Below, piece after piece: positions 1 to 34,964 of a stretch of DNA of 34,964 bases. The position numbers and the translations under genes are program-made. The DNA is from an uncultured Eggerthellaceae bacterium. Its GTDB lineage: Bacteria; Actinomycetota; Coriobacteriia; Coriobacteriales; Eggerthellaceae. A model generated the notes under the pieces. The model saw only the letters and a list, made by a program, of their open reading frames with translations. It was not told where the DNA came from and searched no databases. The DNA lies in assembly GCA_949840905.1 (NCBI GenBank), contig CATKXW010000022.1, forward strand, positions 1-34,964, read 5' to 3'. Numbering within the stretch: the stretch's first letter is position 1; every line of letters starts with the position of its first letter.

Positions 1-1
1 C

Positions 2-3000
2 CGAGTGGGCGCTGTCCGCATCGCTCCTAGTGCGACCGATGTCGACCCTGAGGTGTTCTCGCATTGCCCCTCGGTGGACGCCGTGGTCGCTGATGCGGAC
101 AGCGCAGCTTATGAGTTGTTGGCCAAGGATGGTAGTGAATACGGAAACGCTATAGGCGAGAAGATAACGATCCTTTTTCCTGCGGGCGCAGGCGATCAGA
201 ACGAAGGCGCTCGGATAGCCGAGTTGCTGGATATCGTGATCGGCACGAATGCGATGTCGCTGCAGGGGCTCTCTATTGCGGATCCGTCCAGTGACGCAAG
301 GGCGACCAGTGCCGCGATCGCACCTTCGTCAGCTGATGCCATACGGAAACTGCCAGCGGGTTTTACGGTCGTAGATGGAAGGGATCTGAACCGCGACGCA
401 GTAATAGCGACCGCTTCCAGGGTGCCTCTGACAGTTCTCATATATAGGTCCAAAGGGGTGCCTTATGAATATACGAACAACTCGGCCTTTCAGCCTGTCG
501 GGGGAAGTGCTTTAGACTTCACCGATTATGGAAAGCTTCTGACTGAGCATTACTGGGGTTATGTCTGGACAAACAGCAGGTGTATTCCTGCACCACTTGC
601 AGCATACTCGAATACATATGGATTCTATAGCCGGGAAAACGGCTGGCCCAAGCAAGCTTCCCTCAATGGAAAAGTTTGTGATACACGGAACTGGAGGATA
701 GCTTATAAGGTTGGGTCGGCCGTTATCGAAGGGAAGACATTCACGAACACGTTCATCTTCTTCCCGCCTCCCTACACCGTCGAGGTCACCTACGATGGTT
801 CTTATGTTGATACGGCCCATGGCAATGCAGCGATCTCTGGCAGCTGGACTTCTGAGAAAGAGCAGGCGGGCACGGTGGTCTCGAAAGAGGCGTATGACAC
901 GGGGGTGGACGAGCCGGCCGCAGAGGGAACCTTAGGGATAGGGGATCCCGAGAACGCCTATCACTATATGCCCATCCCTTCCAGCATCACGGAGGGCTAT
1001 ACCTTCTTAGGCTGGAACACCGATGCGACCGCCACCGCTGAGACCGAGTCCGGCTGGGCTTATCGCGTAGGCGCAGAAGCGGATGTCACCTACGTCACCG
1101 AATCGCTCACGCTCCATGCGATATATCAGAAGGGATATCCGGTTCACTGGAACACGGAGCGCTTTGGAGGAAGGGGTCCGTCCTTTGCTGAGTTCGGCAC
1201 CAATTCTGATGGAGCGCTCGGAGCCAACACCCATACGGCTGCGCTAGGAGAGATGGGTCCTGCGACGGACACCGAGGTGGCCATCATAGAAGCACCAACC
1301 GACGACTCTCTGCCTGCCACCTCTCGTTTCCCCCGCGTTGAGAACGAGACCGAAGGGGCGCGTTTCTTAGGCTGGACCGACGATCCGAGCGGCAAGGCTC
1401 CGTCTTGGCGAGAAGGGGAGAGGGCGGATCGGTACTTTTCGTGGGATGACGGGACCATAAAGCTCGACAAGGGGAGCTTCTCCGTCGTCGATGACGCAGG
1501 AGACATCCTTGAAACCTATGATAATGCCAAGTTCACCAACAACACCTTCTATGCGGTATGGGAAACAGACGTCACCTTCGAGGCGGCGAGCTATGGCGGG
1601 GTCTTCAAGGGGGCGAACGCTGATGGCACAGATTCTCCCTCTCTTGTCATCACGGCCTTCAACAACAGACCCATCCCAACTCCTACAGAGGATGCAGCTG
1701 CGCATGAGGACGCATCCGATCCTGCGAGCGCTCATATTCCAGAGAGCTCCACGGCATCGGATGCAGGAGCGCGCACGATAGTGCCTCATGTTCATGGAGA
1801 TGCGGGCTACATCGCAGATGGGTGGCATTTCAAGGGATGGACCGACGGACCGAATCCGAACGGAGAAGATGGAAGGGATACCTCCGATGCTTCTTCTCTG
1901 GGATGCAAGGACGGCACCTTCTCAGAGGCAGACCTTTCTCGCGCTCTCGTGCCCGATGGCGCTACGACCTACTATGGCGTATGGGAATGCGAGGTGTCTT
2001 GGGAAGCGGATGCTCTTGTGAGCGATGGGGGGACGAGACCTCTCGGCGCCGACATCGTCTCCAAGCCATCGGGCATCTACCTGTACGGATACGACCTAGC
2101 GAGCGCGACGGTCACGGGAACCCCAGCGAGCCATCACTTCGAAGGCTGGCGCGATACGGCAGGCAACGCCGCTCTTCTCACCGATGCCACCACGGGAGAA
2201 GCAACGTACACCGTGGCCACAGCGGGCCCGCTCACAGCTTACTGGGCACCTAACGAGCGCGCAGTGGTGCTCAATCCTAACGACACCGACGATGCTCTTG
2301 TGACAGAAGCTATGCCGCGCGCTTACGTGGTCTATGGCGAGCAGATGTCGCTCTATGCTGCCGCTCCTGACGCGAGCGGGCCATCGGATATCATGCTTTT
2401 GCCTCCTGCGAGGGCAGGCTATGTGTTCTCGGGCTATTGGAATACGAGATACATCGAGACGGAAGGTGCCAAGGAGAAGGTGCCTGGCACGGATGGCTCT
2501 ACCATAGAGGTGGAAGCGAAGCGCTACTATGGCGTGGGCGAGGACGGCTCTCTTGCGAGCGATGCGACATGGGACGTGACGAGCGATGCCGTCCAGCTGT
2601 TCGCTCACTGGCGCTACAGCATCGTCTTCGACGCCAACGCGCAAGGGGCATCGGGCGATAGCGCTTCTATCATGCATAAGGGCGCATCCATGCCCACCAA
2701 CCCTGATGGCGAGAGCTATCAGGTGGATGCATATGGCAACCGCTACTTCTACCAAGACCTCGAAGGTGCAGACAACGATCCAACGAACGATATGCACATC
2801 GTACGCATAGAGGCGCTCGCGGGAGTGCCCGTGAAGCTGCCTTGGGCGATGGATAGGAAGACGGCGGAAGGGAAGCCTTCCGGATACGATGACACGAAAG
2901 CATGGAGCACCTCTTCTGCGATCGATGAGACCCATCCGGTGATAGCGGTGGACGAAGAAGGGTTCACTCTCGGGAGAGACGACGGGTCGGCCCATGCGGC

Positions 3001-5851
3001 ACCTTCCCTCGTGCCGGGGAGCGATGGCGAGGTCACGCTCTATGCGATATGGGATGGCAAGGCTCATCTGTTCGAGGTGACCTTGGACGCTGGAGGAGAG
3101 GCAGTAGCTGAAGACGGCTCTTCGTGGCAAGACGAGGTGATCGAGAACGTCGTCTACGATAAGACCTTGCGAGAGAGCGGCGTCTCGTCTGTTAAGGTGC
3201 CATCTCGCGACGGCCATACATTCCTAGGGTTCTTCACCGAGGAAGAGGGCGGCATCTCCTACATCGGAGCAGATGGCGCACCTGTTGTAGGCAGAGCATG
3301 GGTTCAGGAAGCCTCTGCGGGCGAGGACGGGAAGCGCCATGTGACCCTTCATGCCCAGTGGCTGAAAGACGAATACCGCATCTCATACGATATGTCGTTG
3401 CCGGGAGAGGGGAACGCGGCCCTTGTGGATATGACACCGGGAGCCCAGAAGGTGGAAGGTCGTCCTGCCGCTATGGAGCGGACATGGAAGGTAGGGGATG
3501 CGCCCTCCCATGACGGAAGCGCGCTGCCGACGGCATCGGGCGCACCGGTAGCCACATCTTCCGGGCTCTTCTTCCGAAACGGCTATGACTTCAAAGGATG
3601 GTACTGGACAGACGAAGAGGGCGAGGCTGTGATGGTGTCCGGAGCCGACGGCTCTTCTCGGGATAGATTCAGCCCATCTCTTTCTTGGCAGAAAGAGCAT
3701 AAAGGGGCCCTCAAGGCAGATGGTACGGTCGAGTCGGGACATCTCACCTTGTATGCAGCGTGGAGCCCTAAGGTCTATGCCGTACAGATGGAGCTTGGGT
3801 ATCGCGAGCAAGGCAACAGGGTCCTGCCCGATGACACGATGATCGGCATGACGGCCCCGAACAAGGTCTCTTGCAAAGGAGGCGTCTACTATTATGAGGT
3901 GGCGTACGAACAGGACCTCACGCCCTTCTTCGATGAGGACGGCACGGCGATCGCGCCGAGCGATCCGCCTTATGCCTTCGTCAACTGGAAGGCGAAAGGC
4001 GAGGCGGCAGGTAGTACCGTTCTGTTCGAGGACGACGCGGACGCATCGACCCCTGCCATCTTGAAAGGTTCCTTCTGCCCTCCGTATCCTCTTTCTGCTC
4101 GCGTGGCAGGAGGCGGCGGCATCCCTTCTGTCATCACCTTCCAAGGGCAGTGGGAGTCCCCCTCTCCGGTATCGCTCCATCTCAGCGTAGGAGATGCTAC
4201 GCGCGGTGTCTTCTCTGCCGCTGCCTTCGACCAGATGGATCCTTCCATCTTCGATGAGGCCGCATCCACAGAGCGAGAGCTCGTCTTCCATGATGTGGGA
4301 TACGAGAGGGCCTTCGACCTCGTGAGCGCGAGAAGCCCCTATCGCCCTCAGCCAAGGTCAGGGTATGCTCTTGCTGGTTTCGTGCTCACCAACGAGCGAG
4401 GAGAGCTTCTTGCATCGGATGGCACGACCCTCGACCATGGGGCGTATGACGAGCAAGGGGAGCTCAGAGGCGACCTTGCCCTTCTGAGCAGCCTATCCAA
4501 GCTCACGCATGATACCTACGCTCTTGCCGTTTTCTCTCGCAACAAGATGGTGGTCGAGCTGGATATGAGCAAGATCCCCGCCCATGAAGGGTATGAGGGA
4601 TATGAGCTCTATACCGAGGGCGAAGATGGGACGTATGAGAGCGGCTGGCTGATAGAGGGGGCTTCCCACGGCTCTACCATCTATTCCTTCAACGTGACGG
4701 ACGCTCCCTTCTCGTTGCCAGACGATGTGATCGTGGCAGGGTATGTCTTCTGCGGTTGGGAGAGGGCGAACGGTGACCTTTCCGGAGCTGTTCCCGATAT
4801 GTTCGACCCTTCCCTCATAGCGGCTGATCCGAACCTGGCACATCAGGTGTTCGTGCCGCGCTTTGCCGAGAAGAGATACGAGGTCTCCTTCCTTGATGGG
4901 CACAAGGAGGGGCAAGGTGCGCGCAGCGCTACCGTCGACTTCGAAGGGCACATCCTCGATGCCGGTGACTTCAATGGAGAAGCGGGCAACGAGCTCGGCT
5001 CGGTGCTTTCCATGGCCTCTGTCCCGACCCCCGATTCCGCTCTCGATGATCCGGACCATGCGCAAGGGGACGCGGCAGGCGATCACTATCATAGCTATCC
5101 GTTCTCGGTGTGGAGGATAGGCGCTCCTTATGCCTCTCAAGTCGATCCTCAAGAGAGGCTCGCCGATGAGAAGGTCTCTTCTTCTGAGTGGAGCGCATGG
5201 TTCGCTCGCTTCGTGAAACCGGTGCCGGGCGAGCGCAGCGAGATGGAAACGCTCTCTATCTACGCCATATGGCAACGAGCGATCTCGGCGGTGCTTCCCT
5301 TGAGCGCCTCCGTTGCTCTCGACCCTAACTCAGGAGCCACGTCCATGCCCGAGAAGGCGTACGAGGTCTATGCGACCGGCCTTCACGATGAAGAGGCGCT
5401 CGAGATCGCGTCGATTCGCTACGAGAGCACGCTCGCGGACGGCTCTTCAGGCGACAACGTCTTGCAGCTGGATAAGGGAGCGCCCATTCGCCTCCTTCTC
5501 TTCACCAACCAAGATGCTCCTTGTCAGGTGATGCCCACTATAGATGAGAACGGCATCATAGAAGGGGACTTCGGTGCGAGCGAAGGTGACGTGCTCTCGA
5601 TAGACCTGTCGCGTTCGAGCGCCACCGTTGGCAAGTCTGAGCTCGCATCTTACGGCTTCGTTCCCTTCAGGAGCGGAGGCGATGCCCTCCGAATGCGCTT
5701 CGGGCTCGATCTGAAGGGATGTTCGATCCATGAGGTGCGCGCCCTGAAAGATACGCTTCCCTCTTTGAAGGACGCTCATGACGAATCCGGTTGGAGCGAA
5801 CAGAGAGTTCCCTTCGCGCGTTTGTTCTATACCGTGCAAGTGACGGCTTAG
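2..5851 (+). CDS. Giant InlB B-repeat (Listeria-Bacteroides repeat) surface protein, 5'-truncated by window edge
   Basis: The frame is open at the left edge (codon CGA precedes the first possible GTG at 5), so the true N-terminus lies outside the window; about 1,949 residues are visible. From about nt 990 to 5285 there are roughly a dozen degenerate units of the form GYxFxGW ... (L/F)YAxW. Examples are GYTFLGW, ARFLGW, WHFKGW, HHFEGW, GHTFLGF, GYDFKGW and GYVFCGW, closed by TLHAIY, FYAVW, YYGVW, TLYAIW, TLHAQW, TLYAAW and SIYAIW. This is the InlB_B / Listeria-Bacteroides repeat fold, used for extracellular adhesion or stalk roles. The first ~300 residues are non-repetitive, rich in Trp/Tyr, and visibly more AT-rich. 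The last ~190 residues form a separate non-repeat tail. No LPXTG motif, terminal membrane helix or basic tail is present, so covalent sortase anchoring from this end is not supported. Secretion is inferred. Confidence 0.85.
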   Translation, partial: RVGAVRIAPSATDVDPEVFSHCPSVDAVVADADSAAYELLAKDGSEYGNAIGEKITILFPAGAGDQNEGARIAELLDIVIGTNAMSLQGLSIADPSSDARATSAAIAPSSADAIRKLPAGFTVVDGRDLNRDAVIATASRVPLTVLIYRSKGVPYEYTNNSAFQPVGGSALDFTDYGKLLTEHYWGYVWTNSRCIPAPLAAYSNTYGFYSRENGWPKQASLNGKVCDTRNWRIAYKVGSAVIEGKTFTNTFIFFPPPYTVEVTYDGSYVDTAHGNAAISGSWTSEKEQAGTVVSKEAYDTGVDEPAAEGTLGIGDPENAYHYMPIPSSITEGYTFLGWNTDATATAETESGWAYRVGAEADVTYVTESLTLHAIYQKGYPVHWNTERFGGRGPSFAEFGTNSDGALGANTHTAALGEMGPATDTEVAIIEAPTDDSLPATSRFPRVENETEGARFLGWTDDPSGKAPSWREGERADRYFSWDDGTIKLDKGSFSVVDDAGDILETYDNAKFTNNTFYAVWETDVTFEAASYGGVFKGANADGTDSPSLVITAFNNRPIPTPTEDAAAHEDASDPASAHIPESSTASDAGARTIVPHVHGDAGYIADGWHFKGWTDGPNPNGEDGRDTSDASSLGCKDGTFSEADLSRALVPDGATTYYGVWECEVSWEADALVSDGGTRPLGADIVSKPSGIYLYGYDLASATVTGTPASHHFEGWRDTAGNAALLTDATTGEATYTVATAGPLTAYWAPNERAVVLNPNDTDDALVTEAMPRAYVVYGEQMSLYAAAPDASGPSDIMLLPPARAGYVFSGYWNTRYIETEGAKEKVPGTDGSTIEVEAKRYYGVGEDGSLASDATWDVTSDAVQLFAHWRYSIVFDANAQGASGDSASIMHKGASMPTNPDGESYQVDAYGNRYFYQDLEGADNDPTNDMHIVRIEALAGVPVKLPWAMDRKTAEGKPSGYDDTKAWSTSSAIDETHPVIAVDEEGFTLGRDDGSAHAAPSLVPGSDGEVTLYAIWDGKAHLFEVTLDAGGEAVAEDGSSWQDEVIENVVYDKTLRESGVSSVKVPSRDGHTFLGFFTEEEGGISYIGADGAPVVGRAWVQEASAGEDGKRHVTLHAQWLKDEYRISYDMSLPGEGNAALVDMTPGAQKVEGRPAAMERTWKVGDAPSHDGSALPTASGAPVATSSGLFFRNGYDFKGWYWTDEEGEAVMVSGADGSSRDRFSPSLSWQKEHKGALKADGTVESGHLTLYAAWSPKVYAVQMELGYREQGNRVLPDDTMIGMTAPNKVSCKGGVYYYEVAYEQDLTPFFDEDGTAIAPSDPPYAFVNWKAKGEAAGSTVLFEDDADASTPAILKGSFCPPYPLSARVAGGGGIPSVITFQGQWESPSPVSLHLSVGDATRGVFSAAAFDQMDPSIFDEAASTERELVFHDVGYERAFDLVSARSPYRPQPRSGYALAGFVLTNERGELLASDGTTLDHGAYDEQGELRGDLALLSSLSKLTHDTYALAVFSRNKMVVELDMSKIPAHEGYEGYELYTEGEDGTYESGWLIEGASHGSTIYSFNVTDAPFSLPDDVIVAGYVFCGWERANGDLSGAVPDMFDPSLIAADPNLAHQVFVPRFAEKRYEVSFLDGHKEGQGARSATVDFEGHILDAGDFNGEAGNELGSVLSMASVPTPDSALDDPDHAQGDAAGDHYHSYPFSVWRIGAPYASQVDPQERLADEKVSSSEWSAWFARFVKPVPGERSEMETLSIYAIWQRAISAVLPLSASVALDPNSGATSMPEKAYEVYATGLHDEEALEIASIRYESTLADGSSGDNVLQLDKGAPIRLLLFTNQDAPCQVMPTIDENGIIEGDFGASEGDVLSIDLSRSSATVGKSELASYGFVPFRSGGDALRMRFGLDLKGCSIHEVRALKDTLPSLKDAHDESGWSEQRVPFARLFYTVQVTA

Positions 5852-5864
5852 CGCGATACATCGG

Positions 5865-5927
5865 TCGCTTCCCTCTTCCCTGCTCGATCCTGTTCCAAGA
5901 CCGGGATCGAGCAGGGAAAGGAAGCGA
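5865..5927 (+). terminator. Long hairpin after the surface-protein gene, probable terminator
   Basis: TCGCTTCC (5865-5872) pairs with GGAAGCGA, and TTCCCTGCTCGATCC pairs perfectly with GGATCGAGCAGGGAA. The loop is about 13 nt and the stem exceeds 20 bp overall. It lies 14 nt after the stop codon. A CCTTTT stretch follows at about 5935 rather than a clean U-run, so intrinsic termination is probable but not textbook. Confidence 0.65.
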
Positions 5928-5998
5928 GAAGGCTCCTTTTCCCGTCGCCCTTCACAAGGTGGGAGGAGATGCAGGAGCAGAAGAGGAAGGGAGGGCTC

Positions 5999-6247
5999 AT
6001 GCATACCACCAAGCTCGCCCGTTGGGGCAACTCCCAAGGGATCATCATCCCCAAGCATCTGTGCGAGCATGTAGGAATGAAGGTGGGAGATAGGGTGGAG
6101 ATAGCGGTGGATGCCGCATCGGGCACGATCGAGGTCGCCCCGGCGGCATCTATGGACGAGCAGGCAGAACGCGGCTCTTGGTTCATGGAGGCTTCATATC
6201 GAGGCAGAGAGGACATTTGCAAGGCTACCCCTCAAGACAGCCGATGA
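5999..6247 (+). CDS. AbrB/MazE (SpoVT-AbrB fold) family antitoxin or DNA-binding protein
   Basis: 82 aa. The N-terminal half (residues 4-40) has the swapped-hairpin AbrB/MazE signature: KLARWGNSQGI, a basic strand ending in PK, then a GMKVGDRVEI loop. These proteins bind operator DNA as dimers, and in MazEF-type modules they neutralise a partner toxin through a disordered C-terminal tail (here residues ~45-82). I start it at ATG 5999 because AGGAAGGGAGG lies 5-15 nt upstream; an in-frame ATG at 5969 has a poorer context. No MazF-like toxin follows: only a 31-codon ORF overlaps its stop. It is therefore an orphan antitoxin or a stand-alone regulator. Confidence 0.8.
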   Translation: MHTTKLARWGNSQGIIIPKHLCEHVGMKVGDRVEIAVDAASGTIEVAPAASMDEQAERGSWFMEASYRGREDICKATPQDSR

Positions 6248-6339
6248 GCAAAGAGAAGCTCGTCTCGCTCTTCCTCCGATCGGCGGATGATGTGCGAGAT
6301 ATCAGGCGAGAGATGAAGACCTCAGGGGAATGGCTTTGA
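6244..6339 (+). CDS. Tiny ORF overlapping the AbrB-like gene (31 aa)
   Basis: ATG 6244 overlaps the upstream TGA (ATGA), the usual sign of translational coupling. The product begins MSKEKLVSLFLRSADDVRD and is a charged, probably helical 31-residue peptide ending in EWL. It could be a real small protein, or the start of a toxin gene otherwise lost. I do not recognise a family. It ends 42 nt from the recQ stop, which is convergent. Confidence 0.35.
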   Translation: MSKEKLVSLFLRSADDVRDIRREMKTSGEWL

Positions 6340-6381
6340 GGGCGCGATGCCGTCCGAGCTTTCTTGTTCAGGAGGGCTGCG

Positions 6382-8220
6382 TCAGCTTTTCCGGGCTGCT
6401 ATCTCGGCTAGGAAGCGCTCGCCGTACGAGGCGAGCTTCTTCTCGCCGACGCCATGGACGGCCAGGAACTCCGCGTCGGTGGTGGGCAGGGCAGCGCTCA
6501 TGTCGCGTAGCGCCGCATCGGAGAACACGATGTAGGGCGGCACCCCTTCCTCCTCGGCGATGGTCTTGCGCAAGCGGCGCAAACGCTCGAACAGCTCTCC
6601 GTTCACCATCGCGTCCGGTCGTCTCTTCTTCGAGGAGGCCTTGCTCGCGCGCTTTGTATCCTTCATGAGCAGCTTGAAGCCAGGCTCGGTCATCTCGCGC
6701 CAGCGCGGGCCGTAGCCCACCACAGGATAAGCCCCTTCGCTCATCGCCAGATGACCTTTGGCGACCATGAGCTCGATGAGCGAGCGGATGCGCGACGCCG
6801 AAGCGTTCACGGTACCGTAGTTCTTCAAGCTGTCGAGGCCGGCATCCAGCACCCGTGCGTTCTTCGCGCCGCAGAGCACATCGGCGATGGTGGTCTTCCC
6901 GTAGCCTCCGCGCATCTCGTGCACGCAGCGCATGATGGCGAAGCCTAGATCGGTGCCGTCGAAGAGAGCGAGCTCCTCGGTGCAGTTCGAGCAGTTATCG
7001 CAGCCGCGAGCCGGATCGGGCGTCTCGCCGAAGTAGGCGAGGATGTGGTGCCGCAAGCAGTCGGTGGTCATGCAGTAGGCGCTCATGGCTTGTAGGCGCC
7101 GACGTTGCGATGCCTGCACGTTGACGCGCTCCTCTTCGGTCAGGCGGTCATCCTCCTGCACGTTCTCGATGAAGAAGCGGTTGGTCACGATGTCGCCGTC
7201 GTTGTAGAGCAGCAAGCACTCCGACGGCTCGCCGTCGCGGCCGGCGCGCCCCGCTTCCTGATAGTAGGCCTCGATGGAGCCGGGCATGTTGTAGTGGATG
7301 ACGTAGCGCACGTTCGACTTGTCTATCCCCATGCCGAAGGCGTTGGTGGCCACCATCACCAGCACATCGTCGTTGATGAACGCAGCCTGGTTCCGTTCGC
7401 GCTCGGCGCTGTCGAGCCCTGCGTGATAGCGGGTAGCGGTCACGTTGCGGGCGACGAGGGCAGCTTGGAGCGATTCCACTTCCTTGCGGGTGGAGCAATA
7501 GATGATGCCGCTCTCGTGCGGGTGCTCCTCGATGAAGGCGAGCGTGTGAGCGAGCTTGTCTTTGCTGGTAGACCCTTTCACGGAGAAGCGGAGGTTCGGC
7601 CTATCGAAGCCGGTGGCGACCTTGCGCGGAGCGGAAAGGCCGAGCATGGCCACGATGTCGTCGCCCACCGATGCGGTGGCCGTAGCGGTGAAGGCGGCCA
7701 CGATCGGCCGCGGTCCGATCCGTTCGATGAAGCGGCTTATCTCGCGATAGGAGGGACGGAAATCGTTGCCCCATTGCGAGACGCAGTGGGCTTCGTCCAC
7801 TGCCACGAACGGCACGCGGGCGGCCTGGACGGCGGCGATGAAGTGGGGATCCTCCAAGCGCTCCGGTGATACGTAGAGCAGGCGCAGCGTGCCTTGGCGT
7901 AGGCCGTCGAGAACCTGGCCTCGTTCGAATGCCGAGAGCGAGGAGCTCAGGTGGGCCGCTGGGATGTCTGCCTTGCTGAGCGCTGTCACTTGGTCTCCCA
8001 TGAGAGATATGAGCGGCGAGACCACGATGGTGGTGCCGCCGAGCAGCAGCGCCGGCACCTGGTAGCACAGTGACTTTCCCGCACCGGTGGGCATGACGGC
8101 CAATACATCGTCACCGGCGAGGATGGCGTTCACTGCCTCTTTCTGGCCGGGGCGGAAGCGCTCGTAGCCGAAGTGCCTGCGCAGCAGTTCTTCTGCCTGT
8201 TGAAGGGACGGGCGTTCCAT
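6382..8220 (-). CDS. recQ: ATP-dependent DNA helicase RecQ
   Basis: 612 aa, 3'-5' DNA helicase for recombinational repair and fork restart. All family blocks are visible in order: the Q-motif region FGYERFRPGQKEAV; Walker A MPTGAGKS (~residue 43); DEAH (~143) followed by the RecQ aromatic-rich loop HCVSQWGNDFRPSYR; AFTATAT; motif VI QEAGRAGRDG; the zinc-binding RQC cysteines ending CDNCSNC; and a C-terminal HRDC domain (~residues 535-610) ending in a GVGEKKLASYGERFL helix. The ATG at 8220 is chosen because AAAGGAAG precedes it by 6 nt; an upstream in-frame ATG at 8268 adds 16 unconserved residues. It lies 117 nt downstream of the flavin reductase on the same strand. Confidence 0.97.
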   Translation of the reverse strand: MERPSLQQAEELLRRHFGYERFRPGQKEAVNAILAGDDVLAVMPTGAGKSLCYQVPALLLGGTTIVVSPLISLMGDQVTALSKADIPAAHLSSSLSAFERGQVLDGLRQGTLRLLYVSPERLEDPHFIAAVQAARVPFVAVDEAHCVSQWGNDFRPSYREISRFIERIGPRPIVAAFTATATASVGDDIVAMLGLSAPRKVATGFDRPNLRFSVKGSTSKDKLAHTLAFIEEHPHESGIIYCSTRKEVESLQAALVARNVTATRYHAGLDSAERERNQAAFINDDVLVMVATNAFGMGIDKSNVRYVIHYNMPGSIEAYYQEAGRAGRDGEPSECLLLYNDGDIVTNRFFIENVQEDDRLTEEERVNVQASQRRRLQAMSAYCMTTDCLRHHILAYFGETPDPARGCDNCSNCTEELALFDGTDLGFAIMRCVHEMRGGYGKTTIADVLCGAKNARVLDAGLDSLKNYGTVNASASRIRSLIELMVAKGHLAMSEGAYPVVGYGPRWREMTEPGFKLLMKDTKRASKASSKKRRPDAMVNGELFERLRRLRKTIAEEEGVPPYIVFSDAALRDMSAALPTTDAEFLAVHGVGEKKLASYGERFLAEIAARKS

Positions 8221-8337
8221 GGCCGACTTCCTTTCGACTTCCTTTCGAAAAGATGGTTCGGCCACCATAGCACGTCCGATGCCTGAACGCTCGCGAGATC
8301 ATTTTGAGATCGGAGTTTTGAGGGATAGGGAGAGAGA

Positions 8338-8865
8338 CTACGCGCTCAGAGCATCGTAGTGGTCGTGCTGGACGCACAGCAGGGTGGTGCGCGGTGCCAG
8401 CCGGCCTTTCTCGTCACGCGGTGATGCAGAGGCAGCCTGCTGTACACGGCCCACTACCAGCAGGTGATCGCCGGTCTCGGTGACGGATTCCACCTCGCAG
8501 ACCTCCCAGCCCCAGGCATGGTCGGGAATCGGTGTTCCTTCGCGGAGCTGATGGTTGATGAGGACGCCCTTGTCGACGGTGCGGCCGCTGGAGCCTCCGC
8601 AGACCTCCACGATGCGCTCGCTCTCGGCGTCATCGGGCAGCACGGTGAGGCTGAACCGTCCGGTGCGCTGGATGATGCCCATGGTGTGCGAGCCGCTGCG
8701 CAGCGCGAAGGCTACCATGGCGGGAGAATGCGACACCGGCGTGGCCCAGATGATGGTAGCGAAGCCTGTGCGCTGTTCGATCGGATCCCATGCGCCTACG
8801 ATGACCAGTGGTCGTGGGCCCATGATGGCCGCGATATCGCGCCCTTCCACTGGCGAGCACCCCAT
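8338..8865 (-). CDS. Flavin reductase-like, FMN-binding split-barrel protein
   Basis: 175 aa. The sequence fits the flavin reductase-like split barrel (FMN_red / Flavin_Reduct): an early GPRPLVIVGAWD strand, TIIWATPVSHSPAMVAFALR, then TGRFSLTVLPDD and a CGGSSGRTVDKG segment. Members bind FMN and reduce it or shuttle electrons from NAD(P)H; the partner is unknown here. The frame stays open upstream to 9102, but the start at 8865 has GAAGGAG 6-7 nt upstream and overlaps the GNAT stop as TGATG, so the upstream extension is a shadow. It is the last gene of the ppk1-GNAT-flavin reductase unit. Confidence 0.88.
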   Translation of the reverse strand: MGCSPVEGRDIAAIMGPRPLVIVGAWDPIEQRTGFATIIWATPVSHSPAMVAFALRSGSHTMGIIQRTGRFSLTVLPDDAESERIVEVCGGSSGRTVDKGVLINHQLREGTPIPDHAWGWEVCEVESVTETGDHLLVVGRVQQAASASPRDEKGRLAPRTTLLCVQHDHYDALSA

Positions 8866-9314
8866 CAGGAACGCTCCTTCGCCGCAGCCGGCTTCCGCAT
8901 GGGGCATGGTCCGCATTCTGCGCGCAGCTCGCAGCCGTCGCAATCGTCCGAGACCCCTGGCTCGATCATGTCCCAGCCGCACTCTTCGTAGCCCAGGGCA
9001 TCGTAGAACGGCTTGGACGAGCCGCGCGACACCAGCCGCAGCTCGCCATAGTGCGCCTCTGCGTCCTCCACCAGGGCACGTCCCACGCCGTAGCCGCGCC
9101 ATTCGCGGTATACCACCACAGGATTGATGTGCGCCACGCCCTGGGAGTTCAGCGCGATACGAATGAAGCCCACCGGCTCATCCTGACCATTGGCAGCCAC
9201 CGTCACCCGCTCTAGCGAAGGCAGGTGGTCCATGCCTTCGCTGTAGGCATATGCATCGATGAGCGCACGGTCGCTCTCGCGCGCCGCTCGAAGGGTGAAC
9301 ATCGCATCGTTCAT
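8865..9314 (-). CDS. GNAT-family N-acetyltransferase with a C-terminal Cys4 motif
   Basis: 149 aa. Acetyl-CoA binding motif A is clear: VVVYREWRGYGVGRALVEDAE (R-x-x-G-x-G/V). It is followed by LVSRGSSKPFYDALGYEECGW, the usual GNAT strand/helix with the Tyr region. The last 25 residues carry DCDGCELRAECGPC (C-x2-C-x5-C-x2-C), which is not part of the GNAT fold and could bind zinc or a cluster. The start ATG at 9314 follows GGGAG and lies 11 nt after the ppk1 stop; its stop overlaps the flavin reductase start. The substrate is unknown. Confidence 0.9.
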   Translation of the reverse strand: MNDAMFTLRAARESDRALIDAYAYSEGMDHLPSLERVTVAANGQDEPVGFIRIALNSQGVAHINPVVVYREWRGYGVGRALVEDAEAHYGELRLVSRGSSKPFYDALGYEECGWDMIEPGVSDDCDGCELRAECGPCPMRKPAAAKERS

Positions 9315-9325
9315 GGAAGGCTCCC

Positions 9326-11680
9326 TCAGTGCTTGAGGCGGGTGCGCAGCCCGCGCAAGATGCCGCCAAGAGCTGTTGTAGCGGTCTCTGCGGCGCCCTT
9401 TCCGCTGCTCTTTGTACCGTTGCCCTTGGCGCGCATCTTGTCGTGGGCGCGCTCGGCGGCTCTGCGAGCTTCTTCCTCGGCGGCTTCCAAACGCTTCGTC
9501 TGCGCGCGCTTTATCAGGAACTCCTGTGACTCGAACAGCTCGGTCACGCCGTCGTCGTCCTCTTTCGCCAAAGCGCCCAGCGGCGTGTAGGTGCCGTCGG
9601 GCAGCAACGCTCGCAGCTTGGCGGTATCGCGCATGCACACGGTCAGGTACCCCAAGATGTCCTGCCGTAGCTTCTCGTTCAGGATCGGCCAGGCGATCTC
9701 GATGCGCTTCTCCATGTTCCGCGTCATCAGATCGGCGCTCGACAGATACACCTTCATGGTCTCGAACGGGCCGAACCCGTAGATGCGACTGTGCTCGAGC
9801 AGTCGCCCGACCACCGACACCACCTGCACGTTGTCGGTGAAGCCGGCAACGCCGGGCAGGATGCAGGAGATGCCGCGCACGAACAGGGTGATGGGCACGC
9901 CGGCTTGCGATGCCTCGGCGATCTTCTCGATGATCTCCTTATCGGTGATGGAGTTCGTCTTGAAGAACAGCCCGCACGGCTCGCCCATGCGCGCTTTCGC
10001 TATCTCGCGGTCGATGCTGGCGAGGATCATCGCCTTGATCTGCAACGGTGCCACCCATAGGATGTCGTAGTCGTCCGAGGCGTTCTCCAGCGCCATGTTG
10101 CGGAAGAACTCGGTGGCATCGCGTCCGAACGTCTCGTTGGTGGTGAGATAGGACAGGTCGGTGTAGAGCTTCGCCGTCTTCTCGTTGTAGTTGCCGGTGC
10201 CGAGCTGGGTGATGTACTGCACGCCACGCTTGGTCTGCCGGGCGATGCAGCAGATCTTGGAGTGCACCTTGTAGTCGCGGAAGCCGTAGATGACATTGCA
10301 GCCGGCCTGCTCGAAGCGCTGAGACCATTCGATGTTGTTGCTCTCGTCGAAGCGCGCGCGCAGCTCGAACAGCGCGGTGACCTCCTTGCCGGCCTCAGCG
10401 GCGGCGATGAGCGCTTCGGCCAGATGCGATTGGCTGGCAAGGCGGTACAGCGTGATCTTGATGGAGATGACCGACGGGTCGGCAGCCGCCTCGCGCAGCA
10501 GCTGTACGAACGGATCCATCGACTCGTAGGGGTAGCTCAGCAGCACCTCGTGCTCGCGCACCTGCTTGAGGATGGGACGGTTGCGCTCCAGCGACGCCGG
10601 CCAGGCGGGTTGGAACGGGGCATTCGTCAGCTTCGCGCGCTTCTTCTCGGGAAGACGGTCGGCCAGCCCCCAGGTGTAGCCCATATCGAGCGGCACGCAG
10701 GTGACGAACGTCTGGTGCTCCTCGAGGTTCAGGCGCGCCAGCAGCAGCTTTTGGAGCATCTCGGAGAGAGGCCGTTCGCTCTCTAGCCGTACCGGTGCCA
10801 GGCGCGCGCGCTTCTTCAAGATGCGCTTCATGTGTTCGCGGTAGTCGTCGTCGCTCTCATCGATGCCTTCGGACACGTCCAGGTCGGCGTTGCGGGTGAC
10901 GCAGATGATGTTGGTGTGCTTCACCGAGTACATCGAGAACACCTCTTCGGCGATCATCTCGATGGCGTGTTCCAGCAAGATGAACGTGAATCCTTCGCCC
11001 GGTAGCTCGATCACGCGCTCGCACTGGGCGGGCAGCGGGATAAGGCCCAGCGTCACGCCGTCGGCGCCCACGTTCTTCTTCGAGGTCTTCGTCTCGGCAT
11101 CCTTCTTCTTTTTCTTCGATGCCACCTCGTCGAGGCGCACCACCACGTACAGCGCACCGTTCTCCAGATGCGGGAAGGGGTGGGTGGCGTTGATGATCTG
11201 CGGCGAGAGCAGGGGCGTTATCTGCTCGGCGGTGTAGCGGGCGAGGAAAGCGCGCTGCTCGTCGTTCAGCTCGTCGGGATTGAGGTGGTGCATCCCTTCG
11301 ACGGCCAGTAGATGGCGGATGTCGGAATAGGTGCTGTCCTGCAACGGGTACAGCTCGTGGCAGCGTGCGTAGATAGCGTCGAGCTGCTGGGTCGGCGTCA
11401 TGCCCGTCTTCGTGTCGACGATGGGCTTCTTCAGGAGCGCCAGGTCGGTCAGGCTGCCGACACGTACCATGAAGAACTCCTGGAGGTTGCTCTGGAAGAT
11501 GGAGACGAAATTGAGTCGTTCCAGCAAAGGCACCGTCTCGTCAGCACCTTGGTCGAGCACGCGTTGGTCGAACGTGAGCCACGACAGCTCGCGGTTCTGC
11601 ATGTAGGGGGCGGCCGGTGCGCCACCGGCGCTCTCGGCATCGACGGCTGGCAGGGCGTTCTCGTTGGCTTTCGCGGGCAT
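9326..11680 (-). CDS. ppk1: Polyphosphate kinase 1
   Basis: 784 aa. Ppk1 reversibly polymerises the ATP gamma-phosphate into inorganic polyphosphate. The N-domain start YMQNRELSWLTFDQRVL and the helical EFFMVRVGSL segment are typical. The two phospholipase-D-like catalytic histidines are visible as YKVHSKI (~residue 471, the autophosphorylated site) and LLEHSRIY (~629), about the same distance apart as in E. coli Ppk. Metal/ATP-loop residues in FRNMALENASDDY are also present. The last ~65 residues form an Ala/Arg/Lys-rich, probably coiled-coil tail beyond the usual family end. GGGGAG lies 8 nt before the ATG. The gene is divergent from the PPK2 gene and heads a unit with GNAT and flavin reductase. 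Confidence 0.97.
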   Translation of the reverse strand: MPAKANENALPAVDAESAGGAPAAPYMQNRELSWLTFDQRVLDQGADETVPLLERLNFVSIFQSNLQEFFMVRVGSLTDLALLKKPIVDTKTGMTPTQQLDAIYARCHELYPLQDSTYSDIRHLLAVEGMHHLNPDELNDEQRAFLARYTAEQITPLLSPQIINATHPFPHLENGALYVVVRLDEVASKKKKKDAETKTSKKNVGADGVTLGLIPLPAQCERVIELPGEGFTFILLEHAIEMIAEEVFSMYSVKHTNIICVTRNADLDVSEGIDESDDDYREHMKRILKKRARLAPVRLESERPLSEMLQKLLLARLNLEEHQTFVTCVPLDMGYTWGLADRLPEKKRAKLTNAPFQPAWPASLERNRPILKQVREHEVLLSYPYESMDPFVQLLREAAADPSVISIKITLYRLASQSHLAEALIAAAEAGKEVTALFELRARFDESNNIEWSQRFEQAGCNVIYGFRDYKVHSKICCIARQTKRGVQYITQLGTGNYNEKTAKLYTDLSYLTTNETFGRDATEFFRNMALENASDDYDILWVAPLQIKAMILASIDREIAKARMGEPCGLFFKTNSITDKEIIEKIAEASQAGVPITLFVRGISCILPGVAGFTDNVQVVSVVGRLLEHSRIYGFGPFETMKVYLSSADLMTRNMEKRIEIAWPILNEKLRQDILGYLTVCMRDTAKLRALLPDGTYTPLGALAKEDDDGVTELFESQEFLIKRAQTKRLEAAEEEARRAAERAHDKMRAKGNGTKSSGKGAAETATTALGGILRGLRTRLKH

Positions 11681-11755
11681 GGCTCATCTCCCCCTCGGTC
11701 GATTCGTGCTATCTTGAAGTATAGCAAGACCGATCGTGCGCGAAAGAGGTTGCCC
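11681..11755. promoter_or_regulatory. Shared divergent promoter region of ppk1 and the PPK2 gene
   Basis: Only 75 nt separate the two start codons. The inverted repeat TGCTAT/ATAGCA (11707-11726, 8-nt spacer) contains back-to-back -10-like hexamers: TATCTT on the plus strand and TATACT on the minus strand. One regulator or mutual polymerase exclusion could therefore control polyphosphate synthesis and use together. The -35 boxes are weak on both strands, and the assignment is inference. Confidence 0.45.
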
Positions 11756-13450
11756 ATGCTCGAGACCATCGATCTCTCGCTTCCCAAGATGAAAAAAGAA
11801 GACTACAGAGCACAACGCGATGCGCTGGTGGACGAGCTGGTGGTGCTACAGCAGCAGGCGCACGAGCGCGGGGTGGGCCTGGTGGTGCTGTTCGAGGGAT
11901 GGGATGGTGCCGGTAAGGGCAGCCGCATCTCCGATCTGATGTACAAACTGGATGCGCGCGCCACCGCCGTGCACGTGACCGAGAACCTCGATACGAAGGC
12001 GCTGCGCGATTTCGCCGGGCTGAAGCATGGCGTGACGGGGATGCATCCGCTCATGCAGGAGTTCTGGCAGGCGCTGGGCATGCGTGGCACCATCACGTTC
12101 TATGATCGCGGTTGGTACACCACTGCTGTGCAGTACATGATGTTCGCCGAGAAGGAGGAGCATCAGGATGCCCTGTTCGCGCGCGAGAAGCTTCAGCAGT
12201 ATCTGGCTGAGGCGGCCGATTTCGAGAAGCAGCTCGTCGACGATGGCTACATCGTGGTGAAGTTCTTCGTGCACGTGACCAAAGAGGCGCAGCGCGACCG
12301 GCTGAAACGATTGCATGACGATCCGGCCACCCGCTGGCGCGTGAGCGAGCGGAAGCTGGGTAGCTGGAAGGACTACGAGCAGGCGTATCGGCTCTACGAC
12401 AATCTCCTGGAAGGGAGCGACTTCGCGTACGCGCCCTGGCAGGTGCTCAACGGCGAGGACAAGCGCAGCGCGAACCTCGCGATCGTGCGCACGCTGGTGG
12501 AGCGACTGCGCGAGGCGTTGGCGGCAGGGGAGGACCCGGCCGAGGCGGCGGCACGGGCGGCGGCCAGCGCGAACTCCGCGAAAGCGACCGTGAAGGGACA
12601 GCAAGGATCGGACGCTGCCGATGCCGAGGCGCACGTACAGGTCGATGCCGAAGCGCATGCGCAGGCCGCAGCCGAAGCCGCTGCCGCCCATGCACAAGCT
12701 CCGAAAGCATCGCGCTTCGCGATGGCGGTCGATGCGCCGCGCGTGGCCGAGATCCGACATGACCTGGTTCTCTCGCGCGAGGACTACAGAAAGCAGCTCA
12801 AGCGCGAGCAGAAGCGCTTCAACGCGTTGGAGATGCGCATGTACCAAGAGCGCGTGCCGCTCATGCTGGTCTACGAAGGTTGGGACGCCGCCGGCAAGGG
12901 CGGCTCGATCAAGCGCGTGGCCCAGGCGATCGACGCGCGCGCCTACACCATCTTCCCCTCGCCTGCGCCCACCAAGCCCGAGCTGCTGCATCCGTTTTTG
13001 TGGCGCTACTGGACGCGGCTGCCGAAGGCGGGGCACGTGGGCATATACGATCGCAGCTGGTACGGGCGGGTGCTGGTGGAGCGCGTGGAGGGCTTCGCCA
13101 GCCCGCGTGAATGGTCCCGCGCCTACGACGAGATCAACGAGTTCGAGCGGGACATGGTCTCCTGGGGCGCGCTATTGCTGAAGTTCTGGGTGAACGTGAG
13201 CCCCGAAGAGCAGCTGCGTCGCTTCCAAGAGCGCCAGAACGACCCCATGAAGCAGTGGAAGATCACCGAAGAGGATTGGCGCAATCGCGACAAGTACCCC
13301 CAGTACGAGGCTGCGATCGATGACATGTTCCGCTTGACCTCCACTCCGTTCGCCCCCTGGCGCATCCTCGAGAGCGACGACAAGCTGCATGCGCGCGTGA
13401 AGGCTCTGAAGATCATCAACGAGGCGCTCGAGGAGCGGCTGGGAAAGTAG
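11756..13450 (+). CDS. pap: Tandem-domain PPK2: polyphosphate:AMP (nucleotide) phosphotransferase
   Basis: 564 aa with two PPK2 (P-loop kinase) domains. Domain 1 (~residues 15-260) has FEGWDGAGKGS (~46-56) and the lid/catalytic segment TFYDRGWYTTAV. Domain 2 (~340-560) has YEGWDAAGKGGS (~374-385) and IYDRSWYGRVLVERVEG. An Ala-rich, low-complexity linker joins them (~265-325). Fused two-domain PPK2 proteins (class II) phosphorylate AMP to ADP with polyphosphate, with catalysis usually in the C-terminal domain. Here both Walker A and lid motifs look intact. The open frame extends upstream to 11312, but that part is antisense to ppk1; ATG 11756 follows AAGAGG. The divergent ppk1 supplies the polymer this enzyme would use. 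Confidence 0.92.
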   Translation: MLETIDLSLPKMKKEDYRAQRDALVDELVVLQQQAHERGVGLVVLFEGWDGAGKGSRISDLMYKLDARATAVHVTENLDTKALRDFAGLKHGVTGMHPLMQEFWQALGMRGTITFYDRGWYTTAVQYMMFAEKEEHQDALFAREKLQQYLAEAADFEKQLVDDGYIVVKFFVHVTKEAQRDRLKRLHDDPATRWRVSERKLGSWKDYEQAYRLYDNLLEGSDFAYAPWQVLNGEDKRSANLAIVRTLVERLREALAAGEDPAEAAARAAASANSAKATVKGQQGSDAADAEAHVQVDAEAHAQAAAEAAAAHAQAPKASRFAMAVDAPRVAEIRHDLVLSREDYRKQLKREQKRFNALEMRMYQERVPLMLVYEGWDAAGKGGSIKRVAQAIDARAYTIFPSPAPTKPELLHPFLWRYWTRLPKAGHVGIYDRSWYGRVLVERVEGFASPREWSRAYDEINEFERDMVSWGALLLKFWVNVSPEEQLRRFQERQNDPMKQWKITEEDWRNRDKYPQYEAAIDDMFRLTSTPFAPWRILESDDKLHARVKALKIINEALEERLGK

Positions 13451-13500
13451 CGGGTCGCTGCTCGGTAGGGCGGCAGGAGGCCCGCTTGCGGCGCTCTCTA

Positions 13501-13522
13501 CCCGTCCGGGATGGCGGACGGG
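13501..13522. terminator. GC-rich hairpin between convergent genes
   Basis: CCCGTCCG pairs with CGGACGGG around a 6-nt loop, 50 nt after the PPK2 stop and before the convergent anti-sigma-like gene. No U-run follows on either strand, so it could be a weak or Rho-assisted terminator. The rest of the 216-nt gap shows nothing else I can name. Confidence 0.4.
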
Positions 13523-13666
13523 GTATGATTCCGCTCGGCGCGTCGGACTCGGCGAGCCGATGTCTCGTCGAGTCCTTTGACTTGACCTCGCTCCACCATG
13601 CTTCGCTCACCAGCTTTGCGCTCGCGGTGCTCGCACGCATCAGCGCAGCGGTAATCGGCCCGAAGG

Positions 13667-15529
13667 TCACCTGCGCTCGAGCTTGCCAAGGGAGATGAAC
13701 TCGGCTGTTCGCACGTCTTCTGAGGCGAGCGGTCGCTCGAAGCTGAGGGGATGGCTTGCCGTGAAGAGGACCTCGTCCGCCTGCGCTACGATGTTGTCGG
13801 CGATGAGCACGACGCGCAAGCGTGTTGATTCGCCTGGCCCCAAGGTGAACGACCCTTCGAGGCCATCGCCCCAGATGCGACCTTGGTCGTCCTTGGCACC
13901 GAAGATGCCAGCTGCGGCGAACGTCGTGGTGCCTGCCTGCTCATCCACTGCGCAGAGCGCACCACGGAGGTCCCTTGCGCTGAACATCACCGTTTCGCTC
14001 TCGGCATTGGTGACCGTAGCGTCCATGACGACGAAGGAGTTATCGTCATTCACCCGACCTGTCTCGCTCACCGACCAGTTTCCCGTAGCGAGGCGACAGC
14101 GGTTCATGTAAGCGATGTCGCCTCGGAAGCTGCGTGCGACGGCGCAATCGCTAAGAGGCATATCATCGGGCAGCGTCGAGGATACGAAGGCGGACAGGTC
14201 GGACCATCGCAGGTCGGCCCAGCCGTTGCGCTCGTAGCTCCATTGACCATTGGGAAAGCTCTCGTTGGGACGGCGGACATTGCTCTCCGAAGGGACGCCT
14301 TCGATGGTGATGAGCTTCTTCACGGGACCTAGGCTCTCTTCGAGGGTCGTGACGTAGGGTTCTAAGGGTTCGTTCATCCGGGCGTTCGCGCCGTCAAGAG
14401 AGAAGGGGTGCGGCTCGCTGGTGATCGCGGACACTTCGCCGTAGAGCGTCTTGATAGTGAACTCCACAGGATGCTGGTCGTCGACGAGGCTGTTCTCGAA
14501 GTCGCTCGGAAGGATATCGAAAGGACCTTCTGCGACGACCGAGTCAAGGTTGTCGGGAATGGCATCGAGCGGCAGTGCCCATGAGAACCAGCCATCATGG
14601 AGCGTGAAGGTCTGGGTGCGGAACGTGCCGTCGGTGAACTGCGTGGTGAGCACGAGTTCTTCGCCATCGAGCTCGAACAGGTTCGGGGAACCGTTCGCGA
14701 GCGCGCTCACGTCGTCGTTGCTGAACCAGAAGCCGAGCGTGAGAGGCTCGCCCTCGTAAGGAATGTCGATGGTGGGGCCGAGGAGCTTTATGGCGTGCAC
14801 TTGCACAGGGTCGTCCACTTTGATGGTCTCGGCGTAAGGCGTGACGAATACGTAATCGTAGTCGCGGTAATAAGCGCCCGTGCCACGCTTCTCTGCGCTC
14901 CAATCAAGGGCTTCGTCCAGTTTGGCGGATCGTTCGGGGTCCGTGGCGGCGATAAGCGTTTCGGTGGTCGCTCGGTAGAGCTCGCCGCGACTGAGGGTAG
15001 CCTGGATGCGCTCGATGCCCTCACCGCCGACGGTGAACTGCATGGGCGTGCAATAGCCGCCAGCCCACCAACTCCATCCATTACGAGAACCCAGCTGCGT
15101 GTCGAGGGCGAAGGGGATGATGCCGGTGTCGAGGTCGGCGGTCAAGAGGTTGGGGGTCTTGGCGTAGGCGCGGGCTTGGACGGCATTGAGGGGCGATCCA
15201 GCAGAGAGGAATGTCGAGCCGGCGCTGAACAGGACCAGCAGGGCCATGAGGCAGGCGGCTACGGGCATGAGCCAGCGGGGGCGTCGGGAAGGGCGTCTCT
15301 GTGGCTCACATGGTTTCGGTTGCTGGGTGCGTGCGGGTTGCTCAGGTTGGTATGGTGTGAGAAGCGCGGTGCCTTCCGCTCCCTTTGATCTCGCACTGGT
15401 GCGGGCGCTCCGGTCACCTTGGGCGTGCTCCACGAGGGCGTGGGTGGCCTCCACCAGAGCTACCGGTGCTTGCTCGCGCTTCTGGGCGGCACGGTAGCGT
15501 TCAGCGAAATCGCGTTCTAACAGGGGCAT
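13667..15529 (-). CDS. ECF-coupled transmembrane protein, putative anti-sigma factor/sensor
   Basis: 620 aa. An N-terminal ~75-residue cytoplasmic part is followed by a polybasic stretch and one membrane helix (~residues 86-110: WLMPVAACLMALLVLFSAG). The remaining ~510 residues are extracytoplasmic, beta-rich and unfamiliar. The start codon at 15529 overlaps the end of the ECF sigma gene by 13 nt, so the two are translationally coupled. This arrangement is typical of sigma/anti-sigma pairs with a single-pass membrane sensor. No ZAS zinc motif (HxxxCxxC) is present in the N-domain, so if it is an anti-sigma factor it belongs to another class. Function is inferred from context. Confidence 0.6.
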   Translation of the reverse strand: MPLLERDFAERYRAAQKREQAPVALVEATHALVEHAQGDRSARTSARSKGAEGTALLTPYQPEQPARTQQPKPCEPQRRPSRRPRWLMPVAACLMALLVLFSAGSTFLSAGSPLNAVQARAYAKTPNLLTADLDTGIIPFALDTQLGSRNGWSWWAGGYCTPMQFTVGGEGIERIQATLSRGELYRATTETLIAATDPERSAKLDEALDWSAEKRGTGAYYRDYDYVFVTPYAETIKVDDPVQVHAIKLLGPTIDIPYEGEPLTLGFWFSNDDVSALANGSPNLFELDGEELVLTTQFTDGTFRTQTFTLHDGWFSWALPLDAIPDNLDSVVAEGPFDILPSDFENSLVDDQHPVEFTIKTLYGEVSAITSEPHPFSLDGANARMNEPLEPYVTTLEESLGPVKKLITIEGVPSESNVRRPNESFPNGQWSYERNGWADLRWSDLSAFVSSTLPDDMPLSDCAVARSFRGDIAYMNRCRLATGNWSVSETGRVNDDNSFVVMDATVTNAESETVMFSARDLRGALCAVDEQAGTTTFAAAGIFGAKDDQGRIWGDGLEGSFTLGPGESTRLRVVLIADNIVAQADEVLFTASHPLSFERPLASEDVRTAEFISLGKLERR

Positions 15530-16038
15530 GGGGCGTCTCCGTTCTGTCGTTCGAGCTCGAGGCGCAGCGCCTGGCGCGCGCGATGAAGGTGGGAGCGCAC
15601 GGTGGCGGGACGTTCGCCGGTGATGCGTGCGATCTCGTCGGTGGAGTAGCCTTCGAAGTAGAAGAGGTGGACGGCGGTGCGCTGGGCCTCCGACAGCGTT
15701 GCGAGCATCTGGTCGAGCTCCAGATCGTGCTCGGGTCCGGGCCGGTCGTCAGCCACTTCGATGTCATCGAGGGTGCAGGTCGGATGCGCTCGTCGCCGTC
15801 GTGCTATCTGAGCGCAGCAGTTGCAGGCGCACCGTAGAAGCCATGCTTTCTGATGTTCGAGACTATTGAAGGTGGGTCGTGCCTTGCAGAGGGCCAAGAA
15901 CGTGTTCTGGAAGGCGTCGGCGGCATCGTGGTCGTTGCGCATGCGCGCGCACGTCAGTCGCCACACCGTGTCGGCCCAGCGGTCGATCGCCTCATCGATG
16001 CTCGCTAGGTCGCATCTTGCGGAAGTTCCGTTCGTCAT
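15517..16038 (-). CDS. ECF (extracytoplasmic function) RNA polymerase sigma factor
   Basis: 173 aa, normal ECF length. Region 2 is visible at ~residues 18-80 (DTVWRLTCARMRNDHDAADAFQNTFLALCKA, then the AWLLRCACN -10 recognition helix). Region 4 is a clear helix-turn-helix at ~120-165 (FYFEGYSTDEIARITGERPATVRSHLHRARQALR). It directs polymerase to a small stress or envelope regulon, held in check by the coupled membrane protein. A strong GGAGGAGG precedes the ATG at 16038. Unusual cysteines (RCACNCC in region 2.4 and CPC at the C-terminus) are worth noting for redox sensing, but that role is speculative. Confidence 0.93.
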   Translation of the reverse strand: MTNGTSARCDLASIDEAIDRWADTVWRLTCARMRNDHDAADAFQNTFLALCKARPTFNSLEHQKAWLLRCACNCCAQIARRRRAHPTCTLDDIEVADDRPGPEHDLELDQMLATLSEAQRTAVHLFYFEGYSTDEIARITGERPATVRSHLHRARQALRLELERQNGDAPCPC

Positions 16039-16057
16039 CCATCCTCCTCCTCGCTCC

Positions 16058-16087
16058 TAACACGCGCGAGGAGGGCGGAATGTTGCA
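16058..16087 (-). promoter_or_regulatory. Candidate ECF-type autoregulatory promoter of the sigma gene
   Basis: On the minus strand, TGCAACA (-35-like) is separated by about 17 nt from CGTGTTA (-10-like) just upstream of the sigma gene. ECF promoters commonly have an AAC-containing -35 and a CGT-containing -10 at this spacing, and ECF genes usually drive themselves. Its upstream edge is 6 nt from the padR-derived repeat at 16094. Confidence 0.4.
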
Positions 16088-16093
16088 GGAGCT

Positions 16094-16215
16094 TTATTCG
16101 TGGGAGCAAACGGGGGTGTTGGGGACCTCGATGCCCAGGGCATAGGAGGCGCATTCGCGCAGCTCCTGGAGCGTGAGCATGCAGCAAGCCAGCGCATCGA
16201 TCCAGCGGCGCAGGC
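16094..16215 (-). pseudogene. Duplicated 3' end of padR (direct repeat, left copy)
   Basis: These 122 nt match 17660-17781 at 114/122 positions with no gaps. They encode the last ~40 codons of the PadR protein, including its stop codon. All 8 differences are transitions, and only two change the protein (Tyr to Cys, Asp to Asn). There is no start or N-terminal part, so it is a gene fragment. It begins 4 nt after the AbiEii stop. With the right copy it brackets the AbiE genes, as att-like repeats would after an insertion into the 3' end of padR. Confidence 0.85.
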
Positions 16216-16219
16216 TTGC

Positions 16220-17032
16220 TCATTCGGAGTCTATCGTCTTGATGAGGTGATCCACCCAGTCGAGCGCACTGTCGAACGGAAGGACGCTCAGGCCTTCAGC
16301 GGCGGCATCGTAGCCAGTCCTCCAATCGCGCCCCTCGACTACGCGGGGCGGCCAGCTCTGCCGCTTTCGATAATCGAAGAGCTTGATGCAGATAGCCTTG
16401 ACCTCGGATAGATCGACGTCTTCTTCCCGGAATATGACCTGGAGATCCACGAGATCATGGACTCGCTCAGAGCCTTCTTCGGTGAGCCCATGGAGCTTCT
16501 GCGCAACCTGATAGGGCAATCTCATGAAAGGGATCGGGCGAAGTGGCGGGAACCCGAGCTTCTCGAATATCTCGGAGGCTTCTACAGGAAACAGCTCGTC
16601 CGCTTCTTCGGCATCTCCGAGTTCATTGTGGCCGACCTCTAGCGGAACGGTGATCCAGGATTTGCCGTTATAGGAGAGCTTCACCTCGTACGGCTGCATG
16701 ATGTATACGTGAGGTACGTCTTCCGGTGCTGCCCGCCGTCCTTTTACGAGTTTGCCAGTGAACCCGTGCCATCCTTCCAGCAGCGCCCCCTCGAGCGCAT
16801 CCGCATATTCTTCGATGTCCGACAGGCGTGCGGCATCGAGGTCCTTCGAGAATCTGGTGACGGCATTTCCGAAGCGTAGCTTGAGGGAGCTTCCCCCTTT
16901 GATGGCGCCATCAGGTAGCAGTTGACCTACTATCGCATTCGCCATCAGGCGACGTATCCTGACGGCGTTGTCGGTCGAATCGGCGACGCGCTCTATCGCG
17001 ATGTCGAGGTTCCTTCTACTGTTGGGCCGCAT
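16220..17032 (-). CDS. abiEii: AbiEii/AbiGii-family nucleotidyltransferase toxin (type IV TA)
   Basis: 270 aa. AbiEii toxins are DNA-polymerase-beta-like nucleotidyltransferases that modify nucleotide or RNA targets and cause growth arrest during phage infection. Visible hallmarks are an N-terminal KGGSSLKLRFG (the G-S nucleotidyltransferase motif), TRFSKDLDAARL (the D-x-D-like metal site), an LPYQVAQKLHGL helix with the conserved Lys, and RVHDLVDLQVI. The start overlaps the antitoxin stop as TGATG, as expected for a co-translated TA pair. The length fits the family (~270-300). Confidence 0.88.
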   Translation of the reverse strand: MRPNSRRNLDIAIERVADSTDNAVRIRRLMANAIVGQLLPDGAIKGGSSLKLRFGNAVTRFSKDLDAARLSDIEEYADALEGALLEGWHGFTGKLVKGRRAAPEDVPHVYIMQPYEVKLSYNGKSWITVPLEVGHNELGDAEEADELFPVEASEIFEKLGFPPLRPIPFMRLPYQVAQKLHGLTEEGSERVHDLVDLQVIFREEDVDLSEVKAICIKLFDYRKRQSWPPRVVEGRDWRTGYDAAAEGLSVLPFDSALDWVDHLIKTIDSE

Positions 17033-17556
17033 CAGATCAATTCCTTTTTCAGACGGTCATGCTCGTCTTTGGTGATCAGCCCTTCGGCTCGTGCGTCGTC
17101 TGCGGCACCCTTCAGTCGTTCCAGCATCACGGTTCCTTTGCATTCCAAGATGGCTTCGACGATGCTCTGGGAAGGGATGCCCTCATAATGGGTCATCCCT
17201 CCGTCCGTCACCACGATGGGTCGTACCCAGTCGGGGAGCTTCTTCCGTACTCTTTTCGTGGTGCCGACAGTGAGGCGACTCGGGTTCGCAAGGGCCAGGC
17301 CATGCATCGCGAGCACCGATTCGCCGAAGAGGAAGCTGCCCTTCCCGACGAGCGCTACCGCTTCAGCGTATCGATCGTATTCCGTGGGTGCGTAACGAGC
17401 GAGCTTGTACACCCCATGCCCCCGTTTCAGAAGCTTTCCGATGTCCACCCATCGCTTCAGCTCGGATCTTGTTATGCCGGCCTCTCTTGCTTCGGCGGTA
17501 GTGATCAGGCCGTGATCGTCGGCGGCGATCTCATATATCTCATCGAAATGGGTCAT
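17032..17556 (-). CDS. abiEi: AbiEi-type antitoxin / winged-helix transcriptional repressor
   Basis: 174 aa. The N-terminal winged-helix (AbiEi_4 type, ~residues 5-55) reads DDHGLITTAEAREAGITRSELKRWVDIGKLLKRGHGVYKL. The rest is the usual AbiEi C-terminal antitoxin domain with LFGESVLAMHGL and MTHYEGIPSQSIVEAIL. In AbiE systems this protein represses its own operon and antagonises AbiEii without the stable complex seen in type II systems. No Shine-Dalgarno sequence precedes the ATG at 17556; the operator-like repeat abuts the start codon, so initiation may be near-leaderless. Confidence 0.9.
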   Translation of the reverse strand: MTHFDEIYEIAADDHGLITTAEAREAGITRSELKRWVDIGKLLKRGHGVYKLARYAPTEYDRYAEAVALVGKGSFLFGESVLAMHGLALANPSRLTVGTTKRVRKKLPDWVRPIVVTDGGMTHYEGIPSQSIVEAILECKGTVMLERLKGAADDARAEGLITKDEHDRLKKELI

Positions 17557-17590
17557 GTCAAAAGGTTACCATTTTCGTATACCTTTTGAC
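17557..17590. promoter_or_regulatory. Inverted-repeat operator of abiE
   Basis: Perfect 10-bp arms GTCAAAAGGT (17557-17566) and ACCTTTTGAC (17581-17590) are separated by 14 nt, directly abutting the abiEi start codon. A minus-strand TATACG lies between the arms and may be the -10. AbiEi proteins are known to bind inverted repeats in their own promoter, so this is the probable autorepression site. Confidence 0.75.
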
Positions 17591-17659
17591 AATGAGCGTG
17601 TTACGCTGTCCTTGATCTCGAGAGGCTTCGAGGGAGGATGGATCGCTCGTGAGCACAGG

Positions 17660-17781
17660 TTATTCGTGGGAGCAAACGGGGGTGTCGGGGACCTCGATGC
17701 CTAAGGCATAGGAGGCGCATTCGCGCAGCTCTTGGAGCGTGAGCATGTAACAAGCCAGCGCATCGATCCAACGGCGTAGGC
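17660..17781 (-). repeat. Right copy of the 122-bp direct repeat (3' end of intact padR)
   Basis: This is the counterpart of 16094-16215 (114/122 identical), located inside the intact padR gene and ending at its stop codon. The two copies lie in direct orientation with a 1,566-nt offset. Only the AbiE pair and its promoter region lie between them. Confidence 0.9.
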
Positions 17782-18094
17782 AATTACGACCCTTGTCGGT
17801 GAGCGAGAACAGGCGCTTGGCGCTGCCTTGTTGGGGGGTGTCCCATACGCTGGTGACCAAGCCGGACTCCTCCATGCGCTTGAGCGCGCGATAGATGCCG
17901 GTGGCGTCGGGCTTCTGACCGCCGAACATGGGTGACTGGGCCGCTTGCTGCACGATCACGTAGCCGTGCAGAGGCTCATCGGATTGGGCGAGCAGCGTGA
18001 GGATGGTGGGCTGCGACAGGCGATTCAGCGACTTGCCCAGCTCGGCGCATTCCTTCAGATCCTCTTCCGATTTCGGATGGCAGCTGCTCCACAT
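17660..18094 (-). CDS. PadR-family transcriptional regulator
   Basis: 144 aa. The winged-helix PadR domain spans ~residues 25-105: LSQPTILTLLAQSDEPLHGYVIVQQ, then DATGIYRALKRMEESGLVTSVWD (recognition helix and wing), then KRLFSLTDKGRNCLRRWI. The short helical tail resembles the dimerisation region of small PadR proteins. PadR repressors control detoxification, efflux or metabolism genes in response to small ligands; the target here is unclear. It lies downstream of citrate synthase on the same strand. Its 3' end is duplicated on the far side of the AbiE genes, so the current C-terminus may be either the native or an incoming version. Confidence 0.9.
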   Translation of the reverse strand: MWSSCHPKSEEDLKECAELGKSLNRLSQPTILTLLAQSDEPLHGYVIVQQAAQSPMFGGQKPDATGIYRALKRMEESGLVTSVWDTPQQGSAKRLFSLTDKGRNCLRRWIDALACYMLTLQELRECASYALGIEVPDTPVCSHE

Positions 18095-18157
18095 GTGTCG
18101 GCCTCTTTCGTCAGGGCTTTCGGTATCTCTGCCTATATTATCATGCTGCCACTATTG

Positions 18158-18172
18158 TCGTTGACGCAACGA
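18158..18172. promoter_or_regulatory. Perfect palindrome upstream of padR, candidate operator
   Basis: TCGTTG-ACG-CAACGA, 6-bp arms with a 3-nt centre, 64 nt upstream of the padR start. A minus-strand GATAAT (-10-like) lies between it and the gene. It could be an operator for PadR itself or another regulator. It does not match the ATGT-N8-ACAT site best known for PadR. Confidence 0.35.
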
Positions 18173-18233
18173 AAGCCGCACGGTGAAGGGCGCACGGGCT
18201 GGTCGCTGTCGTGCGGGGGAGGGCTTCAGCAGG

Positions 18234-19607
18234 TCAGGCGCGATCAGCGAGGGGAAGGTAGGCCCGGAGGGCATCGTCGCCGACGCGGGTGTTCTTGTAG
18301 GCGGGGCGCATGATGCGCTTGCCGCTCACCACCTCCTCGAAGCGATGGGCCGCCCAGCCGGCCATGCGGGCGCAGGCGAACAGCGGGGTGTAGAGCTCTT
18401 CGGGGATGCCCATCATGGAATACACGAAGCCCGAGTACATGTCCACGTTCGCGCACATGTCCTTGGCGATGCCGCGCTCGGCCAAGATGGCGGGCGAGAG
18501 ACGCTCGATGGTCTCCAACAGGCGGAACTCCGCCTCGAACTCGGTTCCTTGGGCGAGCCGTTCGGCGAAGCGCTTGCCGATGACGGCGCGCGGGTCGCTC
18601 TTGGTGTACACGGCATGCCCCATGCCGTAGATGAGCCCCGTGCCGTCGTAGGCTTCCTTGTTCGCGATGCGGGCGAGATAGGCCGCGACCTCGTCTTCGT
18701 TGCTCCAATCGCTCACGTTCTGCTTGATCTCGGCCTGCATGGCGCGCACTTGGTGGTTCGCGCCACCGTGGCGCCGGCCTTTCAGCGAGCCGATGGAGGC
18801 GGCGTAGGTAGAGTAGGGGTCGGTGTCGGCCGAAGACAGCACGCGCGTGGTGAACGTGGAGTTATTGCCACCGCCGTGCTCGGCGTGCACGCACAGCATG
18901 ATGTCGAGCATGCGAGCCTCTTCCGGCGTGAAGGCGCGGTCGGGCCGCAGCATGGAGAGGATGGTCTCGGCGGTGGACTGCCCTTCGATGAAGCGATGCA
19001 TGATCATCGAACCGTGGTCGTAGCGGGCCAGCTTGGCGTAGTAGCCCAGCACCATGATGCGAGGCAGTCGCGAGAGCAGCGAGAGCGCCGTGTGTATCTC
19101 GTGCTCGGCGGTGCGTTCTTCGGCGTCGTCGTCGAAGGCGTACAGCTGCAGGATGGCGCGGGCGATGAGATTCATCAGGTCGCGGGGCGTCTCGCGCATG
19201 AGGATGCGGGCGGTGAAGCCGTCGGGCAGCTCGCGTTGGGAGTCGATCACGCCGATGAAGCTTTCCAGCTGCGCAGGGGTGGGCAGCTCCCCCATCAACA
19301 GCAGATAGCTCACCTCTTCGAAGCTGAACCGTCGCTGCTCGCTGGGGTCGCCCAGCAGGTCGTATAGGTCATAGCCGCGGTAGCGCAGAGAGCCTTCATC
19401 GGGCACTTTCGTGCCGTCGACCATGCGGTAGCCATACACATCGGCGATGTTGGTGAGGCCTACCACCACGCCGGTCCCATCGGCATTGCGCAGTCCTCGC
19501 TTCACGTCGAAGCGATCGTATTGCGCCCGCTCGATGGTGTTCACCTCGCGAAAGTTATGGAACAGCCCAGAGCCTTGTATCTCGTTTTCCGTCGTCTCGA
19601 ATGCCAT
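18234..19607 (-). CDS. gltA: Citrate synthase
   Basis: 457 aa. It condenses acetyl-CoA with oxaloacetate, the entry step to citrate and 2-oxoglutarate. Family blocks are present: LRYRGYDLYDLL, EEVSYLLLMGELPT, CVHAEHGGGNNSTFTTRVLSS, SLKGRRHGGANHQV (with the catalytic His) and GMGHAVYTKSDPRA (second catalytic His and oxaloacetate-binding Arg). The ATG at 19607 is preferred because conserved sequence starts just after it and an AAAGG lies upstream; the frame is open to 19769. A 2-methylcitrate synthase role cannot be excluded from sequence. The gap upstream (19608-19874, 267 nt) holds its promoter and that of the divergent small ORF; a minus-strand TATCAT is visible without a good -35. Confidence 0.94.
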   Translation of the reverse strand: MAFETTENEIQGSGLFHNFREVNTIERAQYDRFDVKRGLRNADGTGVVVGLTNIADVYGYRMVDGTKVPDEGSLRYRGYDLYDLLGDPSEQRRFSFEEVSYLLLMGELPTPAQLESFIGVIDSQRELPDGFTARILMRETPRDLMNLIARAILQLYAFDDDAEERTAEHEIHTALSLLSRLPRIMVLGYYAKLARYDHGSMIMHRFIEGQSTAETILSMLRPDRAFTPEEARMLDIMLCVHAEHGGGNNSTFTTRVLSSADTDPYSTYAASIGSLKGRRHGGANHQVRAMQAEIKQNVSDWSNEDEVAAYLARIANKEAYDGTGLIYGMGHAVYTKSDPRAVIGKRFAERLAQGTEFEAEFRLLETIERLSPAILAERGIAKDMCANVDMYSGFVYSMMGIPEELYTPLFACARMAGWAAHRFEEVVSGKRIMRPAYKNTRVGDDALRAYLPLADRA

Positions 19608-19809
19608 GGATGCCGTGCCTTTCTGTGCGTGTATTCCTCTAATGATAAAGGTTCGCAGGCCTCGCACCATGACAGAAGGTCTCGCTCCATGGGTTTTCGG
19701 CGGTGAAGGTGAGCGTTTGTTGGCCAGCATGTTGCGGAAAGATGCCTTACTGGTCGTTTTCGTGGACACGCAGCCATAAGATTCGCTGCGGGGTCCGGCC
19801 AGTGTTCGA

Positions 19810-19853
19810 CTCGCACCGAATAGGCGAGGTGCCCAGCGTTATAGTGGTGCGAG
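19810..19853. promoter_or_regulatory. Inverted repeat around the -10 of the 61-aa ORF
   Basis: CTCGCACC (19810-19817) and GGTGCGAG (19846-19853) are perfect 8-bp arms 28 nt apart. The hexamer TATAGT (19840-19845) lies just inside the right arm. The arrangement suggests an operator or a looped promoter. No good -35 is visible. Confidence 0.35.
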
Positions 19854-19874
19854 CGAGAGAGGAGAGGTTAGATC

Positions 19875-20060
19875 ATGGCTCGGATCGATGTGGACGCGTT
19901 GCGCGCGTACCTGATGGATCGCTGCGGTACCGCCGCGTTCAACGGCTTCCCTGCAGCTATCGTGGATATGTGGGATGTCGAGAGCGCGACCGGAGAAGAG
20001 CTCTGCCGCAAAGCTGAACAGCTCGGCATCGACCTGCGCCGATTCGTGGTGGGCGGATGA
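19875..20060 (+). CDS. Small protein of unknown function (61 aa)
   Basis: ATG 19875 follows GAGAGGAGAGG at good spacing. The product begins MARIDVDALRAYLMDRCGTA, continues NGFPAAIVDMWDVESATGEELCRKAEQLGIDLRRF and ends VVGG. It is compact, acidic and probably helical; periodic hydrophobics and biased third positions support real coding. It has no membrane segment or recognised motif. I cannot assign a function. It is divergent from citrate synthase. Confidence 0.75.
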   Translation: MARIDVDALRAYLMDRCGTAAFNGFPAAIVDMWDVESATGEELCRKAEQLGIDLRRFVVGG

Positions 20061-20182
20061 CATAGGGCGCTCGACCTTTTGCTGAAGGCGCTCGCGGGGG
20101 CTTCCTGCGAATGAGGTGCGAATGGTCCTGATCGAGCTCTCTTTGGCTGGCGCATATCACCGATGCGGCAGCATTAGCGGCT

Positions 20183-20332
20183 ATGTTGGAATCGGAGCTT
20201 CTCTCTATCCAGGGTATTAGGGTGGGAAAGGTGGAGAAGATAAGGAAGGCTCTCGAATCGTTCGACCTGACGCTCGCTCTGAAAGAGGAAGAAGACCGGA
20301 TCGATCCGGACCCCATCGCGCTCAGCGTATAG
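20183..20332 (+). pseudogene. Short ORF (49 aa), in frame with the next gene across a TAG; possible decayed gene
   Basis: It begins MLESELLSIQGIRVGKVEK and ends DPDPIALSV-stop; the frame is open from 20132. The next ORF (20342) is in the same frame, separated only by TAG AAG GGG GTC. Read together, the two would form one ~135-residue polypeptide with a single in-frame stop. It lacks a visible ribosome binding site. Either it is a real short gene coupled to the next, or both are remnants of a longer protein whose N-terminus is lost. Confidence 0.4.
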
Positions 20333-20341
20333 AAGGGGGTC

Positions 20342-20542
20342 ATGCTCTTTTGCAAAACGCCCGGTTGGTTCTCTTCGGTCGATGTTGTGGAGCGAGCGAT
20401 CGTCCAGAATGGCGCTATGAGCATCGCCGAGCTGTGGGCGGCCCTGAGCGAGGAGTATGGGGTGGATATTCCGCCCGCGAAGCTGCGTTCCATCGTGAAG
20501 CGTGCGAGCTTGCGGCTCGAAGACGATATCGTTTCGCTCTAG
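20342..20542 (+). CDS. Small putative helix-turn-helix-like protein (66 aa)
   Basis: ATG 20342 is preceded by GAAGGGGG at 5-nt spacing. Residues ~13-60 read VDVVERAIVQNGAMSIAELW, then EEYGVDIPPAKLRSIVKRA. This is a helix pattern reminiscent of a winged or HARE-type HTH module at the end of a larger protein. I do not recognise a full family. It lies 138 nt upstream of the Mrr-like nuclease on the same strand and may be co-transcribed with it, or may be a relic as described for the previous ORF. Confidence 0.5.
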   Translation: MLFCKTPGWFSSVDVVERAIVQNGAMSIAELWAALSEEYGVDIPPAKLRSIVKRASLRLEDDIVSL

Positions 20543-20680
20543 TCGATCCATATGCCAGCGAGTGCATGAGGAGGGTGAGGGGGCCTTCGATCCGGTCGAT
20601 GATCTTAGCTGGTGGAAGCTTTGGTGTCGTGCTAGGCTTGATCGTGCGAAGTTATCGATGGCCGTCTTTGGAGAAAGCCC

Positions 20681-22546
20681 GTGGAAGACAGATTCGCTGT
20701 GCTCAGAACCGCTGCTGAGGTCTCGGACCTCAAGGGCCTCGCGTTCGAGGAATACCTGTGCCAGCTCTTTGACGACCTGGGCTATGAGGCGGAGAAGACC
20801 CAGGCGTCGCGGGACGGTGGGGCCGATCTGGTCCTTGAGCGGCACGGCAAGAAGATAGTCGTGCAGGCGAAGTCGTACAAGAAGGCGGTCGGCTACGACG
20901 CGGTGAAGGAGGTGCACGCTGCCCGCAGCTTGGAGGGGGCCGATGAGGCGTGGGTCATCGCGACCAGTCGGTTCACGCCGGATGCGAAACAGCGGGCTGA
21001 CGAGCTCGATATACGGCTCATCGGCGGCAAGGGGTTAGAGGCACTGATCGAGAAGGCCTGCGCTCTGCGGCCGCGCACGTTCGATCCAGTGCGCCGGCGC
21101 ACCTTCGCCAACGATGGCATCTTCGGCGTCGGCAGCCGAGGAAGGATGCGCGCGGTGCCCAGCGTCATGGGCGCGGTGAGCGCGACCGTGCGGGGCTCTC
21201 GCATCCGGATGCGCAAGCTGGGCCTGTGGGAGCGCACCCAGCGGGCGGTCGACTACTCCTTTCTGCTCCCCGATTGCTGGCTGAACGGCCTGAACAAGAC
21301 CGAGCGCAGCAGAAGGATGCTCTTGGCCATCGCCTCTGTCCTGATGGCGACGCCGAAAGGCTCTATGACCGCGGAAGCCGTGCGGTGCCAGATGCCCGCA
21401 ACGGTGTCGATGGACGAGCTGCTCTACGTGCTGCGGACGGTGCCGCTGTTCAAGGCCGCGCCCTCGACGGCAGCGGGCCACAACGGCGCGACGGAGCGCT
21501 ACGCGTTGGATCGCGATCTCATCATGAGCTGTTACGACGAGTCTTACGGCAAGCTCGACATCTCCATGGCGCTGCTGATAGAGGCCATCGAGGGCCTTCC
21601 TGGCAGCGCTCTGACCGTCGTCGATGGGGAGAAGATGGTCCCGCGCACCTATGCGCATGCGGATCAGCTGGACGACGATGTGCTCGCGCGAGCAGTGATG
21701 CTGGGCTATGTGGTGGCCTACGCCTATCCCGACCGGACGGTATACGTGCCCTCCCAGAACAAGGCGCTCCTCGTTCAGCAGAGCAACGGCGGTCCGCCCC
21801 CACCGGCGCTCGAAGAGGTAAAGGAGCGGACATACCTCGCTTTCTCCGAGGCGGAGCAGGAGCATGCGGCGAGCCCGTCGTGGGACATCGCTTTGCGCTA
21901 CCACGAGCACGTCACGGCGCTCTACGAGCGGTTCTGCACCGATGACCAGGGACTGCTGGGTCTCTGCTATCGGGCCCTCTACGAATCGGGCGGCGGCTTC
22001 ACCGACCACGAGGTGGCCGAGTACATCGCCACGATCCAGGGCATTCCCTGCACCCCCGAAAACGTCGGTAGCCTGCGCGAGGATTGCCTGGAGAACGATG
22101 GTCTTATAGCGAAGGTGGCAGAGCCTGGCGCGAACGGCTGCCCACCGCGGTATTTCCTCGCCTTCCAGGTGGGCATAGATGGCGAGTTCTTGGAAGATCA
22201 TGTGGCACGGAGCCAGATGTTGCAGGCTCAGAGCGATTTTCTGATGGCGAACATGGAGCTGCTCTCGTCGGCGCCCAATGACTTGGTGGCTGGTCTCGCC
22301 CAGCAGCACGCCCAGCTGAGCAGCATTCTGGAGGCGAAGGCGTACGTCGGTCGAGATCAAAAGCGTCAGCTGCAGCAGAGCATCTCGTTCATCGAGGGGC
22401 AACTGAACGAGAACCAGCGTCTCGATGCAGAGATGCGCCAACGCGCTTTCGCGGCTCTTTCGGAAGATATGAGCCGCAAGCAGGCGGAACTACAGCAGAT
22501 AGTGCCTCGTTGCGATGGTGACAAGTGGCGCTTCCGCTTGACGTGA
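20681..22546 (+). CDS. Mrr-like (type IV restriction-like) endonuclease with a large uncharacterised C-terminal region
   Basis: 621 aa. It starts at GTG 20681 with GGAG 7 nt upstream. Residues ~18-125 are an Mrr_cat PD-(D/E)xK nuclease: LKGLAFEEYLCQLFDDLGY (conserved Glu), DGGADLVLE (Asp 49), QAK (Gln62-x-Lys64), then AWVIATSRFTPDAKQRADELDIRLIGG. Such domains cut modified or foreign DNA and often act alone, without a methyltransferase. None is seen nearby. Residues ~200-500 match nothing I recognise. Residues ~510-605 are a long, Gln/Glu-rich coiled coil. A role in defence is likely from the nuclease fold, but the trigger is unknown. Confidence 0.75.
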   Translation: MEDRFAVLRTAAEVSDLKGLAFEEYLCQLFDDLGYEAEKTQASRDGGADLVLERHGKKIVVQAKSYKKAVGYDAVKEVHAARSLEGADEAWVIATSRFTPDAKQRADELDIRLIGGKGLEALIEKACALRPRTFDPVRRRTFANDGIFGVGSRGRMRAVPSVMGAVSATVRGSRIRMRKLGLWERTQRAVDYSFLLPDCWLNGLNKTERSRRMLLAIASVLMATPKGSMTAEAVRCQMPATVSMDELLYVLRTVPLFKAAPSTAAGHNGATERYALDRDLIMSCYDESYGKLDISMALLIEAIEGLPGSALTVVDGEKMVPRTYAHADQLDDDVLARAVMLGYVVAYAYPDRTVYVPSQNKALLVQQSNGGPPPPALEEVKERTYLAFSEAEQEHAASPSWDIALRYHEHVTALYERFCTDDQGLLGLCYRALYESGGGFTDHEVAEYIATIQGIPCTPENVGSLREDCLENDGLIAKVAEPGANGCPPRYFLAFQVGIDGEFLEDHVARSQMLQAQSDFLMANMELLSSAPNDLVAGLAQQHAQLSSILEAKAYVGRDQKRQLQQSISFIEGQLNENQRLDAEMRQRAFAALSEDMSRKQAELQQIVPRCDGDKWRFRLT

Positions 22547-22578
22547 GCCGCGGCGAGCGGCCTTCCTTGAATTGTCCG

Positions 22579-22607
22579 TTGACACGTGCGTCTTGTTCGG
22601 GCACAAT
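22579..22607 (+). promoter_or_regulatory. tRNA-Arg promoter
   Basis: TTGACA (22579-22584), 17-nt spacer, CACAAT (22602-22607), placing the start about 13 nt before the tRNA. This is a near-consensus housekeeping promoter. Confidence 0.8.
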
Positions 22608-22627
22608 AGCTGTTGCTGTTTTCACGT

Positions 22628-22704
22628 GCGCCGTTACCTCAGCTGGATAGAGGGACTGACTACGAATCAGTACGTCGGGGGTTCGAATCCCTCACGGCGC
22701 ACCA
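22628..22704 (+). tRNA. tRNA-Arg (anticodon ACG)
   Basis: 77 nt including an encoded CCA. Acceptor GCGCCGT pairs with ACGGCGC. The anticodon stem ACTGA/TCAGT has the loop CTACGAA, giving anticodon ACG. The T-arm contains GGTTCGAATCC. A34 of this tRNA is the expected substrate of TadA, whose gene lies 3.5 kb downstream. Confidence 0.97.
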
Positions 22705-22716
22705 CTTGAAACGTCG

Positions 22717-22746
22717 AAAGCCAGGTCACGCACCTGGCTTTTTTTG
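22717..22746 (+). terminator. Intrinsic terminator after tRNA-Arg
   Basis: AGCCAGGT pairs with ACCTGGCT around a 5-nt loop, immediately followed by seven Ts. This is a textbook Rho-independent terminator, 15 nt after the tRNA 3' end. Confidence 0.93.
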
Positions 22747-22889
22747 GAGAAGGCCAAGGAAAGGGACTTACTTGAAGGTTCGAAAACAGAAACCTCACAG
22801 TTGGTGACCTTCCGGCCCTAGCGCACCTTCGTGCGGCGTGGCGGCCGGATGACCTCCGACTGCGACCGAAGCGCAAAGGACAGCGACGC

Positions 22890-24266
22890 ATGCTCTATCT
22901 TTCCCAAATGATGGGAAAACCCGTGGTGGACGCTTCCGGCGAGAAGATCGGCACCGTGTCCGATCTTGCCATCTCCACCGGCGAGGTGTTCCCTCGTATC
23001 ACCAGTCTAGCCTTCCAGGGGCCCGGGCGCGTGCCGTTCATGATCAGCTGGCGCAAGTACGTCGAGAGCTTCGACGACGACGGCATCGCGCTGGCGGTGG
23101 ACGCGCCTGACATCCGTTTCAGCTACCTGCAACCCGACGAGGTGCTGCTGGCGCGCGATCTGCTCGACCGGCAGATCGTGGACACTCAAGGGATGAAGGT
23201 CGTGCGCGTGAACGACCTGAAGCTGTCGCAGTCGGGCACGCAGCTGCGCCTGCTGGGCGCAGAGGTGGGCGCGCGCGGCATCCTGCGCGGGCTGCATCCG
23301 GTGGTGGAGAAGGCTGTGGTGGGTGCCGCGAAGCTGTTCGGCAAGCGCATCGACGAGCAGATCATCGCATGGAACTACATGGACCTGCTCGATCGCGATC
23401 TGTCCGACGTGCAGCTCTCGGTCACTCATCGGCGTCTGGACGAGCTCCATCCGGCCGATGTGGCGGACATCCTCGAACAGCTCGACCCGCAGCAGCGCAC
23501 AGCGGTGTTCGCGCACCTCGATGATGCGCGAGCCACCGAGGCCATCTCGGAGATGGAAGACGAATATCAGGCCGAGTTCATCGATGACCTCGATGATGCG
23601 CGCGCCGCACGCCTCATCGGCGACATGGACCCCGATGACGCGGCTGACATCGTGCGCGATCTTCCCTACGAGAAGGCAGAGACGCTGCTGCGCCTCATGG
23701 GCGTGGAGGACGCTGCCGAGATCCGCCAGCTGTTGGGCTACAAGGACGGCACAGCCGGCGGCATGATGACCACGCAGTTCGTGGCCGTCCCCAAGAGCAC
23801 TACCGTGCGCGAGACCATCGATGTGCTGCGGGAGCTGGATGAGGACCACCCGACCGTGCACTATGTCTATGTCACCGACGAATACGGTAAGCTCATAGGC
23901 GTGCTGTCGCTGCGCACCCTCGTGCTCACCGATGACGCGACGCCCGTGAGCGAGATCATGTACGACGAGGTCATCTCTGTGCCGCCGAGCGAGACCGAAG
24001 AGGACGTGGCGGCGGCCATCTTCAAGTACAACATCCCCGCCATGCCCGTGGTGGACGAGGGCGGCGCTCTGCTGGGCATCGTCACCACTGACGATGCATG
24101 GGATGCCATCGAAGAGGACGTGGCTGCCGAGCGTAAGCGCCCGCGCCTGTGGCAGGTGGTGGGCCTCACCTTGGTGGCACTGCTCGGCCTGGCCCTCTAC
24201 ACGCTCGTGTTGTTGCAGGTGATCAGCACCACCGGCTTTACGGGCTTTCCGAGCTTGGGCCAGTAG
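22890..24266 (+). CDS. MgtE-like magnesium-sensing protein: PRC-barrels, MgtE_N, CBS pair, single C-terminal helix
   Basis: 458 aa. Two PRC-barrel-like units occupy ~residues 1-80 and 88-160 (MGKPVVDASGEKIGTVSDL and DRQIVDTQGMKVVRVNDL). The MgtE N-domain follows at ~180-285 (HPADVADILEQLDPQQRTAVFAHLDD; DPDDAADIVRDLP). A CBS pair lies at ~295-415 (YKDGTAGGMMTTQFVAVPKSTTVRE; DEVISVPPSETEEDV). The five-helix MgtE channel domain is absent; one hydrophobic helix (~424-446) ends the protein. In MgtE the N/CBS module binds Mg2+ and closes the pore, so this looks like the sensor without its channel. The Nramp-type gene starts 3 nt after its stop. No M-box riboswitch is recognisable in the 143-nt leader. 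Confidence 0.9.
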   Translation: MLYLSQMMGKPVVDASGEKIGTVSDLAISTGEVFPRITSLAFQGPGRVPFMISWRKYVESFDDDGIALAVDAPDIRFSYLQPDEVLLARDLLDRQIVDTQGMKVVRVNDLKLSQSGTQLRLLGAEVGARGILRGLHPVVEKAVVGAAKLFGKRIDEQIIAWNYMDLLDRDLSDVQLSVTHRRLDELHPADVADILEQLDPQQRTAVFAHLDDARATEAISEMEDEYQAEFIDDLDDARAARLIGDMDPDDAADIVRDLPYEKAETLLRLMGVEDAAEIRQLLGYKDGTAGGMMTTQFVAVPKSTTVRETIDVLRELDEDHPTVHYVYVTDEYGKLIGVLSLRTLVLTDDATPVSEIMYDEVISVPPSETEEDVAAAIFKYNIPAMPVVDEGGALLGIVTTDDAWDAIEEDVAAERKRPRLWQVVGLTLVALLGLALYTLVLLQVISTTGFTGFPSLGQ

Positions 24267-24269
24267 CGG

Positions 24270-25589
24270 ATGGCGATCATGGCGCAGATACGGAAAGATG
24301 GGAGCGCGGGCGAGGAGCTGGCTTCGGTAGAAGAGCTGGGCATGGCGAGCGCTCCGAAGAAGCAGCGGAGCAAGCTGCTGTTGGTGCTGGCAGCCATGGG
24401 GCCGGGCATCGTCACCGCCATGGCCGGCAACGACGCCGGCGGCATATCCACCTATTCCACCGCAGGCGCCGAGTTCGGCTTCAGCACGCTGTGGGTCATC
24501 CCGCTGATGTGCGTGCTGCTCATCGTGGTGGAGACCACGGCCGGGCGCATGGGTGCGGTGACGGGCAAGGGGTTCGCTGCGCTCATCCGCGAGCGGTTCG
24601 GCATCCGCCTGACCGCGTTCGCTATGCTCGCGCTGCTCATCGGCAACGTGGCCACCACGTTCTCGGAGTTCGCCGGCATCGCGAGCGGCATGGAGATGTT
24701 CGGCGTATCGAAGTACGTATCGGTGCCGGTGGCAGCCCTGGCCGTGTGGTCGTTGGTGGTGGGCGGCTCCTATCGCCGCGTGCAGCGGGTGTTCCTCATC
24801 TTGTCGTTCGTGTTCGTCACCTATATAGTGGCAGCCGTGCTGGCCGAGCCGGATTGGGGCGCCGCTCTGCAAGCAACGGTGGTCCCGCAGGTTCGGGCTA
24901 CGCCGCAGTTCATCGCCCTGGTCATCGCCATGATAGGCACCACTATCGCCCCTTGGATGATGTTCTTCACCCAAAGCAACGTGGTGGAGAAGGGCCTGAC
25001 AGCGAAGGACCTGTTCAGCCAGAAGGTGGACGCGGTATCGGGCACCATCGCCGCGTGCCTCATCGCGTGGTTCATCATCGTCACCACAGGAGCCGTGCTG
25101 TTCCCGGCCGGCATTCAGATAGAGAGCGCCGCTGACGCCGCCGCCGCGCTCGCGCCCTTCGCTGGCCAGTACGCTCAGGCGCTGTTCGCCATCGGCCTCA
25201 TCGCGGCATCGTTTCTGGCGGCATGCGTGCTGCCCCTCACCACAGCGTTCGTGGTGTGCGAGGCGTTCGGCTGGGAGGCGGGCGTGTCGTTCAAGTGGCG
25301 TGAGGCTCCTATCTTCAAGAGCATCTTCACGTTCGTGATCGCCCTGTCGGCGCTGGTGGTGCTCATCCCGGGCATCGACCTGCTCAACGTCATGCTGACC
25401 GCACAGCTGGTGAACGGCATCGTGCTGCCGGTGCTGCTCGCGTTCATGGCGCTCATCGCCGCCGACAAGCGCATCATGGGAACGTTCCGCTCCGGCCGCA
25501 TCAGTCGCATCCTCGTGTGGGCCACCGTAGCCATCGTGGCTCTGCTCACCTTGGCCCTATTCGCCATGCAAGCGCTCGGTTATGCGTAA
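24270..25589 (+). CDS. NRMT-type (Nramp-related) magnesium transporter
   Basis: 439 aa with ~11 membrane helices. It belongs to the Nramp/SLC11 superfamily (GPGIVTAMAG opening). Both metal-site motifs depart from classical Mn/Fe transporters: the TM1 DPGN region reads GNDAGG (residues 53-58), and TM6 reads IAPWMMFFTQSN where MPH-N is expected. The metal-coordinating Met is thus Ala and the His is Trp. Loss of that Met is the known mark of the NRMT branch, which carries Mg2+; a characterised member comes from Eggerthella lenta. The MgtE-like sensor 3 nt upstream fits magnesium rather than manganese. Translation is probably coupled, since the SD is weak. Confidence 0.88.
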   Translation: MAIMAQIRKDGSAGEELASVEELGMASAPKKQRSKLLLVLAAMGPGIVTAMAGNDAGGISTYSTAGAEFGFSTLWVIPLMCVLLIVVETTAGRMGAVTGKGFAALIRERFGIRLTAFAMLALLIGNVATTFSEFAGIASGMEMFGVSKYVSVPVAALAVWSLVVGGSYRRVQRVFLILSFVFVTYIVAAVLAEPDWGAALQATVVPQVRATPQFIALVIAMIGTTIAPWMMFFTQSNVVEKGLTAKDLFSQKVDAVSGTIAACLIAWFIIVTTGAVLFPAGIQIESAADAAAALAPFAGQYAQALFAIGLIAASFLAACVLPLTTAFVVCEAFGWEAGVSFKWREAPIFKSIFTFVIALSALVVLIPGIDLLNVMLTAQLVNGIVLPVLLAFMALIAADKRIMGTFRSGRISRILVWATVAIVALLTLALFAMQALGYA

Positions 25590-25705
25590 GGACTTATAGG
25601 TCCGCTCGTTCTTTGCCGCGTGGTGCCCTGTCGTTGGCATGCAACATGGGATCCGACCCGCTGTTGCACAGCGAGAGCGGGCCGTTAGCGCAGCGCTGAA
25701 AAGGC

Positions 25706-25734
25706 TTGACGCTGGCGGTTCGCTTGGGTACATT
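25706..25734 (+). promoter_or_regulatory. Orphan promoter TTGACG-N17-TACATT
   Basis: Good -35 (25706-25711) and -10 (25729-25734) hexamers with ideal 17-nt spacing, predicting a start near 25741. No ORF begins within the next 80 nt; a structured segment ending in a strong hairpin follows. Confidence 0.6.
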
Positions 25735-25740
25735 GAATAG

Positions 25741-25818
25741 CATTGATACGCGCAAGGGTCCCGATTCGAGCTCTTGTGCCGAGGAGGTCGTTGAACTCGT
25801 TTCAGCGACCTCCTTTCG
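25741..25818 (+). ncRNA. Candidate small structured RNA upstream of the Abi_2/AbiF-like remnant
   Basis: Two stems are visible. The first is GCGCAAG (25750-25756) with CTTGTGC (25773-25779), containing one G-U pair. The second has a 14-bp stem from 25782-25795 to 25801-25814 (one G-U pair, 5-nt loop CTCGT), followed by a short TTTCG. With the upstream promoter this defines a ~78-nt transcript with no reading frame. It could be a terminator-ended sRNA, the leader/attenuator of the following gene, or the RNA partner of an AbiF-type system. Transcription has not been shown. Confidence 0.4.
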
Positions 25819-25832
25819 TATGAGGAGGCCGG

Positions 25833-26042
25833 GTGGAGCCGTCAGAACCTTTCATGAACGTCAAAGGGCAGATGAAGCGCCTGAAAGGGCGAGGCGTTCT
25901 CTTCCTCGACGATGAAGATGAGGCTATGCGATACTTGCTCTGCAAGGGCTACTATACCGTCATCAATGGTTATAAGAGCCCTTTTCTCGATAAAGAAGCG
26001 ACAGGTCTTGCCGGAGATGATAGATACCGTGAGAGGCGATGA
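25833..26042 (+). pseudogene. Truncated Abi_2 (AbiD/AbiF-like) abortive infection gene
   Basis: 69 residues remain of a family usually ~300 aa long. The N-terminal family pattern is clear: QMKRLKGRGVLFLDDEDEA (Q-x2-L-x2-RG), then YLLCKGYYTVINGYKSPFLD (the YY...INGYK-x-x-F signature). It stops after DDRYRERR, where intact members continue through an [F]x[E]xYxLYxFD region and the HEPN RNase motif (Rx4-6H). The catalytic part is therefore missing. The GTG start follows AGGAGG; ATG 25854 is an alternative. The coding fragment ends 8 nt from the tRNA-Ser 3' end, which suggests loss of the rest by deletion at a tRNA-linked integration site. Confidence 0.7.
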
Positions 26043-26050
26043 GAAGAGGC

Positions 26051-26138
26051 TGGCGGAGGAGGTAGGATTCGAACCCACGGAACCTTGCGGCTCAACAGTT
26101 TTCAAGACTGCCGCCTTCGACCACTCGGCCACTCCTCC
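26051..26138 (-). tRNA. tRNA-Ser (anticodon TGA)
   Basis: 88 nt with an encoded CCA. Acceptor GGAGGAG pairs with CTCCTCC. The anticodon loop is CTTGAAA, giving TGA. A long variable arm (GAGCCGCAAGGTTC) and the T-arm GGGTTCGAATCC are present. Its 3' end abuts the Abi_2 remnant. Its 5' end is only 14 nt from the divergent tadA start, so its promoter must lie inside the tadA coding region. Confidence 0.97.
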
Positions 26139-26152
26139 GCGAAAGGAATCGT

Positions 26153-26665
26153 TTGCAGTTTAACATACCGGACAGAACAGAGGCTGATATCGTCTACATG
26201 CGCCTTGCCTTGGAGGAGGCGAATGCGGCGGCGGCCGTTGGAGAGGTGCCTATCGGCGCGGTAGTGGTCTATGAGCCTATCGATCGGGGCACGCGGAAAG
26301 CCCTAGCGGAGCCACGGGTGATCGCGCGGGCGCACAACTTGCGCGAAACGACGAACGATCCGACGGCGCACGCCGAGCTCATCGCCATGCGCGAGGCGGC
26401 GCGGGCGCTAGAGGCGTGGCGCCTGTCAGACTGCACGGTGTATGTGACCTTGGAGCCGTGCATCATGTGCGCGGGGCTCATGCACCAGGCGCGGGTGCGC
26501 CGCTGCGTGTATGGGGCATCCGACCGAAAGGCGGGAGCTTTGGGCACGTTGTACCAGGTGAACGCCGACGAGCGATTGAACCATCGCTTCGAGGCGACAG
26601 GGGGCGTGCTGGAGGTCGAGTGTCGCGAGAAGCTGCAGGCGTTCTTCGCGGCGAGGCGCGGCTGA
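26153..26665 (+). CDS. tadA: tRNA-specific adenosine deaminase
   Basis: 170 aa. TadA deaminates A34 to inosine in tRNA-Arg(ACG), which is encoded in this window. Zinc and catalytic motifs are intact: TAHAELIA (His, catalytic Glu) and PCIMCAGLMHQARV (PCxxC). The start is TTG at 26153, chosen because AAAGGA lies about 6 nt upstream and the family N-terminus begins well before the first in-frame ATG (26198). A short insertion with REPRVIA-like sequence after GAVVVYEP is slightly unusual. It is divergent from tRNA-Ser and followed by ispE. Confidence 0.95.
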   Translation: MQFNIPDRTEADIVYMRLALEEANAAAAVGEVPIGAVVVYEPIDRGTRKALAEPRVIARAHNLRETTNDPTAHAELIAMREAARALEAWRLSDCTVYVTLEPCIMCAGLMHQARVRRCVYGASDRKAGALGTLYQVNADERLNHRFEATGGVLEVECREKLQAFFAARRG

Positions 26666-26685
26666 CCCGCATCACCCCTGCGGGC

Positions 26686-26695
26686 GGGGGGGGGG
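26686..26695 (+). repeat. Homopolymeric G10 tract between tadA and ispE
   Basis: Ten consecutive Gs, 22 nt before the ispE GTG. Such tracts can slip during replication. It lies in the leader of ispE, upstream of an in-frame stop at 26700, so slippage would change leader length or structure, not the reading frame. Assembly error is an alternative. Confidence 0.6.
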
Positions 26696-26717
26696 ACTAT
26701 GAAGGGAAAGGGAAGCG

Positions 26718-27791
26718 GTGGCTGCTCATAACGAACAGGTGGATATGCTGGCGCAAGCGCGGGAGGCGCAGTGGTCAGCCGAGGCTTTCAAGGGGTTGGG
26801 CTGCGCGAAGCTAGTGGCTCCGGCCAAGGTCAATCTCTTTTTGGCTGTGGGAGAGAGGCGAGCTGATGGTTTTCATGAGGTGACGAACGTCATGCAGGCT
26901 CTTGCCCTTCACGACGTGCTCTACGTGCGTCACGAGCCGCTGAGCGCCGAAGAGCTCGCTTCCGCACAGGCTGCGGCTGGCGCGGAAGGGGCCGAGCTCG
27001 CCTTGGCGGGCGCGGCCGGTTCCATCGTCGTCGACATCGTCATGGTGGACAAGACGGGAGATGCAGCTACTGTCGCGGCCGCCGAGGTCCCTACGAAGAG
27101 CAACCTCGTGTTCGGGGCTATCGACCGGCTTGCGCGCGCAGCTGCTATCGAGGAGCCCCAGCGCTTCACCGTGCGCGTCGAGAAGCACGTGCCGGCCCAA
27201 GCCGGTTTGGGCGGCGGGTCGAGCGATGCGGCGGCCATCTTGAAAGCGGCAGCTCGCTTCTGGGCCATCGAGGACGACGCGCTGCTGAAAGAGGTGGCGC
27301 AGCAGGTGGGCAGCGACGTGACCTTCTTCTTGCGCGGTGGGTGCGCTCTGTTCGATGGGGCGGGCGAGCGCTATGTCCACGGGCTCGCCTCTACGAAGAG
27401 GCCTCTGTTGCTGGTGAAGCCTTCCGCAGGCGTCTCCACTGCCGAGGCCTATGCTGCGTTCGATGCCGCTCCCGTGCCCGTCCCGTCTGCAGCGCTCCAG
27501 CGGGCTCGACAGGCGACGAGAGGGGAGGACGTGCCGTTGTTCAACAACTTGCAAAACGCTGCGGAGCTCCTCGATCCCGCCATCGAAGATGTGAGAGAAT
27601 GGCTTACGGGCCACAGCGCCATCAAGTCCGGCAACGTGCTCATGAGCGGTAGCGGCGCAGCGATGTTCGCCTTCGTGGATGATGTCGCCACCGCCTGTGC
27701 TCTCGCTGGCGAGGCGCAGAAGCGTGGGCTGTGGGCGCGAGCCACCACTGGCTCCTCGCTGATGGCGGCCTGTTTGCCCGGCTCGCTGTAG
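26718..27791 (+). CDS. ispE: 4-diphosphocytidyl-2-C-methyl-D-erythritol kinase (MEP pathway)
   Basis: 357 aa, longer than the ~290-310 usual for the family. It is the GHMP kinase of non-mevalonate isoprenoid synthesis. Motifs: APAKVNLFLAVGERRADGFHEV (substrate Lys/Asn/His), PAQAGLGGGSSDAAA (ATP-binding glycine loop with catalytic Asp nearby), and a C-terminal LMSGSGAAMFAF. The excess comes from an N-terminal ~30-residue extension and an Ala-rich insertion after HDVLYVRHEP (~residues 75-115). The GTG start follows AAAGGGAAG; a stop at 26700 bounds the frame upstream. Confidence 0.94.
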   Translation: MAAHNEQVDMLAQAREAQWSAEAFKGLGCAKLVAPAKVNLFLAVGERRADGFHEVTNVMQALALHDVLYVRHEPLSAEELASAQAAAGAEGAELALAGAAGSIVVDIVMVDKTGDAATVAAAEVPTKSNLVFGAIDRLARAAAIEEPQRFTVRVEKHVPAQAGLGGGSSDAAAILKAAARFWAIEDDALLKEVAQQVGSDVTFFLRGGCALFDGAGERYVHGLASTKRPLLLVKPSAGVSTAEAYAAFDAAPVPVPSAALQRARQATRGEDVPLFNNLQNAAELLDPAIEDVREWLTGHSAIKSGNVLMSGSGAAMFAFVDDVATACALAGEAQKRGLWARATTGSSLMAACLPGSL

Positions 27792-27829
27792 GTTCGCACG
27801 TGCACATATAAGAGAGGAAGGGTCAGCCC

Positions 27830-28378
27830 ATGACCGTCGCCATCATCATCTTAGCCATCGTGGTCATCCTTGTCATCGCCGCGATATCCCTCTATAACAA
27901 CCTAGTGAAGCTGCGCAATCGCGTCGACAACGCCTGGGCTCAGATCGACGTGCAGCTGCAGCGCCGCCTCGACCTCATCCCGAACCTGGTGGAAACGGTG
28001 AAGGGCTATGCCAGCCATGAGCGGGGGACCCTCGATGAGGTCACCGCTGCCCGTGCCGCCGTCATGAGCGCCACCACCCCAGCCGACAAGATGGCGGCCG
28101 ACAACATGCTCACCACCACGCTCAAGAGCCTGTTCGCCGTGGCCGAGGCCTACCCCGACCTGAAAGCGAACGCGAACTTCCAGCAGCTGCAGAGCCAACT
28201 GACCGATACCGAGGACAAGATCAGCTACATGCGCCAGTCGTACAACGACACGGTGATGACTTACAACACGGCCATCCAGACCTTCCCGGGCATGTTGCTC
28301 GCCGGCGTGTTCAAGCCACGGCAGAGCTTCGAGGCCGCTCAGGGCGCTGCGGTCCCGCCGCAAGTGAAGTTCGACTAG
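27830..28378 (+). CDS. lemA: LemA-family membrane protein
   Basis: 182 aa. An N-terminal membrane helix (~residues 2-22) is followed by the LemA signature: [43 protein letters not shown], and later helices ending [18 protein letters not shown]. LemA is a coiled-coil cytoplasmic or membrane-tethered protein of unclear role that commonly occurs with TPM (YgcG) or DUF2207 proteins. A DUF2207 gene lies 0.75 kb downstream here. GAGGAAGG precedes the ATG. Confidence 0.96.
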
Positions 28379-28400
28379 CCCGCGACCTCCTCTTCGAGCC

Positions 28401-28814
28401 ATGAGCATCCTCGTTCGACTCTATCGTCTCGCGCCGCTGGCGGTCATCCTGATCGTGCTGGCCATCGTCTTGTACCTGGTGGTCACCCACCTGCGCACGC
28501 CAGCGCGCGCGAAAGAGGTGTTGATCCAGGTGTTCACCTGGCTGTCGGCCATCATCATCGGTTTTTTCGGCATCGTCTCGCTGTATGCGCTGTTCGAACA
28601 CAATGACGCGGTGCTCGATCTGTCGGTGGGCTTCATGGTGGTGGGCGTGCTGTCGCTGGGCATCACGTTGCTGTGCCGCTATCGGTTCCGCAAGCGCCAT
28701 CCGCACTACAAGAGCAAGCCCATGAAGTCTCACACGAACACCCGCTGGCGCAAGGCCGCGCAAACCGTCCGCAACGCCAAGAAGGCTGCTGAGCAAGCGA
28801 AGAAGGGGAAATAG
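28401..28814 (+). CDS. Small membrane protein, unknown function (137 aa)
   Basis: Three hydrophobic helices (~residues 10-28, 42-62, 70-92) are followed by a strongly basic, soluble C-terminal ~40 residues (RFRKRHPHYKSK ... KKAAEQAKKGK). It lies 22 nt after lemA on the same strand and is probably co-transcribed with it. No Shine-Dalgarno is evident before ATG 28401. I do not recognise a family; the basic tail may contact nucleic acid or phospholipid headgroups. Confidence 0.8.
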   Translation: MSILVRLYRLAPLAVILIVLAIVLYLVVTHLRTPARAKEVLIQVFTWLSAIIIGFFGIVSLYALFEHNDAVLDLSVGFMVVGVLSLGITLLCRYRFRKRHPHYKSKPMKSHTNTRWRKAAQTVRNAKKAAEQAKKGK

Positions 28815-28820
28815 CCCCTT
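28803..28820 (+). terminator. Hairpin overlapping the stop codon of the 137-aa membrane protein
   Basis: AAGGGG pairs with CCCCTT around AAATAG, which contains the stop codon. Only TTT follows. It is a weak candidate for the end of the lemA unit. Confidence 0.4.
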
Positions 28821-28910
28821 TGCCCTGACCCTTGAAGGTGTGATGACCTCCGCTGCACGAGCGCAGCGATATGGGCGTTTCATGGTGATGGGAAATGCGG
28901 CGAGAAAAAG

Positions 28911-29001
28911 TGGCGGAGGAGTAGGGATTCGAACCCTAGATACCCTTGTGGGGTATACTCACTTAGCAGGCGAGCACCTTCGGCCTCTCGGTCACTCCTC
29001 C
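28911..29001 (-). tRNA. tRNA-Ser (anticodon GCT)
   Basis: 91 nt with an encoded CCA. Acceptor GGAGGAG/CTCCTCC, anticodon stem CTCGC/GTGAG with loop CTGCTAA (anticodon GCT), a long variable arm (TATACCCCACAAGGGTAT) and the T-arm GGGTTCGAATCCC. It lies on the opposite strand to its protein-coding neighbours. Confidence 0.97.
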
Positions 29002-29074
29002 GCGAAACGATCGCACGGAACGGGGCAGCAGACGCTTCGAAGAGCTTGCCGCGCGCTCACGTGCATCAACGAAT

Positions 29075-29089
29075 GTTACCTGAGGTAAC
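29075..29089. promoter_or_regulatory. Palindrome upstream of the DUF2207 gene
   Basis: GTTACC-TGA-GGTAAC, perfect 6-bp arms, 41 nt before ATG 29131. It is suitable as a dimeric regulator site. No confident -10/-35 pair is visible around it. Confidence 0.4.
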
Positions 29090-29130
29090 GGTTTCAGTCA
29101 ATGAGAGAAGCAGCGAGAAAGGCGCCCGTG

Positions 29131-31194
29131 ATGAGCACCTACCACCATGACAGAAAGATTCGCTCAACGATCTGTTCTGGGCGAAGGTTCGAGCGAGGCT
29201 GTGCGGCCATCGTGGTTCGCGATGCTCGTCCTGCGCTCGCCATGCGGTGGGCTGTGGTCGCGGCGCTCGCGTTCTTGCTGGCCTGCTGTGTGGTGGCTCC
29301 CGCTCAGGCTCAGGCGAAGAGCTACACCTGCCCGAACGTGAACATCTCCGCCCAGGCCCAGACCGACGCTACGCTGCATGTGGTGGAGCAGCGCACCTTC
29401 GATTTCGATGGCACGTTCTCGGCAGTGTGGTGGCAGTTCACGGGCTTGCCGTGGATGGCCGAGGTGGAGGTGCTCTCCATGCGCATGGCGCCGGTGAACG
29501 AGGCGGGGGATGTGATAGGCGACTGGGTATCGCTGCCGCAGGTGCCCTTCGACTACGAATGGCGCGACGAGGGCGGCCCTGACGCGGCGGCATGGTCGTT
29601 CGACGAGATGCGCGATACGGTGTACGCGTTCTTCGACGTGACCGATGAGCGCATTACCATCGAGCTCGACTACGCGGTGGTCAACGGCGTGCAGCCCTAT
29701 GTGGACATGGCCGAGGTGTATTGGAAGTACGTTCCCGAGGGTTGGAGCGTGAACAGCGAGAACGTGACTTTGACCGTGGCGTTGCCGGTGCCCTCGGGCG
29801 TGGCGGTGAAGCCGGGCGAGAACGTTCGCGCGTGGGGGCATGGGCCTTTGGACGGTGCCGTTTCCATCGGCGAGGACGGCGTGGTGAGCTATTCGGTGCC
29901 GCTGGTGCGCGCAGGTCAGTTCGCTGAGGCGCGCATCCTGTTCCCGGTGAACTGGCTGTCCAACCTCGATCCGGAGCTGGTGGCCTATCATCAGGGGGTC
30001 CATAGGCTCGATATGGCCCTTGAGGAAGAGGCGGCTTACGCTGATTCTGCCAATACCTTCCGCATGGTGTCGCTCATGTCGCTGGTGGTGGCCGTGGGCA
30101 TCTGCGTGTTGATGCTGGTCATAGCTCTGTTCCTGTTCTTCCGCTACGGGCGCGAGCACAAGCCCGATTTCACCGGCGAGTATTGGCGCGACGTACCGGA
30201 GCCGGGCGTGCCGCCCGCGGTGATCGGCCGGCTGTGGCGCTGGAACCACGAATCGCCCGATGATCTGACGGCCACCATCATGCATCTGGCTCATCGTGGC
30301 GCACTGCGCATCGACCGGGGCAGCTACGTCGATGCCAAGGGCGAGACCGTGGAGGACTACTACCTTACGCGGGTGGAGCCGCAGGCGACCCAGCTCACCG
30401 ACCCGGTGGAGCAGGCCACGTTGAAGTTCCTGTTCGAAAAGGCTTCCGGCGGCTTGCCATCGCTATGGATGAACACCATCCGCTCGTATGGCAAGAAGCA
30501 TCCCGAAGATTACGTGGAGGCCATCGAAGAGTGGCAGAGCACCCTCACTGCCGAGACGAACGGGCAGGACTTCTTCGAGGCGAAGGGGAGGCGTTTGCAG
30601 GTGGTGGTGTTCGTGATGGCGGGCCTCATGCTGGCTGCGGGCCTCGTCTCGTTCTCGATGTTCGAGAACTTCCTCTACCTGCTCATGTTCGTGCCCACGG
30701 CCATCGCGTTGGTGTTCATCGCGAACCAGATGCCGCGTCGCACGGTGCGCGGCAACGACATCGTCGCTCGCTGCAAGGCGCTGCGCAATTGGTTGCGCGA
30801 CTTCTCGAAGCTGGACGAGCGGCCGCCCACCGATGTGAAGGTGTGGGGCGAGTTCATGGTGTACGCCTACCTGTTCGGCGTGGCGAAGCAGGCTATCGAG
30901 GAGCTGCGGAAGACGGTGCCCGAGGTGGTCGCTGGGCAGGACGGGATGGGTTCGCCGTTCAGCACAGCTTACGTTCCGTGGTGGATGTGGTACAGCGCTG
31001 GTGCGAGCACCTCTGCTCACGGCTCGCTTCCCAGCGCGGGAGATGTGCTGAGCACCTCGGTCAGCAACACGATGTCCACGGCCCAAGCGGCCATCTCAGC
31101 TGCCAGCGGTAACTTCTCCTCAGGCGGCGGGTTCGGAGGAGGGTTCTCCGGGGGTGGGGGCGGCGGCTTCGGTGGAGGTGGCGGTGCCCGGTAG
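29131..31194 (+). CDS. DUF2207 membrane protein with Gly-rich C-terminus
   Basis: 687 aa from ATG 29131 (GAAAGG upstream); 29101 and 29242 are alternative starts, the last directly at a signal peptide (MRWAVVAALAFLLACCVVAPAQAQA). After the signal comes an extracytoplasmic beta-rich domain (~200 residues), a membrane helix (~residues 319-343), a cytoplasmic winged-like domain (DDLTATIMHLAHRGALRI), two further helices (~490-535) and a tail of Gly/Phe/Ser repeats. This is the usual DUF2207 layout, found with LemA proteins. The function is unknown in the family. The last 75 nt overlap the convergent glycosyltransferase gene. Confidence 0.88.
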   Translation: MSTYHHDRKIRSTICSGRRFERGCAAIVVRDARPALAMRWAVVAALAFLLACCVVAPAQAQAKSYTCPNVNISAQAQTDATLHVVEQRTFDFDGTFSAVWWQFTGLPWMAEVEVLSMRMAPVNEAGDVIGDWVSLPQVPFDYEWRDEGGPDAAAWSFDEMRDTVYAFFDVTDERITIELDYAVVNGVQPYVDMAEVYWKYVPEGWSVNSENVTLTVALPVPSGVAVKPGENVRAWGHGPLDGAVSIGEDGVVSYSVPLVRAGQFAEARILFPVNWLSNLDPELVAYHQGVHRLDMALEEEAAYADSANTFRMVSLMSLVVAVGICVLMLVIALFLFFRYGREHKPDFTGEYWRDVPEPGVPPAVIGRLWRWNHESPDDLTATIMHLAHRGALRIDRGSYVDAKGETVEDYYLTRVEPQATQLTDPVEQATLKFLFEKASGGLPSLWMNTIRSYGKKHPEDYVEAIEEWQSTLTAETNGQDFFEAKGRRLQVVVFVMAGLMLAAGLVSFSMFENFLYLLMFVPTAIALVFIANQMPRRTVRGNDIVARCKALRNWLRDFSKLDERPPTDVKVWGEFMVYAYLFGVAKQAIEELRKTVPEVVAGQDGMGSPFSTAYVPWWMWYSAGASTSAHGSLPSAGDVLSTSVSNTMSTAQAAISAASGNFSSGGGFGGGFSGGGGGGFGGGGGAR

Positions 31195-32160
31195 GGTGAC
31201 CGGCTCCCAGCGGGGGTCGCGCATGATGCGCCGGGCCTCTTTCCAGCCTGCGACCAGCTGCTTGACGCCGCTGCGGCCGTGGCTGCGATCTATCAGGCCC
31301 AAGCGCAGGAACTCCTTGGCGAAGCTGAGCACGGTGCCCAGGGCGAACAGCGCCGGGCGGTAGTCGCCGTTCAGCTGCAGGTAGCGAGCCATGTGACCGC
31401 GGTTGCGCATGATGTAGAACCGCGTGATATCAGAGGTGGAGTTCAGTTGGCGAATGCCTCCCATCTCGCGATTCTCGATGTTGCGCGTGCGGCGCAGCAC
31501 CACGTCTTCCACGGCGATGGGATCGGTCGTCTTGCTGGCCATATAGCCGTAGACGCAGTCGTCCCAGTAGATGAAGAAGCGGTGATCGGGAAAGCCGATG
31601 CGCTCCACCACGGTGCGCTTGATGAGGCCCCCCTCGAAGCACATGGCGTTGGTGGGCAGGCTGCTGGTGTCGGTGAACACGGTCTGCTTGATGGGGTTGT
31701 AGATGCCCAGAGCCTCCGAGAACCGGTATTGCCAGTTGAACGGGCCGCCGTCGTAGTCGAGCTTGCTGCCCTGGATGACCTCATGGTCCGTCGTCCACCG
31801 CTGTAGCTTCTCGATGGCATCGGGCAGCAGCTCCACATCGTCGTCCATGAGCCAGAACCAGCGAGCGCCCGCCGCGAAGGCCATCTTCATGCCCGCATGG
31901 AACCCGCCGGCACCGCCGGTGTTCTCTTGCTGCGGCGCATAGACGAACGCACGGTCTTCCTCGGGCCACGGCGTTGCTGTCTTGCCGGCGATCGCAGCAG
32001 CCCGGAAGCTCTCTACCAGCGCTTCCGTTTCGGCGGATGCCTCGTTGTCCACCACGAACACCCGCCATGGAGCCACCGTGAGCGCCAGCACGGAGCGCAG
32101 CAGCTGCTCCAGGTAGGCCTGGCGCTTGTACGTCACTATGACGATGGCGAGCTTGTCCAC
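31120..32160 (-). CDS. Family 2 glycosyltransferase (GlfT1/rhamnosyltransferase-like)
   Basis: 346 aa from GTG 32160, which AAGGAAGG precedes by ~8 nt. The GT-A fold motifs are ordered: LAIVIVTYKRQAYLEQLL, VVDNEASAETE, NTGGAGGFHAGM, WFWLMDDDVELLP (the metal-binding DxD), and FFIYWDDCVYGYMA (catalytic acidic pair). The NTGGAGG/WLMDDD/WDD set is typical of galactofuranosyl- and rhamnosyl-transferases that build cell-wall polysaccharide linkers. It faces away from the TagO/WecA-like gene, which would make the lipid acceptor. Its disordered Pro/Ala/Thr/Glu C-terminal tail is antisense to the Gly-rich DUF2207 tail. Confidence 0.88.
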   Translation of the reverse strand: MDKLAIVIVTYKRQAYLEQLLRSVLALTVAPWRVFVVDNEASAETEALVESFRAAAIAGKTATPWPEEDRAFVYAPQQENTGGAGGFHAGMKMAFAAGARWFWLMDDDVELLPDAIEKLQRWTTDHEVIQGSKLDYDGGPFNWQYRFSEALGIYNPIKQTVFTDTSSLPTNAMCFEGGLIKRTVVERIGFPDHRFFIYWDDCVYGYMASKTTDPIAVEDVVLRRTRNIENREMGGIRQLNSTSDITRFYIMRNRGHMARYLQLNGDYRPALFALGTVLSFAKEFLRLGLIDRSHGRSGVKQLVAGWKEARRIMRDPRWEPVTLPGTATSTEAAAPTPGEPSSEPAA

Positions 32161-32204
32161 AGCCGTCAGCCTTCCTTTTGCGTCGCGAACCGTTTCGCAG
32201 CATT

Positions 32205-32234
32205 TTACCGCACCCGCTTTGCGCACGTTATAAT
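32205..32234 (+). promoter_or_regulatory. Promoter of the polyprenyl-phosphate sugar transferase gene
   Basis: TTACCG (32205-32210), 18-nt spacer, perfect TATAAT (32229-32234). The predicted start is near 32241, giving a ~65-nt leader. Confidence 0.65.
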
Positions 32235-32305
32235 GAAGGATACCTATGCGAATGCGCGCTCGGCCCGGCCGTGGCGCGGCAGGTGGAAAGAGAGAAAACG
32301 CGCCC

Positions 32306-33511
32306 ATGAATTGGATCGAATGCTGCATCGTGCTAGCCGCAGCCATTCTCGCTACCGTGGCGCTCACTCCTCTTGCCAAATGCATCGCCGTGAAGGCCGA
32401 TGCCATCGACTATCCCGATCGTCGTCGCGTGAACACCGTGCCCATCCCGCGCATGGGCGGCATCGCCATCTTCGGAGGCATGGCGGTGGGCGCCATCGTC
32501 ATCTATGGCGGCGTGAAGCTGCTCGGCTGGGACAATCCCTTCTATCAGCTGTTCGGGAAATCGATCAACTACGTGCTGCTAGGTGCGGGCATCACCTGCA
32601 TGTTCGCCGTGGGGGTCATCGACGATATCGTCAGCCTGCGGCCGAAGGTGAAGCTGGCCGGTCAGGTGATCGCGGCTTGCGTGACGTCAGCGTCGGGGCT
32701 GTTGCTCACGAACATCCAGAACCCCTTCGTGCATGACGCGTTCATCGAGTTCGGCTGGCTGGCCTATCCTATCACCGTGCTGTATCTGGTGGCGTTCGCG
32801 AACGTCATCAACCTCATCGACGGTCTCGATGGTCTCGCCTCCTCCATCAGCGCCATATCGGCGGCCACCATCTTCGTCTTCTCCACCTTGGCGGGCCGTT
32901 ACGGGGCTGCGCTGGTGAGCTTGGTCATATTGGGAACGTGCCTCGGCTTCCTCAAGAGCAACCACCATCCAGCGTCCATCTTCATGGGGGACTCAGGGGC
33001 GCTGTTGCTCGGCATGATGCTGGGCATCGTGTCACTTCTGGCCGTGGCGCGCTCCACGCTGTTCATCTCGTTGCTGGTGCCCATCGTGGCGGCGGGCGTG
33101 CCCATCATCGACACGGCGGTGGCCATCGTGCGCCGCAAGCGTGCCCATCAGCCGGTGTCGGCGGCCGATCGCGGCCACATCCATCACCGCCTGCTCAGCG
33201 CAGGTTTCTCTCAGAACGCTACGGTGCTCATCATGAGCGCATGGACCCTCGCCCTCGCCGTTTGCAGCATCATCATGGCCGAATCCCAAGGCATGATCCG
33301 CGTGCTGGTCATCATCGTCATCGCGGTCATCACCGCGTTCGCCATCGGCAAGCTCCATCTGTTCGAGCCCGTCCTGCGCCACCATTACAACCCCCGCCAC
33401 GTCATCCCCCGAAAACTGCGTCGCTCTCAAGAGCTCCAAGCCCAAGCTGGCGAACAGGTGGAAGCCTCCGTAGAGGAGCGTCTCGCCGAAGAGCTGAGCG
33501 AGAAGGAGTAG
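32306..33511 (+). CDS. Undecaprenyl-phosphate N-acetylhexosamine-1-phosphate transferase (TagO/WecA family)
   Basis: 401 aa, multi-pass membrane enzyme. It attaches a sugar-1-phosphate (usually GlcNAc) to undecaprenyl phosphate, the first step of wall-polysaccharide or teichoic-acid-type polymers. Motifs: VGVIDDIVSLRPKVKL (the DD pair and Lys), NVINLIDGLDGLA (the N-x3-N-x2-DG signature), FMGDSGALLLG, and HIHHRLL (cytoplasmic His loop). The ATG at 32306 follows GAAAGAGAG; 20 more upstream codons are open but have no ribosome site. The C-terminal ~40 residues are a charged cytoplasmic tail. Confidence 0.95.
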   Translation: MNWIECCIVLAAAILATVALTPLAKCIAVKADAIDYPDRRRVNTVPIPRMGGIAIFGGMAVGAIVIYGGVKLLGWDNPFYQLFGKSINYVLLGAGITCMFAVGVIDDIVSLRPKVKLAGQVIAACVTSASGLLLTNIQNPFVHDAFIEFGWLAYPITVLYLVAFANVINLIDGLDGLASSISAISAATIFVFSTLAGRYGAALVSLVILGTCLGFLKSNHHPASIFMGDSGALLLGMMLGIVSLLAVARSTLFISLLVPIVAAGVPIIDTAVAIVRRKRAHQPVSAADRGHIHHRLLSAGFSQNATVLIMSAWTLALAVCSIIMAESQGMIRVLVIIVIAVITAFAIGKLHLFEPVLRHHYNPRHVIPRKLRRSQELQAQAGEQVEASVEERLAEELSEKE

Positions 33512-33533
33512 GGTGGCCCTCTGCTAGCTTCCC

Positions 33534-33567
33534 GTATGTACTTACATTCGCTATAATATGCACATAC
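33534..33567. promoter_or_regulatory. Promoter/operator of the relB-yafQ-type operon
   Basis: TATAAT (33552-33557) with a weak TTCCCG 17 nt upstream. The -10 is bracketed by GTATGT (33534-33539) and ACATAC (33562-33567), and a smaller ATGTA-CT-TACAT palindrome lies inside. RelB/DinJ ribbon-helix-helix proteins repress their own promoter through such repeats. Confidence 0.65.
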
Positions 33568-33588
33568 ATCTTTGAGCTTGGAGGCATC

Positions 33589-33858
33589 ATGGCAGCGAGC
33601 ACCTTGACCATTCGCATCGACAAGGATCTGAAAGAGCGTGCTTCGGAGGTGCTGGAGCATTACGGTCTCGACCTCTCCACTGCTACGCGCGCCTTCTTCA
33701 CTCAGATAGTCAACACCAACGCTGTTCCGCTCTCATTCGATTACGAAGAACCCAACGAAGAGAGCATGCAGGCCATCCGCGAGACGGAGGCGATCTTCGC
33801 GAGCGGTGCTCGGCGCTTCAAGAGCGCAGACGAGCTCTTCGCCGCGCTCGAGGCATGA
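33589..33858 (+). CDS. RelB/DinJ-family antitoxin
   Basis: 89 aa. The N-terminal ribbon-helix-helix reads STLTIRIDKDLKERASEVLEHYGLDLSTATRAFFTQIV, diagnostic of RelB/DinJ. The remaining acidic half would wrap the toxin. TTGGAGGC lies 7-9 nt before the ATG; the open frame continues upstream but that part is antisense/out of phase with the transferase gene. Its stop overlaps the toxin start (ATGA). Confidence 0.93.
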   Translation: MAASTLTIRIDKDLKERASEVLEHYGLDLSTATRAFFTQIVNTNAVPLSFDYEEPNEESMQAIRETEAIFASGARRFKSADELFAALEA

Positions 33859-34160
33859 GCATGGCTCGTCTCGATGCGGAATTCACGCCCCGATTCAAAA
33901 GAGACTTCAAAGCGATCGCGAAGAAGCGCGATATGGCTCCTTTGCGCGAGGTCATGGAGCTGATACTGACCAACGACGCCGCTTCCCGGGAAGAATTGAC
34001 AAGAAGGCATGACGCTCACCGGCTTTTCGGAAAATGGGCCGGTTCTAACGAATGCCACGTATGCAACATGGGCGACTGGCTGCTCATTTGGGCGGTGAGG
34101 GATGGGCTTGCGGTGTTTCAGCGGATGGGCTCTCATGATGAGCTGTTCCGGTCTCGCTAA
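33855..34160 (+). CDS. YafQ/RelE-superfamily mRNA interferase toxin
   Basis: 101 aa. It matches the YafQ branch of RelE/ParE toxins: FTPRFKRDFKAIAKK at the N-terminus, then HRLFGKWAGSNECHVCNMGDWLLIW, then VFQRMGSHDELF. The catalytic set seen in YafQ (two His, Asp-Trp, a late Arg, His and Phe) is intact, so it should be active as a ribosome-dependent RNase. It is translationally coupled to the antitoxin through ATGA; a second in-frame ATG lies at 33861. Confidence 0.93.
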   Translation: MSMARLDAEFTPRFKRDFKAIAKKRDMAPLREVMELILTNDAASREELTRRHDAHRLFGKWAGSNECHVCNMGDWLLIWAVRDGLAVFQRMGSHDELFRSR

Positions 34161-34279
34161 GGGCGGGATGGCTCGATCGGGGTGCCCCTTGTGGGTTGTG
34201 AGCGAATCTTCACATCTTGATCTAGATATTCTGAACTGGCGCTTTTATCGAAAAGAAAAAGTAGCCGGGGTCTTGATGC

Positions 34280-34308
34280 TTGAAAGCGGGAGGGTTGGCT
34301 GATATATT
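34280..34308 (+). promoter_or_regulatory. Promoter TTGAAA-N17-TATATT of the secreted-protein gene
   Basis: -35 at 34280-34285, -10 at 34303-34308, ideal 17-nt spacing. It predicts a transcript starting near 34315, which gives a ~280-nt leader before ATG 34594. TTGGCT/AGCCAA arms flank the -10. Confidence 0.6.
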
Positions 34309-34315
34309 CCGGCTA

Positions 34316-34481
34316 GCCAAACCGCACCTTTTCTTAACAGAAAAGTTGCAAGAAATTGAATATTGCACCCCGGCGTCTGTATGTCGGCATGAATGAACAC
34401 AAACTGAAGAGGGCATCTGCCTTCACGATTGTGTTTTCATGCCCGTCGGGATTTTGATTTCTTGCAATTGTGCGGTTTGGC
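34316..34481 (+). ncRNA. 166-nt imperfect palindrome, structured leader RNA candidate
   Basis: Nested pairing, read from the outside in: 34316-34327 with 34470-34481 (12 bp perfect); a side hairpin CTTTTCT-TAAC-AGAAAAG (34328-34345); 34346-34356 with 34457-34467 (11 bp perfect); CCCGGCG with CGTCGGG (7 bp, one G-U); GCATGAA with TTCATGC; AACACAA with TTGTGTT; and a terminal TGAAG/CTTCA. The first paired base is about the predicted transcription start. No ORF is carried. It matches no riboswitch class I can recognise by eye. A DNA-level role (protein binding, recombination) is an alternative. Confidence 0.55.
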
Positions 34482-34545
34482 GACTGTGGTGGATGCCCTC
34501 CTCACGAATTCGCCGAAGTCGCCAGCTTCGTAAATATAGCCAGGG

Positions 34546-34585
34546 GCTCCTCCGCAGTGTGTATGGGAAACACACCGGAAGGAGC
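34546..34585 (+). promoter_or_regulatory. Hairpin sequestering the ribosome binding site
   Basis: GCTCCTCCG (34546-34554) pairs with CGGAAGGAGC (34576-34585, one bulged A), then GTGTGT with ACACAC around a 7-nt loop. The Shine-Dalgarno GGAAGGAG (34577-34584) lies wholly in the 3' arm, 9 nt before ATG 34594. Translation would need this stem to be opened. Confidence 0.65.
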
Positions 34586-34593
34586 GGATCGCC

Positions 34594-34964
34594 ATGCGAG
34601 CCCCTGTTGCCTCTTTCAGCAAGAAGCTCTTGTCGATATTCTTTGCTGCTGCATTGACCCTCGGTCTAATGCCTATCATTGCTCTCGCAGAAACTACGCA
34701 GGAGAGTGTAGTTTCCGAAGCGTTCGATGGCGAGGTTCCTGTCGAGTTCCAGGATGAGGTGGCTCGTTCCGGGTCGGTCGCAGAGCTTCCCGAGAGCGCA
34801 GATGGGACGTCCTCTATGGGGGATGCTGCTGCTGATTCGTTCATTCCCGCAGGCACCATCATCAACCAAAAGATGCCCCTCGACAGCGTAGTGGCCCAAG
34901 CAGAATCCACTCGTACATTCTTCCTCGCCCAGACCTTGGAGAGCGCACGAGGCATCCCCATGGT
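34594..34964 (+). CDS. Secreted protein, N-terminus only (truncated by right edge)
   Basis: 123 codons are visible before the window ends. A classical signal peptide is present: basic start MRAPVASFSKK, hydrophobic core LLSIFFAAALTLGLMPII, then a probable cleavage site ALA-ETT (~residue 31). The mature part is acidic and low in complexity (VVSEAFDGEVPVEFQDE, then ADGTSSMGDAAADSF), typical of the lead-in of large coriobacterial surface proteins. It may be a paralogue of the repeat protein at the left edge, but no repeats are within view. It has a long structured leader (see the preceding entries). Confidence 0.85.
   Translation, partial: MRAPVASFSKKLLSIFFAAALTLGLMPIIALAETTQESVVSEAFDGEVPVEFQDEVARSGSVAELPESADGTSSMGDAAADSFIPAGTIINQKMPLDSVVAQAESTRTFFLAQTLESARGIPM

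Follow-up and report, generated by a model that had tools for sequence, protein, structure and literature searches.

We find that an AbiE toxin-antitoxin operon in an Eggerthellaceae genome (1.98 Mb, 44 contigs) sits alone between two direct copies of the 3' end of a padR-family regulator gene, and we consider this locus to be probably a minimal, integrase-less integrative cassette of a CIME-like kind, whose movement would depend on a recombinase supplied in trans. The features of the locus are listed below by their positions in the window, that is, the whole stretch of 34,964 nucleotides that was analysed.

18234..19769, minus strand: citrate synthase gene, native flank upstream of padR (PF00285, 8.4e-105)
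17660..18094, minus strand: padR-family regulator gene, intact, the insertion target (PF03551, 3.3e-14; tblastn relatives)
17660..17781, minus strand: repeat copy 1, attL-like, the last ~40 codons and stop of the intact padR, probably imported (derived base at 6/6 synonymous differences; no amino-acid change relative to the family)
17557..17659, minus strand: abiE promoter/operator region with an 11-bp perfect inverted repeat (from the sequence)
17032..17556, minus strand: abiEi antitoxin gene, AbiEi_4 (PF13338, 4.1e-11; PADLOC AbiEi, 6.3e-49)
16220..17032, minus strand: abiEii nucleotidyltransferase toxin gene (PF08843, 8.2e-16; PADLOC AbiEii, 4.8e-100)
16094..16215, minus strand: repeat copy 2, attR-like, apparently the displaced native padR 3' end (family's usual synonymous bases kept; Y116C, D137N)
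15517..16038, minus strand: ECF sigma factor gene, native flank downstream of the insertion (PF08281, 3.9e-17)

The two repeat copies, 16094-16215 and 17660-17781, are each 122 nt long, lie at a spacing of 1566 and are identical at 114 of the 122 positions (93.4%), with an E value of 2.5e-49 in self-BLAST; this is the sole long repeat in a scan of positions 12000-22000. The start of the repeat coincides exactly with the padR stop codon. Nothing lies between the copies except abiEi, abiEii and a promoter stretch of 103 bp, and the gap from the abiEii stop to the second repeat copy is 4 bp. The initial annotation had described a direct repeat of the padR 3' end enclosing only the two abiE genes and their promoter, with eight differences that are all transitions, two of them altering the protein; the repeat scan, self-BLAST, Pfam and PADLOC bear out this structure, and the differences divide into six synonymous and two amino-acid changes. 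The span that it had given, 16094-17781, holds for the structure as a whole but not for the limits of the unit, which is 16094-17659 or 16216-17781 because one repeat copy belongs to it. The G+C content of the abiE unit is 57%, compared to 61.6% for the window.

The operon consists of an AbiEi antitoxin gene followed by the gene for the AbiEii nucleotidyltransferase, as assigned by both Pfam and PADLOC, and the relatives of AbiEii with solved structures are Rv1045-type toxins, the best of them 6y5u. The arms of the perfect inverted repeat in the promoter (17556-17566 and 17581-17591) are likely to form a candidate site of autoregulation by AbiEi, which has been described as binding inverted repeats of its promoter (PMC7319586). 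Viral contigs bearing padR or this AbiEii were searched for and none was found. The absence of an integrase that had been reported also stands: there are six tyrosine integrase matches in the genome, none of them on the abiE contig, and a Pfam scan of 20 window proteins found no recombinase. Near the AbiE unit, at 20681-22546 of the window, is a gene whose product contains an Mrr-type restriction endonuclease domain (PF04471).

The differences between the two padR ends were polarised against 65 Eggerthellaceae padR relatives found by tblastn, most of which cover the full length at 64-86% identity. In the downstream fragment the base at each of the six synonymous differences is the one usual or commoner in the family, and the intact padR has the rarer one, while at both amino-acid differences (Y116C and D137N) the fragment is the deviant copy; so clean a split between derived synonymous and amino-acid differences is a matter of 1 in 28. 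Similarly, rare synonymous codons make up 7/33 in the end of the intact padR, 9/97 in its 5' part and 3/31 in the fragment. The usual synonymous bases of the fragment, together with its two amino-acid changes, thus mark the fragment as the displaced native end and the end of the intact padR as imported, in agreement with the earlier proposal that the incoming copy came from the functional gene of a related strain. This pattern is as would be expected if the imported end had once been under selection elsewhere and the displaced native fragment were free to decay. The two copies first differ 5 nt into the repeat, and the crossover therefore took place at its 5' edge or ahead of it.

A second copy of the padR 3' end near padR was found in 0 of 64 orthologues with flank up to ~6 kb; neither a relative that lacks abiE and has both repeat copies nor a tandem padR duplication predating abiE was seen in this set. 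The initial annotation had also looked to relatives for an empty padR site, and no empty padR-sigma junction was found when joined flanks were searched for in 138 family genomes; it is for this reason that we infer the insertion at padR itself. The padR neighbourhoods examined in relatives have none of the window's flanking genes (citrate synthase, ECF sigma) in common. In a same-genus contig padR adjoins glmS and larC, so either the gene or its neighbourhood (window 15517-19769) has been rearranged. Neither an integrase among the ORFs downstream of padR (clusters inspected by eye, without a profile) nor a larger element at padR was seen in relatives. One Eggerthellaceae MAG (L058, 4473-7364) has repeats of ~50-114 bp around the padR 3' end with small ORFs between them, possibly another padR insertion.

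AbiE operons are bracketed by direct repeats well beyond this locus. When a uniform rule is applied to the family, 10 of 50 AbiE operons count as bracketed. The figure is 1 of 408 for control windows (non-overlapping, of the same size and drawn from padR loci; p = 1e-9) and 4 of 90 for loci from three other gene families (p = 0.006). The remaining 40 AbiE operons lack tight bracketing. The three other families comprise RelE/ParE (2/30), PIN (1/30) and a GNAT acetyltransferase control (1/30, or 3/30 at a looser threshold). The rates for RelE/ParE and PIN are not clearly above that for GNAT, and we therefore limit the claim to AbiE and do not extend it to other toxin-antitoxin families. Two RelE/ParE-type operons of ~0.75 kb (L263 and L271) each lie alone between repeats of 40-47 bp, and in L271 a PIN-domain (vapC-like) gene supplies the repeat with its 3' end. 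At the AbiE loci examined from the phylum but outside the family, no repeat was seen, and the pattern may be restricted or this sample too distant. The insertion sites of bracketed AbiE operons are tRNA-fMet, the 3' ends of protein genes and intergenic positions, and the repeats range from 32 to 212 bp; those outside the window are as follows.

G086: 45-bp repeat, tRNA-fMet 3' end
G019: 32-bp repeat, internal part of tRNA-fMet, where the contig ends
G112: 46-bp repeat, 3' part of a protein gene
G107: 37-45-bp repeat, intergenic palindromic site
G118: 106-bp repeat, between divergent SMR and MerR genes
G084: 127-bp repeat
G004: 41-bp repeat, second AbiE family (DUF6088 + AbiEii)
G082: 58-bp repeat, second AbiE family (DUF6088 + AbiEii)
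G019: 212-bp repeat, second AbiE family (DUF6088 + AbiEii)

Seven AbiE units of the window type, in seven places, are 1481-1614 bp long, with 4-64 bp on the toxin side, and contain abiE only and no recombinase. The 212-bp repeat in G019 (L204, contig C45, 3812-4022 and 5598-5809) extends over the final bases of abiEii and could be of different origin; the arrangement looks as though an AbiE unit had gone in at the end of a second one, or as though two units had recombined with each other.

Searching for joined flanks in the same 138 genomes revealed both empty and reoccupied sites. The G118 site is empty in G119, with a single repeat copy and 98% identity over a continuous 806 bp, and the G107 site is empty, again with a single copy, in G105 (99%) and G028 (95%), with more distant empty sites at 76-80%. 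The genomes G107 and G004 have a common repeat of ~37 bp at one and the same site, which holds a different AbiE family in each genome; the two families have little similarity in sequence and each stands alone. The idea that other cargo might be found between the same repeats is thus borne out at this one site. Two independent insertions with identical boundaries point to site-specific recombination. G107 and G004 are both single-contig genomes, which rules out an assembly artefact. A transposon with target-site duplication was likewise rejected, since there is no transposase, the duplications measure 32-212 bp and two insertions at one site have identical boundaries.

The G118 locus can also be polarised. 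The two copies differ at three positions, at which the copy after abiEii matches the empty site of G119 and the copy before abiEi does not; the copy before abiEi is therefore the imported one, as at padR. The polarity of insertion is thus well supported by sequence comparison at two loci, the only ones whose repeat copies allow it to be read. At both, the first informative site lies 5-6 nt into the repeat, which is unlike a crossover placed at random along the repeat, and a plain RecA crossover of a homologous circle is disfavoured for this reason. Together, the polarity, the 0/64 duplicated padR ends and the AbiE-only units elsewhere support the proposal of the initial annotation that an element integrated into the 3' end of the gene carrying its own copy of that end.

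The tRNA-fMet attachment site is also used by elements with tyrosine integrases, both in the window's own genome and in G084. The former (L241, G000:C15, 211-3145) measures 2.9 kb, encodes an AAA_14/DUF4143 ATPase as well as a tyrosine integrase, and is flanked by an intact tRNA-fMet and a copy of the tRNA-fMet 3' part; in the latter (L240, G084:C10, 4732-7415), a truncated abiE lies beside a tyrosine integrase within a tRNA-fMet array. The G086 locus (L175, G086:C2, 7847-14057) contains a stack of tRNA-fMet pieces, namely a 5' part, an intact copy in which 8 nt are duplicated internally, and 45-bp, 18-bp and decayed copies of the 3' end, and these stacked 3' ends are a sign of repeated insertion at one site. 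Between two of the tRNA pieces of this stack lies a 0.74-kb unit with one 109-aa peptide resembling a RiPP precursor. Integrase elements at the same site were found for the tRNA-fMet cassettes only, and the recombinase for padR is the weakest link of the cassette reading.

According to that reading, the cassette would consist of one abiE operon with its own promoter and one copy of the attachment region (the last 122 bp of padR), and the recombination of a circle or its equivalent with the padR 3' end would take place at the outermost 5' edge of the repeat. In this way the resident padR would gain an imported functional 3' end and its own end would be displaced beyond abiE. Because the cassette encodes no recombinase, the reaction would probably be carried out in trans by the site-specific (tyrosine) recombinase of another element. 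AbiE would guard the cassette against loss by addiction, because exit through the repeats removes the antitoxin; AbiE has been described as stabilising plasmids and as sitting on ICEs (PMC3985639; PMC11062541), which suggests a possible reason why the repeats have not collapsed. We infer the circular intermediate, the trans-acting recombinase, addiction as the cause of retention and present-day mobility. Repeat lengths of 32-212 bp speak against the cassette, as they are untypical of one recombinase, and several would be needed.

The CIMEs are defined by att-like ends without integration or transfer genes, and are considered to originate by decay of a larger element (PMC5704250). At our locus, attL/attR-like direct repeats are present and integrase and transfer genes between them are absent. 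Known CIMEs, such as the ICESt1-related elements of Streptococcus thermophilus, are similar in having att-like direct repeats on both sides and no integration or transfer genes, and in tandem accretion at a common site; however, they are described as decayed larger elements, whereas the unit here is one toxin-antitoxin operon of 1.5 kb that is found at many sites with the same layout throughout. The corresponding explanation, that a larger ICE, IME or prophage at padR lost everything except its ends and an addiction module, is in our view unlikely. The recognised origin of CIMEs, the tandem att-site remnants at the G086 tRNA-fMet and the occurrence of AbiE on ICEs (PMC3985639) all fit with decay, but independent decay would be expected to leave varied remnants, not seven units of nearly equal length with abiE only and so little on the toxin side, nor two dissimilar AbiE families both alone at one site in two genomes. 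Thus the choice between a minimal mobilised cassette and the remains of a larger element, both raised by the initial annotation, is not settled, with the uniform AbiE-only units of 1.48-1.61 kb favouring the cassette.

Capture driven by homology is, we think, quite unlikely. One side of a donor DNA with a padR end and abiE would have been joined by ordinary homologous recombination and the other side illegitimately, so that part of the target was duplicated, and addiction would have blocked collapse of the repeat. Such capture accounts for the range of repeat lengths, the varied targets, the lack of a recombinase and the constant polarity, in which the copy on the abiEi side is imported; it leaves unexplained the ~37-bp boundaries common to two AbiE families at one site, the repeats ending at tRNA 3' ends and the uniform unit length. 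Finally, a tandem padR duplication whose second copy subsequently lost its 5' part to abiE would give the identical local map, but is highly improbable given that in no relative was a further padR, or a further padR end, seen near the first and that other AbiE cassettes have single-copy empty sites and non-gene repeats.

The cassette reading may be compared with three further kinds of element. In chromosomal integrons, toxin-antitoxin cassettes with a promoter lie between repeats and are moved by a recombinase in trans, much like the abiE unit; unlike integron cassettes, the repeats here are host target sequences that differ from locus to locus, not attC, and there is no array beside an integron integrase. 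An integron gene cassette was rejected because the repeat is padR coding sequence and those of the sibling units consist of tRNA, gene or intergenic sequence of the host. ICEs, IMEs and prophages at tRNA or gene 3' ends similarly swap the 3' end of the target for the element's copy, and the tRNA-fMet site is common to integrase elements and AbiE units, but the abiE unit has no integrase, excisionase, relaxase or replication gene; lacking its own integrase, it was rejected as a member of these classes. The AbiE type IV systems and the related MosAT of the SXT ICE have the same AbiEi/AbiEii bicistronic operon and promoter inverted repeat and are known stabilisers of plasmids and ICEs; their known copies ride on larger mobile elements, whereas here abiE is the whole insert. 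In the literature searched, there was no description of AbiE-only bracketed cassettes, although such an absence is no proof of novelty.

The Eggerthellaceae AbiE operons may form a class of minimal mobile cassettes of ~1.5 kb, made up of the toxin and antitoxin genes only, which would borrow the recombinases of other elements for tRNA, gene-end and intergenic sites, carry their own copy of the target and rely on addiction for retention; we put this forward tentatively. A broader open question is by what route defence and toxin-antitoxin genes come to occupy new positions in the chromosome when no mobility genes are apparent. In these loci the traces can still be read, in the exchanged end of a gene, in the empty sites of relatives and in a site that two toxin-antitoxin families have used. 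Being short enough for PCR, the loci lend themselves to testing whether a toxin-antitoxin operon with nothing else can move as a unit by means of another element's integrase, and whether addiction preserves direct repeats that would otherwise be unstable.
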